Shown here: piece by piece, positions 1-64,000 of the stretch
Layout of the letters: each line of letters begins with the position of its first letter
Position numbering within the stretch: the first letter of the stretch is position 1
NCBI RefSeq assembly: GCF_020832205.1
Contig: NZ_JAFIFD010000041.1
Span: 1 to 64,000 of the forward strand
Direction of reading: 5' to 3'
Length of the DNA stretch: 64,000 nt
Origin: Exiguobacterium sp.
GTDB lineage: Bacteria; Bacillota; Bacilli; Exiguobacteriales; Exiguobacteriaceae
Position numbers and translations under genes: made by a program
Notes under the pieces: model-generated
Databases searched by the model: none
The model's input: only the letters and a program-made list of their open reading frames with translations
What the model was told of the DNA's origin: nothing

Positions 1-1
1 T

Positions 2-517
2 CCGATGATCGTCATCTATGGCGGGAGCCGTGGAGCTGAGGCAATCAACCGGGCCGTACTCGAAGCGATTCCTGAACTGAGTCAACAACCGGTCAACGTC
101 CTCTATGTGACCGGAAACGTGCATTATGAAGCGGTCATCGCCGAAGCGAAGCCGGCAGAAAACGTCCACATCTTACCATACGTTTACGATATGCCTGCCT
201 TGCTCGCCTGTGCGACGCTCGTCGTCTCGCGGGCCGGTGCGTCGACGATCTCTGAGCTCACGGCACTCGGCTTACCGAGCATCTTGATCCCGAGCCCGTA
301 CGTGACGGCCGACCACCAGACGAAAAATGCGTCAGCGCTCGTCGAGAGCGGGGCAGCGACATTGATTCGTGAGACGGACTTGTCCGGCGTCACGCTCGTC
401 GAAGCGATTCGTCACGCCTTGGCCGAGCAGGAACAAATGGCAGCGGCATCGAAACGGTTAGGATTCCCGGATGCGGCGGAAGCGCTCGCTGAACTCGTGG
501 AAGAAGTAAGCCGTTAA
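2..517 (+). CDS. murG: MurG, lipid II N-acetylglucosaminyltransferase (3' part only)
   Basis: This is the C-terminal half of MurG, which adds GlcNAc to undecaprenyl-PP-MurNAc-pentapeptide (lipid I) at the inner face of the membrane to give lipid II. About 172 residues are present of roughly 360 in the family; the 5' part lies outside the window. Seen in the sequence: the GGSRGA loop that opens the C-terminal Rossmann domain, the UDP-GlcNAc-binding stretch SRAGASTISELTALGLPSIL, and the PSPYVTADHQTKNA segment typical of Bacilli MurG. divIB follows after 12 bases with its own Shine-Dalgarno, so the two are probably cotranscribed. In B. subtilis murB lies between them; here it does not. Confidence 0.96.
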   Translation, partial: PMIVIYGGSRGAEAINRAVLEAIPELSQQPVNVLYVTGNVHYEAVIAEAKPAENVHILPYVYDMPALLACATLVVSRAGASTISELTALGLPSILIPSPYVTADHQTKNASALVESGAATLIRETDLSGVTLVEAIRHALAEQEQMAAASKRLGFPDAAEALAELVEEVSR

Positions 518-529
518 AGGAGAGGGAAC

Positions 530-1300
530 ATGGAGACACGCCAGAACACCGTCCGTAGTTTAGAAGACCGCATTCCGTATATGAAAGACCAGCGACGTAA
601 GAAGGCGAACCGTCGCCTGTCCGCCATCTTACTCCTGTTCGCCTTGCTCATTGCGCTCGTCGTCTATATGCAGACGTCGGTGTCTGACGTGAAGGCGGTG
701 AACGTGTCCGGCCTCGACTGGTTGTCCGAGGCGTACGTATTAGACGAGGTCGAACTCGACACGAACTCGAAAATCGTCGAGGTCTCTCCGAAACGATTAG
801 AAGCGACGATCAAGGCGCTTCCCGGTGTGAAAGACGTCGACGTCGATCGGAGCTGGTATAACATCGTCTCGATCGATCTCGAGGAAGAGAAGATGATTGC
901 CTATTCACGGACGGACGAGGAAGAAGTCGTCGTTCTCGCCGACGGCTCGCTCCATCCGACCGGTCAAATCGATGATCCGGAGAAATTGAAGGACGGACCG
1001 TTGTTGCGTCAATTCACGGATGTCGCCGACCTTGAGAAAGTGGCGGGCGAACTTGAACAAGTCGACGATGCGATGCGGGCCCGCATGTCGGAAATCGTCT
1101 TCTCCAAACAAGACGGTGAGCCGACGCGTTATGAGATCTTTATGAACGATGGCAACACGCTCGTCACACCGACGTTCAAACTTAGCCAAACCGTCTCAAA
1201 ATACGGTGAAATCTTCGAAAACATCCCGAAAGGACAGCGGGGAACCGTCGTCATGGATGGCGGCTATTATTTCGTTCCGTATGAAAAACCGAAAGAATAA
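530..1300 (+). CDS. divIB: Cell division protein DivIB/FtsQ
   Basis: Bitopic membrane protein of the divisome that, with DivIC and FtsL, links Z-ring assembly to septal peptidoglycan synthesis. The 256-residue protein has a basic cytoplasmic tail (residues 1-29), one membrane segment (about 30-47) and an extracellular part starting with a POTRA-like domain (about 50-120, including VNVSGLDWLSEAYV). The length is normal for Bacilli DivIB. ATG 530 is preceded by AAAGGAGAGGG at good spacing. It follows murG closely and ends at an intrinsic terminator, so it closes the upstream division/wall operon before ftsA starts a new unit. Confidence 0.95.
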   Translation: METRQNTVRSLEDRIPYMKDQRRKKANRRLSAILLLFALLIALVVYMQTSVSDVKAVNVSGLDWLSEAYVLDEVELDTNSKIVEVSPKRLEATIKALPGVKDVDVDRSWYNIVSIDLEEEKMIAYSRTDEEEVVVLADGSLHPTGQIDDPEKLKDGPLLRQFTDVADLEKVAGELEQVDDAMRARMSEIVFSKQDGEPTRYEIFMNDGNTLVTPTFKLSQTVSKYGEIFENIPKGQRGTVVMDGGYYFVPYEKPKE

Positions 1301-1311
1301 TCTGATTTTTT

Positions 1312-1343
1312 ACAGCCCTAATACACGATAGGGCTGTTTTTTT
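1312..1343 (+). terminator. Intrinsic terminator after divIB
   Basis: Perfect inverted repeat ACAGCCCTA / TAGGGCTGT with a short loop, followed by a run of seven T. It separates the murG-divIB unit from ftsA-ftsZ. Confidence 0.9.
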
Positions 1344-1414
1344 GTCGTTTGTAATCGAATTGACACCCCAAAACCGCTTAATTTGTAGGATTCTACCTTT
1401 TCTCACTATCTTAT

Positions 1415-1443
1415 TTGTTGTAAACTTAGACGTGAGATATCTT
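1415..1443 (+). promoter_or_regulatory. Candidate sigma-A promoter for ftsA-ftsZ
   Basis: The 227-base gap between divIB and ftsA holds a terminator and AT-rich DNA. The best-spaced pair I see is TTGTTG (1415-1420) and TATCTT (1438-1443), 17 bases apart. A consensus TTGACA at 1360-1365 has no good -10 at the right distance, and TGTAAT at 1472-1477 has no clear -35. More than one promoter may exist, as is usual for ftsAZ; this assignment is weak. Confidence 0.3.
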
Positions 1444-1527
1444 GCCGGACCTAACAATATTTTTGGATATCTGTAATATTGTAACGGAATGATGAAACAG
1501 AAATTTTAGCGCGGAGGTGTTTCCCTG

Positions 1528-2814
1528 TTGGAAGCGAATGGTTATGTTGCCGCATTAGATATAGGAACGTCAGAAATTAAGCTCGTCGTGGGTGAACTAC
1601 TCGGGGGAACGCTTAACATTTTGGCGGAGGGGTGCGCCCCGTCTGCAGGAGTAAAACGTGGCGCCGTCGTCGACATTGATAAGACGGTTCAAGCCATCAA
1701 ACAAGCCGTCGAACATGCCGAAGCGGCACTCGGTGATCAAATTCGGTCGGTATACGTTGCCATTGAAGGGGAACATATCCAAATCGCCCCATGTCACGGA
1801 ATCGCATCGGTCAAACGCGAAGACCAAGAGATCACGGACGCTGATGTGATCGAAGTCATCAACTCGGCGCAAGTGATGCGTCTCCCGGATGAGATGAGCG
1901 TCATCGATGTCATCCCGTCTTCGTTCACGGTCGACCAGCAGACAGGTGTCGTCGATCCACGCGGCATGCTCGGTTATCGGTTAGAGATGCACGGGAAGAT
2001 GGTGACGGGCTCGAAGACGATCTTACATAGCATCCGCCGTTCGATTGAACGCGCGGGACTGAAGCTCGACGGCTTCGTGCTCGGTAACTTGGCGCTCGGC
2101 ATGAGCGCGGCATCTGTCGATGAGATCGATCTTGGCATCGGCTTGATTGATATCGGTCACGAGAAGACGACCGTGTCCGTGTTCTATCGCGGCGACCTCG
2201 TCTACTCGTACATCCTCCCGGTCGGTGGCGACCATATGACACGTGACTTGGTGTACAAGCTCAATTGTAAATACCAAGATGCGAAAGTCGCGAAGGAAGA
2301 ATACGGACTCGCCTTAGAAGAAATGGCCGATACGACCGAAGGCTTCTCGTTCACGAACATTAACGGGGAAGTCGCTTACGAGCCGCAAGCAGAAATTAGT
2401 TATGTTTTAGAGGCGAGAATAGAGGAAATGTTTACATTGGTGTTGAATAGAGTGCAAAAGGTAGGCGTCCCGACGCTCAGCGGAGGTTATCTCCTCTGTG
2501 GCGGAGCCGCTGCCTTGCCTGGCATCCAAGAACTTGCGACGCGAGTCATGGGTCAGAAGACGAGACTTTATCAACCGTCCTCGATTGGTGTCAGACACCC
2601 GAAATACGCGACTGCCGTCGGCGTCCTCAAGTATGTGCTTATGAGCGACCATCATGTCTCGAAGCAAAACTTGGAGAAACCGGAGGAGCGTGAGGTCGTT
2701 CCGACACCAGATCACACGAATCGTCACCACGATTCTGATGGGGAGCCGGAAGCGACAGACCGCGAATCGAAAAATGGATTCGGGCGATTAATGGAAAAAC
2801 TATTTGGCGTGTAA
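1528..2814 (+). CDS. ftsA: Cell division protein FtsA
   Basis: Actin-like ATPase that tethers FtsZ filaments to the membrane. The N-terminal phosphate-binding motif LDIGTSEIKLVVGE lies at residues 10-23, and later blocks fit the FtsA/MreB fold. The C-terminal end (about 416-428, NGFGRLMEKLFGV) is an amphipathic membrane-targeting helix after a polar linker. The start is TTG at 1528, 10 bases after GGAGG (1513-1517); no in-frame ATG gives a better start before the conserved N-terminus. At 428 residues it is normal length. It is followed 44 bases later by ftsZ, its direct partner. Confidence 0.96.
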   Translation: MEANGYVAALDIGTSEIKLVVGELLGGTLNILAEGCAPSAGVKRGAVVDIDKTVQAIKQAVEHAEAALGDQIRSVYVAIEGEHIQIAPCHGIASVKREDQEITDADVIEVINSAQVMRLPDEMSVIDVIPSSFTVDQQTGVVDPRGMLGYRLEMHGKMVTGSKTILHSIRRSIERAGLKLDGFVLGNLALGMSAASVDEIDLGIGLIDIGHEKTTVSVFYRGDLVYSYILPVGGDHMTRDLVYKLNCKYQDAKVAKEEYGLALEEMADTTEGFSFTNINGEVAYEPQAEISYVLEARIEEMFTLVLNRVQKVGVPTLSGGYLLCGGAAALPGIQELATRVMGQKTRLYQPSSIGVRHPKYATAVGVLKYVLMSDHHVSKQNLEKPEEREVVPTPDHTNRHHDSDGEPEATDRESKNGFGRLMEKLFGV

Positions 2815-2858
2815 GCTGATGCTATTAACAATCGGAAATTACGTAGGGGGATACCTGA

Positions 2859-4004
2859 ATGATGTACTTTGATGAGGCGATTGACGCCGTAGCAAAAATT
2901 AAAGTAATTGGAGTCGGTGGCGGCGGTTCAAACGCTGTCAACCGCATGATTGAACACGGAGTACAAGGTGTCGAGTTCATCGCGGTCAACACGGACGCTC
3001 AAGCGCTCAACATGTCGAAAGCAGACGTGAAGCTTCAACTTGGCGCGAAATTGACGCGCGGACTCGGAGCCGGCGCAAACCCGGACATCGGGAAAAAAGC
3101 AGCTGAAGAGAGCCGCGAACAGTTGATTGAAGCGCTCGACGGCGCTGATATGGTGTTCGTCACAGCCGGTATGGGAGGCGGAACGGGTACAGGAGCTGCC
3201 CCGGTCATCGCTGAGATTTCTAAAGAAATCGGAGCGCTCACGGTCGGTGTCGTCACGAAACCGTTCATGTTCGAAGGACGGAAACGGATGCAACACGCAC
3301 AACACGGCATTCAAGCGTTCAAAGAAAAAGTTGACACGCTCATCGTCATCCCGAACGACAAGTTGCTTGAAATCGTCGAGCGCAACACGCCGATGATCGA
3401 AGCGTTCCGTGAAGCGGACAACGTCTTGCGTCAAGGTGTCCAAGGGATCACGGATTTGATCGCCATCCCTGGATTGATCAACCTCGACTTCGCGGACGTG
3501 AAGACGATCATGACGGAAAAAGGATCGGCGCTCATGGGTGTCGGTGTCGCCACAGGCGAAAACCGCGCCGTCGAAGCAGCGAAAAAGGCGATTTCATCAC
3601 CACTTCTCGAGTCTTCAATCGAAGGCGCCAAAGGTGTCTTGATGAACATTACGGGCGGGCTCAGCCTCAGCCTATATGAAGTCACGGAAGCTGCTCAAAT
3701 CGTTCAAAGTGCCGCGGATGAAGAAGTGAACTTGATTTTCGGTTCGGTCATCAACGAAAACTTGAACGATGAGATCATCGTGACCGTCATCGCAACTGAA
3801 TTTGCAGAAGATGTGCAAGGGGCGAACCCGTTCCTCCAACAGCCGAAGAAACAACCTGAGGCCGAAGTGAAGAAAGAGGCTCAACCGAAAGCAACCGAAT
3901 CTGCTCCACAAGATGAAGGGAACTTCCATAGACCGGTCTATGGCGGGGACGTCCCAGACGAGACGATCAACATCCCAGCGTTCGTAAGACAACGCCGTAA
4001 CTAA
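2859..4004 (+). CDS. ftsZ: Cell division protein FtsZ
   Basis: Tubulin-like GTPase that forms the Z ring. The nucleotide-binding N-terminus has [13 protein letters not shown] (about residues 18-30), and the tubulin signature GGGTGTGA lies at 106-113. A polar, variable linker (about 320-365) leads to the conserved C-terminal peptide [10 protein letters not shown], which binds FtsA and SepF, both encoded in this cluster. Length 381 is typical. Two ATGs stand in tandem at 2859; GGGGG lies upstream. In Bacillus the next genes are spoIIGA-sigE-sigG; here a terminator and ylmD follow at once. Confidence 0.98.
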
Positions 4005-4011
4005 AAAATAG

Positions 4012-4041
4012 GGGGTGCCGGTTCTCGGCACTCCTTTTTTG
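4012..4041 (+). terminator. Intrinsic terminator between ftsZ and ylmD
   Basis: GGGGTGCCG / CGGCACTCC stem (one G-T pair) with a five-base loop and a run of six T. The Shine-Dalgarno of the next gene (AAGGAG, 4047 onward) begins only a few bases later, leaving no room for a separate promoter. Confidence 0.8.
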
Positions 4042-4058
4042 TAAAAAAGGAGAACGTC

Positions 4059-4823
4059 ATGCGACTGATTCATACATGGGAAACGGAAACGGAACGATAT
4101 TCGGCTTACGTGACGACCCGGACCGACTGGCACAACGAAGGGAACGTCGGGTTGCACGTCGGAGACGATCAGGCGGCCGTCGTCGATAATCGAAACCGCT
4201 TTTTCACCGAGGCCGGTTTGAACTTGGCCGACTCGGTATGGGCGGACCAAGTCCACGGAAAGCGAGTCGCCTTCGTCGATGGGTCAGACCGCGGAAAAGG
4301 TGCGTTCGACTACGCCGAAGCGATTCAAGCGACGGACGGTCTCGTCACGACAGCCGAGAACGTCCCGCTCGCCCTCGTCTTCGCCGACTGCGTGCCCTTG
4401 TTTTTCTGTGCGAAAGCCCACGGAGTCGTCGGCGTGGCCCACGCAGGGTGGAAAGGGACGGTCGGCAATATCGTCGGCGCGATGGCGGATGCGTTTGCTG
4501 AACTCGGTGTCCCGGAACAAGACATCGACATGTTCGTCGGTCCGGCCATCACGTCTGAACATTACGAAGTCGACCGCCGCGTCCTCGATGCGGTGAAACA
4601 AGTGTCAGAGACAGCGTATGCGGGCGCCGTCGTCAACGAACGGGAGGACGGCCACGCCGAACTGTCGCTTCAACACGTGAACGAGACGCTCGCCATGGAA
4701 CGAAATATAGACGTCACACAATCGAACGTATCGACCGTCACGGATCGGACGTATTTCTCGTACCGTAACGGTGATGCCTCACGTCGATTTGCTGCCGTCC
4801 TTGTCAAGGAGAAGAAATCGTGA
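4059..4823 (+). CDS. ylmD: YlmD/YfiH family laccase-domain protein (PgeF-type)
   Basis: Member of the multicopper-polyphenol-oxidase/DUF152 family (YfiH, PgeF, LACC1). Characterised relatives are zinc enzymes with purine-nucleoside phosphorylase/deaminase activity or act in peptidoglycan quality control; which applies here cannot be told. The three conserved metal ligands are visible: H66 (DQVHG), C111 (FADCVPLFF) and H128 (VAHAGWKGTVG). Length 254 is usual. It overlaps ylmE by four bases, as in other Bacilli, which suggests coupled translation. Confidence 0.93.
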   Translation: MRLIHTWETETERYSAYVTTRTDWHNEGNVGLHVGDDQAAVVDNRNRFFTEAGLNLADSVWADQVHGKRVAFVDGSDRGKGAFDYAEAIQATDGLVTTAENVPLALVFADCVPLFFCAKAHGVVGVAHAGWKGTVGNIVGAMADAFAELGVPEQDIDMFVGPAITSEHYEVDRRVLDAVKQVSETAYAGAVVNEREDGHAELSLQHVNETLAMERNIDVTQSNVSTVTDRTYFSYRNGDASRRFAAVLVKEKKS

Positions 4824-5473
4824 GTATAGCTAATAATGTGAAACAAGTAAGACGGACGATCGCCGAACATCAAGCCGGACAGAATGTGACGCTGATTGCC
4901 GTCACGAAATCGGTCGGTCCGGACGTCGCGAACGCGCTCTACGAGGAAGGTGTCCGTGACTTCGGCGAGAACCGTCCGGAAGGGCTGCTCGATAAAGTCG
5001 AAGCGTTGCCCGAAGATGCCCGGATTCATTTCATCGGGAGTCTCCAAACGCGAAAAGTACGTCAAGTCATCGAGCACGTCGCAGCGATCCATTCGCTCGA
5101 TCGGCTCTCACTCGCTGAAGAAATCAACAAGCGAGCTGATCGGGTCATCGACTGCTTCGTTCAAGTGAACGTTTCGGGGGAAGCCTCAAAACATGGGCTT
5201 GAAAAAGAGGAAGTCCTTCCGTTCATCGAGAACTGTAAACAGTATCCGCACATCCGGATCATCGGTCTCATGACGATGGCGCCTTTCACAGAAGAGGAGA
5301 CGGTCATCCGTGACACGTTCCGTGAGCTTCGGACGTTGCGTGACGATATGGTTGCCAAGTCGTTCGAGCACGCCCCGTGCACGGAGTTATCAATGGGCAT
5401 GTCAAATGACTATGAAATCGCCCTCGAAGAAGGCGCATCGTTTGTTCGTATTGGAACCATACTTGTGCAATAA
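4820..5473 (+). CDS. ylmE: YggS/YlmE family PLP-homeostasis protein
   Basis: Single-domain TIM-barrel PLP-binding protein (COG0325, alanine-racemase N-terminal fold). The family affects vitamin B6 and amino-acid balance and has no established enzymatic reaction. The cofactor lysine is expected at K30 in LIAVTKSV, and the GENRPEG and FIGSLQTRKVR blocks are typical. The start is GTG 4820, overlapping the ylmD stop, with AAGGAGAAG just upstream inside ylmD. At 217 residues it is normal. It sits between division genes, as in many Gram-positives, although a direct division role is not shown. Confidence 0.94.
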   Translation: MSIANNVKQVRRTIAEHQAGQNVTLIAVTKSVGPDVANALYEEGVRDFGENRPEGLLDKVEALPEDARIHFIGSLQTRKVRQVIEHVAAIHSLDRLSLAEEINKRADRVIDCFVQVNVSGEASKHGLEKEEVLPFIENCKQYPHIRIIGLMTMAPFTEEETVIRDTFRELRTLRDDMVAKSFEHAPCTELSMGMSNDYEIALEEGASFVRIGTILVQ

Positions 5474-5496
5474 TATATCTTAAGGAGGAATCCGTT

Positions 5497-5961
5497 ATGT
5501 CGATCAAAAACAAGATGAAAGATTTCTTCGGTCTCGAAGAAGAACCGAATGCGTATGAAGGCGAAGAGTATGTTGTCGCTGAAACGAAGCAACAACCGGT
5601 GACAGAGCAAATCGTCAAATCGGAGGAACGTCCGAAAACGGCGAACAACCTTGTCGCTTTTAACTCGAAGAAAAAAGAGCGCTCGAAAGTCGTGCTCGCC
5701 GAACCGCGGGTGTTCGCTGAGGCACAAGACATTAGCGATCAGCTAAAAGAAAATCGTGCGGTCATCGTCAACCTTCAACGTATGTCGAAAGAACAATCTC
5801 GCCAAGTCGTGAACTTCTTATCGGGTGTCGTCTATGCACTCGAAGGAACGATGACGTCGATTGGACATAACACGATTCTATGTACTCCGAACAATATCGA
5901 ATTGACGGGGTCGATCTCGAATTTGATTTCGGAGGACGAACTCAATAGTAAAGGATGGTAA
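5497..5961 (+). CDS. sepF: Cell division protein SepF
   Basis: Z-ring membrane anchor and filament organiser, acting in parallel with FtsA. An N-terminal amphipathic helix (MSIKNKMKDFFGL) suits membrane binding. An acidic, glutamine-rich linker leads to the DUF552 core (about residues 65-150) with DISDQLKENRAVIVNLQRM and FLSGVVYALEGTM. At 154 residues it matches Bacilli SepF. AAGGAGGA precedes the ATG. Its partner FtsZ is encoded 1.5 kb upstream. Confidence 0.97.
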   Translation: MSIKNKMKDFFGLEEEPNAYEGEEYVVAETKQQPVTEQIVKSEERPKTANNLVAFNSKKKERSKVVLAEPRVFAEAQDISDQLKENRAVIVNLQRMSKEQSRQVVNFLSGVVYALEGTMTSIGHNTILCTPNNIELTGSISNLISEDELNSKGW

Positions 5962-5965
5962 GTGA

Positions 5966-6238
5966 ATGAATAACGTAGTAGAAGCTTTAGGAAATACGAT
6001 TGTCACGCTTCTCGGCTATTATAGTTGGGTCTTGATCGCCTACATTTTACTGTCATGGTTCCCGAACGCGCGCGAGTCGAAGTTTGGACAAATTTTGTCG
6101 TATCTTTGTGAGCCGTTTTTAAATCCGTTTCGTCGGATCATCCCTCCAATCGGCGGGATGCTCGATATCTCCCCAATCGTCGCCTTATTCGTACTTCGAA
6201 TGGCACAAGCGGGAGTGCGAGCAATTTTCGGTCTGTAA
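5966..6238 (+). CDS. ylmG: YggT/YlmG family small membrane protein
   Basis: 90-residue membrane protein of the YggT family with two hydrophobic segments (about residues 8-28 and 62-85) separated by the polar loop ESKFGQILSYLCEPFLNPFRRIIPP, which carries the family proline/arginine motif. The biochemical role is not established; YlmG homologues influence division-site or nucleoid organisation in plastids and cyanobacteria. It begins four bases after sepF, and its stop directly abuts the ylmH start codon, so it is part of the same transcript. Confidence 0.92.
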   Translation: MNNVVEALGNTIVTLLGYYSWVLIAYILLSWFPNARESKFGQILSYLCEPFLNPFRRIIPPIGGMLDISPIVALFVLRMAQAGVRAIFGL

Positions 6239-7009
6239 ATGAGCGTCTTCGATCACTACCGACCGAGCGAGCGTGCCTTCATCGAGCAAGTGCTCGATTG
6301 GGTGCAGCAAGTCGAGGACAACTACTTGTTCAAACTGACAGATTTTTTAGACCCGCGTGAGCAACAAATCGTCAAACAAATCGTCGGGAACCGATTGACG
6401 ATCCATGAAGACGGTGGCTTTGAAGGTGCGGAGCGGAAACGACTCATTCTCGCGCCTGATTACTATGAACTTGATTCGGATGATTTTGAAATCGCGATCC
6501 GTCAAATCGACTATCCGACTAAATTTGTCGACTTGACTCATCGTCAAGTGACGGGCACGCTCCTCAATGCCGGCTTAAAACGGCAAAAGTTTGGGGACGT
6601 GGTGTTACATGACGGTGTCGCCCAATTCGCGACGACGCGTGACGCGGCCGGTTTTATCGAGATGAACGTCGATCGTGTCGGGAAGGCACGGATTCGGGTC
6701 TCGGACGTGGCGCCGGAAGCCAAACTCGTCGTCCCGGAGACGAAGTGGAGCGACGAGTTCGGAATCGTCTCGTCCCTCCGGTTTGATACGGTCGTGAGTG
6801 AAGTGCTCGGCCTCTCGCGTCAAAAAGCGCAAGCGCTCGTCAAACAAGGCGAGTGCAAAGTGAATCATAAGCCGATTGACGATGCGAGTTTTATCCTCGA
6901 ACCGGACGATTTAGTTTCGATTCGCGGTTATGGCCGGGTGAAGCTAATGGCGGTTCTCGGCTCGACGAAACGGGAGAAAATAAAAATCCAGTATGGCATC
7001 ATACGTTGA
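6239..7009 (+). CDS. ylmH: YlmH, S4-domain RNA-binding protein
   Basis: RNA-binding protein with an N-terminal YlmH-specific region and a C-terminal S4 domain (about residues 183-245, including LGLSRQKAQALVKQGECKVN and EPDDLVSIRGYGRVKL). Bacilli YlmH has been linked to rescue of stalled large ribosomal subunits, alongside RqcH, which is also encoded in this window. Length 256 is standard. ATG 6239 starts at the base after the ylmG stop; no strong Shine-Dalgarno is visible, so translation probably depends on coupling. Confidence 0.93.
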   Translation: MSVFDHYRPSERAFIEQVLDWVQQVEDNYLFKLTDFLDPREQQIVKQIVGNRLTIHEDGGFEGAERKRLILAPDYYELDSDDFEIAIRQIDYPTKFVDLTHRQVTGTLLNAGLKRQKFGDVVLHDGVAQFATTRDAAGFIEMNVDRVGKARIRVSDVAPEAKLVVPETKWSDEFGIVSSLRFDTVVSEVLGLSRQKAQALVKQGECKVNHKPIDDASFILEPDDLVSIRGYGRVKLMAVLGSTKREKIKIQYGIIR

Positions 7010-7027
7010 ATTTAGGAGGAAAGTCGA

Positions 7028-7573
7028 ATGGCGTTGACACCGATTGATATTCATAACAAAGAGTTCTCGACTCGTTTTCGCGGGTACGATATCGATGAGG
7101 TCAATGAATTTCTAGATCAAATCATCAAAGAGTTCGAACTATTGATTCGTGAAAACAGAAGGTATGAAGAACTCGTCAACGATATGCAAGCTCGCATTGA
7201 CTACTTCTCCTCGATGGAAGATACGTTAAACAAATCGATCATCGTCGCACAAGAGGCGGCCGAAGAAGTGAAGACGAACGCTGCCAAAGAAGCGAGCCTC
7301 ATCTTGAAACAGGCGGAGCGTGAAGCGCTCGCCCGTGAAGAAGAAGCGGCCCGCAAAGAGCAGCTTGCTGAGCGAGAAGTCGTCCAAATGCTGAAAAAGG
7401 TCGAACTGTATCGGACACGTTTCCGTGTGCTCGTCGATGCGCAGATGGAGCTTTTGAACAGCACGGAATGGGACACGATCGTCGGCGAACCACCGGTCCA
7501 AACGGTTCTTGACGATACGACCGAACTTACGTATAATGACGACGAAGTCATACCAAACAAACATCACGGATAA
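7028..7573 (+). CDS. divIVA: Cell division initiation/polarity protein DivIVA
   Basis: Coiled-coil protein that binds curved membrane at poles and septa and recruits the Min system and other factors. The conserved N-terminal lipid-binding part is present, with F17 and R18 in STRFRGYDIDEVNEFLD matching the membrane-contact residues of B. subtilis DivIVA. Residues about 30-150 are heptad-rich coiled coil with long Ala/Glu/Lys stretches. At 181 residues the length is typical. TTAGGAGGAAAG precedes ATG 7028. A promoter for the next unit (7509-7537) lies within its 3' end. Confidence 0.97.
   Translation: MALTPIDIHNKEFSTRFRGYDIDEVNEFLDQIIKEFELLIRENRRYEELVNDMQARIDYFSSMEDTLNKSIIVAQEAAEEVKTNAAKEASLILKQAEREALAREEEAARKEQLAEREVVQMLKKVELYRTRFRVLVDAQMELLNSTEWDTIVGEPPVQTVLDDTTELTYNDDEVIPNKHHG
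7509..7537 (+). promoter_or_regulatory. Sigma-A promoter of the ileS T-box unit
   Basis: TTGACG (7509-7514) and TATAAT (7532-7537) are separated by 17 bases. The pair lies inside the end of divIVA, and transcription would start near 7544, about 50 bases before the first T-box stem. Confidence 0.75.
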
Positions 7574-7590
7574 TACACAATACGTCGATT

Positions 7591-7818
7591 AGGACACGTC
7601 GATAAAGTCATACCTACGAAGCGACTTAGGGAAGGTGCAAGCCTAAGAGAAAGACTTTATTCGGTATCCCCTAGGAGTGTCGTGCTGAACGGAGTAAGCA
7701 CGACCGCCTGACCTCGTTATCGGTCTCCAAGAGCGGTCTCAAACGTTGTTTGAGATTAGTAGGGTGGTACCGCGAGTCGACGAACTCGTCCCTATTTAGG
7801 GGCGGGTTTTTTTGTTGT
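7591..7818 (+). promoter_or_regulatory. T-box leader (tRNA-Ile) controlling ileS
   Basis: Riboswitch-like leader that reads uncharged tRNA. Stem I can form from GACAC (7593-7597) with GTGTC (7677-7681) and AAAGTC (7604-7609) with GACTTT (7653-7658). The distal loop has GGTGCAAGCC (7634-7643). The 3' side of the specifier loop contains ATC at 7666-7668, an isoleucine codon that fits the downstream gene. The antiterminator bulge TGGTACCGCG lies at 7765-7774; TGGT pairs with the tRNA ACCA end. A terminator (about 7784-7817, CCCTA/TAGGG and a T run) competes with it. Low charged tRNA-Ile should allow read-through into ileS. Confidence 0.95.
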
Positions 7819-7842
7819 CAAAAAACTGAAGGAGGAGTTTCA

Positions 7843-10569
7843 ATGAACTACAAAGACACACTATTGATGCCTGAAACAGATTTCGCCATGCGCGGAAACT
7901 TGCCGAAACGCGAACCTCAAATGCAAGAAGCATGGGAGCAAATGGACCTATATACGCGCGTCCAAGAAAAGAATGCCGGGAAACCCCAGTATATTTTGCA
8001 TGACGGACCGCCGTATGCGAACGGCGATATCCATATGGGCCACGCGCTCAATAAAGTATTAAAAGATATCATCGTCCGTTTCAAATCATTGAACGGCTAT
8101 CAGTCGCCGATGATCCCGGGCTGGGACACGCACGGTCTCCCGATCGAGAACGCGCTTCAAAAAGCCGGCGTCAACCGTAAAGAAATGACGGTTGCCGAGT
8201 TCCGTGAGAAATGTGCGGCGTATGCGATGGAACAAGTGAACTCGCAGCGCGAACAGTTCAAACGCCTCGGTCTTTTAGCTGATTTTGAGAATCCATACAT
8301 CACGTTGCTCCCGGAATACGAAGCGGCTCAAATCCGTTTGTTCGGGACGATGGCTGAAAAAGGTTACATCTATAAAGGGAAGAAACCGGTCTACTGGTCA
8401 CCGTCTTCTGAATCGGCACTCGCTGAAGCGGAAATCGAGTACTATGACAAGAAGTCGCCGGCAATTTACGTGGCGTTCCAAGTCGCCGACGGGAAAGGCG
8501 TGCTCGAGTCGACTGACCACTTCGTCATCTGGACGACGACGCCTTGGACGATTCCAGCCAACCTCGGAATCGCCGTCAGCGATGAACTGACGTACACGCG
8601 TATCGAGCATGACGGAAAAGGGTACATCGTCGCCGACAGCCTCGTCGAAGAAGTGACGACAGCGCTCGGGTGGACGGACGTCACAGTGAGCGGGTCGTGG
8701 AACGGCCGCGAGTTCGAACATATGACGGCGAAACATCCGCTCTACGACCGGACGTCACTCGTCATGATCGGCGACCACGTCACGGCGGACGCGACAGGTC
8801 TCGTTCATACGGCACCGGGTCACGGGGAAGACGATTACCGCGTCGGTCAAGCTTATGGACTCGACGTCTTATGCCCGGTCGATGACCGTGGGTACATGAC
8901 GGACGAAGCGCCTGGATTTGAAGGTCTCTTCTATGAAGACGCGAACAAGCAAATCGGGATGAAGCTTGAAGAGAACGGTTATCTCCTTAACTTGAAATTC
9001 ATCAAGCACTCATACCCGCATGACTGGCGCACGAAAAAACCGGTCATCTTCCGGGCGACGCCGCAATGGTTCGCATCGATCAAAGATTTCCGCAGCGACT
9101 TGCTCCGCGAAATCGAAGAAGTGAAATGGGTTCCGGAATGGGGCATGACACGTTTGTACAACATGGTCCGTGACCGTGGGGACTGGGTTATCAGCCGTCA
9201 ACGGGCTTGGGGTGTACCGATCCCAATCTTCTACGCTGAAGACGGGACCGAAATCATCACGAACGAGACGATCGACCACATCGCCAACTTGTTCCGTGAG
9301 CATGGCTCGAACGTCTGGTACGAGCGCGAAGCGAAAGACCTGCTCCCAGCAGGGTTCACGCATCCGAACAGCCCGAACGGCGAGTTCCGCAAAGAGCTCG
9401 ACATCATGGACGTTTGGTTCGATTCAGGATCATCGCACGCAGGCGTGCTTGAAGAGCGGGCCAACCTTCGCCGTCCGGCCGACCTGTATTTAGAAGGCTC
9501 AGACCAATATCGCGGTTGGTTCAACTCGTCGCTCTCGACAGCGGTCGCGACGACAGGGAAAGCACCGTACCGCACGGTCTTAAGCCACGGGTTCGTTCTC
9601 GACGGCGACGGACGGAAAATGTCGAAGTCGCTTGGCAACACGATTGCGCCGAACGATCTCGTTAAACAGTACGGAGCTGAAATTATCCGTCTGTGGGTGT
9701 CATCGGTCGACTATCAGTCAGACGTTCGTGCATCTCATGACAACTTCAAGCAAGTATCGGAAGTGTACCGGAAGATCCGCAACACGCTCCGTTTCTTGCT
9801 CGGAAACTTGAACGGGTTCGACCCGTCGATGCGCGTCGCTTTCGACGACATGCCGGAAGCCGATCGCTTCATGGCGACGAAGTTGAAGCAATTGCAGACG
9901 AAAGTCGTCAAAGCGTACGACACGTTCGACTTCATGGCCGTCTATCACTTGATCCACAATTTCTGTGTCAACGAATTGTCGTCGTTCTACCTCGACTTCA
10001 CGAAAGACATCCTCTATATCGAGCGTGAAGATGATGCGCGTCGTCGTGCCGTTCAGACGGTCATGTATGACACGGTCGTCACGCTCACGAAATTGATTGC
10101 GCCGATCCTTCCGCACACAGCGGACGAAGTGTGGCAAGAAGTGCCGGCCAAATCGGCCGACAGCGTCTTCTTGTCGGACATTGAAGAAGTCGCTTCGCTT
10201 ACAGAGGAAGAGACAACGTTGCTCGCGAAATGGTCGAAGTTCCTCACGTTCCGTAACGACGTGTTGAAAGCGATCGAGATCGCCCGCGGCGAGAAGTTGA
10301 TCGGGAAGCCACTCGAGGCGAAATTGTTCATCGCGCCGAAAGCGGAGACGAAACAGTTGCTCGAGACGATCGACAACGTCCGTCAATTGCTTCAAGTGTC
10401 GCAACTCGACTATGTCGAGACAGCCGACGTGGACTACGCCACGGCACAGATCACTGTCGCCAAAGCAGACGGAGCCGCTTGTGCCCGCTGTTGGACGTAT
10501 TCGACGGAGCTCGGGCAAGACGCTGAGCATCCTGACCTTTGCCCACGCTGTACAGAAGTCATCGCGTAA
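7843..10569 (+). CDS. ileS: Isoleucyl-tRNA synthetase
   Basis: Class I synthetase that charges tRNA-Ile and edits valine. The catalytic HIGH-type motif HMGH lies at residues 64-67 and KMSKS at 592-596, with the CP1 editing domain between them. The C-terminal zinc site is C880, C883 (CARC), C900 and C903 (CPRC), marking the bacterial type 1 enzyme. Length is 908. The reading frame stays open upstream into the T-box leader, but ATG 7843 follows GGAGGAG and matches the family N-terminus. Expression is controlled by the leader directly upstream. Confidence 0.98.
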
Positions 10570-10575
10570 GCCGGA

Positions 10576-10606
10576 CCGGAGTGGCGAACCCCCACTCCGG
10601 TTTCTT
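10576..10606 (+). terminator. Hairpin terminator between ileS and lspA
   Basis: CCGGAGTG (10576-10583) and CACTCCGG (10593-10600) form a perfect stem followed by TTTCTT. The T tract is short, so termination may be partial; the lspA Shine-Dalgarno starts at 10617. Confidence 0.65.
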
Positions 10607-10627
10607 ATGACGTGAAAGGAGAATTTG

Positions 10628-11101
10628 ATGAAACGTTATTACGGATTGGCCTTGTTTCTCATCTTGCTCGACCAAGTGACGAAGTGGATCGTCGTCCAGA
10701 CGATGACGATCGGACAATCGATCGAACTCATCCCGGGGTGGTTGTATTTGACGTCGTACCGGAACAAAGGAGCGGCTTGGGGCATGCTCGAAGGACAGAT
10801 GGTGTTCTTTTTCATCGTCACGGCCATCGTCGTCGTCGGATTGATTTACTTCTTGCATAAAGAAGTGAATGGATTCAGCCTGCTCGGTTATAGCGTCGGT
10901 TTGTTGCTCGCCGGTGCGATCGGGAACTTCATCGACCGGCTGTTTCGCGGCGAAGTCGTCGATTTCGTCGACACGTATCCGTTCGGCTACAATTTCCCGA
11001 TATTCAACGTCGCCGACATGGCGCTCACGTTCGGGGTCATCTTTATGATCATCGGCGTCTTATTTGAAGAAAAATTAAACAAAGAAAGGGGACGATCGTA
11101 A
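10628..11101 (+). CDS. lspA: Lipoprotein signal peptidase II
   Basis: Integral membrane aspartyl protease that removes signal peptides from diacylglyceryl-modified prolipoproteins. Four membrane segments fit the sequence. The catalytic aspartates are D103 in GNFIDR and D130 in NVAD. Length is 157, as in the family. ATG 10628 lies six bases after AGGAG (10617-10621); an in-frame TTG one codon earlier is too close to it. The stop overlaps the rluD start (TAATG), which suggests coupling. Confidence 0.97.
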   Translation: MKRYYGLALFLILLDQVTKWIVVQTMTIGQSIELIPGWLYLTSYRNKGAAWGMLEGQMVFFFIVTAIVVVGLIYFLHKEVNGFSLLGYSVGLLLAGAIGNFIDRLFRGEVVDFVDTYPFGYNFPIFNVADMALTFGVIFMIIGVLFEEKLNKERGRS

Positions 11102-12012
11102 TGGAAACATTCACATTTGTCGCCGAAGAAAAGGCACGTATCGATAAATGGATGAGTGAGCGGAGCGACTGGTCCCGTTCGCAAATCCAAGACTGGATCA
11201 AGGCAGGAAACCTTCTTGTCAACGGTGAAACCGTGAAACCAAACTATAAACTGCAAGTCGGGGACGAAGTCGTCGTGATGGTCCCGGAAGCGGTCGAGCT
11301 CGAAGTGTTGCCAGAGGACATTCCGCTCGACATCGTTTATGAGGACGAGGATGTCATCGTCGTCAACAAAGCACGCGGCATGGTCGTTCATCCGGCGGCC
11401 GGACATACGTCTGGGACGCTCGTCAACGCATTGCTTTTCCACTGTGATGACTTGTCAGGGATTAACGGCGTCAAGCGTCCGGGCATCGTCCACCGCATCG
11501 ACAAAGACACGACAGGCCTGCTCATGGTCGCTAAAAACGATTTGGCCCATGAGTCGCTCGCGCGCCAGCTGAAAGACCGCACGATCAAACGCGAGTATAC
11601 TGCGCTCGTCCACGGTGAGGTCTTCCATGAACTCGGGACGATCGAAGCGCCGATCGGTCGCGATACGAACGACCGTCAACGCATGACAGTGACGGATCGA
11701 AACGCGAAAGAAGCGGTGACCCACTTCCGTTTGCTCGAACGTTACAAAGACTTCACACTCGTCGAGTGCAAGCTCGAGACCGGCCGTACGCACCAAATTC
11801 GTGTCCATATGCGCTACATCGGCCATCCGCTCGCCGGAGACCCGAAATACGGACCGCGCCGAACGATCGAGTTGAACGGTCAAGCGCTCCATGCGGCGAC
11901 GCTCGGCTTCCATCATCCACGCACGGATGAATGGCTCGAATTCGTTGCGCCGCTCCCGGCTGACTTCGAGGCGGAACTCGCGAAATTGGACAAAATCGAG
12001 AAAACGCGTTGA
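11101..12012 (+). CDS. rluD: RluD-type 23S rRNA pseudouridine synthase (YlyB)
   Basis: Pseudouridine synthase of the RluA/RluD family, expected to modify the helix 69 region of 23S rRNA. The N-terminal S4 RNA-binding domain covers about residues 12-70. The catalytic motif HRIDKDTTG is at 131-139, with D134 as the nucleophile. The downstream ETGRTHQIRVHMRYIGHPLAGD block is typical. Length is 303. It starts on the last base of the lspA stop codon. The -35 of the pyrimidine operon promoter overlaps its last codons. Exact uridine targets cannot be told from sequence. Confidence 0.94.
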   Translation: METFTFVAEEKARIDKWMSERSDWSRSQIQDWIKAGNLLVNGETVKPNYKLQVGDEVVVMVPEAVELEVLPEDIPLDIVYEDEDVIVVNKARGMVVHPAAGHTSGTLVNALLFHCDDLSGINGVKRPGIVHRIDKDTTGLLMVAKNDLAHESLARQLKDRTIKREYTALVHGEVFHELGTIEAPIGRDTNDRQRMTVTDRNAKEAVTHFRLLERYKDFTLVECKLETGRTHQIRVHMRYIGHPLAGDPKYGPRRTIELNGQALHAATLGFHHPRTDEWLEFVAPLPADFEAELAKLDKIEKTR

Positions 12013-12037
12013 CAATCAACCTATTCCGATTTATAGT
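12009..12037 (+). promoter_or_regulatory. Sigma-A promoter of the pyr operon
   Basis: Consensus TTGACA (12009-12014) and TATAGT (12032-12037) with a 17-base spacer, directly ahead of the PyrR leader. The -35 overlaps the rluD stop codon. Confidence 0.88.
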
Positions 12038-12049
12038 CTAGAAAGCATA

Positions 12050-12749
<700 letters not shown>

Positions 12750-12756
12750 CACCAAA

Positions 12757-12800
12757 ACCTTTAAGGTGGTCCAGAGAGGCCAGGAAGGAGAACCACATAT
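12757..12800 (+). promoter_or_regulatory. PyrR-binding element at the pyrP ribosome-binding site, without terminator
   Basis: A second copy of TCCAGAGAGGC lies at 12770-12780, and GGTCC (12768-12772) with GGCC (12778-12781) can close the loop. The AAGGAG Shine-Dalgarno of pyrP follows at 12785-12790. The whole pyrR-pyrP gap is only 49 bases and has no terminator or T run. GTGGT (12766-12770) can pair with ACCAC (12792-12796), enclosing loop and Shine-Dalgarno. This layout fits translational control; the PyrR family motif is seen, the mechanism is inferred. Confidence 0.75.
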
Positions 12801-14100
12801 GAAACCAATCCTCAACATCCACGAGCGTCCTGCTCACTTGCCACAATGGCTGCTCTTCAGCCTTCAACACGTCTTCGCCATGTTCGGAGCGACGATTTTA
12901 GTCCCGATTTTGACAGGACTGAACACATCTGTCGCCCTCGTCGCTTCCGGAGTGGCCACGCTCTCATTCCTAGCCATCACCCGCTTCAAAGTCCCGACGT
13001 ACCTCGGGTCAAGCTTCGCCTATATCGCGCCGATCATCGCGGTCAGCCAACAATGGGGCGTCGAAGCCGCACTGTTCGGCGGCATCATCGCCGGCTCCGT
13101 TTACGGTGTCGTCTCGCTCATCATCTATAAAACGGGTGTGAGCTGGCTCCTGCGTCTCTTGCCACCGGTCGTCGTCGGACCGGTCATCATGGTCATTGGC
13201 CTGTCACTCGCGCCGGTCGCCATCGACATGTCGATGAATCAAGACGGGGCGTACAACGGCACGTTCATCACGATCGCCTTGCTCACGCTCGGGATCACGA
13301 TGGTAGCGATGACGAAATTAAAAGGGGTGTGGGGCGCCGTCCCGATCCTCTTCGGAATCGTCGGAGGCTATGCGATTGCCGCCATGTTCGGAATCATCGA
13401 CTACTCGGCCATCGGGCAAGCGAGCTTGTTCCAACTTCCTGATTTCACGATGGTGTTCGTCGACTACATGCCGATGTGGCAAGTCGGGGCGCTCCTCGCC
13501 ATCGTCCCGGTCGCTCTCGTCACGATGACAGAGCATATCGGCGACCAAATGGTCACGTCGAAAATCATCGGACGCGAAACGATGAAAGACCCCGGCCTGC
13601 ACCGTACGCTTCTCGGCGACGGCGTCGGGAAAGCAGTCGCTTCGGCACTCGGTGGTCCGCCATGTACGACGTACGGTGAAAACAACGGCGTCATGGCGAT
13701 CACGAAAGTGTACAGTGTCTACGTGATTGCCGGTGCGGCACTCATGGCCATCAGCTTCGGCTTCCTCGGACACGTCGAAGCGTTCATCTCGACAATCCCG
13801 AACCCGGTCAAAGGCGGCATCTCGATCTTGTTGTTCGGTGTCATCGCCTCGAACGGCTTACGGACGATGGTCGAAAGCAAAGTCGACCTCGCCGAGAAAC
13901 GTAATTTGATCATTGCCTCGGTCATCCTCGTCGTCGGACTAGGCGGCGCGATGGTCCAGCTCGGCAGCTTCCCGGTCCAAGGGATGGCGCTCGCGACAAT
14001 CGTCGGTATCCTCTTGAACGCCTTCTTGCCAAAAGAAGAGACGGATGCGGAAGCGGAAGAGCAACCAATTGAAGAAACTCGACAAGCAAGTAACTTTTAA
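12799..14100 (+). CDS. pyrP: Uracil:proton symporter PyrP (UraA family)
   Basis: Uracil permease of the nucleobase-ascorbate transporter (NCS2) family, with about 12-14 hydrophobic helices and 433 residues. Family blocks include PVVVGPVIMVIGLSLAPVAI, TEHIGDQ and the substrate-site region LGGPPCTTYGENNGVMAITK. ATG 12799 follows AAGGAGAACC; the frame is open further upstream inside pyrR, but the conserved start LPQWLLFSLQHVFAMFGATI comes just after this ATG. Uptake of uracil complements the UMP synthesis genes that follow. A PyrR-type element sits at its ribosome-binding site. Confidence 0.97.
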   Translation: MKPILNIHERPAHLPQWLLFSLQHVFAMFGATILVPILTGLNTSVALVASGVATLSFLAITRFKVPTYLGSSFAYIAPIIAVSQQWGVEAALFGGIIAGSVYGVVSLIIYKTGVSWLLRLLPPVVVGPVIMVIGLSLAPVAIDMSMNQDGAYNGTFITIALLTLGITMVAMTKLKGVWGAVPILFGIVGGYAIAAMFGIIDYSAIGQASLFQLPDFTMVFVDYMPMWQVGALLAIVPVALVTMTEHIGDQMVTSKIIGRETMKDPGLHRTLLGDGVGKAVASALGGPPCTTYGENNGVMAITKVYSVYVIAGAALMAISFGFLGHVEAFISTIPNPVKGGISILLFGVIASNGLRTMVESKVDLAEKRNLIIASVILVVGLGGAMVQLGSFPVQGMALATIVGILLNAFLPKEETDAEAEEQPIEETRQASNF

Positions 14101-14203
14101 TTCGATCCCGTGAGGTCGGCAAAGTGAAGGCTCGTTTATTTGGGTGTAGTCTATCCAAATGAAGGCGTCCCTTCACGTAGGTGAAGAGGCGCCTTTTCTC
14201 TTT
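14101..14203 (+). promoter_or_regulatory. PyrR-regulated attenuator between pyrP and pyrB
   Basis: Third PyrR loop, TCCCGTGAGGT (14106-14116). The terminator is a long imperfect stem, AAGGCG..CTTCAC (14162-14176) with GTGAAG..GCGCCTT (14181-14195), followed by TTCTCTTT. GTGAAGG at 14124-14130 can pair with CCTTCAC (14170-14176) as antiterminator. This is the classical three-state PyrR switch and controls pyrB through pyrE. Confidence 0.9.
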
Positions 14204-14230
14204 GCCTTCTAACAAAAGGAGGAGACGAAC

Positions 14231-15136
14231 ATGAACTTGATCAAACAACAACCGAAACATTTTGTCAGTCTCGACACACTTACATTAGAAGAAATTATGG
14301 GAATGATCGAGGAGTCACTGCGCTATAAACAAGGCGATATGCCACCTTTGTTTGATGGAAAGACGGTCGCCAACTTGTTCTTTGAAAACTCGACACGGAC
14401 GAAAAATTCGTTTCAAATGGCCGAACGACATTTGAAGATCCAAGAGATCCCGTTCGATGTGGCGACGTCGTCAGTGACGAAAGGCGAGACGCTCTACGAT
14501 ACGTGCAAGACGCTCGAGGCGATCGGTGTCGACGCCCTCGTCATCCGTCATCCGGAGGACGGGTACTATCATGAGCTCGTCGAGAAGCTGTCCATCCCGG
14601 TGCTAAACGGAGGGGACGGCAGCGGGGAACACCCGTCGCAGTCGCTCCTCGACCTCGTCACCATCTATGAAGAGTACAAGACGTTTCAAGGATTGAATGT
14701 CGCCATTTGCGGCGACCTCGTCCATAGCCGTGTCGCCCGATCGAACGCCTCGGTATTGAAACGGCTCGGCGCGAACGTCGTCGGCTGCAGCCCCGAGTCG
14801 TGGTGGGACGATTCGATGGGACTCGTTCATCGCGACATCGACGACATCTTGCCAGACTGCGATGTCATCATGTTGCTCCGCGTTCAACATGAGCGCCATA
14901 TCATGGGTGACATCTTCTCGAAAGAAGACTATCATGCTCGCTTCGGCTTGACGGTCGAACGGGTCGAACGAATGAAACCGGGTGCCATCATCATGCATCC
15001 GGCCCCGGTCAATCGGGACGTCGAAATCGCGGGCAGTTTAATTGAACACCGACAGTCGCGCATCTTTCCACAAATGACGAACGGGGTATACGCACGCATG
15101 GCCATCTTACATCGAGCATTAGGGGGACAATTATGA
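14231..15136 (+). CDS. pyrB: Aspartate carbamoyltransferase catalytic chain
   Basis: Joins carbamoyl phosphate and aspartate to carbamoyl-aspartate, the first committed step of UMP synthesis. The carbamoyl-phosphate site STRTKNSF is at residues 54-61, and [10 protein letters not shown] lies near the C-terminus. Length is 301. No regulatory chain (PyrI) is nearby, as expected in Bacilli. ATG 14231 follows AAAGGAGGAG. The pyrC start overlaps its stop codon by four bases. Confidence 0.98.
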
Positions 15137-16413
15137 TACTTCAACGAGCAACGTGGTATGACGGATCAACGAAACGGACAAGTAACTTATTGATCGAGGA
15201 CGGTATCATCCGTTCGGTCGACTATGACGGACCGACGGACGGTCACGACTTGATCGACGCGAGCGGAAAGCTCCTCATCCCGGGACTCGTCGATGTGCAC
15301 GTCCATTTGCGGGAACCAGGCGGGGAGAAGAAAGAGACGATCAAGACGGGGACCGAGGCGGCAGCGGCCGGAGGATTCACGACGATTTGTGCCATGCCGA
15401 ACACACGTCCCGTACCGGACGACCGGGCGACGATGGACAAGCTCTTGGCTAAAATCGAACAAGACGCTTTAGTCCGCGTGCTCCCATACGCCGCCATCAC
15501 GAAACGCCAGCTCGGAATGGAGCAAGTCGACATGGATTCGCTCAAAGACGCGTTCGCCTTCACCGACGACGGTGTCGGTGTCCAATCGGCCGCGATGATG
15601 CGCCAAGCGATGCGCGAGGCGAAACGGCTCGGCAAAGCGGTCGTGGCGCACTGTGAAGACAATACGCTCAAGGCCGGTTCGGTCCATGAAGGGAAGTTCA
15701 GTCAACAACACGGCATTCAAGGGATTCCAAGTCTTGCCGAGAGCATCCACATCGCGCGTGACGTTTTAATCGCCGAAGAGACGGGCTGTCACTATCACGT
15801 CTGCCACGTCTCATCACGACAGTCGGTCCGAGTCATTCGCGACGCAAAACGAGCAGGCGTTCACGTCACGGCCGAAGTGACGCCGCACCACCTCGTCTTG
15901 TGTGAAGACGACATCCCGGGACTCGATGCGAACTTCAAGATGAACCCGCCGCTCCGGAGCCGAGACGACCGCGACGCGCTCTTAGAAGGGTTGTTCGATG
16001 GGACGATCGACATGATCGCGACCGATCACGCCCCGCATACGGTAGCAGAAAAAGCGGAAGGAATGGAACGGGCTCCGTTCGGCATCACCGGGTTCGAGAC
16101 GGCGTTCCCGCTCCTCTACACGACGTTCGTCAAAACCGGACAGATGGAAGAAGCGGCGCTCATCGATTGGATGACGAGACGTCCGAGTGAGGTGTTCGGA
16201 TTGCCTTACGGCGTGATCGACGCCGGACGAGCGGCGGACCTTGTCCTCATCGACACGGAAACGGTGCGCCAAGTTGACCCGGCGACGTTCCGTTCGAAAG
16301 GGAAGAACACACCGTTCGCAGGAAAAGCACTGACAGGATGGCCGGTCATGACGATCGCGGCCGGAGAAATCGTATATAAGGGGAGATTCGATGAAACGAA
16401 CATTATGGCTTGA
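15133..16413 (+). CDS. pyrC: Dihydroorotase
   Basis: Zinc amidohydrolase that cyclises carbamoyl-aspartate to dihydroorotate. Metal ligands are visible: H56 and H58 in [10 protein letters not shown], a later histidine in VAHCEDNTL, and the ATDHAPHT block with the catalytic aspartate. Length 426 fits the type I (class II in some schemes) Gram-positive enzyme. It begins inside the pyrB stop and its end overlaps carA by 23 bases, so translation is likely coupled. Confidence 0.97.
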
Positions 16414-17473
16414 AGACGGGACGGCATTTGTAGGGAAGGCGTTCGGCGCCGACGTGGAGACGAGCGGAGAGGTCGTGTTCCAAACGGGGATGACCGGCTA
16501 CCAAGAAATGTTGTCGGACCCGTCCTATTGTGACCAGCTCATCGTGTTGACGAACCCATTGATCGGGAACTACGGGGTCAACCGGGAAGACTTCGAGACG
16601 ACGGTGCCGATGGCGAAAGGGCTCATCGTCAAAGAAGTGTGCGAGACGCCATCGAACTTCCGCTCGACGGCGACGCTGTCTGAGACGCTCGAACGTTTCG
16701 GGATCCCGGGACTAGAAGGGATCGATACGCGGATGCTCACGCGTCATCTTCGCTCGCGCGGAGTTATGCGCGGTGTCATGGTCGACGGGGAATCGACGTG
16801 GGCGACCGCTTCAAGCCGGTTTGAGGACGGCTTGCGTACCGATCAAGTCGAACGGGTGTCGACGAAGCGAGCCTACGTCACGACCGGAAGCGGTCCGCGC
16901 ATCGCCCTCATCGATTTCGGGGCGAAGCTCGGCATCATGCGTGAGCTCGTCAAACGCGACTGCGAAGTCGTCGTCTTGCCGCACGACGTGACGGCAGAGG
17001 ATGTGATGCGCTACGAGCCGGACGGGGTCATGCTCTCGAACGGACCGGGTGATCCGAAAGACGTCCCGACGGCGCTTCCGCTCATCGAGACGCTCATGCC
17101 GAAACTTCCGATATTCGGCATTTGTCTCGGGCATCAATTGATTTCGCTCGCAAGCGGTGCGAATACGTTCAAGCTTCCGTTCGGACATCGCGGCGCCAAC
17201 CATCCGGTGCTTGAACTTGAGACGGGCGCGGTGACGATCACATCGCAAAACCATGGCTACGCCGTCGACGAGTCCTCGCTCGCTCACACTTCGCTCATCG
17301 TCACGCACCGGGCCGTCAATGATGGGACGGTTGAAGGCGTAAGACATTTGCATCATCCGACGTTCTCTGTCCAATACCATCCGGAAGCGGCGCCGGGACC
17401 GTATGATGCCAACGACTTGTTCGATCGCTTCATGCAACTCGTCCAAGAAAACAAACAGAAAGTAGGAATGTGA
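16391..17473 (+). CDS. carA: Carbamoyl-phosphate synthase, small (glutaminase) subunit
   Basis: Class I glutamine amidotransferase subunit that supplies ammonia to CarB. The nucleophile is C245 in FGICLGHQL, and H330/E332 in QYHPEAAPG complete the triad. The N-terminal CPSase small-chain domain covers about residues 1-135. Length is 360. In Bacilli this pyrimidine-operon copy is called PyrAA. AAGGGGAGA lies just upstream of ATG 16391, within the end of pyrC. Confidence 0.97.
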
Positions 17474-17474
17474 C

Positions 17475-20400
17475 ATGCCAAAACGACCAGACATTCAAAA
17501 AATCCTCGTGATCGGATCAGGGCCGATCGTCATTGGACAAGCGGCAGAATTTGACTATGCTGGTACACAGGCGTGTCTAGCTTTAAAAGAAGAAGGATAT
17601 GAGGTCATCCTCGTCAACTCGAACCCGGCGACGATCATGACCGACCCGACGACAGCGGACCGTGTGTATATCGAACCGCTCGAGTCGGAGTTTGTCGAGC
17701 GAATCATCCGTCAAGAACGACCGGACGCGCTGCTTGCGACGCTCGGCGGCCAGACGGGGCTCAACTTGGCGATGGAACTTGATCGCCGCGGCGTCCTTGA
17801 AGATTGCGGCGTCGAACTGCTCGGGACGAAACTGTCGGCCATCGAACAAGCCGAGGACCGGGAACAGTTCCGCGACTTGATGTACAAGCTCGGTCACGGT
17901 GTGCCTGAAAGTGAGATCGTGCAGTCGCTCGAATCGGCCTGGGGTTTTGCCGACAAAATCGGCTATCCGATCATCATCCGTCCGGCGTACACGCTCGGAG
18001 GAACCGGTGGCGGGATCGCCCACGACCGGGAGTCGTTCGAACAAATCGTCGAGTCAGGGCTCAAGGCGAGTCCGGTCACGCAAGTGTTACTCGAAAAATC
18101 GATCGCCGGAATGAAAGAAGTCGAATACGAGGTCATGCGTGACTCGAGTGACCAGGCCATCATCGTCTGTGCGATGGAAAACTTTGATCCGGTCGGGGTC
18201 CATACGGGCGACTCGATCGTCTTTGCTCCGACGCAGACGCTGTCTGACCGCGACTATCAAATGCTCCGTAGCGTCTCGCTCGACATCATTCGCGCGCTCG
18301 GGATCGAAGGCGGCTGCAACATTCAGTTCGCACTCGACCCGGACAGCTTCACGTACTACGTCATCGAAGTCAACCCGCGCGTCTCGCGCAGCTCTGCCCT
18401 TGCCTCGAAAGCGACCGGCTATCCGATTGCGAAACTCGCCGCTAAAGTCGCGGTCGGCTATAAGTTGTCCGAACTCAAAAACCCGGTGACCGAGACGAGC
18501 TACGCCTCGTTCGAACCGGCGCTTGATTACGTCGTCGCCAAAATCCCGCGCTTCGCGTTCGATAAGTTTGAGAGCGCGGACCGCCGTCTCGGCACGCAGA
18601 TGAAAGCGACCGGGGAAGTGATGGCGATCGGCCGCAACTTGGAAGAGGCGCTCCTGAAAGCCGTCCGTTCGCTCGAACTCGGGACGGAAGACTTGGCACA
18701 GCCGCGCTTGGCTGAGTTGAGCGATGACACGCTCGACCAGGAATTGGCGACGCCGACCGATGAACGGCTCTGGATGCTCTATGAGGCGCTCCGACGCGGT
18801 TACTCGACAGAACGACTTCATGAGTTGACGAGCATCGACCGCTTCTTCTTGGCAAAACTAGCGAACATTTGGCGGCATGAAACGAAGCTAAACGATGAGC
18901 CGCTCACGGCGGAGCGACTCCGTGATGTGAAACGGCTCGGCTTCAGCGACAAGATGATTGCCCGCATCATGAACGAAACGACTGAAGCGGTCACTTCGCT
19001 CCGGAGCGAATGGGACATCCGTCCGGTCTATAAAATGGTCGACACGTGCGCGGCCGAGTTCACATCGGAAACACCGTATTTTTACGGGACGTACGAAGTC
19101 GAGAATGAAGCGGTGAAGACGGACAAGCCATCGATTCTCGTCCTCGGTTCGGGCCCGATTCGAATCGGACAAGGCGTCGAGTTCGATTACGCGACGGTCC
19201 ATTCGATTCAAACGATTCGCGATGCCGGATACGAGGCGATCATCGTCAACAACAACCCGGAGACGGTGTCGACCGACTTCTCGATTTCGGACCGGCTGTA
19301 CTTTGAACCGCTCACGACAGAAGACGTACTCGAAGTCGTGCGCAACGAAGACCCGCTCGGTGTCATCGTCCAATTCGGTGGTCAGACGGCCATCAACTTG
19401 GCGGCTTCGCTCGAGGCACACGGTATTCGGATCATCGGAACGTCACTCGAAGACATCGACCGCGCCGAAGACCGGAAAGCGTTCGAAGCGACGCTTACCC
19501 GCGAATCGCTTGCCCAGCCGCCTGGCAAGACGGCTGTCACGGTCGAAGAGGCCGTCGCCTGTGCCGATACGCTCGGCTACCCGGTGCTCGTCCGGCCATC
19601 TTACGTCCTTGGCGGTCGCGCCATGGAAATCGTCTACGAACGTTCGGAACTAGAGCGCTATATGCGCCACGCCGTCGTCGCCTCGAAAGATCGTCCCGTA
19701 CTCATCGACCGCTATTTGACGGGAATCGAAATCGAAGTCGACGCCATCTGTGACGGCACGGACGTCTATATCCCGGGCATCATGGAACATATCGAACGGG
19801 CCGGGGTTCACTCGGGCGATTCGATCGCGGTGTACCCGCCGCAACGGTTGAGCGCGGCGTTGAAACAAAAAGTCGTCGACTACACGATCAAACTCGCTAA
19901 GGCGTTCAACATCAAAGGGTTGCTCAACATCCAGTTCGTTTACGCGGACGATTTATACGTCATCGAGGTCAACCCACGGGCGAGCCGGACGGTGCCGTTC
20001 ATCTCGAAAGTGACGGGGCTTCCGGTCGCACGCATCGCGACGCAAGTCATTCTCGGGACGAGCTTGCAACAACTCGGCCTCGGCACCGGGCTTCATCCGG
20101 AAGCGGACGACATTTCGGTCAAAGTGCCGGTGTTCAGTTTCGCAAAATTAAAAGAAGTCGATCCGTCGCTCGGGCCTGAAATGAAATCGACGGGCGAAGT
20201 CATGGCGACGGACCGGACGCTCGAAAAAGCGCTCTATAAAGGGCTTGTCGCCGCCGGTATGACAATCGCCTTGAAAGGCAACGTCCTCTTGACGATCGCC
20301 GACCAAGACAAAGAAGAAGCGCTCGATCTCGCCCGCCGCTTCCATCGACTCGGTTTCCGTTTGATGGCGACGGCGGGGACGGCAAAGGTGCTCGAACGGG

Positions 20401-20671
20401 ACGGTCTTCCGGTGAGACAAGTCGGGAAGATCAAAGAAGACGGAGAGACGATGCTGAGTGTCATTGAACGAGGCGTCGACATCGTCTTGAACACGACGAC
20501 ACGAGACGCGCTCGCGACGAAAGACGGGTTCATCATCCGTCGGGCCGCCGCTGAGCAAGGTGTCCTTTGTCTGACATCGCTCGATACGGTCAAAGCGCTC
20601 TTGCAAGTCATCGAGAGTCTATCGTTCCAGACGACGAGTTTACCGGCTTTCACTGAATTCGGGGTGACCGT

Positions 20672-20675
<4 letters not shown>
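17475..20675 (+). CDS. carB: Carbamoyl-phosphate synthase, large subunit
   Basis: Makes carbamoyl phosphate from ammonia, bicarbonate and two ATP. The 1066-residue protein has the usual internal duplication: two ATP-grasp halves, each starting with a GSGP-IGQ..EFDYA motif (near residues 12 and 560), and a C-terminal MGS-like allosteric domain (about 935-1066). [10 protein letters not shown] and [12 protein letters not shown] are typical of the second half. In Bacilli this is PyrAB. It begins one base after the carA stop, and pyrK begins within its stop. Confidence 0.98.
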
Positions 20676-22976
<2,301 letters not shown>

Positions 22977-22993
<17 letters not shown>

Positions 22994-23606
22994 AGCATTA
23001 TTAGAAATCGAGGCCGTGACGCTCTCGCCGGAGAACCCGTATACGTGGTCGAGCGGGATGAAGAGCCCGATTTATTGTGACAACCGGTTGACGCTCAGTT
23101 ATCCCGAAGTTCGCGATATAATCGTCGAAGCGCTCGTCGAAGCGGTTCGCCCGCTCGGTGCCGACGTCATCGCCGGGACGGCGACGGCAGGGATTCCTCA
23201 CGCTACGCTCTTGGCCGACCGCCTCGGTTTGCCGCTCGTCTATGTCCGCTCGAGTGCGAAAGGACATGGCAAAGGAAATCAAATCGAGGGCCGGTTTGCG
23301 CCTGGGGCCCGGGTCGTCGTGATTGAGGACTTGTTGTCGACCGGTTCGTCGAGCATCGAGGCCGCCAAAGCGATCCAAAAAGCGGGAGGAGACGTGATTA
23401 CCATTCAAGCCATCTTCTCCTATAGTCTGAGCCGTCTCGCCATCAATCTGTTAGACTCCGGTGTGAACGCGCACGCGTTGACGACGCTTGGCGAGTTGCT
23501 TGAAGTCGCCTTGGAGACGGGTGTCATCAGCGAAAGCGAGGCCGCTTCCTTGTACGAGTGGCAACATGATCCGCAAAGTTGGAGTGAACACGTCACATCA
23601 AAATGA
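22977..23606 (+). CDS. pyrE: Orotate phosphoribosyltransferase
   Basis: Transfers orotate to PRPP to give OMP. The PRPP-binding motif VVVIEDLLSTGSSS lies in the middle, and the N-terminus EAVTLSPENPYTWSSGMKSPIYCDNR is the substrate loop of the family. Length is 209. ATG 22977 follows AGGAATGGAG within pyrF. It is the last gene of the UMP operon and is followed by a terminator. Confidence 0.97.
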
Positions 23607-23614
23607 GCCTTTTC

Positions 23615-23645
23615 AAGAATCCACCTCCGGGCGGATTCTTTTTCT
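23615..23645 (+). terminator. Terminator of the pyr operon
   Basis: AAGAATCC (23615-23622) and GGATTCTT (23633-23640) with a ten-base loop and a T-rich tail. The next gene starts 60 bases on; TTGGCA at 23647 and TAGAAT at 23673 could form a weak promoter but the spacer is 20 bases. Confidence 0.85.
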
Positions 23646-23707
23646 GTTGGCAACATGTGATACTGGACGTGTTAGAATAGGGAAAGCAAATTAAGAAGGA
23701 GAGAGAT

Positions 23708-24538
23708 ATGGCGTACTCTAGAATGAAAGGGAAGTCATGGAAGGCGCGGTTTCAAGACATCCCGAAACATCGTAAAATCGCGTTCGGTCTCGTCCTCATC
23801 ATCTTGCCCGTCCTTTTTTTCGTGAATTTATTCGTATTCAGCCACGTGTTGGCGCTCGGGGACAAGTATGAGGACCGCTATCAAATGAAAAAGCTGCGCT
23901 TAGAGACGGCACACGGCAATGTCGAGTTCGTCCGCAGCACGAACGAAAAAGTACAGATCGAGGTGCTGCAGACGAACTCGAAAGAACGGACGGTTAAAGT
24001 CAAATCGGTCGGGGACACGATTTCGGTCGTCGAACGTTACGGACGTCTCAGTCAGTTCGGCAGCCGGCCGAGCACGGCCCCGTCCCGCTATAAAATTCGG
24101 GTCTCGCTCCCGAGTTCAATGACCTCGATCGACGTGACCGCCGAGCAAGTGACCGGTCAAGGTTTGATCGCGAAGACGATCGTCCTCGATGCGAACGCGG
24201 TCAACTTGACAAAAATCGAGTCCGATCGACTGCGGGTCGAGACACGAAGTGACGCGACGATCGCATCGGTCCGCGTCGTCCAAGCGGATATTCGCTCGTA
24301 TCGTCACGCCACGATTCGCGACATCGTCGTCAATCAGGCGTTGACCGTCCAAACCGAGGCTGGGGCGCTCACGTTCGAACCGCGAAATGCGACCGGACAA
24401 GTTCAAGTCGACACGGCTGGGAGCGTGACCGCTTCCGAGCGATTCCAAGACATGGGCGAAGGGGTGTATCGCCTCTCGAACTCGAACCGTCCGACGATTG
24501 AGTTGATCTCTGAGACAGGGAAGGTCGAATTGAAATGA
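23708..24538 (+). CDS. Membrane-anchored DUF4097-like beta-repeat protein, function unknown
   Basis: I do not recognise a characterised family. The 276-residue protein has a basic N-terminus, one membrane segment (about residues 24-46) and an outside part made of short alternating beta strands (KKLRLETAHGNVEFVRSTNE, VLDANAVNLTKIESDRLRVE, ALTVQTEAGALTFEPRNATG). This resembles the right-handed beta architecture of DUF4097/DUF4098 adhesin-like proteins, often found with envelope-stress or anti-sigma systems. GAAGGAGAG precedes ATG 23708. It overlaps the next membrane-protein gene by four bases, so the two probably act together. It is not part of the B. subtilis gene order. Confidence 0.75.
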   Translation: MAYSRMKGKSWKARFQDIPKHRKIAFGLVLIILPVLFFVNLFVFSHVLALGDKYEDRYQMKKLRLETAHGNVEFVRSTNEKVQIEVLQTNSKERTVKVKSVGDTISVVERYGRLSQFGSRPSTAPSRYKIRVSLPSSMTSIDVTAEQVTGQGLIAKTIVLDANAVNLTKIESDRLRVETRSDATIASVRVVQADIRSYRHATIRDIVVNQALTVQTEAGALTFEPRNATGQVQVDTAGSVTASERFQDMGEGVYRLSNSNRPTIELISETGKVELK

Positions 24539-25470
24539 TAGATAAACGATACATCCCGAAAGTCGGCCTCCGTACGATCAAGACAGGGATCGCCGTCGCG
24601 ATCACGATCGCGTTGTCTTGGTATGTGTTCGGTATTTATTCTGGTATGGGTGCCATCGCCGCGGTCGTGGCGATGCAACCGACCGTCAAGCGTTCCTCGA
24701 AAATCGTCTTCAGCCGCATTTTCGGCACGATGGTCGGGCTCATGTGTGGCTTGCTCATCGTCTATGCGTTCGGGGTGAACCCGATCTCGATCGGACTTGC
24801 TGTCATCGTCGCCTTGACGCTCAACACGACGTTCGACAAGACGCATATGTCGACGTATGCGGCGTTCGCGATCGTGCTCATGCTCGAGAACCCGACGACC
24901 GACTTCTTTCACTACGCGTGGACGCGTTCCTTGTTGACCGCAGTTGGCGTCTTCGTCTCGCTCGGCGTGAACTATGCGTTCATGCCGCCGCGGTACGAAG
25001 AGCGGCTCCTCGGTGAAATCCGCAAGACATCGGCCTATATGTTCCATCATTGGCGCGAGCTCGTCGGGTCACCAGGCGAACTGCTTGAGACACGGGCCCG
25101 GATTCTCGGACATCAAGAACTGCACATGATGCTCCAAGAAGATATGAAAGTGACGAACGTGAAACTGAAGCATTTGACGATCAAGCAGTATCGGCTGTTG
25201 ATCCATCTCGAGGACAAACTCGTTCTTTTGCTCGAGAGCCTTGCGGAGCATCGGGAAGCGTTGTTGATGATGGAAGAAGATGAGCGGAAAGCGTTCGAGG
25301 CCGAGTTTTTATATTTGCTCGCCCACCATCACGACATTTTGTACACGTGTGACAAACCGTACTCGCTCTTTACGCTCCCGCATGAAGATTTGTCCGTCTC
25401 AGAAATTTTGCACGGTCACCTGCTCGACTATCATGAACAGCTCGAAGCGTTCAAACATAACCCGAAATAA
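24535..25470 (+). CDS. ArAE_1-type (DUF939) membrane protein, possible aromatic-acid exporter
   Basis: Belongs by appearance to the aromatic acid exporter/FUSC-like family: several N-terminal membrane helices within residues 13-145, including GLRTIKTGIAVAITIALSWY and SGMGAIAAVVAMQPT, followed by a charged, helical cytoplasmic C-terminal domain (about 155-311). Length is 311. Substrate and direction are not known for this subfamily. It starts within the stop of the beta-repeat membrane gene and is followed by a strong terminator, so the pair forms its own unit between pyrE and rqcH. Confidence 0.82.
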   Translation: MIDKRYIPKVGLRTIKTGIAVAITIALSWYVFGIYSGMGAIAAVVAMQPTVKRSSKIVFSRIFGTMVGLMCGLLIVYAFGVNPISIGLAVIVALTLNTTFDKTHMSTYAAFAIVLMLENPTTDFFHYAWTRSLLTAVGVFVSLGVNYAFMPPRYEERLLGEIRKTSAYMFHHWRELVGSPGELLETRARILGHQELHMMLQEDMKVTNVKLKHLTIKQYRLLIHLEDKLVLLLESLAEHREALLMMEEDERKAFEAEFLYLLAHHHDILYTCDKPYSLFTLPHEDLSVSEILHGHLLDYHEQLEAFKHNPK

Positions 25471-25473
25471 ACG

Positions 25474-25502
25474 AAGGCCCCGTCAAGCGACGGGGCCTTT
25501 TT
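25474..25502 (+). terminator. Strong terminator after the membrane-protein pair
   Basis: AAGGCCCCGTC and GACGGGGCCTT with an AAGC loop and a T run. The A-rich left side means it may also serve the minus-strand rqcH, which ends at 25555. Confidence 0.92.
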
Positions 25503-25554
25503 GTGATTTGAATCTAAAAAGAGTTTTCACGTTTTCATAACTTTGCCGGCACCC

Positions 25555-27243
25555 TCATTGTTGGAGTGATTTAACAAGCCGCTCATCCGGTGTGACGTAC
25601 ACCGTCTGCTGATCCGTGTAGATGACGAAGCCGGGCTTGGCACCGCTCGGTTTCTTGACGTAGCGGGCCTTCGTATAGTCGACCGGCACGCCGCTCGAGG
25701 CGCGTGCTTTCGAGAAGTAGGCGGCGACGGCCGCCGCTTCGAGGAGCGTCGTCTCATCCGGTTCAGTCGAGCGAATGATGACGTGTGAGCCTGGGATATC
25801 TTTCACGTGAAGCCAAATCTCATCACGCCTTGCGAACTTGAACGTCAAATGATCGTTTTGTGTGTTGTTCTTGCCGACGAAAAACTCGGTGCCGGTCGAA
25901 GACGTATAGCCTTCGAGCGTGATTTTTTTCGTCTGTTTCTTCTTTTGATGCTTTTGGCGGATGTAGCCGCCTTCGGCCAACTCTTCGCGAATCTCGATAA
26001 TGTCAGACGGCGAAGCGACGTCGAGTTGGGCGACGAGCGTCTCTAAATAACGGATCTCGGCCTCGTTCAACTCGATTTGCTTTTGTACTTCGACTTTGGC
26101 CACTTTCAGCTTGTTGTATTTCTTATAGTAACGTTGCGCGTTCTCGTTCGGTGTTTTGAGCGGGTCGAGCGGGATGTCGATCATGGCGCCGTCTTCATCA
26201 TAATAGTCGACGACGTGCGCGACTTTCATCCCTTTCTCGAGCTGGAACAAGTATGTCGTCAATAGTTCCCCGAATTTTTGAAGCTCATCCGACCGTTCCG
26301 TCGCTTTCAAGTCGTCAAGCAACCGCTTACGCTTCAACTGGTTTTTCTCGAGCTCGGACTTCAACAAACGTTCGACGTCGTGGGCTTGCTGTTTGACCCG
26401 GTCACGGTTCGCTTTCTCATAGAAGAAGCGATCGAGCACTTCTTTGCTCGAGTCGTACGTCTCTTCAGACGTGACGTCACCGAACGTCAGGCGAAGCGGG
26501 GCGAACCGTTCTTTGCCAGAGGCGAGCTGTTGGAACACGTATGGTCCTTTAAGGTCGTCGATGACGCTCTTGAACGCCGTCTCGACATTCGCACGGTTCG
26601 TGACGTTTGCCCGGTGTACGATTTCTTGGGCGATCTGTGGGCTGAGCCCGGCAAAACTGGCGACAAGTTGCTTATCGAGCTTGCCTGCGTTCCAATCGAT
26701 GCGTTTAAGCCCATCTTCTCGCTCTGTCAGCGGATCGGCTTTGTCTTGGGCGGGCGGCAGCAAATAGTCGCTGCCCGGCATGATCGTCCGGTACGTGTTT
26801 TGCGACGGGGGCAAGTGCTTGATCGCATCCAAGATTTTGCCGTCCTCATTCGTCAAGATGACGTTCGAGTGTCGTCCCATCAGTTCGATGTATACTTTTT
26901 TGTTCTCTTCGTCGCCGAGCTCGTTGCGTGAGCGGATCGAGAAGACGATGACCCGGTCCCGCCCGATTTGTTCGATGGCCGTAATGAAGCCGCCTTCGAT
27001 ATGCTTGCGGAGCATCATACAAAACATCGGAGGTTCTTGCGGGTTTTTAATCGAAGTATCCGTCAGTTGAAGCCGCGCATACATCGCGTTCGCCGACACG
27101 AGCAACTGTACGCTCTGCCGGTTCGACCGGACTTGAATCATCAAGTCGAGCGCGTACGGTTGGTGGACGCGGTTGATCCGTCCGCCGACGAGCGCTTGTA
27201 ATTCTGTTACGACACGATATGTCATTAATCCATCATATGCCAC
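25555..27243 (-). CDS. rqcH: RqcH, NFACT-family ribosome quality-control factor (alanine tailing)
   Basis: Bacterial Rqc2/NEMF homologue that binds obstructed 50S subunits and recruits tRNA-Ala to add C-terminal Ala tails; older annotations call it fibronectin-binding protein. NFACT-N comes first, with the functional D96-R97 pair in EQIGRDRVIVFS, then a coiled-coil region (about 290-420) and NFACT-R at the end (IWLHVKDIPGSHVIIRS). I place the start at GTG 27243-27241, giving MAYDGLMTYRV, which fits the family start and has AAAGGTGA eight bases upstream. An in-frame ATG at 27252-27250 overlaps that Shine-Dalgarno. Length is 562. It is transcribed opposite to its neighbours. Confidence 0.95.
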   Translation of the reverse strand: MAYDGLMTYRVVTELQALVGGRINRVHQPYALDLMIQVRSNRQSVQLLVSANAMYARLQLTDTSIKNPQEPPMFCMMLRKHIEGGFITAIEQIGRDRVIVFSIRSRNELGDEENKKVYIELMGRHSNVILTNEDGKILDAIKHLPPSQNTYRTIMPGSDYLLPPAQDKADPLTEREDGLKRIDWNAGKLDKQLVASFAGLSPQIAQEIVHRANVTNRANVETAFKSVIDDLKGPYVFQQLASGKERFAPLRLTFGDVTSEETYDSSKEVLDRFFYEKANRDRVKQQAHDVERLLKSELEKNQLKRKRLLDDLKATERSDELQKFGELLTTYLFQLEKGMKVAHVVDYYDEDGAMIDIPLDPLKTPNENAQRYYKKYNKLKVAKVEVQKQIELNEAEIRYLETLVAQLDVASPSDIIEIREELAEGGYIRQKHQKKKQTKKITLEGYTSSTGTEFFVGKNNTQNDHLTFKFARRDEIWLHVKDIPGSHVIIRSTEPDETTLLEAAAVAAYFSKARASSGVPVDYTKARYVKKPSGAKPGFVIYTDQQTVYVTPDERLVKSLQQ

Positions 27244-27333
27244 TAGTCTCATCACCTTTGTTCTTTTTCTGTCTCTACGTTATCAGATTACCGGAAAATA
27301 TGGTACGATGAAGTAGGAAATCCGAACTTCTTC

Positions 27334-27363
27334 TTGCCGTAACAATCGATTGACTGCTATTAT
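27334..27363 (+). promoter_or_regulatory. Candidate promoter for gmk
   Basis: TTGCCG (27334-27339) and TATTAT (27358-27363) with an 18-base spacer, in the divergent gap between rqcH and gmk. A TTGACT at 27350 has no good -10 partner. Confidence 0.45.
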
Positions 27364-27381
27364 TATGAAATGTGATGTTAG

Positions 27382-28022
<641 letters not shown>

Positions 28023-28023
<1 letters not shown>

Positions 28024-28232
28024 TGTTATACCCTTCGATTGATGCCTTACAACGTACAATCCCGTCGAAGTATACGATCGTAACGGTCGCTGCGAAGCGG
28101 GCCCGCCAAATCCAGGACGGAAAAGCTCCAAAAATCGCCGCGCCAAAATCTTTTAAGCCGGTCGGACAAGCGCTAGAAGAACTGTTTTCGGGTGACACGA
28201 CAATCATCGTGAACGAAAAAAACAACGGATGA
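28023..28232 (+). CDS. rpoZ: RNA polymerase omega subunit
   Basis: Small RNA-polymerase subunit that helps fold and hold the beta-prime chain. The 69-residue protein shows the omega core [26 protein letters not shown] and [14 protein letters not shown]. The start codon shares one base with the gmk stop (TAATG), so translation is coupled. The gmk-rpoZ-coaBC-priA order is conserved across Bacilli. Confidence 0.96.
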
Positions 28233-28237
28233 ATGGT

Positions 28238-28263
28238 GACCCAAGTCGTTTGCGCCTTGGGTC
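28238..28263 (+). other. Perfect hairpin without T run between rpoZ and coaBC
   Basis: GACCCAAG (28238-28245) and CTTGGGTC (28256-28263) form an eight-base-pair stem with a ten-base loop. The following bases, TCATTGTC, are not a T tract, so a normal intrinsic terminator is unlikely. It may stabilise or mark a processing site in the mRNA. Confidence 0.5.
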
Positions 28264-28291
28264 TCATTGTCTATAAGGGGGAGAATTGTGA

Positions 28292-29482
28292 ATGGTGAAC
28301 GATCGGAACATCTTGCTTTGTGTGAGTGGCGGTATCGCCGCCTACAAGGCGTGTGCACTTACATCGAAACTCGTTCAAGCGGGTGCGAACGTCCGTGTGG
28401 CGATGACGCAGTCGGCTGAACAGTTCGTCGGGAAAGCGACGTTTCAAGCGCTCAGTCGCAATCCGGTATATACGGACGTGTTCAAAGAGCACGACCCGAC
28501 GAAAATCGCTCATATCGACATTCCGGACGCAAGCGACTTGATCGTCGTCGCCCCGGCGACGGCGAACATGATCGCCAAGCTCGCCAATGGAATCGCCGAC
28601 GACTTCATCACGACCTCGATCTTGGCGGCGACATGTCCGGTCATCGTATCGCCGGCGATGAACGTCAATATGCTCGACCATCCGGCAACACGACGAAACA
28701 TTGAGACGCTCAAATCATTCGGCTACCAAATCATCGAGCCGGGTGTCGGCAACCTCGCATGCGGCTGGATCGGCGGGGGACGTTTACCGGAACCAGAAGA
28801 CTTGTTACGTATCATCGAGAGCCAGTTCGTCCCGAAACACTTGCTCGGGAAACGTGTGCTCGTGACAGCCGGTCCCACGGTCGAACGCATCGACCCGGTC
28901 CGCTTCTTGTCGAACGATTCATCTGGAAAGATGGGTGTCGCCCTCGCTGAGGCGGCCCGAGATATGGGAGCAGACGTCACGCTCGTGCACGGTCCGCTTC
29001 AAATCCCGGTCCCGGCCGGAGTGACAGCCATCCCCGTCGAATCAAGTGCAGATATGCTCGAGACGATGCTCGCCCGTTTTGATGCGCAGCACCTCGTCAT
29101 CAAATCGGCGGCAGTCGCCGATTACCGCCCAAAAACGGTTCATGCCGAGAAACATAAAAAAGTCCATGGGCCGTTGACAATCGAACTCGAGGAGACGACC
29201 GACATTTTGAAGACGCTCGGGATGCGAAAGACAACCCAAACGCTCGTCGGGTTTGCAGCTGAGACGGAACATCTGGAAACCCATGCCCGTGCCAAGCTCG
29301 AGAAAAAACGAGTCGATTATCTCGTGGCGAACGATGTGTCGACACCGGGTGTCGGTTTCGGGGCCGACGAGAATGAAGTGACGTTGTTCCGGGCGGACGG
29401 GTCTTCCACCCGACTGCCACGCCAAACGAAACGTCAACTCGCCATCGAACTGCTCACGCATTTCAAGGAAGGGATCCAATGA
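28292..29482 (+). CDS. coaBC: Bifunctional phosphopantothenoylcysteine decarboxylase / phosphopantothenate-cysteine ligase
   Basis: Performs two consecutive steps of coenzyme A synthesis. The N-terminal CoaC flavoprotein part (about residues 1-185) has H74 in KIAHIDIPD, the APATANMIAKLANG block, and C157 in NLACGWIGGGRLPEP, which match the catalytic His and Cys of Dfp. The C-terminal CoaB part starts around residue 186 (GKRVLVTAGPTVERIDPVR). Length is 396. ATG 28292 lies after AAGGGGGAGA. It overlaps priA by four bases. Confidence 0.96.
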   Translation: MVNDRNILLCVSGGIAAYKACALTSKLVQAGANVRVAMTQSAEQFVGKATFQALSRNPVYTDVFKEHDPTKIAHIDIPDASDLIVVAPATANMIAKLANGIADDFITTSILAATCPVIVSPAMNVNMLDHPATRRNIETLKSFGYQIIEPGVGNLACGWIGGGRLPEPEDLLRIIESQFVPKHLLGKRVLVTAGPTVERIDPVRFLSNDSSGKMGVALAEAARDMGADVTLVHGPLQIPVPAGVTAIPVESSADMLETMLARFDAQHLVIKSAAVADYRPKTVHAEKHKKVHGPLTIELEETTDILKTLGMRKTTQTLVGFAAETEHLETHARAKLEKKRVDYLVANDVSTPGVGFGADENEVTLFRADGSSTRLPRQTKRQLAIELLTHFKEGIQ

Positions 29483-31803
29483 TTGCCCACGTCCATGTCG
29501 ATGCGCCGGTCATCACGATCGACCGCCCGTTCGACTACGAGGTGCCGGTCCAGTTCGAATCGCTCATCGAACCAGGAATGCGCGTCTCGGTCCCGTTCGG
29601 TTCAAGACGTCTGCTCGGAATCGTCACCGGTCTGTCCCCAGGGACGAGAGAAGGACTGAAACCGCTCGAGGCGCTGTTAGACGAGACGTCTTCGCTCACC
29701 GAGGAATTGCTCGACTTGTCGACCCACGTGAAAGAGACGACACTATGTTTTCGCTCATCGGCTCTCCTCGCGATGCTCCCGGCCGCATTGAAGGTAAGTT
29801 ACGATAAAGAAATCAGTGGGACGGACCTCCCGGAAGGTGTCCGTGCCGGGACACATTTATCGGAATACCCGAAAGACGTGCAATCCGTCATTTTAGAGCG
29901 CGCGAAAAAAGGAGAGTTGACGTTGTCGCCTGTCCTCAAAGAAAAGCGGACGGTCAAAACCGACCTCGTCATCGAACTCTTGGACGCGACGGTCGTCCCG
30001 GCCCGTGCGAAAAAACAGCGTGAAGCGATTCAATTGTTGGAAGACGTGCCGCGCATGTACTGGTCGTCGCTCCGTCAAATCGGACTGTCACGTGCGCAAC
30101 TGCAAAAGCTCGAATCGCTCGGCGCCGTCCGGGTGACCGAGATTGAACTGAATCGAGATCCGTACGCCTTGATTGAACAAGTGACCGAGACGGTCGAGCT
30201 AAACGACAGCCAAACGGTCGCCGTCAAAGCGATTCGCGAAGCCGAAGCCGGAGAGACGTTACTGTTGCACGGTGTGACTGGCAGCGGGAAGACGGAAGTT
30301 TACTTGGAAGCGATCGGACGCGTCGTCGACGAAGGGAGACAAGCAATCTTGCTCGTCCCTGAGATCAGTTTGACACCGATGATGGTGAAACGGTTCAAAC
30401 GACGGTTCGGCGACCGGGTCGCCGTGCTCCATAGCGCTCTTTCACAAGGCGAAAAATACGATGAGTGGCGGAAAATCAAACGCCGCGAAGTCGATGTCGT
30501 CGTCGGTGCGCGTTCGGCCGTGTTCGCGCCGCTCGAACGAGTCGGCCTCATCATTCTCGACGAAGAGCATGAGACGACGTACAAGCAAGAAGAAAACCCG
30601 CGCTATCACGCCCGGGACGTCGCGATTTGGCGTGCCCGCTACCACGGGTGTCCGGTCGTGCTCGGCAGCGCCACACCGTCGCTTGAGAGTTACGCCCGCG
30701 CTCAGCGAGGGGTTTACCGCTATTTACATTTGAAAGAACGATACGGTGGAGAAATGCCGCCGGTCCATATCATTGATATGCGACGCGAGCTGGCTCGAGG
30801 GAACACGACGATGTTTTCGGAAGACTTGTTCCTCGCCATCAACGACCGCATTGCGAAAAAAGAGCAGTGCGTCATCTTGCTCAATCGCCGAGGCTTCACG
30901 ACGTTCGTGATGTGCCGGGACTGCGGCGAGGGACTCACCTGTCCGCATTGTGCCGTCAACTTGACGTATCATCAGCACGGTGACCGTCTGAAGTGCCACT
31001 ACTGTGGTTATGAGATGGGCATGCCGTCGAAATGCCCGGCGTGTGACAGCAAGAAAATCAAACAGTTCGGGACCGGTACGCAAAAGATCGAGACCGAGTT
31101 GTTGAACCGGATTCCGGACGCCCGGATCATTCGGATGGACCAAGACACGACGTCACGAAAAGGGTCGCACGAACAACTGCTCAAACGATTCGAAGACGGG
31201 GAAGCCGATATCCTGCTCGGCACGCAGATGATCGCCAAAGGGCTCGACTTCCCGAACGTCACGCTCGTCGGGGTGCTCGCAGCCGACGCGACGCTCGGCA
31301 TGCCAGATTTTCGGGCGACCGAGCGGACGTTCCAGCTCGTGACCCAAGTCGCCGGCCGAGCCGGACGAGGAAAGTTGCCGGGCGAGGCGTACGTCCAGAC
31401 GTACAATCCGGACCATTACGTCATCGAGACGGCGAGCCATCACGACTTCGAAGCGTTTTACGAACAAGAGATGAGGTTGCGGCAAGTCGGGAGCCATCCG
31501 CCTTATTGGTACATGACGCTCGTCACGGTCGCGGCTGAAAACCCGCTCGTCGCCCAAACGGAGGCGGAACAGTTCGCCGAGGACTTCATGAACGCCCACG
31601 TCGAACAATCGAGGTTGAACGGGCCGATGCCCGCCCCGTTGTCCAAACTTAAAAACATGTATCGTTACCAACTGTTCATCAAGACAAAACAGCCGGAGGC
31701 GCTTTATCCGGTGCTCGCCATGCTTCAACAAGCGCGGGCGAAAGCGATCAGCAAGAAAGAATATCAATTGAGTATCGATGTAAATCCATACGTATTCATG
31801 TGA
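29479..31803 (+). CDS. priA: Primosomal replication-restart helicase PriA
   Basis: 3'-5' DNA helicase that reloads the replisome at repaired forks. The order is N-terminal DNA-binding domain, helicase core with Walker A GVTGSGKT at residues 265-272 and DEEH box ([14 protein letters not shown]), then the zinc-binding insert with eight cysteines (about 479-520, including [13 protein letters not shown] and CHYCG). Length is 774, near B. subtilis PriA. It starts within the coaBC stop. The def-fmt gene follows after 11 bases. Confidence 0.97.
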
Positions 31804-31814
31804 GGTGGAATGAG

Positions 31815-33200
31815 ATGTATAAAGTAGTAGAAATCCCAAATGAGATATTACGTGTCGTCTGTGAGCCGGTGACGAAGTTCGATAAAAAGTTGCGGCAGAC
31901 GGTCGACCGTCTGTTCGATACGATGTATGAGTATGACGGCGTCGGTGTCGCGGCCCCGCAAGTAAACTTGAACCAACGGCTCGCCGTCGTCCATACCGAC
32001 GATGAGACAGGACCGCTCGTCTTGATCAATCCAGAAATCATCGAGACGTCTGGAAAAGAAGTCGGTCTTGAAGGGTGTCTGAGCATTCCGGGTGAGTTCG
32101 GGTTTGTCGAACGACACGAGACGATCGCCGTCAAGACGCTAGACATGAAAGGGCGCGAGCAACTCGTTACAGCGAGCGGCTTCTTCGCCCGGGCGATCCA
32201 ACATGAGATCGACCATTTGGACGGGGTGTTGTTCACCGATAAATTGGCCGTGCCACGGAAAGGGACCGACCAACGCATCGTCTTCATGGGAACACCGACG
32301 TTCGCCGTGTCCGTACTTGAGCGCTTGCTCGAAGAAGGATACAATGTCGTAGGTGTCGTCTCCCAACCCGACAAACCGGTCGGACGCAAACGGGAGTTGA
32401 AACCGACGCCGGTGAAAGCGAGCGCGCTTCGCCACGGTATCCCGGTGTTGCAACCAGAGAAAGTCCGCACCGATTATGCGGACATTTTAGCGCTCGAACC
32501 TGATTTGATCGTGACGGCGGCGTACGGCCAGATTGTCCCGACCGAGCTGTTAGAGGCCCCGACACACGGCGCCATTAACGTCCACGCCTCGCTGCTCCCG
32601 AAATATCGGGGCGGGGCGCCGATCCATCAAGCGATTCTTGACGGAGAGAAAGAGACAGGCGTGACGATCATGTATATGGTCGATCGGCTTGACGCGGGCG
32701 ATATGATCGCCAACACAATCGTACCGATCGAGGAGACGGACACGGTCGGCACATTGTTCGACAAACTCGCGGTCGCAGGATCGGACTTGTTGATTCAAAC
32801 GTTGCCGGCTTTCCTCGAAGGTTGGATCGAAGCAGTGCCGCAAGACGAGCGTGACGTCACGTTCGCCCCGAACATCAGCCGGGACCGGGAACAGTTAGAC
32901 TGGTCTCAGCCGGGCGAAGTGATCTTCAATCACATTCGGGGGATGAATCCGTTCCCGACGGCGTACACGTTGATCGCAGGCGAACGAGTGAAAGTGTTTG
33001 CGAGCGAGAAGACGACCGGAACGGGTGAACCGGGAACGATCGTACGGTTAGAAGACGACGGTTTCGTCGTCGCGACGGGCGATGCGGTCGCGATCAAAGT
33101 GGTCGAGCTTCAACCGGCTGGTAAAAAACAAATGGACGGTGCCACGTTCATGCGCGGCGCCGGACAGAAGTTGCAAGTCGGCGACCGATTAGGAGGATAA
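31815..33200 (+). CDS. def-fmt: Fused peptide deformylase - methionyl-tRNA formyltransferase
   Basis: One 461-residue frame encodes two enzymes that are normally separate adjacent genes. Residues 1-144 are a type peptide deformylase: motif 1 GVGVAAPQ (42-49), motif 2 EGCLS (86-90, C88) and motif 3 HEIDH (130-134), which hold the metal and the catalytic Glu. After a linker of about nine residues (AVPRKGTDQ) the Fmt domain begins at [10 protein letters not shown], with N255, H257, the [12 protein letters not shown] loop (259-270) and D293; the N-to-D spacing of 38 equals that in E. coli Fmt. All key residues are present, so both activities look intact. ATG 31815 follows AGGTGG. No Shine-Dalgarno stands before GTG 32250 or other internal starts. 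Confidence 0.93.
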
Positions 33201-33203
33201 ACA

Positions 33204-34532
33204 ATGAATGTCAGACACGCAGCGCTAGAGACGCTGATTAAAATTGAACAAGGTGGGGCTTACTCGACGATCGCGGTCAACGAGTTATTGAACCAAAAGA
33301 AGTTGGCGACGAAAGATGTCGGCTTATATACCGAGCTCGTCTACGGGACGCTCGGACGAAAACGGACGCTCGACTACATTTTAGAAAAGCGGATCCACAA
33401 TCCGAGAAAGCTCGACCGTTTCGTCTTGCCGCTTCTCCGGATGAGTGTGTATCAACTGTTTTATCTCGACAAAGTGCCGGACCGGGCCGTGTTGCACGAA
33501 GCCGTTGAAATCGCGAAACGAATGGGGCATTCCGGCACAGGCAAGTTTGTGAACGGGGTGTTGCGTAACGTCATCCGTGACGGGTTCCCTGATTTGAGCG
33601 GACTACCTGATGCCGAGCGCATCGCCATCGAGCATAGCCATCCGGACTGGCTCGTCGCGGATTGGATTGAGACGTACGGTGTCGAAGCGACCGAGGCGAT
33701 GTGTAAATTGAACAACGAGCCCGCTCCAGTGACGGTTCGGGTCAACCGGAAACGTGCCAGCGTCGCTGAGATGATCGAACGTCTCGCTGACGTCGGTGTC
33801 GTCGCGATACCGTCCGCCTTGTCGGCAGACGGCCTCGTCATCGAATCAGGCAACGTCCATCAGACATCGTTCATCGACATGGGTCTCTTGTCGATCCAAG
33901 ACGAGAGCTCGATGATCGTCGCCGACGCGCTCGACGCGCAGGCGTCATCGCACGTGCTCGATGCATGCGCGGCACCAGGCGGGAAAGCGATGCATACAGC
34001 CGAACGGATGGACGGTGGGACGCTCGTCGCCCTCGACTTGCATCCGCATAAAGCGAAATTGATTGAACGTCAAGCGAAGCGACTACACATCGATGGAGTG
34101 ACCGCACTGGCCCTCGATGCCCGCGGCGCCGGGGACGAGTTTGAACCGGAAAGCTTTGATCGAATCTTGCTCGACGTCCCTTGTTCGGGACTCGGTGTCA
34201 TTCGCCGGAAGCCGGACATCAAATGGACGAAAGAAAAAGCCGCGCTAGCCGGGTTGCCGAAAGTCCAACGTGAAATTATCGATGCTGTCTTGCCTCTCTT
34301 AAAACGAGGTGGTACGCTAGTGTACTCGACATGTACGATCGACCCGTCTGAAAACGAAGAGCAGGCCGACTACATTTTGTCGAACGGATTGACGTGGGAT
34401 GAGACACTCCGTGAGCGTCTTCCCGAAGTATTACGGCCGATGGTGTCATCGGACCGCGCTGAACTTAAATTACTCCCGACGACGTTTGGGACGGACGGCT
34501 TCTACATCGCCGCCTTCAAGAAAGAGGTATAA
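33204..34532 (+). CDS. rsmB: 16S rRNA m5C967 methyltransferase RsmB (Sun)
   Basis: SAM-dependent methyltransferase of the NOL1/NOP2/Sun family. A NusB-like N-terminal RNA-binding domain covers about residues 1-130. The catalytic domain has the SAM motif LDACAAPGGKAMH, the first conserved cysteine C327 in DVPCSGLG and the nucleophile C377 in STCTIDPSENEEQ. Length is 442. It starts four bases after the def-fmt stop, with AGGAGG overlapping the end of that gene. Confidence 0.96.
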   Translation: MNVRHAALETLIKIEQGGAYSTIAVNELLNQKKLATKDVGLYTELVYGTLGRKRTLDYILEKRIHNPRKLDRFVLPLLRMSVYQLFYLDKVPDRAVLHEAVEIAKRMGHSGTGKFVNGVLRNVIRDGFPDLSGLPDAERIAIEHSHPDWLVADWIETYGVEATEAMCKLNNEPAPVTVRVNRKRASVAEMIERLADVGVVAIPSALSADGLVIESGNVHQTSFIDMGLLSIQDESSMIVADALDAQASSHVLDACAAPGGKAMHTAERMDGGTLVALDLHPHKAKLIERQAKRLHIDGVTALALDARGAGDEFEPESFDRILLDVPCSGLGVIRRKPDIKWTKEKAALAGLPKVQREIIDAVLPLLKRGGTLVYSTCTIDPSENEEQADYILSNGLTWDETLRERLPEVLRPMVSSDRAELKLLPTTFGTDGFYIAAFKKEV

Positions 34533-34535
34533 AAC

Positions 34536-35621
34536 ATGAATCCAAAAGCAGTTGAAAAAAATCCACTGGTCGGCGCCAAGCCGTCGCTTTACTCGTTGAC
34601 ATACACGGAACTCGAGCAATGGCTCGAGGAAGCAGGAGAAAAAGCGTTCCGGGCGAAACAGTTATACGACTGGATGTACGTCAAACGCGTGACATCGTTC
34701 GAAGATATGACGAACTTATCAAAACCGCTCCGCGAGAAACTTGATGCGGCGTTCCAGTTGACGACGCTGAAAGAACTCGTTCGTCAAGAGTCAAAAGACG
34801 GCACGATCAAATTCTTGTTCGAGCTTCAAGACGGCTATTCGATCGAAACGGTGCTCATGCGCCACGAATACGGGAACTCGGTCTGTGTCACGACACAAGT
34901 CGGTTGCCGCATCGGTTGTACGTTCTGTGCCTCGACGCTCGGCGGGTTGAAACGTAACCTTGAAGCCGGTGAAATCACGGCCCAAGTGCTCGATGTGCAA
35001 CGTGCGCTCGATGCGAGCGGCGAGCGGGTCGACTCGGTCGTCGTCATGGGAATCGGGGAGCCGTTTGACAACTATGACGAGTTGATGCGTTTCCTCCGGA
35101 CGATCAACCACGATGACGGATTGAACATCGGCTCACGTCATATCACCGTCTCGACGAGCGGAATCGTGCCGAAGATCTACAAGTTCGCCGATGAAGGAAT
35201 GCGCATCAACTTCGCCATCTCCCTTCACGCACCGACGACAGAGATCCGGACACGTCTCATGCCGATCAACCGCGCTTACAACTTGGATAAATTGATGGAA
35301 GCCGTCAATTATTACACGGAGAAGAGCGGTCGCCGCATCACGTTTGAATACGGTCTGTTCGGTGGCGTCAACGATACGGAAGAACACGCGCATCAGCTTG
35401 CCGACTTGTTGAAAGGCGTAAAATGCCACGTCAACTTGATCCCGGTCAACCACGTGCTCGAGCGCGACTACGTCCGGACGCCGCGCAGCCAGATTTTTGC
35501 CTTTGAAAAAGTGCTCAAAAACCGAAAAGTGAACGTGACGATTCGTCGCGAACAAGGTTCGGACATCGATGCGGCTTGTGGGCAGCTTCGAGCGAAGGAG
35601 CGCGAACAAGAAACGAGGTAA
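34536..35621 (+). CDS. rlmN: Dual-specificity RNA methyltransferase RlmN
   Basis: Radical-SAM enzyme that methylates C2 of A2503 in 23S rRNA and A37 of some tRNAs. The iron-sulfur motif is C124-x3-C128-x2-C131 ([12 protein letters not shown]), and [13 protein letters not shown] and [20 protein letters not shown] are family blocks. The C-terminal cysteine in AACGQLR is the methyl-carrying or resolving cysteine. Length is 361. The stop overlaps the next start (TAATG). Confidence 0.97.
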
Positions 35622-36364
35622 TGGGAGAGATGGAATTAGCCTATCGTACCGACCGTGGGCAAGTGAGGGCGCAAAACGAGGATGCCGTCTTGATTTTAGG
35701 GGACGAGCATGCCGGCATCGCCCTCGTCGCCGACGGGATGGGCGGGCATGAAGCCGGAGAAGTCGCGAGTGAGCTCGTCATTGAGCAGTTTCGTCGCGCT
35801 TTTCCGACGCTTCCGGCCACGCCGATGGAGATGGAACAATGGTTCCGTGATAACGTAGAACTGGCGAATGAACAAGTGCTCGCGTTTTCGAAACAGTCGA
35901 ACCTCGTCATGATGGGGACGACGATCGCAGGCGTCTGTTGGCATGATGAGACGATCGTCATCGTCCACGTCGGCGACAGTCGCGTCTATGCGCTTCGCAA
36001 CGGGGCGTTGCTGCAGTTGACCGAGGACCATTCTTACGTCAACGTATTGAAGCAGCTCGGCGAGTTGACCGAAGAAGAGATGCGCGTTCACCCGAAACGA
36101 AACATCATCACGCGTGCCATCGGGTCGAACGAACACGTCGAACCTGATTTACAAGTGTTGGCCGAACCTGAATTTGACACGATCTTGATCTGTACGGACG
36201 GGTTGACGACCCATCTGACGGATGAGGACATCTTGCTCGTGCTCGAGCGTCCGATCTCTGCTGACGTCAAAGCGGATCAGTTGATCGATCAAGCGAACCG
36301 ATTGGGTGGGAGCGACAACATCACCGTTGCTATCGTCCAGTTTACAGATAGAAAGAGAGGATGA
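35621..36364 (+). CDS. prpC: PP2C-type Ser/Thr phosphatase PrpC (Stp)
   Basis: Manganese-dependent phosphatase that counters the kinase PrkC encoded next. PP2C motifs are visible: RTDRGQVRAQNEDAV, ALVADGMGGHEAGEVAS, VGDSRVYALR and GGSDNITVAIVQF, which include the metal-binding aspartates. I use ATG 35621, which shares a base with the rlmN stop (247 residues); ATG 35630, three codons later, matches the usual N-terminus equally well. The coding end overlaps or abuts the prkC start region. Confidence 0.95.
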   Translation: MGEMELAYRTDRGQVRAQNEDAVLILGDEHAGIALVADGMGGHEAGEVASELVIEQFRRAFPTLPATPMEMEQWFRDNVELANEQVLAFSKQSNLVMMGTTIAGVCWHDETIVIVHVGDSRVYALRNGALLQLTEDHSYVNVLKQLGELTEEEMRVHPKRNIITRAIGSNEHVEPDLQVLAEPEFDTILICTDGLTTHLTDEDILLVLERPISADVKADQLIDQANRLGGSDNITVAIVQFTDRKRG

Positions 36365-36369
36365 ATCCG

Positions 36370-38304
36370 ATGCGAAGCGGAGAACGAATCAACGATCGTT
36401 ATCGGATCGAACAGCAAATCGGCAGCGGCGGCATGGCAAATGTCTATCGGGCTCACGATGAGATTTTAAACCGAACCGTCGCCATCAAAGTGTTACGATC
36501 TGAATTCTCACATAACGAACAGTTCATAAGACGGTTCGAACGAGAAGCCCATGCGGCAACTAGCCTGAACCATCCGAATATCGTCGCCATCTATGACGTC
36601 GGAGAAGAAGAAGATTTGTATTACATCGTCATGGAACATGTCGATGGGATGACGTTAAAACAATATTTGCAGGAAGAATACATATCTGTCGAAGAGGCGT
36701 TACGCATCATGGGACAGATTTGTGATGCGATTGACCACGCCCACGCGAATCGGATCATCCATCGGGATATCAAACCGCAAAATATGATGATTGACCAGAA
36801 CGGGAACGTGAAAGTGACCGATTTTGGCATCGCGGTCGCCATGTCGAACGCGACGCTCACCCATACGATGTCCGTGCTCGGTTCTGTCCATTACTTCTCG
36901 CCGGAACAAGCGCGCGGGAAGTTCGCTGATGAAAAGTCAGACATTTATTCGCTCGGGGCGGTTCTGTACGAACTCATCACCGGCCGGGTCCCGTTCATCG
37001 GAGAGACACCGGTCGCCGTCGCCTTGCAACATCTTCAAGACGACCCGATCCGTCCAATGGATCTGAACCCGAAAATCCCGCAAGCGCTGGAGAACTGTAT
37101 CATGCAGGCGCTCGCGAAATCACCAGGGGCAAGACATGCGTCGGTCGCGGCGTTCAAGAAGGACTGTTTGACGTCGCTCGATTCGGAGCGGGCGCATGAG
37201 CCGAAGCGGGTGAACGCCGAACAAGACGCGTTCGATCAAACACTCGTCATGGCACCGGTCGTTCCGGAAGAACCGAAAGTCGTCGCCGAGCAACCGGTTA
37301 AACCGGTCGAGCCAAAAGTTGAACCACCGAAGAAGAAAAAGCGGAAGTGGTGGTTGTGGCTCCTCTTCGCACTGCTGCTCATCGGCGGGGGAATCGGGGC
37401 TTACGTCGTCGCTGATGAAATGTCACGCACCGTCGTTCCGGACGTTGTCGGAATGACAGTCGGCGACGCGACGACGGAACTTGAGTCATCCGGCTTTGTC
37501 GTGGATGTGACCGAGCGGGCAAGCGATAACGTCGAGGCCGGCAATGTCATCTCGCAAAACCCGCCAGCCGGCCGTAAGCCGAAGCGGGGCACGACGGTGA
37601 CGCTCGTCGTCTCGGCCGGTAAAGAGACGGTCGAAATGCCGGACGTGGAAGGGTTGTCGCAATCAGCGGCGGAACGGACGTTGAAAGATTTGGATTTCAC
37701 TGATATCGACATTCAAAAAGAAGCGTCTGAGACGGTCGACAGCGGCGACGTCATCTCGCAATCGCTCGCGCCGGGAGAAGAAGTCATTCCGTCCGAAGTG
37801 ACGGTCACACTCGTCGTATCGACGGGAAGCAATAAAATTGAGCTTGCCAACTTGGCCGGTTACACGTTCGAGGAAGCGTCGACGTACGCGGAGCAGAACA
37901 ACTTGAAGATCGTCAAACGAGACGAGTATTCGACGAGTGTGCCGGCGAACCAAATCATTCGCCAGCTCCCGACGGCCGGTACGGCCGTCGATCCGGGCAC
38001 CGAGCTGACGGTCATCGTCTCACTTGGGGTCGAGCCGACCGATGCGTCGATCGAGCGTGAAGTGAGCGTCGAGATCGAGCCGCCGGCAGAAGGAGAGACG
38101 GCTGAACCCGTCGAGGTCGTCATTCGAACGGTCGATGCACGTGGCGAGATCGAAGTGCTCCGTGATAAAATAACGGAGACGACGACATACTCGTACACGC
38201 TCGTCATCGCCCCAGGCGAAGTCGGCACTGCGACGATCGAAGTGGACGGCGAAGTCGTCCGGACCGATTCGGTGACGTATGCACAAGCTAAAGATGCACA
38301 ATAA
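36370..38304 (+). CDS. prkC: Serine/threonine protein kinase PrkC with PASTA domains
   Basis: Eukaryotic-type membrane kinase that senses cell-wall fragments or lipid II and phosphorylates growth and envelope proteins. The kinase domain (about residues 11-270) has the glycine loop IGSGGMANVY, K40 in VAIK, HRD at 131-133 and DFG at 151-153. A proline/lysine linker leads to one membrane helix (327-348). Three PASTA repeats follow (about 354-417, 421-485, 488-553) and a final beta-rich domain (560-644). I prefer ATG 36370, seven bases after AGAGGA, over ATG 36361. Length is 644. Confidence 0.97.
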   Translation: MRSGERINDRYRIEQQIGSGGMANVYRAHDEILNRTVAIKVLRSEFSHNEQFIRRFEREAHAATSLNHPNIVAIYDVGEEEDLYYIVMEHVDGMTLKQYLQEEYISVEEALRIMGQICDAIDHAHANRIIHRDIKPQNMMIDQNGNVKVTDFGIAVAMSNATLTHTMSVLGSVHYFSPEQARGKFADEKSDIYSLGAVLYELITGRVPFIGETPVAVALQHLQDDPIRPMDLNPKIPQALENCIMQALAKSPGARHASVAAFKKDCLTSLDSERAHEPKRVNAEQDAFDQTLVMAPVVPEEPKVVAEQPVKPVEPKVEPPKKKKRKWWLWLLFALLLIGGGIGAYVVADEMSRTVVPDVVGMTVGDATTELESSGFVVDVTERASDNVEAGNVISQNPPAGRKPKRGTTVTLVVSAGKETVEMPDVEGLSQSAAERTLKDLDFTDIDIQKEASETVDSGDVISQSLAPGEEVIPSEVTVTLVVSTGSNKIELANLAGYTFEEASTYAEQNNLKIVKRDEYSTSVPANQIIRQLPTAGTAVDPGTELTVIVSLGVEPTDASIEREVSVEIEPPAEGETAEPVEVVIRTVDARGEIEVLRDKITETTTYSYTLVIAPGEVGTATIEVDGEVVRTDSVTYAQAKDAQ

Positions 38305-38332
38305 AGAGGTGGCGTGCGCGTCGCCTCTTTTT
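38303..38332 (+). terminator. Intrinsic terminator between prkC and rsgA
   Basis: AAAGAGG-TGGCG and CGTCG-CCTCTTT around a TGCG loop, then a short T run. The Shine-Dalgarno of rsgA (AAGGAGG) starts four bases later. Confidence 0.8.
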
Positions 38333-38348
38333 CTAAGGAGGAAACAGG

Positions 38349-39233
38349 ATGAAAGGAACAATCATTCGCCTGCAGGGCGGGTTTTACGATGTCATGACCG
38401 AGATGAAACAAGAGATTCGTTGTCGTGCCCGCGGAAACTTTCGAAATCGTAACATCTCGCCTGTCGTCGGGGACGACGTCGACATACAAGATCAAGGGGA
38501 CGGCACCGGTTATATATTGGCTGTCGACGAACGGTCGAACCACCTCGTCCGTCCGCCGATCGCGAATATCGATCAAGCGTTTCTGTTGTTCTCGGTGAAG
38601 GAACCTGCGTTCTCGTTCCATTTGCTCGACCGGTTCCTCGTCTTGATCGAATCCAAGCAAGTCCATCCGATCATCGTTTTGACGAAGATGGATTTGTTAC
38701 AACAACACGAGCTAGAAAAAATTAGAGACGCGGCGGCGTTGTACCGTTCGATCGGCTATGAAGTGATTGAGACGTCGACCGAGACTGGGGCTGGGATCGA
38801 ACTGATTCGGGGCTCGTTCAAAGATAAGACGAGTGTCTTCGCCGGACAGACGGGAGTCGGCAAAAGTTCATTGCTCAACGCCGTGGCGCCAGAGCTTGAA
38901 CTCGCGACCGGTAAAATTTCTAAATCACTCGGACGAGGTAAACATACGACGCGTCACGTCACGCTCATCACGCTTGCGGGCGGTCTCGTCGCGGATACGC
39001 CGGGATTCTCGAGCCTCGAGTTCCCGCAAGAGCTCGAGACAGAAGAACTGCGTTGGTGTTTCCCGGAGTTCGTCGAGCGGCATGATGACTGTAAATTCCG
39101 GGGGTGCGCCCACGTGAACGAGCCGGGCTGTGCCGTCAAGTCGGCGGTCGAAGAAGGAGAAATCGCTTCCACTCGCTACGAAAATTATGTTACGTTTATG
39201 GAAGAGTTAAACGATAGACAACGGAGGTATTGA
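38349..39233 (+). CDS. rsgA: Ribosome small-subunit GTPase RsgA (YloQ/CpgA)
   Basis: Circularly permuted GTPase that checks late 30S maturation. The motif order shows the permutation: G4 TKMD (112-115) comes before the P-loop GQTGVGKSS (166-174) and G3 DTPG (216-219). An OB fold comes first (about 1-65), and a C-terminal zinc knuckle contains C-x(n)-DDCKFRGCAHVNEPGCAV. Length is 294. rpe begins four bases after its stop. In B. subtilis this GTPase is also tied to cell-wall phenotypes and PrkC phosphorylation. Confidence 0.96.
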   Translation: MKGTIIRLQGGFYDVMTEMKQEIRCRARGNFRNRNISPVVGDDVDIQDQGDGTGYILAVDERSNHLVRPPIANIDQAFLLFSVKEPAFSFHLLDRFLVLIESKQVHPIIVLTKMDLLQQHELEKIRDAAALYRSIGYEVIETSTETGAGIELIRGSFKDKTSVFAGQTGVGKSSLLNAVAPELELATGKISKSLGRGKHTTRHVTLITLAGGLVADTPGFSSLEFPQELETEELRWCFPEFVERHDDCKFRGCAHVNEPGCAVKSAVEEGEIASTRYENYVTFMEELNDRQRRY

Positions 39234-39237
39234 ACTG

Positions 39238-39894
39238 ATGATTAAAATCGCACCATCGATTTTGGCAGCGGACTTTGCAAACTTGGAGGCGGAAGTGAAA
39301 GCTGTTCAGGAGGCGGGCGCCGACTACATCCATTTTGACGTGATGGACGGTCAATTCGTCCCGAACATCTCGATCGGTCTCCCGGTGCTTTCAAGCTTAC
39401 GGAAGAAATCGGATATGGTTTTAGACGTCCATTTGATGATCGATCAGCCGGAACGGTTCGTTGAAGACTTCATCAAGGCAGGTGCGGACATCGTCACCGT
39501 CCACGTCGAAGCGACGAATCACCTGCATCGTGTGCTGCAACAAATCAAGGCGGCCGGAGCGAAGTGCGGCGTCGTCTTGAATCCGCACACGCCGCTCGCG
39601 TCGATCGAGCACGTGTTGCAAGACGTCGACATGGTGCTCCTCATGACGGTGAACCCAGGCTTTGGGGGCCAAGCGTTCATCGAATCAGTCGTGCCGAAGA
39701 TCGCCGCCTTAAGCGACATGCGTGCTGCCCGCGGTCTCGATTTTGAAATTGAGATCGATGGCGGAGTGAACGCGGTGACGGCGAAACTGTGCATCGACGC
39801 CGGAGCCGACGTCCTCGTCGCCGGTTCGGCGATTTACAACGAGCCGAGCTATAAAGACGCGATCGATAGCATTCGCAACGCATCTCGTGTATAA
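39238..39894 (+). CDS. rpe: Ribulose-phosphate 3-epimerase
   Basis: Pentose-phosphate enzyme that interconverts ribulose-5-P and xylulose-5-P; TIM barrel. Family signatures are APSILAADFANLEAEVKAV at the start, HFDVMDGQFVPNI and LMTVNPGFGGQAFI, with the metal-binding His and Asp residues in DVMDG and DVHLMID. Length is 218. The -10 element of the thiT promoter lies over its last codon. Confidence 0.97.
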   Translation: MIKIAPSILAADFANLEAEVKAVQEAGADYIHFDVMDGQFVPNISIGLPVLSSLRKKSDMVLDVHLMIDQPERFVEDFIKAGADIVTVHVEATNHLHRVLQQIKAAGAKCGVVLNPHTPLASIEHVLQDVDMVLLMTVNPGFGGQAFIESVVPKIAALSDMRAARGLDFEIEIDGGVNAVTAKLCIDAGADVLVAGSAIYNEPSYKDAIDSIRNASRV

Positions 39895-39895
39895 T
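39890..39895 (+). promoter_or_regulatory. Candidate -10 element for the thiT-thiN transcript
   Basis: A perfect TATAAT overlaps the rpe stop codon, about 25 bases ahead of the TPP aptamer. The sequence 17 bases further upstream (TAGCAT) is a poor -35, so this is only a candidate. Confidence 0.4.
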
Positions 39896-39918
39896 CGTCT
39901 GTAGAACAACAAATATTG

Positions 39919-40006
39919 TCGCAAGGGGTGTCACATTCTGTGGCTGAGAGGCATACGCTAACCCTTTGAACCTGTTCCGTTCACACGGACGTAGGGATGT
40001 GGCGAA
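39919..40006 (+). promoter_or_regulatory. TPP (THI-box) riboswitch
   Basis: Conserved aptamer parts are present in order: GGGGTG (39925-39930), CTGAGAG (39944-39950) that binds the pyrimidine ring, ACCCTTTGAACCTG (39961-39974) and CGTAGGGA near 39990-39997, closed by ATGTGGCG. The intrinsic terminator at 40025-40058 completes an OFF switch: thiamine pyrophosphate should stop transcription of thiT and thiN. Confidence 0.95.
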
Positions 40007-40024
40007 AATGCACGTTGCGAATCC

Positions 40025-40058
40025 AAGCAGCATGGCGTTTACGTCATGCTGCTTTTTG
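40025..40058 (+). terminator. Expression-platform terminator of the TPP riboswitch
   Basis: AGCAGCATG (40026-40034) and CATGCTGCT (40045-40053) with a T run. It lies between the aptamer and the thiT Shine-Dalgarno (AAAAAGGGGG). Confidence 0.9.
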
Positions 40059-40088
40059 TCGTTCTCAATTAAAAAGGGGGAATTGGAA

Positions 40089-40661
40089 ATGAAACAAAAA
40101 TTGAAGTTGCAAGCGTTGATCGAGATCTCGCTCTTTTCGGCGCTCGCGTTGATCTTTGACTTGCTCATGCCGTACCGGATGCCGCAAGGAGGCTCGATCA
40201 CGCTCGTCATGTTACCGATCTTTGTGATGGCGTATCGGCACGGATTGAAAGGCGGTCTTGCGACCGGTGCGCTCGTCGGAACGCTCCAACTGCTGTTTGG
40301 CGCCTACATCTTCACGCCCGTTCAGTTCTTGGTCGACTACACGTTCGCTTACGGGCTCGTCGGTATGGCCGGCGTATTCGCCGGGCAAGTGAAACGAGCC
40401 GCCCATGACGGCGCTAAAAAGACGCTCGTCGTGTACTTGATTCTTGGTGCTTTGCTCGGATCGCTGCTTCGTTACGCCGCGCACGTCCTCTCAGGGATCG
40501 TCTTCTTCGCCCAATACGCGGAAGGACCGGTCGTTGCCTACTCGCTCGGCTATAACATGACGTACATGCTCCCGTCGTTCTTGATCGCGACGATCGTGCT
40601 CGTCCTTTTGTTCACGACGGCACCGCGGTTCGCGACGCTCGCGACACGGGACGTGCGCTAA
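40089..40661 (+). CDS. thiT: Thiamine ECF-transporter substrate-binding protein ThiT (YuaJ)
   Basis: S component of an energy-coupling-factor transporter for thiamine. The 190-residue protein has about six membrane helices and the ThiT landmarks FSALALIFDLLMPYRMPQGG and LLRYAAHVLSGIVFFAQYA. The frame is open upstream through the riboswitch, but ATG 40089 follows the GGGGGAATTGG region and gives the family start. The shared ATPase module is not in the window. The riboswitch ahead of it supports the thiamine assignment. Confidence 0.95.
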   Translation: MKQKLKLQALIEISLFSALALIFDLLMPYRMPQGGSITLVMLPIFVMAYRHGLKGGLATGALVGTLQLLFGAYIFTPVQFLVDYTFAYGLVGMAGVFAGQVKRAAHDGAKKTLVVYLILGALLGSLLRYAAHVLSGIVFFAQYAEGPVVAYSLGYNMTYMLPSFLIATIVLVLLFTTAPRFATLATRDVR

Positions 40662-41248
40662 TGCGTGTCTTGATCGTGGCGGCCAGTCCGGAAGCGGTTC
40701 CGCCCCTGCCGAACGACATCGATTATGTCATCGGTGTCGACGGCGGCTATCAGACGCTGCTCGATCACGGGATCACGCCAAACCTCGTCGTCGGCGATTT
40801 CGATTCGTTCGAAGGGACCGTCCCGGATGAGGCGGTCCGTTATCCGTCCGAGAAAGATGTGACCGACCTCGAGATCGCCCTCGAGGCGGCACGGGGCCAT
40901 GGGGCCACGGAAATGCTCGTCTACGGGGCCCTCGGCGGTCGTCTCGATATGACGCTCGGCAATATCGGGTTGCTTGAGGCATACCCGGAGATGCGCCTAT
41001 ATGCTGACGGGCAAGTGGTACATCTCGCACGAACGGGCCGGCACACGCTCGCGCGGCGTGACGACCATTATTTGTCGCTCATCCCATGGAAGCAGGCGAA
41101 CGTGTCGATTCGGGGCGTCCGTTATCCGCTCGAGCGTCACGACGTCGTCAGTCACGAGGCGTTGACGATCTCGAACGAATGGGACGCGGAAACGGCGGAG
41201 TTGATCGTCCATGACGGGACGGTCTTGGTCATGTATGTAAAAAAATAA
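40661..41248 (+). CDS. thiN: Thiamine pyrophosphokinase
   Basis: Converts thiamine to TPP with ATP. The N-terminal catalytic domain has VIGVDGGYQTLLDHG and VVGDFDS, then PSEKDVTDLEIAL, which hold the phosphate and metal sites; the C-terminal half is the thiamine-binding beta domain (LSLIPWKQANVSIRGVRYPL). Length is 195. It shares one base with the thiT stop. ThiT brings thiamine in and ThiN turns it into the ligand of the riboswitch, which closes a feedback loop. Confidence 0.96.
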   Translation: MRVLIVAASPEAVPPLPNDIDYVIGVDGGYQTLLDHGITPNLVVGDFDSFEGTVPDEAVRYPSEKDVTDLEIALEAARGHGATEMLVYGALGGRLDMTLGNIGLLEAYPEMRLYADGQVVHLARTGRHTLARRDDHYLSLIPWKQANVSIRGVRYPLERHDVVSHEALTISNEWDAETAELIVHDGTVLVMYVKK

Positions 41249-41249
41249 G

Positions 41250-41285
41250 CAAAAAAAATCCCATCGGCGCATGCCGCTGGGATTT
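41250..41285 (-). terminator. Terminator of rpmB, also at the end of thiN
   Basis: ATCCCA (41258-41263) and TGGGAT (41278-41283) around a GC-rich, partly self-pairing loop. On the minus strand the stem is followed by a run of eight T, so it mainly ends rpmB; the plus-strand side has only TTTG. Confidence 0.85.
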
Positions 41286-41304
41286 GTTTCGTTCGTGTAT
41301 AAGA

Positions 41305-41493
41305 TTATACGCGTTCAACGAGACCAGATTTAAGAGCGCGAGCTGAAACCCAAACGCGTTTCGGTTTACCGTCAACGAGAATACGAACTTTTTGTACGTT
41401 TACACCCCAAGTACGTTTTGTCTTGTTGAGTGCGTGCGAACGGTTGTTACCTGACTTAGGTGATTTACCTGTTACGTAGCATTTACGTGCCAT
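41305..41493 (-). CDS. rpmB: 50S ribosomal protein bL28
   Basis: 62-residue ribosomal protein. [20 protein letters not shown] and [20 protein letters not shown] match the bL28 family throughout. The ATG follows AAAGGAGGGGA; an open frame continues upstream but is not conserved. Only one cysteine is present, so it is the zinc-free form. In B. subtilis rpmB also lies on the opposite strand before yloU, with spoVM next to it; no spoVM-like frame is seen here. Confidence 0.97.
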
Positions 41494-41542
41494 GCGTTTC
41501 CCCTCCTTTTTTATGTGGGTTCGTCCTAATAGACACTCGTTT

Positions 41543-41571
41543 ATATTAGCACGGGTTTTTTCCCGATGCAA
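41543..41571 (-). promoter_or_regulatory. Candidate sigma-A promoter for rpmB
   Basis: Read on the minus strand, TTGCAT (41571-41566) and TAATAT (41548-41543) are 17 bases apart, 50 bases before the rpmB start. The spacer contains the inverted repeat CGGG-AAAAAA-CCCG. Confidence 0.6.
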
Positions 41572-41602
41572 CTAGAAAATAATAGTATGACAAGAAAAAA
41601 AC

Positions 41603-41631
41603 TTGACATTACTGGTAAGGATTTTAATAAT
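41603..41631 (+). promoter_or_regulatory. Candidate sigma-A promoter for yloU-yloV
   Basis: Consensus TTGACA (41603-41608) and AATAAT (41626-41631) with 17 bases between them. About 105 bases of untranslated leader follow, including a small inverted repeat AGGA-GCAGG-TCCT (41664-41676) of unknown meaning. Confidence 0.6.
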
Positions 41632-41744
41632 GAATGAGGGTTACAGCACAATTGACCGAGTTTAGGAGCAGGTCCTTTAAATAACTAGGTGGATATTGTA
41701 GAATGTAGTGAAGGAATCATTCCGAATAAAGGAGGCTACTCCAT

Positions 41745-42107
41745 ATGGCAATTGATATGAAGACAACATATGGCAATATTGACATTACGAACGACGTCGT
41801 GGCAACACTAGCAGGCGGTGCGGCGATGGAATGTTTCGGCGTCGTCGGCATGGCGTCACAAGCTCAATTGAAAGATGGGATTGCAGAACTTTTGAAGCGC
41901 GAGAACTATGCGCGCGGCGTCGTCGTACGTCAAGATGGTGAAGACGTACATATCGACATGCACATTATCGTAAGTTACGGGACAAAAGTGTCAGAAGTCG
42001 CCTACAACGTGCAAAGTCGTGTGAAGTACACGCTCGGTGAAACGTTAGGATTAAACGTTTCGTCAGTGAACATATTCGTCCAAGGCGTTCGGCTGACGAA
42101 TGACTGA
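41745..42107 (+). CDS. yloU: Asp23/Gls24 family protein YloU
   Basis: 120-residue cytoplasmic protein of the Asp23/Gls24 (alkaline-shock) family, seen from TTYGNIDITNDVVATLAGGAAM, DVHIDMHIIVSYGTKVSEVA and the final LNVSSVNIFVQGVRL. Biochemical role is unclear; in staphylococci Asp23 is membrane-associated with envelope-stress links. AAAGGAGGC precedes ATG 41745. It is always next to yloV in Bacilli, so a functional tie to fatty-acid or envelope metabolism is likely. Confidence 0.93.
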   Translation: MAIDMKTTYGNIDITNDVVATLAGGAAMECFGVVGMASQAQLKDGIAELLKRENYARGVVVRQDGEDVHIDMHIIVSYGTKVSEVAYNVQSRVKYTLGETLGLNVSSVNIFVQGVRLTND

Positions 42108-42129
42108 CGAGAACGGAGGAGGATTTGGT

Positions 42130-43827
42130 GTGGGTTTACAACGTTTAGATGGATTGGTGCTCGCGAATATGATCGCGAACGGAGCAGCCAACTTAAGTCA
42201 AAATGCGGATTACGTTGATTCGCTCAACGTGTTTCCGGTCCCGGATGGGGATACAGGAACGAACATGAACTTGACGATGACGTCAGGGGCAAAAGAAGTC
42301 GCTGCGCTCGACACGGCGAACGTCGCTGACATTTCGGCGAAATTCGCCCGCGGTTTGTTAATGGGAGCCCGCGGGAACTCTGGCGTCATTTTGAGCCAGT
42401 TGTTCCGCGGCTTCGGCAAGGCGATCGAAGGAAAGGCAGAACTCTCGACAGTCGATTTCGCCGAAGCGCTCAAGCGCGGCGTCGATACGGCTTACAAAGC
42501 GGTCATGAAGCCGGTTGAAGGGACGATTTTAACGGTCGCCCGTGAAGCGGCGGATGAGGCGCTCGTCGCGTCTGAATCGACAAGTGATTTCAACGAGTTC
42601 ATGGAGCGGATCGTCGCTGAGGCAAAAGCGTCGCTCGACCGGACGCCAGACTTGTTGCCGGTTTTAAAAGAAGTCGGCGTCGTCGACTCTGGCGGACAAG
42701 GGCTTCTCGTGATCTATGAAGGGTTCCTCGAGACACTTGAAGGGAAAGAACTTGAAAAACCGCACGCCCCGGTCATGGACGCGCTCATCGAAGCTGAGCA
42801 TCACGCGCATTCTGCTCAAGGATTCATGTCGACAGAAGACATCGAATTCGGGTACTGTACGGAAATCATGGTCCGGTTCCAAGACGAGAAGTTGAAAGAC
42901 ACTCCGTTTGATGAAGACGTGTTCCGCAACGAACTGTCTGAACTCGGGGACTCACTTCTCGTTGTAGCGGATGAAGAATTGCTCAAAGTCCACGTGCACG
43001 TGGAGACACCGGGCGATGTCATCACGAAAGGACAGCGTTTCGGAGAACTCGTCGCGGTCAAAATTGAGAACATGCGTCAACAGCACTCGACGATTCTCGA
43101 AGAAGAGCACGGCGCGAATCAACATGGCGTTCAAGCAACTGCCCCGACGGCGACTGCTCCGAAGCCAAAAGCACCATATGCGATCGTGACGGTCGCGATG
43201 GGTGAAGGTGTCAGCGAATTGTTCCGTTCACTCGGAGCGGCGCACGTCATCGAAGGTGGCCAGACGATGAACCCGTCGACGGAAGATATCGTGAAGGCGG
43301 TCGAAGCGGCCAACGCCGATCATGTCTTCATCTTCCCGAACAACTCGAACATCATCATGGCAGCTGAACAAGCGGCGTCAGTGGCGCCATGCGGCGTATC
43401 GGTCATCCCGACGAAGACGGTACCGCAAGGTCTCGCGGCAGCGATCGCCTTCAATCCGGAAGCAGACGTCGACACGAACGAGTCGGTCATGAAAACAGCC
43501 GCGGCTTCGGTCAAGTCTGGACAAGTGACGTATGCCGTCCGCGATACGAGCATCGACGGCATCGAGATTCGAAAAGACGACCATATGGCCATCGCCGAGA
43601 AGAAAATTGTCGCCTCGTCGGCTTCAAGCCTTGAAGCGGCGAAGAAACTCGTCGATGCGCTCATCGATGCGGATGATGAGATCGTCACGATTTTGACAGG
43701 TGAAGGTTCATCAGCGGAAGACGTCGAAGCGCTCTCGGCTTACATCGAGTCGAAGAACGATGAGATTGAAATCGAAGTCCATGACGGGAAACAACCGCTC
43801 TACTCCTATATTTTTAGTGTGGAATAA
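42130..43827 (+). CDS. yloV: YloV, FakA-type fatty-acid kinase (DAK2/DegV-like)
   Basis: Multi-domain protein of the DhaL/FakA family: N-terminal DAK2 nucleotide-binding domain (NVFPVPDGDTGTNM and GARGNSGVILSQ), a middle domain, and a C-terminal EDD/DegV-like part (about 340-565, HVFIFPNNSNIIMAAEQA). FakA phosphorylates FakB-bound fatty acids to acyl-phosphate, which PlsX/PlsY then use; plsX is encoded 5 kb downstream. I place the start at GTG 42130, seven bases after GGAGGAGG; ATG 42100 inside yloU would put that Shine-Dalgarno within the gene. Length is 565. Confidence 0.9.
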   Translation: MGLQRLDGLVLANMIANGAANLSQNADYVDSLNVFPVPDGDTGTNMNLTMTSGAKEVAALDTANVADISAKFARGLLMGARGNSGVILSQLFRGFGKAIEGKAELSTVDFAEALKRGVDTAYKAVMKPVEGTILTVAREAADEALVASESTSDFNEFMERIVAEAKASLDRTPDLLPVLKEVGVVDSGGQGLLVIYEGFLETLEGKELEKPHAPVMDALIEAEHHAHSAQGFMSTEDIEFGYCTEIMVRFQDEKLKDTPFDEDVFRNELSELGDSLLVVADEELLKVHVHVETPGDVITKGQRFGELVAVKIENMRQQHSTILEEEHGANQHGVQATAPTATAPKPKAPYAIVTVAMGEGVSELFRSLGAAHVIEGGQTMNPSTEDIVKAVEAANADHVFIFPNNSNIIMAAEQAASVAPCGVSVIPTKTVPQGLAAAIAFNPEADVDTNESVMKTAAASVKSGQVTYAVRDTSIDGIEIRKDDHMAIAEKKIVASSASSLEAAKKLVDALIDADDEIVTILTGEGSSAEDVEALSAYIESKNDEIEIEVHDGKQPLYSYIFSVE

Positions 43828-43839
43828 GCTGTATCTCGG

Positions 43840-43874
43840 CCCTACCTTCTGTATAATGAAGGTAGGGTTTTTTT
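43840..43874 (+). terminator. Intrinsic terminator between yloV and sdaAB
   Basis: CCCTACCTTC (43840-43849) and GAAGGTAGGG (43858-43867) form a perfect ten-base-pair stem with seven T. The sdaAB Shine-Dalgarno AAAGGGGG begins directly after it. Confidence 0.93.
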
Positions 43875-43890
43875 GAAAGGGGGAAATGCG

Positions 43891-44553
43891 ATGAAATATC
43901 GCAGTGTGTTTGATATTATCGGTCCGGTCATGGTCGGGCCGTCGAGCTCGCATACGGCCGGTGCGGCCCGCATCGGTCTCATGGCCGGCAAACTGTTCGG
44001 ACGTCAGCCGCGTCTCGCACGCATCACGTTTTACGGCAGTTTCGCGGACACGTACCGCGGCCACGGCACCGATGTCGCCATCGTCGGCGGGATCATGGGG
44101 TTCGACACGTTCGACCTGCGCATCCCGCAGGCGCTCGACATCGCGAAAGAACGTGGCATCGACATCGTCTTCGAGACGAGCGATGCGCTCACGGACCATC
44201 CGAACACGGCACGGGTCCATTTAGAAGATGCGGATGGGACGTTTGAAATCGTTGGAATTTCCATCGGCGGCGGGACGATTGAAATTACCGAGTTGAACGG
44301 GTTCCCGCTCAAATTGTCTGGCGGCGGGCCGGCACTTGTCGTCTTGCATCACGATCGCTTCGGGGCAATCGCGGCCGTGACGGGCATTCTCGCCAAATAT
44401 GAGTTGAACATCGGCCATATGGAAGTGAGCCGCCACGAGAAAGGCAAGCAGGCGCTCATGGCGATCGAGATTGATGAACATTTATCAAAAGACGTGTTAG
44501 CGGAGATTGAACGGTTGCCTCAAATCGAACGGGTAGCCATCTTTGGGGAATAA
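43891..44553 (+). CDS. sdaAB: L-serine dehydratase, beta subunit
   Basis: Small subunit of the iron-sulfur L-serine dehydratase (serine to pyruvate plus ammonia). The N-terminal domain begins with SVFDIIGPVMVGPSSSHTAGA, the family hallmark, and the C-terminal ACT domain (about 145-220, VTGILAKYELNIGHMEVSR) probably binds serine. Length is 220 from ATG 43891, chosen because AAAGGGGG lies just upstream. It forms a pair with sdaAA 12 bases on. Confidence 0.95.
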   Translation: MKYRSVFDIIGPVMVGPSSSHTAGAARIGLMAGKLFGRQPRLARITFYGSFADTYRGHGTDVAIVGGIMGFDTFDLRIPQALDIAKERGIDIVFETSDALTDHPNTARVHLEDADGTFEIVGISIGGGTIEITELNGFPLKLSGGGPALVVLHHDRFGAIAAVTGILAKYELNIGHMEVSRHEKGKQALMAIEIDEHLSKDVLAEIERLPQIERVAIFGE

Positions 44554-44565
44554 GGAGAATCGACT

Positions 44566-45453
44566 ATGTTTAAATCAGTAGAAGAGTTGGTCCGGTCGGC
44601 GACAGAACGAGGCGTCCCGATTTCAGAAATTATGATTGAGCAAGAAGTGCACGTCAGACGCTCGACGCGTGAAGACGTGTTCGGGATGATGGAGCGGAAC
44701 TTAGAAGTGATGGAAGAAGCCGTCGAACGGGCGCTGCAAGGCGTGACGTCCGTGACAGGGCTCACCGGCAATGACGCGGTGCTCATGCAGGACTATGTCC
44801 GTTCCGGTAAATCGCTCGCGGGCGATTTGATTTTGGATGCGGTCGCGAAAGCGATCGGCACGAACGAAGTGAACGCGGCGATGGGCCGGATTTGTGCGAC
44901 CCCGACGGCGGGGAGCGCCGGTGTCGTACCAGGGACGCTCTTCGCGGTGAAAGACCGTCTCGAGATGGACCGTGAGGCGATGGTCCGTTACTTGTTCACG
45001 TCGGGTGCGTTCGGGTTCGTCGTGGCGAACAACGCCTCGATCTCGGGTGCTGCCGGCGGCTGTCAAGCTGAAGTCGGGTCAGCGACCGGGATGGCAGCAG
45101 CGGCCATCGTCGAAGCGGCCGGCGGGACACCGGAACAGTCGGCGACCGCTTTCGCCATCGCCTTGAAAAATATGCTCGGGCTCGTCTGTGACCCGGTAGC
45201 GGGACTCGTGGAAGTGCCTTGTGTGAAACGAAACGCCATGGGTGGCGCCAACGCGATCGTCGCGGCCGATATGGCGCTCGCCGGCATCACGTCGCGTATT
45301 CCTTGCGATGAGGTCATCTCGGCGATGCATGAAATCGGCCAGATGATGCCGACGGCGCTCAAAGAGACGGCGCGTGGGGGGCTCGCCAACACGCCGACGG
45401 CACGCCGTCTCGAGAAAAACATTTTCGGAGCGAAAGAAAATGTCGAGAAGTGA
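44566..45453 (+). CDS. sdaAA: L-serine dehydratase, alpha subunit
   Basis: Catalytic subunit holding the [4Fe-4S] cluster. Conserved blocks include ATPTAGSAGVVPG, SGAAGGCQAEVGSATGMAAA and GLVCDPVAGLVEVPCVKRN; these three cysteines are the expected cluster ligands. Length is 295. AAGGAGAAT precedes ATG 44566. Its end overlaps recG by 14 bases. Confidence 0.95.
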   Translation: MFKSVEELVRSATERGVPISEIMIEQEVHVRRSTREDVFGMMERNLEVMEEAVERALQGVTSVTGLTGNDAVLMQDYVRSGKSLAGDLILDAVAKAIGTNEVNAAMGRICATPTAGSAGVVPGTLFAVKDRLEMDREAMVRYLFTSGAFGFVVANNASISGAAGGCQAEVGSATGMAAAAIVEAAGGTPEQSATAFAIALKNMLGLVCDPVAGLVEVPCVKRNAMGGANAIVAADMALAGITSRIPCDEVISAMHEIGQMMPTALKETARGGLANTPTARRLEKNIFGAKENVEK

Positions 45454-47470
45454 GTCGCTGACGACGCTTAAAGGAGTCGGGCCGGAGATGGCCAAAAAAT
45501 TAGAGACGATGGGTCTCGAACGAATCGAGGACGTGCTAGAGCACGTCCCGTTTCGTTATGAGAATTATAATAGCGGTACGGTGACGACGGCCGTCCATGG
45601 GGATCTCGTCAAATGGAGCGGGACCGTCCAAGCCGAGCCGCTCGTCCGCTATTACAGTAAAGGAAAAAATCGCCTACAATTTCGGCTGTTGCTCGAAGAG
45701 CGCTACGTCGTCCACGTGACGATGTTTAATCGGGCTTTTTATAAAGACAAGCTCACGCTCGGGTCGACCGTGACGGTCAAAGGCAAATGGGATATGAACC
45801 GGATGACGATCAGCGCGACCGATCTCGAGTTCGGAGAGTTGTCGGACGGATTGCAGCCGATCTATTCATTGCGATCCGGTCTGACCCAGAAAAACTTTAG
45901 CCGCATCGTCAAGCTCGCGTTCGAACAGACGCCGACGTTCGACAATCGGTTACCGGAATCGATTCGTGAACGTTACCGGTTGCAAGACCGAGCGTCGATG
46001 CTTCGAGGGATGCATTTCCCGGAATCGGTCGATGCGTATAAGCAAGCCCGGCGCAGCTACGTGTATGAGGAGTGTCTCTTATATCAATTGAAGCTGCAGG
46101 CGTTTCGTAAAATGGAGCGCTCGGGGAAAGGACGGGCACTCGTCCTCGACAAACAGCAACTGAACGAGTTCGTCAAACGGCTCGCTTTTCCGCTCACCGG
46201 GGCCCAAACGAGAGTGATCCGCGAGATTGTCGGCGACTTAGAGAAGCCCGAACGGATGAACCGATTGTTGCAAGGGGATGTCGGGAGCGGGAAGACCGTC
46301 GTTGCCGCGATCGCCTTGTATGCGACAGTACGGGCCGGTTACCAAGGAGCGCTCATGGTTCCGACGGAAATTTTGGCCGAGCAGCACGTCACTTCGCTCC
46401 AAGCGTTGTTCGAACCGTACGGCATTCGCGTCGCGTTGCTGACGAGCTCGGTGAAAGGGAAGACGCGAGACGGTCTCCTCGCCTCGATTAAAGCGGGGGA
46501 CATCGACATCGTCGTCGGGACACACGCCTTGATACAAGGTCCGGTTGAATTTTCAAGCCTGCACTTGGCCATCACCGATGAACAGCACCGGTTCGGAGTC
46601 GAACAACGGAAAATGCTTCGTGACAAGGCCGACCTCGCTGACGTCCTTTATATGACGGCGACACCGATCCCCCGTACGCTCGCCATTAGCGCGTTCGGGG
46701 AGATGGACGTGTCGACGATCGATGAGATGCCGGCCGGACGCAAGCCGATCGAGACGCATTGGGCGAAGCCCGACCAAATCGACCGTGTCCACGCGATGGT
46801 CGAACGCGAACTCGCGCTCGGTCGCCAAGCCTACGTCATCGCGCCCCTCATCGAAGAGTCAGATACGCTCGAGGTGGAAAATGCGACCGCTTTGTATGAA
46901 CTATTAAAACAACGTTTCCAACAGTATGCGGTCGGTCTCATGCACGGGAAGCTGTCGAGCATCGAAAAAGACGAGGTCATGAAGTCGTTCTCTGTGAACG
47001 AGCTGCAAATCCTTGTCTCGACGACGGTCGTCGAGGTCGGGGTGAACGTGCCGAACGCCTCGCTCATCATCATCCACGACGCGGAGCGGTTCGGGCTCGC
47101 CCAGTTGCATCAGTTGAGAGGGCGGGTCGGACGTGGCGCGCATCAGTCTTATTGCCTGCTAGTCGGTGACCCGAAGTCGGACGTCGGGAAGTTGCGTTTG
47201 AAGACGATGACGGAGACGAACGACGGCTTTGTCTTGGCCGAGAAAGACCTTGAGCTCCGCGGGGCCGGTGATTTCTTCGGCACGGCCCAAAGCGGGTTGC
47301 CGAGTTTCCGTGTCGCCGACCCGGTGCTCGATTTAAAAGTGATGGAAGTGGCGATGCAAGATGCCGTCCGTTTGCTCGGCAGTGAGACGTTTTGGCAAGA
47401 CGCGGCATACCGGCCGCTTCGGCACTATTTGAAACGGCTCGACTTGCTTGTCGGGGAAAGGTTAGAATAA
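45440..47470 (+). CDS. recG: ATP-dependent DNA helicase RecG
   Basis: Branch-migration helicase that regresses stalled forks. The N-terminal wedge/OB region covers about residues 1-250. The helicase core has Walker A GDVGSGKT at 279-286, DEQH at 380-383, TATPIPRT and STTVVEVGVNVPNAS. Length is 676 from ATG 45440, inside the end of sdaAA and after GGAGCGAAAG; the frame is open further upstream without homology. No terminator is visible before the fapR promoter. Confidence 0.97.
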   Translation: MSRSESLTTLKGVGPEMAKKLETMGLERIEDVLEHVPFRYENYNSGTVTTAVHGDLVKWSGTVQAEPLVRYYSKGKNRLQFRLLLEERYVVHVTMFNRAFYKDKLTLGSTVTVKGKWDMNRMTISATDLEFGELSDGLQPIYSLRSGLTQKNFSRIVKLAFEQTPTFDNRLPESIRERYRLQDRASMLRGMHFPESVDAYKQARRSYVYEECLLYQLKLQAFRKMERSGKGRALVLDKQQLNEFVKRLAFPLTGAQTRVIREIVGDLEKPERMNRLLQGDVGSGKTVVAAIALYATVRAGYQGALMVPTEILAEQHVTSLQALFEPYGIRVALLTSSVKGKTRDGLLASIKAGDIDIVVGTHALIQGPVEFSSLHLAITDEQHRFGVEQRKMLRDKADLADVLYMTATPIPRTLAISAFGEMDVSTIDEMPAGRKPIETHWAKPDQIDRVHAMVERELALGRQAYVIAPLIEESDTLEVENATALYELLKQRFQQYAVGLMHGKLSSIEKDEVMKSFSVNELQILVSTTVVEVGVNVPNASLIIIHDAERFGLAQLHQLRGRVGRGAHQSYCLLVGDPKSDVGKLRLKTMTETNDGFVLAEKDLELRGAGDFFGTAQSGLPSFRVADPVLDLKVMEVAMQDAVRLLGSETFWQDAAYRPLRHYLKRLDLLVGERLE

Positions 47471-47473
47471 CGG

Positions 47474-47502
47474 TTGAAAATAAAATCTAAAGAATATATA
47501 CT
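47474..47502 (+). promoter_or_regulatory. Sigma-A promoter of the fapR-plsX-fab operon
   Basis: TTGAAA (47474-47479) and TATACT (47497-47502) separated by 17 bases, directly ahead of the FapR operator. Transcription should begin near 47508. Confidence 0.87.
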
Positions 47503-47506
47503 ACTA

Positions 47507-47523
47507 TTAGTACCAGGTATTAA
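47507..47523 (+). promoter_or_regulatory. FapR operator
   Basis: TTAGTACCAGGTATTAA is close to the known FapR box (TTAGTACCTGATACTAA type). It lies over the expected transcription start, so bound FapR would block initiation and malonyl-CoA would release it. Confidence 0.88.
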
Positions 47524-47555
47524 GTTCTTTAGCATAGAGTTTAGGAGGGAACTGA

Positions 47556-48125
47556 ATGCGGGTACCTAAGAAAGAGCGGCAACGTTTGCTGCAAGAAACG
47601 ATTGAACAAAACCCGTTCATTAAAGACGATGAGCTGTCCAAACAGTTTGCCGTCAGCATTCAAACGATTCGACTCGATCGGATGGAGCTTAAAATTCCAG
47701 AGGTGAGAGAACGAATCAAGCATGTTGCTTCAGAACACCTCGATGAAGTGAAGTCGCTCGCAATGAGCGAGGTCATCGGTGATATGATTGACTTGAAACT
47801 CGACGAATCGGCCATTTCGGTTCTCGACATGGAGAGAGAACACGTCTTTAGCCGCAACGAAATCGCCCGGGGGCACGTCTTGTTCGCCCAGGCCAACTCG
47901 TTAGCGGTGGCGCTCATCAATGATGAATTGGCGTTGACCACTAAAGCGGACATCCGCTTCAGTCGCCAAGTCCATCTCGGTGAGCGAGTCGTTGCCAAGG
48001 CTCGTGTGATCAAACTGCGTCGGGACGGACGGACAGACGTCACAGTTGATAGTTATGTCGGCGATGAGTGTGTCTTTAGCGGAGACTTTACGATCTATCG
48101 TCGCGGTGAGGAGGAACAAGCATGA
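47556..48125 (+). CDS. fapR: FapR, malonyl-CoA-responsive repressor of lipid synthesis
   Basis: Repressor of fatty-acid and phospholipid genes. An N-terminal helix-turn-helix (about residues 8-60, [20 protein letters not shown] and RLDRMEL) is joined by a helix to a C-terminal hotdog domain (about 75-185) that binds malonyl-CoA. Length is 189. TTTAGGAGGG precedes ATG 47556. Its own operator lies upstream, so it is autoregulated. plsX begins within the stop region with a four-base overlap. Confidence 0.97.
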
Positions 48126-49114
48126 AGTTAGCAATCGATGCAATGGGTGGGGATCACGCCCCAAAAGCGATCGTGGAAGGTGTCAAGCAATTCGCGGACC
48201 GCTTCCCGAACGAACAGATGGAACTATTTTTAGTCGGGGACGCGGTGAAGCTAGCCTCTTACGGGCTGACCGATCCACGGATCACAATCGTCCCAGCGAG
48301 TGAGATCATCACCGGGGAAGACGAGCCGGTCCGGGCGGTACGCCGTAAAAAGGACAGCTCCCTCGTCGTGGCAGCACAGCTCGTCAAAGACGGGAAAGCT
48401 GACGCACTCGTGTCGGCCGGGAACACCGGGGCGCTCATGGCGGTCTCGTTGTTCGTCATCGGTCGAATTCCTGGAATCGAGCGGCCGGCACTTTCGCCAA
48501 CGTTCCCTACATATACGGGTAGCGGTGTCGTCGTCTTAGACGTCGGGGCGAATCCTGACGCGAAGGCTGAGCATTTGGTCGACTATGCGATCATGGGCTC
48601 ACTCTATGCAGAGCATGTGCGCGGCGTCAAACGACCGCGTGTCGCGCTTCTCAACATCGGGACCGAGGCAGGGAAAGGAAATGCGCTCACTAAAGAAGCG
48701 TTCCCCCTCCTTGAACAAGCACCGGTCCACTTCGTCGGAAACGTCGAGGCCCGTGAGGCGATGTCGGGAGACGTCGATGTCATCGTGACCGAAGGGTTCG
48801 CCGGTAACATCTTGTTGAAAGGGGTCGAGGGCTCATCCTCGATGCTCATGAAAATGTTGAAAGAACAGTTCACGAGCGATCTTGTCTCGAAGCTTGCCGC
48901 TCTCGTCTTAAAGCCGAAGTTGCAGAAGTTAAAACAAACATTAGATTATCGGGAACAAGGCGGGGCCGGCCTTTTCGGTATTAACGCCCCCGTCATTAAA
49001 GCCCACGGGTCAAGTGACGCCCTCGCCATCATGAGCGCGCTCAAACAAGCGAAGATCATGGTCGAGCATGACGTCGTCACGAAGATCAAGCAAGCGAAAG
49101 AAACGACAGACTAA
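48122..49114 (+). CDS. plsX: Phosphate acyltransferase PlsX
   Basis: Peripheral membrane enzyme that makes acyl-phosphate from acyl-ACP for PlsY. The start [20 protein letters not shown] and [30 protein letters not shown] and HGSSDALAI blocks are typical. Length is 330. GAGGAGGAACAAGC precedes ATG 48122. It works with ACP, FabD and FabG, all encoded downstream, and can also use acyl-phosphate from YloV/FakA. Confidence 0.97.
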
Positions 49115-49132
49115 CGTAAAGAAGGTGAGTAC

Positions 49133-50053
49133 ATGGGGAAGACAGCATGGGTATTTCCAGGACAAGGGTCACAAGCCGTCGGCATGGGCCAAACGTTCTT
49201 AGACAATCCTGAAACGCTACAGACAATCGGTCGTCGCCTCGGGTTCGATTTACTCGACGTGATGGCGGCCGGGTCGAAAGAAGACCTGCAACAGACAGAA
49301 GTGGCGCAACCTGCCATCGTGGCGCATGCGGCGTCGCTCGCTCTCGCTTACGGTGAGACAGGCGCGACACCGGACGTCGTCATCGGGCATAGTGTCGGGG
49401 AGTATGCGGCGCTCGTCATCGCGGGCGTCATCGACCTCGAAGAAGCGAGCGTGCTCGTCCGTGAGCGCGGCAAACTCATGTCAGAGGTGAAAGACGGAAC
49501 GATGGCGGCCGTCATCGGGATGACCGATGTCGCCGAAGCGTTCCATGTGACGGAGAAAATCAGTGCTAGTGGTAACCTTGTACAAATCGCCAACTATAAC
49601 TGTCCTGGCCAATTCGTCATCTCGGGACATGTCGACGCCATTAAACAGGCGGAGACGGAATTGAAACAAGCAGGCGCGAAACGAGTGTTACCGCTCGACG
49701 TGTCAGGTGCGTTCCATAGTTCGTACATGATGCCTGCGGCGACGCGGTTCAAAGACGTGCTCGCCTCGTCACCGTTCAAACCGGCGTCGGTCGGAATCAT
49801 CTCGAACGTCGATGCCGACGTGCATACAGACCCGGACAAGCTGAAAGCGCTCCTCACCGAGCAGCTGTACGCGTCTGTCCGCTTCGAGGATTGCGTTCGC
49901 AAAGCGATCGACGCGGGTGTCGACACGTTCATCGAATTCGGTCCGGCTTCGCCGCTTTCAGGGCTGATCAAGCGGATCGATAAGAACGTGACGATCAAGC
50001 AAGCGACGACGTTAGAAGAAGTGGCATCGTTAGGAGGAGAAGTGCGTGCATGA
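49133..50053 (+). CDS. fabD: Malonyl-CoA:ACP transacylase FabD
   Basis: Loads malonate on ACP for fatty-acid elongation. The start [14 protein letters not shown] and the nucleophile-serine motif [10 protein letters not shown] are present, followed by the catalytic His in [12 protein letters not shown] and a conserved Q in [10 protein letters not shown]. Length is 306. AAGAAGGTGAG precedes ATG 49133. The end overlaps fabG by eight bases. Confidence 0.97.
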
Positions 50054-50786
50054 CCATGTAGCCATCGTGACTGGCGCGTCCCGCGGGATCGGGGCCGCCA
50101 TCGCGAAGCGTTTAGGGGAAGACGGCTTTCGGGTCGTCGTCAATTACTCGGGTAGTGTAGAAAAAGCGAACGCGGTCGTCACCGCGATTGAAGAAGCAGG
50201 CGGAGAAGCCATCGCCGTCCAAGCCGACGTCTCGAACGCCGATGACGTGAAAACACTCGTCAAGACGGCGCTCGATGCGTTCGGTCGCATCGATTGCCTC
50301 GTGAACAACGCCGGCATCACACGTGACGGTTTGCTCATGCGGATGAAAGAGACCGATTTTGATGCCGTCTTGTCGACGAACTTGAAAGGCGCGTTCTTGA
50401 CGTCGCAAGCCGTGACGCGACCGCTCCTCAAGTCGACGTCGGGGCGAATCATCAACATCGCCTCGGTCGTCGGGATCACGGGGAACGCCGGCCAAGCGAA
50501 TTATGCGGCCGCGAAGGCAGGTCTCATCGGCTTGACGAAATCGGTGGCGCGCGAGCTCGCGAGCCGTCACGTCACGGTCAATGCGGTCTGTCCGGGGTTC
50601 ATTCAGACCGATATGACCGATGCGCTCACAGAAGGTCAGCGGGAAGCGACGCTCGGTCAAATCCCGTTCAACCGTTTCGGGCAAGTCGAAGACGTGGCAA
50701 ACCTCGTCTCGTTCCTTGCGTCCGATCAAGCCGCGTATGTCACCGGGCAGACGATCGCCGTCGACGGCGGCATGACGATGGCGTAA
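50046..50786 (+). CDS. fabG: 3-oxoacyl-ACP reductase FabG
   Basis: NADPH-dependent short-chain dehydrogenase that reduces beta-ketoacyl-ACP. The cofactor motif [20 protein letters not shown], the catalytic serine in [11 protein letters not shown] and YAAAK are all present, as is the C-terminal [14 protein letters not shown]. Length is 246. The start is GTG 50046 with GGAGGAG upstream, and the first codons overlap the fabD stop. Confidence 0.97.
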
Positions 50787-50844
50787 AACAGAACTTTACC
50801 AATCACAACACATTTTATATACTTTAATCTGGAGGGATTTAATC

Positions 50845-51084
50845 ATGACAAAAGAACAAATCTTAGTAGACGTACAAGCAGCAGTGGCTGAAAAGCTCGG
50901 GAAAGACGTATCTGAAATCACAGCCGACAAATCATTCAAAGACGACCTCGGCGCTGACTCGCTCGAAGTGATGGAAATGGTCATGGACCTCGAAGACAAG
51001 TTCGACATCACGATCGAAGACGAAGATGCAGAGAAACTTGCGACAGTAGGCGACGTTGTCGCATACATCGAAACTAAATTGTAA
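50845..51084 (+). CDS. acpP: Acyl carrier protein
   Basis: 79-residue acidic helical carrier. The phosphopantetheine attachment serine is S39 in [17 protein letters not shown] precedes ATG 50845. It lies 58 bases after fabG with no clear promoter and is followed by a strong hairpin without T run, which might help keep acpP mRNA more abundant than the rnc part. Confidence 0.98.
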
Positions 51085-51092
51085 TCCAGCTT

Positions 51093-51117
51093 CCCACCGC
51101 TCGTTTTGAGCGGTGGG
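51093..51117 (+). other. Perfect ten-base-pair hairpin between acpP and rnc
   Basis: CCCACCGCTC (51093-51102) and GAGCGGTGGG (51108-51117) with a five-base loop. It is followed by CATGCTTCTATTTGG, not a T run. It could stabilise acpP mRNA, act as a weak terminator, or be a processing site. Confidence 0.6.
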
Positions 51118-51140
51118 CATGCTTCTATTTGGAGGGAACT

Positions 51141-51920
51141 ATGACAAAGGATAAACGACGGTTTGACCGTCAAGGGTCGGCGCAACGACGCCGACGAAAC
51201 GAGTTGGAACGGGCCCGGATCATCGAGCAGTTCACGGGACTCGAACAACGGCTCGCGGTACAGTTTGCGAACAAAGAGCTGTTGATGCAGGCGTTCACGC
51301 ATTCTTCTTACGTCAATGAACAACGCGGTCTGAAAAAAGACAACGAGCGGTTAGAGTTTCTAGGAGATGCGGTGCTCGAGTTGACAGTGTCTCGCTTCTT
51401 GTATGAGACGTATCCGGAGCGCTCCGAGGGGGAATTAACGAAGTTACGGGCGGCCATCGTTTGTGAGCCTTCGCTCGTGAACTTTGCAGAAGCTTACGCT
51501 TTCTCTGAGTTCATCTTGCTTGGAAAAGGAGAAGAGTTGACCGGGGGACGGAAGCGTCCGGCCTTGCTCGCCGATGTGTTTGAATCATACATCGGGGCGC
51601 TCTATCTCGACCAAGGGATCGAACCAGTCGAACAGTTCCTCGCCGAAGCGGTTTTTCCGAAAGTCTTGGCCGGTGTGTTTGAAGAGCAGACAGACTATAA
51701 GAGTCAGCTCCAAGAGAGCGTGCAACGGGAAGGGCTTGGCCCGGTGACGTACACGATCATCGAAGAGCGAGGCCCGGCTCATAGCCGGGAGTTCGTCGCC
51801 CATGCCCGCCTGTCGGACGATATCGTCGGAGAAGGGGTCGGGCGTTCGAAGAAAGAAGCCGAGCAAATCGCGGCAAAAGAGGCGTTGATTGAATTTAACC
51901 GCCGCTACGCCGATCTATAA
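51141..51920 (+). CDS. rnc: Ribonuclease III
   Basis: Double-strand-specific endoribonuclease for rRNA and mRNA processing. The catalytic signature [14 protein letters not shown] is at residues 68-81; the double-stranded RNA-binding domain covers about 185-255 ([20 protein letters not shown] and [18 protein letters not shown]). A short basic N-terminal tail precedes the core, as in B. subtilis. Length is 259 from ATG 51141 after TTTGGAGGGA. smc and ftsY normally follow; here a small minus-strand gene separates them. Confidence 0.97.
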
Positions 51921-51924
51921 CGAA

Positions 51925-51957
51925 AAAAAGTGAGCCAAAAAAATTGGCTCACTTTTT
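51925..51957 (+). terminator. Bidirectional terminator between rnc and the UPF0435 gene
   Basis: AAAAAGTGAGCCA and TGGCTCACTTTTT form a near-symmetric stem with A/T runs on both sides, so it can end rnc on the plus strand and the 51965-52159 gene on the minus strand. Confidence 0.92.
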
Positions 51958-51964
51958 CGTTTGG

Positions 51965-52159
51965 TCACGTCAATTGTCCGAGTTCTTCGACGATGCCGTC
52001 GACTTCAGAAATCGACAGTGATGACCGGTTCATCACGTAGTCGTAAATCTCTTTCACGGCGGTGGCGTCGGCGCGGTTATATTCTTCGGCTTTGATGGCG
52101 CCGCGATTGATGATGTTCATCTTGTCGAGAATCTCCTCGATCATTTGTTCGTTCGTCAT
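51965..52159 (-). CDS. UPF0435/DUF1128 family small protein (YfkK-like)
   Basis: 64-residue, acidic, helical protein of unknown function. IEEILDKMNIINRGAIKAEE, IYDYVMNRSS and SISEVDGIVEELGQL match the DUF1128/UPF0435 pattern known from Bacilli. AAAGGGGTACG lies before the ATG (minus strand). In B. subtilis the homologue is elsewhere, so this is a local insertion between rnc and smc. Confidence 0.85.
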   Translation of the reverse strand: MTNEQMIEEILDKMNIINRGAIKAEEYNRADATAVKEIYDYVMNRSSLSISEVDGIVEELGQLT

Positions 52160-52196
52160 GTGTCGTACCCCTTTCTACAGTTCTTTTTAGAATAGC

Positions 52197-52237
52197 ATGA
52201 TTCTAGCATTTTGACGAACTGTCAACTGTGGTAAAAT
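52197..52237. promoter_or_regulatory. Divergent promoter region of smc and the UPF0435 gene
   Basis: Plus strand: TTGACG (52211-52216) and TAAAAT (52232-52237), spacer only 15 bases. Minus strand: TTGACA (52225-52220) and AATCAT (52202-52197), spacer 17. The two -35 elements form the inverted repeat TTGAC-GAACT-GTCAA (52211-52225). Confidence 0.4.
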
Positions 52238-52274
52238 AAACGAATGAATGCTTACTGAGGATAGGATGGTCACG

Positions 52275-55200
52275 ATGCACTTAAAACGAATCGAACTCGC
52301 TGGCTTTAAATCGTTTGCCAAGCGGATTGAACTAGATTTCCGCCCCGGTGTCACCGCTGTGGTTGGACCGAACGGGAGCGGGAAATCAAATATATCGGAT
52401 GCGGTGCGCTGGGTGCTCGGTGAGCAGTCGGCCAAGTCGCTCCGAGGCGCCAAAATGGAAGATGTCATCTTTGCCGGCAGTGAAGGCGAGAACCATCGGA
52501 ACGTCGCCGAAGTGACGCTCGTCCTCGATAACACGGATGCGCATTTACGGCTGCCGTATGAAGAAGTGAGCGTGACCCGGCGTGTGTCCCGCAGCGGCGA
52601 CAGCGATTACTTCATGAACAAAAAGCCGTGCCGACTAAAAGACGTCATCGACTTGTTCATGGATACAGGACTGTCCCGCGACGCGTTCGCGATCATCGGG
52701 CAAGGCCGGGTCGAACAAGTCATCTCCGGGAAGCCGGAAGACCGCCGCGCCGTCATCGAAGAAGCAGCCGGCGTCTTGAAGTATCGGCAACGCAAAAAAC
52801 AAGCCGAGCGCAAGCTTCAAGACACAGAGTTGAACTTGTCACGAGTCGACGACATTTTGTACGAGCTGGCCGACCGTGTCGAACCGCTCCGTGAGCAAGC
52901 TGCGCTCGCTCGGGAATACCAAGTCGCGAAAGCCCGGCACGATGAGCTCGAGACAGGTATCCTCGGAGCCGAGATTGCCGAGCTCGGCGAGAACTTGACC
53001 GCCAGCCGGACCGGGCTCGAGACGGCGACAAGCGAAAAAGCAAAACAAAACACCGTGCTCGAGGCGATCGTCGCCGAACGGACCGAACTTGAGACGACGC
53101 TCGTCAACAAACGAGAAGAACTCGAGGCGCTCCATCACGAAGAACGGACACAAGCGACCGAACTCGAACGGCTCGTCGGTGAGATCAATTTGGCGCAAGC
53201 CCGTGAGGAACACGGTGCCGAGACGAAGGAACGGCTCGAACGGCAACAAGAAGAGTCGGCCGGCGAACTAGAGCAGCTAGACGTACGGCTACAGTCAGCG
53301 CGAGCGGACTTGGCATCGAAACGCACGGCACTCGAAACGATCGAATCGGCGCGAAGCGAACTCGACAAAAAACTCGAGGCCGCATCGCGTGATTTCGACG
53401 CGGAAATCGAGGCGCTCCAAAGCGAAGCGTTCGAACTCGCGACGACTCGGGCCACGCTCACGAATCAACAGAAGCGCGAAGAGCGGGATATCGAGCAGGC
53501 AAAAGAAGCGACCGAACGGTTGCTGCGGGAAAATAAAGATCGGCTTGACGTCCGGACGGAACAGACGGCCGTGCTCAATCAGGAACGAGAGCGTCTCGAA
53601 ACGTCACGCGCGGCGTGGCAGCAACTGCTCGAGCGTGAAGACGAGCTCTCGGCCGAGGCGACGACGCTTCGCGACAAATTGACGCGGGCGGAACAGTCGT
53701 ACCACGACCTCGACCGGCGCCGTCAAAAGACCGAAGACCGCATCGACATGCTCGAACGGATGAAACAATCGTATGAAGGCTACTTCCATGCGGTCAAATT
53801 CGTCTTGAAAGACCGTGGTCCCGGCGTGCTCGGGGCCGTGGCGGAACTGATTCAAGTGCTCCCGACGTACGAGGCCGCCATCGAGACGGCGCTCGGTCAG
53901 ACGCAACAACACATCGTCGTCACCGAAGAATCGGTCGGACGCCGCGAGATCGACAAGTTGCGCCGGGCGAGTGCCGGCCGAGCGACGTTCGTTCCGATGA
54001 CGACCGTCAAGGAGCGTTTCGTCCCATCCGAAGTCGTCCACCGGCTTGAAGCGATGGACGGATTCATTGGGGTCGCATCTGACCTAGTGTCGACAGAAGC
54101 GACGTATGACAAACTGAAACGTTCACTCCTCGGTGCGGTCATCGTCGCCAAGACGCTCGAAGTTGCGAACCGGATCGCCCAGACGACCGGATATCGCTAT
54201 CGCATCGTCACGCTCGACGGGGATATCGTCAACGTCGGCGGTTCGATGACCGGTGGGAGCCGGAAACAAGGCGTCGCGTTGTTCACCCAGTCACGTGAAC
54301 TCGATGATTTGAAACAAGGTCTCACACAAGGGCTCGCCATGCTTCACGAGCAACAGTTGCGCGTGACCGAGTATACGGAGGCACTCGGACGACTCGAGGT
54401 TGAACTTCAGGCGTTACGGGCGGAAAAACGAAACAACGAGAACGCTCTTCGGGAACGCGAAGCGGCATATCGTGAACTTGAACGCGTCAGTCAAGACGCG
54501 AAAGCACAACTAGAACTGTTTGACCACGAGATGAATCGATACGCGAAGACGATTGAGTCGTCGTCAGCAGAACTCGCGCGTCTCTCAGAAGAAATCGCTA
54601 CGACATCGACAAAAGAGACAGCGCTCCGAAAACAACTCGAGTCGCTCCGGGTCGAACAAGCGAAAGGCGCCGAGACGACCGACGAACTGCGTGAGACGTT
54701 GCGTCAAAACGAACTTGACCGTCAGCGGCATACGCTCGAAGTGGAGCGGGTCGAGGCTGAAGCCGAACGGCTCGAGGATGAACGGTTGAAACTCGTCACA
54801 AGGATCGGCCAAGTCGAGGCCGAGCTCGCACGTCTCGCGAGCGGGAAAATCATCTCATCGGCCGAATTGCGCGTCAGCCATGAAGCGGCCATCGGACAAA
54901 TGGAGACGCTCAAACGGCGAATCGATACCGAGACGGCCGGACTGAAGGCGCAAGAAGAGTCGCATCGCATCCTTCGCCAACGCGAGCAGCAAGCGACGGA
55001 TCTGTTGCGCCGCCTTGACGCGGACGTTAGGAAAGCCGAGACGATGCTGAACGAGCTCGAGTTGAAACGGCAGTGGAAGCTCGATGCGCTCGAAGAACGG
55101 GGACTCGTCTTCGAACTTCTTCCGGCACTCGATCTGCCGCTCGAAGAGGCGCGCGAGGAGTTCAAGCTGCTCGTCCGCCAAATCGAGGAGATCGGGCCGG

Positions 55201-55832
55201 TGAACGTGAACGCGATTGAAGAGTTCGACATCGTCAACGAACGTTTCACGTTCCTATCGGAGCAACGCGATGACCTCGTGAGCGCCAAAGAAGATTTGTA
55301 CGACATCATCTCGGAGATGGACCGCGAAGTGACGCGTCTGTTCAGCGAGACGTACACGTCGGTACGCAACCACTTCAAGCAGACGTTCAAAGAGCTGTTC
55401 GGTGGCGGCGAGGCCGATTTGAAATTGATTGACGACGGTGATCTGCTCAATACGGGAATCGATATCGTCGCGAAACCGCCAGGGAAGAAACTGCAAACGC
55501 TCAGCCTGTTGTCAGGCGGGGAGCGGGCACTGACGGCGATCGCTTTACTATTTGCCATCTTGAAGACGCGCCCGGTACCGTTTTGTGTCCTCGATGAAGT
55601 CGAGGCGGCACTTGACGAAGCGAACGTCCATCGCTTCGGCGAGTACGTGCGGACGTTGTCGATCGATACCCAGTTCGTCATCATCACCCACCGCAAAGGG
55701 ACGATGGAGGCGGCTGACATGTTGTACGGCGTGACGATGCAACAAAACGGGGTGTCCGAGGTGCTTTCGGTCGAGTTGGCCGAAGCGAAGCGCGTCGTCG
55801 AGACGGAACAAGAGATGGAGGAATTGACTTGA
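52275..55832 (+). CDS. smc: Chromosome segregation ATPase SMC
   Basis: Condensin subunit that organises and separates chromosomes with ScpA/ScpB. The head starts with Walker A GPNGSGKSN at residues 31-39. Two long coiled coils (about 170-500 and 660-1010) flank the hinge (about 510-650, GPGVLGAVAELIQVLPTYEA). The C-terminal head has the ABC signature LSGGERALTAIALLFAI and Walker B CVLDEVEAALDEANV. Of three ATGs (52248, 52266, 52275) I choose 52275, which gives MHLKRIELAGFKSFA as in B. subtilis. Length is 1185. It overlaps ftsY by four bases. Confidence 0.97.
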   Translation: MHLKRIELAGFKSFAKRIELDFRPGVTAVVGPNGSGKSNISDAVRWVLGEQSAKSLRGAKMEDVIFAGSEGENHRNVAEVTLVLDNTDAHLRLPYEEVSVTRRVSRSGDSDYFMNKKPCRLKDVIDLFMDTGLSRDAFAIIGQGRVEQVISGKPEDRRAVIEEAAGVLKYRQRKKQAERKLQDTELNLSRVDDILYELADRVEPLREQAALAREYQVAKARHDELETGILGAEIAELGENLTASRTGLETATSEKAKQNTVLEAIVAERTELETTLVNKREELEALHHEERTQATELERLVGEINLAQAREEHGAETKERLERQQEESAGELEQLDVRLQSARADLASKRTALETIESARSELDKKLEAASRDFDAEIEALQSEAFELATTRATLTNQQKREERDIEQAKEATERLLRENKDRLDVRTEQTAVLNQERERLETSRAAWQQLLEREDELSAEATTLRDKLTRAEQSYHDLDRRRQKTEDRIDMLERMKQSYEGYFHAVKFVLKDRGPGVLGAVAELIQVLPTYEAAIETALGQTQQHIVVTEESVGRREIDKLRRASAGRATFVPMTTVKERFVPSEVVHRLEAMDGFIGVASDLVSTEATYDKLKRSLLGAVIVAKTLEVANRIAQTTGYRYRIVTLDGDIVNVGGSMTGGSRKQGVALFTQSRELDDLKQGLTQGLAMLHEQQLRVTEYTEALGRLEVELQALRAEKRNNENALREREAAYRELERVSQDAKAQLELFDHEMNRYAKTIESSSAELARLSEEIATTSTKETALRKQLESLRVEQAKGAETTDELRETLRQNELDRQRHTLEVERVEAEAERLEDERLKLVTRIGQVEAELARLASGKIISSAELRVSHEAAIGQMETLKRRIDTETAGLKAQEESHRILRQREQQATDLLRRLDADVRKAETMLNELELKRQWKLDALEERGLVFELLPALDLPLEEAREEFKLLVRQIEEIGPVNVNAIEEFDIVNERFTFLSEQRDDLVSAKEDLYDIISEMDREVTRLFSETYTSVRNHFKQTFKELFGGGEADLKLIDDGDLLNTGIDIVAKPPGKKLQTLSLLSGGERALTAIALLFAILKTRPVPFCVLDEVEAALDEANVHRFGEYVRTLSIDTQFVIITHRKGTMEAADMLYGVTMQQNGVSEVLSVELAEAKRVVETEQEMEELT

Positions 55833-56830
55833 GCTTTTTTAAAAAATTAAAAGATAAACTGACGACCTCGACACAAGAAGTGTCCCAAAAATTTACGGAC
55901 GGGTTGACGAAGACGCGTGACGGGTTCGCAAGTGCCGTCAACGATCTCGTCTACCGCTTCCGGGAAGTCGATGAGGACTTCTTCGACGAACTTGAAGACT
56001 TGCTCATCCAAGCGGACGTCGGCGTGACGACGACGATGGACCTCGTCGAGGATTTAAAAGAAGAAGTGAAGCGCCGCAACTTGAGAGACCCTGAGGCCGT
56101 CCGTGATGCGCTCGTCGAAGTCGTGGCCAAACGACTCCAAGAAGACGAGTCGGAGCGGGAGTTGAACATGCAAGACGGGTTGACCGTCATCTTGTTCGTC
56201 GGGGTAAACGGTGTTGGGAAGACGACGACGATCGGTAAACTGGCCCATCAGTTGAAGTCAGAAGGTCGCTCGGTCATGCTCGCGGCAGGCGACACGTTCC
56301 GGGCCGGCGCCATCGACCAGCTCCAAGTGTGGGGCGAACGGGCCGGCGTCCCGGTTATCCGTCAGGCGGAAGGGTCTGACCCGGCCGCGGTCGTCTTCGA
56401 TGCCGTCCAGGCGGCGAAGTCGCGCGGCGTCGACGTCCTCATTTGTGACACGGCGGGCCGTCTTCAAAACAAGGTCAACTTGATGAAGGAGCTTGAGAAA
56501 GTGAAGCGCGTCATCGAGCGGGAAATCCCGAACGGACCGCACGAAGTGCTCCTTGCTTTGGATGCAACGACGGGTCAGAACGCGATGATGCAAGCGAAAG
56601 CGTTCCAAGAAGCGACGAACGTGAGCGGGATCGTCTTGACGAAACTCGACGGGACGGCAAAAGGCGGGATCGTGCTCGCGATTCGAAACGAGCTCGATAT
56701 CCCGGTCAAATACGTCGGTCTCGGCGAGAAGATTGATGATTTACAACCGTTCGACCCGGAACAGTTCGTGCTCGGACTATTCGGGGACGTATTTGAAGAA
56801 AAAGCACAACCAAACGATGACCTCGCCTGA
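55829..56830 (+). CDS. ftsY: Signal recognition particle receptor FtsY
   Basis: GTPase that docks SRP-ribosome complexes on the membrane. A short N-terminal extension (about 1-35, FFKKLKDKL, lysine-rich) can act as lipid-binding helix. The NG domain has GVNGVGKTT at 125-133, CDTAGR and TKLDGTAKGG. Length is 333. Translation starts at TTG 55829, which overlaps the smc stop and is preceded by ATGGAGGAA. Its partner Ffh is encoded after ylxM. Confidence 0.97.
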   Translation: MSFFKKLKDKLTTSTQEVSQKFTDGLTKTRDGFASAVNDLVYRFREVDEDFFDELEDLLIQADVGVTTTMDLVEDLKEEVKRRNLRDPEAVRDALVEVVAKRLQEDESERELNMQDGLTVILFVGVNGVGKTTTIGKLAHQLKSEGRSVMLAAGDTFRAGAIDQLQVWGERAGVPVIRQAEGSDPAAVVFDAVQAAKSRGVDVLICDTAGRLQNKVNLMKELEKVKRVIEREIPNGPHEVLLALDATTGQNAMMQAKAFQEATNVSGIVLTKLDGTAKGGIVLAIRNELDIPVKYVGLGEKIDDLQPFDPEQFVLGLFGDVFEEKAQPNDDLA

Positions 56831-56852
56831 CTTTCACTGTTAAGAAAAAAAC

Positions 56853-56881
56853 TTGACAAGAGGTTAGGACGGCTGTACTAT
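56853..56881 (+). promoter_or_regulatory. Sigma-A promoter of ylxM-ffh
   Basis: Consensus TTGACA (56853-56858) and TACTAT (56876-56881) with a 17-base spacer, 45 bases before ylxM. No terminator is seen after ftsY, so read-through may add to it. Confidence 0.82.
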
Positions 56882-56926
56882 TGGTAGTTGTAAAGGGATT
56901 TCACTTAACATGTGGAGGTGGAACGG

Positions 56927-57250
56927 ATGTCGCTCGAAAAGACGAATCGAATGAATTATTTATTCGATTTTTATCAAGCGCTTCTCACGCCGAAACAGCG
57001 CAACTATATGTCTCTTTATTACCTAGATGACTTTTCGCTCGGAGAGATTGCGGAAGAGTTCGAAGTCAGCCGTCAAGCGGTCTACGATAACATAAAGCGT
57101 ACTGAAATGATGCTCGAGCAGTACGAGGAGAAATTAGAGTTGTTCACGAAACACGAACAGCGTCAACTTCTGCTCCAGACGCTCAAACGTCAAGTCGAGC
57201 TTTCACCCGACGCGACGGAGACAATTTCGGCGCTTGAGAATTTAGAGTAG
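56927..57250 (+). CDS. ylxM: YlxM, SRP-associated helix-turn-helix protein
   Basis: 107-residue protein of the UPF0122/YlxM family, with a sigma-70 region-4-like helix-turn-helix (about residues 16-65, [20 protein letters not shown] and [17 protein letters not shown]). In streptococci the homologue binds SRP and changes its GTPase activity; a DNA-binding role has not been shown. ATG 56927 follows GGAGGTGG. The gene sits directly before ffh, as in other Firmicutes. Confidence 0.94.
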
Positions 57251-57261
57251 GGGGCTGAAGC

Positions 57262-58602
57262 ATGGCATTTGAAGGATTATCAGAACGATTGCAGGCGTCA
57301 CTTGCGAAGATGCGCGGCAAAGGAAAAATCTCAGAGGCTGATGTCAAAGAGATGATGCGTGAAGTTCGCCTCGCGCTCCTTGAAGCCGACGTCAACTTTA
57401 AAGTCGTCAAACAGTTCGTCAACGACGTGAAAGGACGGGCCATCGGCCAAGACGTCATGAGATCGTTGACGCCAGGACAACAAGTCGTCAAAATCGTTCA
57501 CGAAGAGCTAACGACTTTGATGGGTAGCGATGTCGTCCCGATCACCTTTAGTTCGAAACCGCCGACGGTCGTCATGATGGTCGGATTACAAGGTGCGGGG
57601 AAAACGACGACGACCGGCAAGCTAGCGAACTTGATTCGCAAAAAGCATAACCGGAGTCCGCTCCTCGTCGCGGCCGATATTTATCGTCCCGCGGCCATCA
57701 AGCAGCTCGAGACGCTCGGCAAACAGCTCGATTTACCGGTCTTCTCACTTGGCGATCAAGTGAAACCGGAAGAGATTGTGACGAAAGCGCTCGAGCACGC
57801 CAAAACAAATCATCACGATTTCGTGTTGATAGATACGGCCGGTCGCCTTCACATTGACGAGACGCTCATGGGTGAGCTCGAAAACGTGAAAGCGATCGCC
57901 AAACCAAATGAAATCTTCCTCGTCGTCGATGCGATGACGGGACAAGATGCGGTCAACGTGGCCGACAGTTTCAATGAGTTGCTCGGGATTACCGGGGTCG
58001 TGCTCACAAAGCTCGACGGAGACACACGCGGAGGGGCAGCCCTTTCAATTAAGGCAGTCACGGGAGCGCCGATTAAATTCGTCGGTCTCGGTGAAAAGTT
58101 GGATGCCCTCGAACCTTTCCATCCGGAACGCATGGCGTCACGGATTCTCGGAATGGGAGATGTGCTCACGCTCATTGAAAAAGCCGAGTCACAGATGGAC
58201 CAAGATGCCGCCAAAGAGCTCGAGAGCAAAATGCGCGATGCATCGTTCACGTTCGATGATTTTATCGAGCAATTGGGTCAAGTGAAAAACATGGGCCCGA
58301 TTGATGAGTTACTTTCGATGTTACCTGGTGCAGGTAAGATGAAAGGGTTGAAGAACGTCCAAATCGACGAGAAACAACTCGATCACGTCGAGGCGATCAT
58401 CCGCTCGATGACGAAGCATGAGCGCGCGAATCCAGAAGTGCTCAACGCGAGTCGTCGTAAGCGAATCGCAAAAGGAAGCGGTCGCTCCATCCAGGAAGTG
58501 AACCGTCTCATCAAACAGTTCGACGACATGAAGAAGCTGATGAAGCAAATGTCGGGACAAATGAAAGGGAAGAAAAAAGGCCTCGGTCTTCCATTCTTCT
58601 AA
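57262..58602 (+). CDS. ffh: Signal recognition particle protein Ffh
   Basis: SRP54-type GTPase that binds signal sequences and SRP RNA. The NG domain has GLQGAGKT at residues 108-115, DTAGRL and TKLDGDTRGGAAL. The C-terminal M domain (about 300-446) is rich in methionine and includes the RNA-binding GSGRSIQEVNRLIKQF. Length is 446. TAGGGGGC precedes ATG 57262. It has no terminator; the rpsP promoter follows at once. Confidence 0.97.
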   Translation: MAFEGLSERLQASLAKMRGKGKISEADVKEMMREVRLALLEADVNFKVVKQFVNDVKGRAIGQDVMRSLTPGQQVVKIVHEELTTLMGSDVVPITFSSKPPTVVMMVGLQGAGKTTTTGKLANLIRKKHNRSPLLVAADIYRPAAIKQLETLGKQLDLPVFSLGDQVKPEEIVTKALEHAKTNHHDFVLIDTAGRLHIDETLMGELENVKAIAKPNEIFLVVDAMTGQDAVNVADSFNELLGITGVVLTKLDGDTRGGAALSIKAVTGAPIKFVGLGEKLDALEPFHPERMASRILGMGDVLTLIEKAESQMDQDAAKELESKMRDASFTFDDFIEQLGQVKNMGPIDELLSMLPGAGKMKGLKNVQIDEKQLDHVEAIIRSMTKHERANPEVLNASRRKRIAKGSGRSIQEVNRLIKQFDDMKKLMKQMSGQMKGKKKGLGLPFF

Positions 58603-58610
58603 TAAAACTT

Positions 58611-58639
58611 TTGTCAGTCGGACGAAAAAGCAGTATACT
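58611..58639 (+). promoter_or_regulatory. Sigma-A promoter of rpsP
   Basis: TTGTCA (58611-58616) and TATACT (58634-58639) with a 17-base spacer, 45 bases before rpsP. Confidence 0.83.
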
Positions 58640-58683
58640 ATTAAAGTTGTCAATTCTTAAACACATGATGGAGGTATATTACC

Positions 58684-58959
58684 ATGGCAGTTAAAATTCG
58701 TCTCAAGCGCATGGGCGCAAAAAAATCACCTTTTTACCGGATCGTTGTCGCTGATTCACGTTCACCACGTGATGGCCGCTTCATCGAGCAAGTAGGACAC
58801 TACAACCCGGTTGCAAAACCTGAAGCAGAAGTTCGCATCGACGAAGAACTCGCTCTCAAATGGTTGGCAGACGGCGCTAAGCCATCTGACACAGTTCGTA
58901 ACTTGTTCTCTAAAGCAGGGATCATGGAGAAATTCCACAACGCGAAAAACGCGAAGTAA
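58684..58959 (+). CDS. rpsP: 30S ribosomal protein bS16
   Basis: 91-residue ribosomal protein; [20 protein letters not shown] and [19 protein letters not shown] are the family signatures. ATGGAGG lies upstream of ATG 58684. In most Bacilli khpA (ylqC) and ylqD come next; here a terminator and rimM follow. Confidence 0.98.
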
Positions 58960-58965
58960 TGCTGT

Positions 58966-58996
58966 GGCCGACCTTTTATGGGGTCGGCCTATTTTT
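58966..58996 (+). terminator. Intrinsic terminator between rpsP and rimM
   Basis: GGCCGACC (58966-58973) and GGTCGGCC (58982-58989) with an eight-base loop and TATTTTTG. The rimM Shine-Dalgarno GAGGAGGG follows directly. Partial termination would favour rpsP over rimM-trmD. Confidence 0.85.
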
Positions 58997-59011
58997 GTGA
59001 GGAGGGATACA

Positions 59012-59527
59012 ATGGATTGGTTGTACGTTGGAAAGATTGCCAATACGCACGGGTTAAAAGGGGAGCTGAAAGTGCTCGCCGCCACCGATTTCCCCGAGGA
59101 GCGCTTTAAAAAGGGCAGTACGCTCTATCTGGACGTCGACGGTAAGAAGATGCCGTTTGAAGTGACGACGTATCGTCCGCACAAACAGTTCCATCTCGTC
59201 ACGTTCAAAGGGCTCGAGAACATCAACCTTGTCGAGAAGTATAAAGGGATGAAGCTGTACGTCCATGCCGAGCATGTGCATGAGCTTCCGGAACATGAAT
59301 TTTATTACCATGAGATCATCGGCTGCGAGGCGATCGTCGACGGGAACGTCATCGGCGTCGTCGACGACATCTTTGAGACAGGCGCGAATGACGTCTGGGT
59401 CATCAAGCGCCCTGGCAAACCGGACGCGCTCATCCCGTACATCGAGTCGGTCGTAAGTGAGATCGACGTGGATGCGAAGCGTGTCATCATCACCCCGATT
59501 CCGGGAATGATCGACGATGAAGATTGA
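59012..59527 (+). CDS. rimM: 16S rRNA processing protein RimM
   Basis: Ribosome-maturation factor for the 30S head; it binds protein uS19. The N-terminal RimM domain starts with [20 protein letters not shown], and the C-terminal PRC-barrel part includes [17 protein letters not shown] and LIPYIESVV. Length is 171 from ATG 59012 after GGAGGG; the frame is open upstream inside rpsP without homology. It overlaps trmD by 11 bases. Confidence 0.96.
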
Positions 59528-60233
59528 TGTCTTGACACTTTTCCCCGACATGTTCGCCCCGCTCGACCATTCAATCGTCGGACGGGCGCGCACGATCGGA
59601 CAACTAGAAGTGAACTACATCAATTTCCGTGACTATTCGACGAACAAGCATCAGAAAGTCGATGACTATCCGTACGGCGGGGGAGCGGGCATGTTGCTGA
59701 CGCCCCAACCGATCTTCGACGCGTACGACGCGATCGAGAAGACGCGGCCCCGGGTCATCATCACGACACCTACGGGCCGACCGTTCACCCAACGTGTGGC
59801 CGAGGAATGGGCGAAGGAAGACCATCTCATCTTTTTGTGCGGTCATTACGAAGGGTTCGACCAACGGATTCATGATGAACTCGCGACAGACGAAGTGTCG
59901 ATCGGGGACTTCGTCTTGACCGGCGGTGAACTCGCGGCGATGGTCATGATCGATGCGACGGTCCGCCTGTTGCCTGACGTCTTAGGGGCCCAGGCGAGCC
60001 ATGAGGACGATTCGTTCTCGACCGGACTGCTCGAATACCCGCATTACACGCGTCCTGCCGACTTTCGCGGCTTGAAGGTGCCTGACGTCTTGTTGTCGGG
60101 CAATCATGCGAAAATCGAGACGTGGCGCCGGGAGCAGTCGCTGTTGCGGACGCATCGGCGCCGGCCCGATTTGCTCGAGCAGGCCGGATTGACGGAAACC
60201 GATAAAAAGTTTCTCGAGTCGTTGCGCGATTGA
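59517..60233 (+). CDS. trmD: tRNA (guanine-N1-)-methyltransferase TrmD
   Basis: Makes m1G37 in tRNAs that read CNN codons, preventing +1 frameshifts. SPOUT-family knot signatures are visible: [48 protein letters not shown] and [19 protein letters not shown]. Length is 238. The start lies inside rimM. The promoter for rplS overlaps its end. Confidence 0.97.
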
Positions 60234-60250
60234 ACAATTTATGCTATGTT
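60222..60250 (+). promoter_or_regulatory. Candidate extended -10 promoter for rplS
   Basis: TTGCGC (60222-60227) and TATGTT (60245-60250) are 17 bases apart, and TG one base before the -10 (TGCTATGTT) makes it an extended -10 element. It overlaps the trmD stop codon. Confidence 0.5.
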
Positions 60251-60254
60251 TGAG

Positions 60255-60347
60255 CATGTGGGTTAACCCCGCCGATTACCGATGTTCCGCTATTGGATGC
60301 CTGGGCATATGAAGATATGAACATTGAAGAAAAAGGAGAATACATTC
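60255..60347 (+). promoter_or_regulatory. Probable L19 (rplS) 5' leader element
   Basis: The roughly 90-base leader has a GTGGGTTAACCCCGCC block (60259-60274), then GATTACCGATG and a GGATGCC segment, and ends with an AAAAAGGAGA Shine-Dalgarno. Its position and look recall the Rfam L19 leader of Firmicutes, which is thought to let the ribosomal protein control its own mRNA. I could not check the covariance model or draw a full structure, so the assignment is tentative. Confidence 0.5.
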
Positions 60348-60701
60348 ATGAACACACAAAAACTGTTCCGTGAAATCACAGAAGAACAATTCAAATCGGA
60401 CGTACCTGCTTTCCGTCCTGGTGACACAGTACGTGTCCACGTTAAAGTCGTAGAGGGAACGCGCGAGCGTATCCAGATCTTCGAAGGCGTAGTCATCAAG
60501 CGTAAAGGTGGCGGCATCAGCGAAACATTCACAGTCCGTAAGATCTCTTACGGCGTAGGTGTTGAGCGTGCATTCCCGCTTCACTCACCACGTGTCGCGC
60601 AAATCGAAGTCGTTCGTTACGGTAAAGTCCGCCGTGCGAAACTTTACTACCTCCGCAACCTTCGCGGTAAAGCAGCACGTATTAAAGAAATCCGTCGTTA
60701 A
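60348..60701 (+). CDS. rplS: 50S ribosomal protein bL19
   Basis: 117-residue ribosomal protein near the 30S-50S interface. [40 protein letters not shown] and [17 protein letters not shown] match the family. ATG 60348 follows AAAAAGGAGAA; an open frame begins eight codons upstream without conservation. Codon choice looks typical for a highly expressed gene, with more GTA/GCA/CGT than neighbours. Confidence 0.98.
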
Positions 60702-60711
60702 GATGGGGATT

Positions 60712-60743
60712 AAGCTTGTCGCTTGCGACAAGCTTCTTTTTTT
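60712..60743 (+). terminator. Strong terminator after rplS
   Basis: AAGCTTGTCG and CGACAAGCTT with a CTTG loop, followed by a run of seven T. A TACAAT at 60748-60753 may serve as -10 for lepB, with only a weak -35 (GCGACA, 60725-60730) inside the hairpin. Confidence 0.92.
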
Positions 60744-60780
60744 CTAGTACAATAAGTTCAAACGGACAGAGGAGTGAGGC

Positions 60781-61326
60781 ATGTTGAAAGAAGTGTTCAG
60801 TTGGATTAAGGCGATCGTTGTAGCGCTCGTCATCGCGTTCGTGATCCGGACGTTCATCTTTGTACCTGTCATCGTCGAAGGCGAATCGATGATGCCGACG
60901 CTCCAAAATGCCGATCGTATGATCGTCAGTAAGATCTCGAACTATATCGGAGAGCTCGATCGTGGGGACATCATCGTCTTCCATGCGACCGAATCGAAAG
61001 ATTACATCAAACGCGTCATCGCCATCCCTGGCGACACGCTTGAATATCGTGACGATACGCTCCTTTTGAACGGGGAGGCGGTCGAGGAGCCGTATTTGGA
61101 CGATTTCCGCGCCCAAATGAACGGATTCCCGCTCACTGAGAACTTTACGCTTGAACAAGTGACGGGCGAGTCGGTCGTCCCGGACGACCATTACTTCGTC
61201 ATGGGTGACAATCGACAAAACTCGAAAGATAGCCGAGAAATCGGTCTCGTCTCGAAAGAGGATGTCGTCGGCAAAACGAACTTCGTGTTCTGGCCGCTAG
61301 ACGACTTCGGGACGGTAGAAGAATAA
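60781..61326 (+). CDS. lepB: Type I signal peptidase
   Basis: Membrane serine protease that removes signal peptides from secreted proteins. One N-terminal membrane segment (about residues 8-28) is followed by the catalytic serine S36 in VEGESMMPTL and the general-base lysine K77 in YIKRVIAIPGD; GDNRQNSKDSR is the later box. Length is 181, as in SipS/SipT types. GAGGAGTGAGGC lies before ATG 60781. It sits between rplS and rbgA. Confidence 0.96.
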   Translation: MLKEVFSWIKAIVVALVIAFVIRTFIFVPVIVEGESMMPTLQNADRMIVSKISNYIGELDRGDIIVFHATESKDYIKRVIAIPGDTLEYRDDTLLLNGEAVEEPYLDDFRAQMNGFPLTENFTLEQVTGESVVPDDHYFVMGDNRQNSKDSREIGLVSKEDVVGKTNFVFWPLDDFGTVEE

Positions 61327-61338
61327 GGTGGTGTTTTT

Positions 61339-62199
61339 TTGGCAATTCAATGGTTTCCTGGCCACATGGCCAAAGCAAGAAGACAAGTAACAGAAAAAAT
61401 CAAGCTGATCGATGTCGTCATCGAACTCGTCGATGCACGTGTCCCGCAGTCGAGCCGAAACCCGATCGTCGATGAGATCACGGCGGGCAAACCGCGGCTC
61501 ATCGTGCTCAATAAAGCCGACATGGCCGATCCTGTCGTGACGGACGCTTGGCTCCAAGCGTTCAAGCGTGACGATGTCGAAGTCGTCGCCGTCGATTCGA
61601 AGCATAGCAAAGGCTTGAAGCAGCTCATGACGGGCGCCGAGAAGCTCATGAAAGAAAAGCACGACCGCATGCGCGAGAAAGGCCGCAACCCTGGCCCGAT
61701 CCGTGCCCTCATCATCGGTATCCCGAACGTCGGGAAGTCGACGCTCATCAACCGTCTCGCCGGACGCAACATCGCCATCACGGGTGACCGCCCGGGTGTG
61801 ACGAAGCGCCAGCAATGGATTAAGATGAAAGGCGGCGAGATGGAGCTGCTCGATACACCGGGAATTTTGTGGCCGAAGTTCGAGGACCAGCTCGTCGGCT
61901 ATCGCTTAGCGGCGACAGGGGCGATCAAGGACGAGATCTTGAACTTGGACGATATTGCCATGTACACGGCACGCGAGCTTCGGGCGCGGTATCCGGAACA
62001 GTTGAAGGACCGCTTCAAACTCGATGAGTTGCCGGAGGACGCGGTCGAACTGCTTGAACAGATCGGCAAGAAACGCGGACTCATCAGCGGCGGCTACGTC
62101 GATTTTGAGAAAGCGAGCGAATTGTTGTTAAACGAGTTGCGTCACGAAAAGATCGGTCGAATCTCTCTTGAGACCCCGGCCGACCATGAGATGGCGTGA
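61339..62199 (+). CDS. rbgA: Ribosome biogenesis GTPase RbgA (YlqF)
   Basis: Circularly permuted GTPase needed for late 50S assembly (uL16 region). The start [17 protein letters not shown] is typical; G4 NKAD (58-61) comes before the P-loop GIPNVGKST (127-135) and DTPGILWP. The C-terminal ANTAR-like RNA-binding part covers about 200-286. Length is 286. The start is TTG 61339 after AAGGTGGTG. It lies directly after lepB. Confidence 0.96.
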
Positions 62200-62225
62200 A
62201 GCCCTGTGCAAACAGGGCTTTTTTG
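62199..62225 (+). terminator. Intrinsic terminator between rbgA and rnhB
   Basis: AAGCCCTGT and ACAGGGCTT with a short loop and a run of T. The rnhB Shine-Dalgarno AGGAGG begins at 62229, leaving no space for a promoter. Confidence 0.88.
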
Positions 62226-62240
62226 GATAGGAGGCACAAT

Positions 62241-62993
62241 GTGACGATTCAACAGATTAAACAACGGCTTCAGACCGTCCGATATGAGGAGTGGGAAGAC
62301 GTGAAGCGCGAGCTAGGCAATGACCCGAGAACCGGGGTGCAAGCGCTCCTACGGCAACGTGAGCGTCGTTTCGAGGCCGATCAAGCGCTCCGTGACGACT
62401 TTGTCCGCCGGTCCAAGCACGAAGCGGCGCTTCGGGCGGATGGATTCGTCCGGGTCGCCGGCGTCGATGAAGTCGGCCGGGGACCGCTCGCCGGACCGGT
62501 CGTCGCGGCAGCGGTCATCTTGCCGGAAGGATTTTATAGTCCCGGCCTCAACGATTCGAAGCAGATGACGAAATCGGCGCGAGAACGGGCATATTCGGAA
62601 ATTCTCGAGCAAGCGGTCGTCGGGGTCGGAATCGTCGACGCGCCGACGATTGATCAAATCAACATATATGAAGCGACGAAGCTCGCGATGATGGAGGCGG
62701 TCCGTCGGCTCGACGGTGTCGACGCGCTGTTAGTCGACGCGATGACACTCGACCTCGACACGAAGCAGACGTCGCTCGTCAAAGGCGACACGTTGAGCGT
62801 CTCGATCGCGGCGGCGAGCGTCGTCGCCAAAGTCATGCGTGACAAGATGATGGAAGACTATGCCGTCTTGTACCCGGGTTACGGTTTTGAACGGAACGCG
62901 GGCTACGGGACGAAAGATCATTTGACGGGGCTTGCGGAACACGGGATCACACCGATTCACCGGAAGTCGTTCGCCCCGATCAAACATATGTGA
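62241..62993 (+). CDS. rnhB: Ribonuclease HII
   Basis: Removes ribonucleotides from DNA and RNA from hybrids. An N-terminal extension (about 1-68) precedes the catalytic domain, which starts with VAGVDEVGRGPLAGPVVAAA (D76, E77). LLVDAMTLDL and the C-terminal YGTKDHLTGLAEHG blocks follow. Length is 250. The start is GTG 62241, six bases after AGGAGG; the ATG two bases earlier reads into a stop at once. Confidence 0.96.
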   Translation: MTIQQIKQRLQTVRYEEWEDVKRELGNDPRTGVQALLRQRERRFEADQALRDDFVRRSKHEAALRADGFVRVAGVDEVGRGPLAGPVVAAAVILPEGFYSPGLNDSKQMTKSARERAYSEILEQAVVGVGIVDAPTIDQINIYEATKLAMMEAVRRLDGVDALLVDAMTLDLDTKQTSLVKGDTLSVSIAAASVVAKVMRDKMMEDYAVLYPGYGFERNAGYGTKDHLTGLAEHGITPIHRKSFAPIKHM

Positions 62994-63006
62994 AGGAGGG
63001 AGCCGG

Positions 63007-63849
63007 ATGCGGATCGACCACCAAGGGGTCATGCCGTTCAAAGTGACCGAACAAACCTCACGGCCGTTGCTTCTCGGCAACACGGTCGTCGGTCGGGTGC
63101 TGCAACTGTTGCCTGGCAATGAGGCGGTCATGCAACTGCCGCAAGGGCTGTTCCGTGTCGGGGTGAACGCCGACGTCAAAGAAAACGTGACGTATAAGAT
63201 GGTCGTCACCGAGCTCGAGCCGAAGCTCGTCTTAAAAGTCGTGCCGCAAGCGCCGGACGGACAAACGGTCCGCTCGCCGCTCGCTTTGCTCACGACCGAA
63301 CTCGCCCGTCTCGCCAGGCAACCGCTCGACACACCGGAACCGCTCAAGGCGCAAGGTCAAAAACTGCTTGAGAGCGGGGCCGGGGCCGACTTGAAGCAGT
63401 TGGTCGGTGACTTGTTCAAAGTAAAAGGGGACGCGAAGTTCGAGCAGTTCGTCAAGGCGCAGGAGACGTTCAATGCGGTCCAGACGCCGCCGTTTGTCGC
63501 TCACTCATTTCACATACCGCATTTGGGGCCGTTTGAACACGTGCGGTTTCGTCTCGAGGCGCCGAAACGGGATATGGTCGACTCAGACCATGCCCGCATC
63601 GTCTTGTTTCTAGAGACGCCACGGTACGGTGAGACGGGCATCGACTTGCTCGTGCAAAAGCGACATATCACGGTGAAAGTGTTCAATGAAAGACATGACC
63701 TTTCCCCGTTCGTTCATGCCTATGAGCCAGTGCTCGGCGCGGCGCTGAAGGCAAACGGCTACGAGCTTTCCCGATTCGTCTTCGAAGATCAAGTAGAGTC
63801 GGTGCCAGAAGTGTTCGCACCGCTTGGAAAGGTGGACCGGCGCATATGA
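63007..63849 (+). CDS. FliK/YlqG-like protein, possible hook-length-control relative
   Basis: By position this is the YlqG equivalent. The N-terminal part (GNTVVGRVLQLLPGNEAVMQ) is followed by a helical middle region, and the C-terminal part (about 185-270, RIVLFLETPRYGETGIDLLV, then HITVKVFNERHDLSPFVHAY) resembles the FliK C-terminal domain. FliK controls hook length by contacting FlhB. No other flagellar gene is near. The frame is 280 residues from ATG 63007 after AAGGAGGG. It overlaps the FlhB-like gene by four bases. The FliK link is inferred from pattern, not from a search. Confidence 0.72.
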   Translation: MRIDHQGVMPFKVTEQTSRPLLLGNTVVGRVLQLLPGNEAVMQLPQGLFRVGVNADVKENVTYKMVVTELEPKLVLKVVPQAPDGQTVRSPLALLTTELARLARQPLDTPEPLKAQGQKLLESGAGADLKQLVGDLFKVKGDAKFEQFVKAQETFNAVQTPPFVAHSFHIPHLGPFEHVRFRLEAPKRDMVDSDHARIVLFLETPRYGETGIDLLVQKRHITVKVFNERHDLSPFVHAYEPVLGAALKANGYELSRFVFEDQVESVPEVFAPLGKVDRRI

Positions 63850-64000
63850 CGGAACGAAAACAAGCGATCGCCTTATCGTATGAGCAATCGATGGAGTCAC
63901 CGCGTGTCGTGGCCAAAGGCGGCGGGCTCGTCGCCGAGCGGATGCTCGCGCTCGCGCAAGCGAACGGTGTCCCGATCCATGAGGACCCGGCTCTCTTGTC
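63846..64000 (+). CDS. FlhB C-terminal-like protein (YlqH-type), 5' part only
   Basis: Only the first 51 codons are in the window. The protein starts MTERKQAIALSYEQ and continues with SPRVVAKGGGLVAERMLALA and NGVPIHEDPALL, which is the pattern of the cytoplasmic C-terminal domain of FlhB/EscU-type export switches (VVAKG, NGVPI.EDP). No membrane part precedes it, so it is a stand-alone domain like B. subtilis YlqH. It begins within the stop of the FliK-like gene. Its end is outside the window. Confidence 0.85.
   Translation, partial: MTERKQAIALSYEQSMESPRVVAKGGGLVAERMLALAQANGVPIHEDPALL

Follow-up and report, generated by a model that had tools for sequence, protein, structure and literature searches.

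A fused peptide deformylase and methionyl-tRNA formyltransferase gene in Exiguobacterium, and its apparently independent counterpart in a second class of Bacillota

The 64,000-nucleotide stretch of Exiguobacterium DNA analysed here (the window) carries a gene in which peptide deformylase (PDF, or Def) and methionyl-tRNA formyltransferase (Fmt) are joined in a single frame. We consider it very probable that this gene encodes a genuine bifunctional enzyme, most likely derived by a small deletion in an ancestral Exiguobacterium priA-def-fmt-rsmB cluster. The frame runs on the plus strand from an ATG at 31815 to a stop codon ending at 33200, and the 461-residue product has a computed mass of 50.3 kDa; the preliminary description of this DNA had proposed one such 461-codon frame from Def to Fmt, and profiles of both enzymes (Pfam and NCBIfam) indeed matched it. 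A Shine-Dalgarno-like GAGGTGG can be read 5′ of the ATG (31802..31808, plus strand), and GAGGTG preceded the fusion start in 35 of the 35 sequences compared, some genomes being present twice. The neighbours, both on the plus strand, are priA upstream (29479..31803; NF004066/TIGR00595) and rsmB downstream (33204..34532; TIGR00563).

A Pfam scan of the protein placed PF01327 at residues 1 to 145 (165.3 bits; cut-off, 22.8), PF00551 at 154 to 330 and PF02911 at 354 to 449. The TIGR00079 match, which also reached residue 145 (171.7 bits; cut-off, 103.95), together with the three catalytic motifs GVGVAAPQ at 42, EGCLS at 86 and HEIDH at 130, identified the N-terminal half as a PDF, and with the structural model the domain was drawn at residues 1 to 143 (31815..32243, plus strand). 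For the second half (residues 154 to 461; 32274..33197, plus strand), TIGR00460 matched residues 154 to 453 with 328.2 bits, above the curated cut-off of 201.5, and both Fmt domains were present along with N255, H257 and D293, the Asn, His and Asp being catalytic residues of Fmt. The motifs and residues named earlier were thus all intact and at the positions given for them. The best PDB sequence match for the Fmt half was 4iqf (E value of 1e-119, residues 154 to 460), and in each of the best 60 of the 63 PDB matches to the fusion, the best aligned stretch covered one half only. By sequence, the two halves are homologous to E. coli PDF and to Fmt (1fmt/2fmt; we take 1fmt to be the E. coli protein).

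The def-fmt fusion of Exiguobacterium is already published and largely explained. Passages of a 2025 paper in Mol Biol Evol (PMC12690207) report the fusion from four reference genomes of Exiguobacterium, and according to them an E. coli strain deleted for def-fmt regains growth at a level comparable to that of the wild type when supplied with the fusion from E. alkaliphilum, so the earlier remark that no studied fusion was known is outdated. Like the published fusion, the window gene is one CDS in an Exiguobacterium genome, joins the same pair and is accompanied by a second complete PDF gene elsewhere in the genome. The two differ in that the gene tested in the published passages came from E. 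alkaliphilum, whereas the window fusion is known here from its sequence; both activities in vivo are thus backed by complementation for E. alkaliphilum only (PMC12690207), while those of the window protein are predicted. The expectation that both activities are functional agrees with the intact active-site residues and with the complementation by the congener's fusion. The linker, the origin of the fusion and a second fused clade have no description in the passages and Discussion of PMC12690207 considered here, and what the present analysis adds to the published fusion is the finding of separate, close genes in the nearest Bacilli, the purifying selection, the replacement of the PDF tail and the second clade.

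Within the genus, Ka/Ks values (Nei-Gojobori method, pairs with Ks below 1.5, i.e., 105, 48 and 95 of 171 pairs for Def, linker and Fmt, respectively) were 0.037 for Def, 0.148 for the linker and 0.057 for Fmt; strong purifying selection acts on Def and Fmt alike. In an alignment of 46 fused proteins from Exiguobacterium and from the second fused clade described below (the window protein plus 45 of 53 inspected fused loci), Def residues G42, G44, A46, Q49, E86, C88, L89, S90, H130, E131 and H134, as well as Fmt residues N255, H257, R265, G266 and D293, were invariant. All five motif patterns were fitted by 43 of the 53 loci, and the other 10 had one or two residue variants or a masked stretch (L142).

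A separate second PDF was matched in 38 of 38 genomes of the GTDB order (the match in G013 being flagged with one stop), and the one in the window's genome, with 181 residues, has GVGIAAPQ, EGCLS and HELDH. With such a match in all 38 genomes, Exiguobacterium may not depend on the fused Def in vivo, and it could be hypothesized that the fused Def is a passenger, the second PDF doing the deformylation and the fusion being tolerated drift. The presence of the second PDF across the order, and its full set of motifs in the window's genome, fit this explanation. However, Ka/Ks is lower for the Def half than for the linker or the Fmt half, the congener's fusion rescues E. coli lacking def and fmt (as reported in the passages of PMC12690207), and genomes of the second clade often show no PDF other than the fused one; we therefore regard a passenger role as rather doubtful. 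The earlier suggestion that fusion gives equal amounts of both enzymes holds for the fused halves, which form a single chain, but not for total PDF relative to Fmt, since the second PDF matched in each of the 38 genomes means that the two totals need not be equal. In the bifunctional enzyme that we favor, the Fmt half would formylate Met-tRNAfMet and the N-terminal Def half would deformylate nascent chains. The halves would not have to be directly coupled, as the protein would amount to two enzymes on one chain, each with its usual job.

Comparison with related loci points to the origin of the gene. Among 80 named loci, the 12 best were fused, all of them from Exiguobacterium, 67 had separate genes, and one (L104) had no Def match; def and fmt were thus separate but close in 67 of the 68 non-fused named Bacilli loci. 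In the 67 separate pairs, fmt started between −8 and 30 nucleotides relative to the end of the def stop codon. Eight Bacilli loci (L060 to L067) are near-fusions, with def and fmt sharing a frame and a stop codon plus 3 to 30 bases between them. The separate pairs encode the same enzymes as the fusion, and L135 has, by eye, the same order of priA, def, fmt and rsmB. They differ from the window fusion in giving two proteins, with Def keeping its own C-terminal tail where the fusion has a linker: counted from the H of HExxH, a separate Def has 24 to 38 residues up to its stop codon, and the window fusion has 24, ending just ahead of the Fmt strand RIVFMG. Compared with the 67 separate pairs, the linker (L144 to Q153; 32244..32273, plus strand) replaces the C-terminal tail of PDF and the start codon of fmt, and its length of about 10 residues bears out the nine or so proposed before. 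With the two genes overlapping or only a short distance apart in 67 of the 68 named relatives, a fusion needs only a small deletion. The most likely starting point would be a tightly packed priA-def-fmt-rsmB cluster in the Exiguobacterium ancestor, where a small deletion would have taken out the end of def, both tail and stop codon, together with a few intergenic bases and the start codon of fmt, so that the frame continued across a short linker.

The AlphaFold2 model of the fusion (mean pLDDT of 93.9) had both Def and Fmt folded; with a pTM of 0.76, how the two domains sit relative to each other is uncertain. The final modeled Def helix spans residues 140 to 143, with no helix at 144 to 153 nor anywhere between 143 and the Fmt strand at 154 to 159, and the mean pLDDT for residues 141 to 150 was 76. 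E. coli PDF has been described, in the passages drawn on here, as docking on ribosomal protein uL22 via its C-terminal helix (PMC8712518, PMC12690207). E. coli PDF and Fmt are, moreover, separate polypeptides, and the ribosome-binding helix of the former is missing from the modeled fused Def, which on this model may act without tail-mediated docking on the ribosome. The idea that the fusion brings Fmt near the ribosome is left without support, since the model shows no helix where E. coli PDF has the tail that docks on uL22. That the fusion was selected for coupling formylation and deformylation at the ribosome is, for the same reason, improbable, all the more so because def and fmt are so close in the named relatives that a small deletion suffices. 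The apparently independent fusion in a second class of Bacillota does hint at a recurrent advantage, or else at easy tolerance.

We also considered whether internal initiation could supply some or most of the Fmt, or whether cleavage at the linker could occur, giving two separate enzymes. By Ka/Ks the linker is less conserved than either half, it is modeled with lower confidence, and in-frame GTG and TTG codons do occur near it; the commonest in-frame start codon near the junction, TTG at residue 139, is present in 16 of the 19 sequences of the genus. However, no ATG, GTG or TTG in the 40 codons upstream of Fmt strand 1 was common to all 19 genus sequences, and a 5-base Shine-Dalgarno core near the junction was found in 0 of 19 genus and 2 of 11 sister-genus sequences. 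The only start codon common to all 19, Met158, lies inside Fmt strand 1. Judged from these sequences, internal initiation is unlikely, and we give the production of two separate enzymes very little weight relative to that of a single chain.

The fusion frame was free of stops in all 19 genomes of the genus, the window's own included, and in all 38 genomes of the GTDB order, which comprises two genera; the same domain pair, the presence of which in related genomes had been proposed as a check, is thus found throughout the order. In a search of 398 Bacilli genomes, the matches listed included 38 fused rows, all from the window's own family, and 56 rows outside the family that covered both domains and were interrupted by one or more stops; among the matches listed, none of the remaining 304 genomes had a row covering both. 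Between species, the linker varied from 8 to 15 codons (13 in the window gene, with the boundaries used for the Ka/Ks analysis), as expected of a real spacer. A hidden stop codon or a lost separate fmt start is excluded by the stop-free frame in 19 of 19 genus and 38 of 38 order genomes. Although def and fmt share a frame in 8 of the 67 separate pairs, parted by a stop codon and a few bases, so that a small sequencing or assembly error could mimic a fusion, the chance of such an error here is negligible, given the identical stop-free frame in 38 of 38 genomes with linkers differing in length and sequence, and the four reference genomes reported in the passages of PMC12690207.

Beyond the Bacilli, a sample of 299 Bacillota genomes yielded at least six further stop-free frames spanning both enzymes, and all six listed belonged to one other class. 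This second class includes a genome, G451, that appears to match Thermaerobacter marianensis; its fusions include loci L130 to L133, and it is also the class of G623. A search of 151 genomes of this class with a profile of fused proteins gave 82 rows spanning both domains, 70 stop-free and 12 flagged with a stop. Adding to the 70 two flagged genomes that were fused on inspection (G693 and G698, loci L144 and L139), and counting the other 10 flagged rows as non-fused (G687, G718 and G722 of these were inspected), the fusion was present in at least 72 of the 151 genomes, 41 of the 72 having been inspected as loci. By BLAST, 40 of 81 second-class genomes had the fusion, some being missed, e.g., G646, which was fused on inspection. 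A low-GC member was also fused (L144; GC of 0.43), so the fusion is not merely due to the scarcity of stops in GC-rich DNA. Frames of 957 to 1707 amino acids in four genomes (G698, G717, G732 and G714) were considered as PriA-Def-Fmt triple fusions and rejected, as PriA ended at its own stop in all four, either ahead of the long frame or in a different one.

In a tree made by a quick method from 76 loci less two (L142 and L159), the Exiguobacterium fusions formed one clade among Bacilli with separate genes. A tree joining both fused groups was rejected (AU test, P = 7.95e-07), and the two fusions therefore look independent, the one in the second class having apparently arisen separately from that in Exiguobacterium. 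A single clade of fusions inside the second class was not rejected (p-AU of 0.257). The second-class fusion has the same domain order as the window fusion and the invariant residues in both halves; it differs in its separate origin by the tree test, in its linker sequences and in often being the only PDF found. This survey of fusion origins covered one phylum, Bacillota. Among open-licence papers, of which PMC12690207 alone appeared relevant to the fusion, and in the main text of that paper, we found no report of a second fused clade; the word Thermaerobacter has no occurrence in that main text, and no paper pairing Thermaerobacter with both enzyme names was found.

When 47 second-class genomes were searched with PF01327, 42 were fused (41 inspected loci plus G711, fused by BLAST), and 35 of these 42 had no other PDF match, the two pieces in G697 being counted as one PDF; the other 7 had a second PDF match. 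As many second-class genomes are incomplete, absence of another PDF is firmest for the nearly closed ones, and none was found in G451 and G405 (one contig each), G489 (two) or G575 (three). In five genomes of family f179 (L151, L154, L159, L160 and L165), the D.GD of Fmt reads D.GP, the Def motif of L160 is HEMEH, and four of the five carry a second PDF; from these sequences, the fused Def may be drifting in this group. In L128, L129, L130 and L133, a gene of about 225 to 229 amino acids with an HEVGH motif, presumably zinc-peptidase-like, lies between def-fmt and an RsmB-like frame. A similar gene with HETGH is present in the non-fused L134, and none was seen at that place in the window.

We conclude that the def-fmt fusion probably arose at least twice in Bacillota, and that about half of the sampled genomes in a deep class including Thermaerobacter carry it, there probably in most cases as the sole deformylase, so that one polypeptide would do both ends of the formyl-methionine cycle without a docking helix of the E. 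coli type. Genomes in which the sole detected PDF is fused to Fmt, seemingly without a docking tail, would test whether PDF must anchor at the tunnel exit, and those of the second clade would also test whether cells can keep PDF and Fmt at a fixed 1:1 ratio. Thermaerobacter, a cultured thermophile, would be natural material for such tests.
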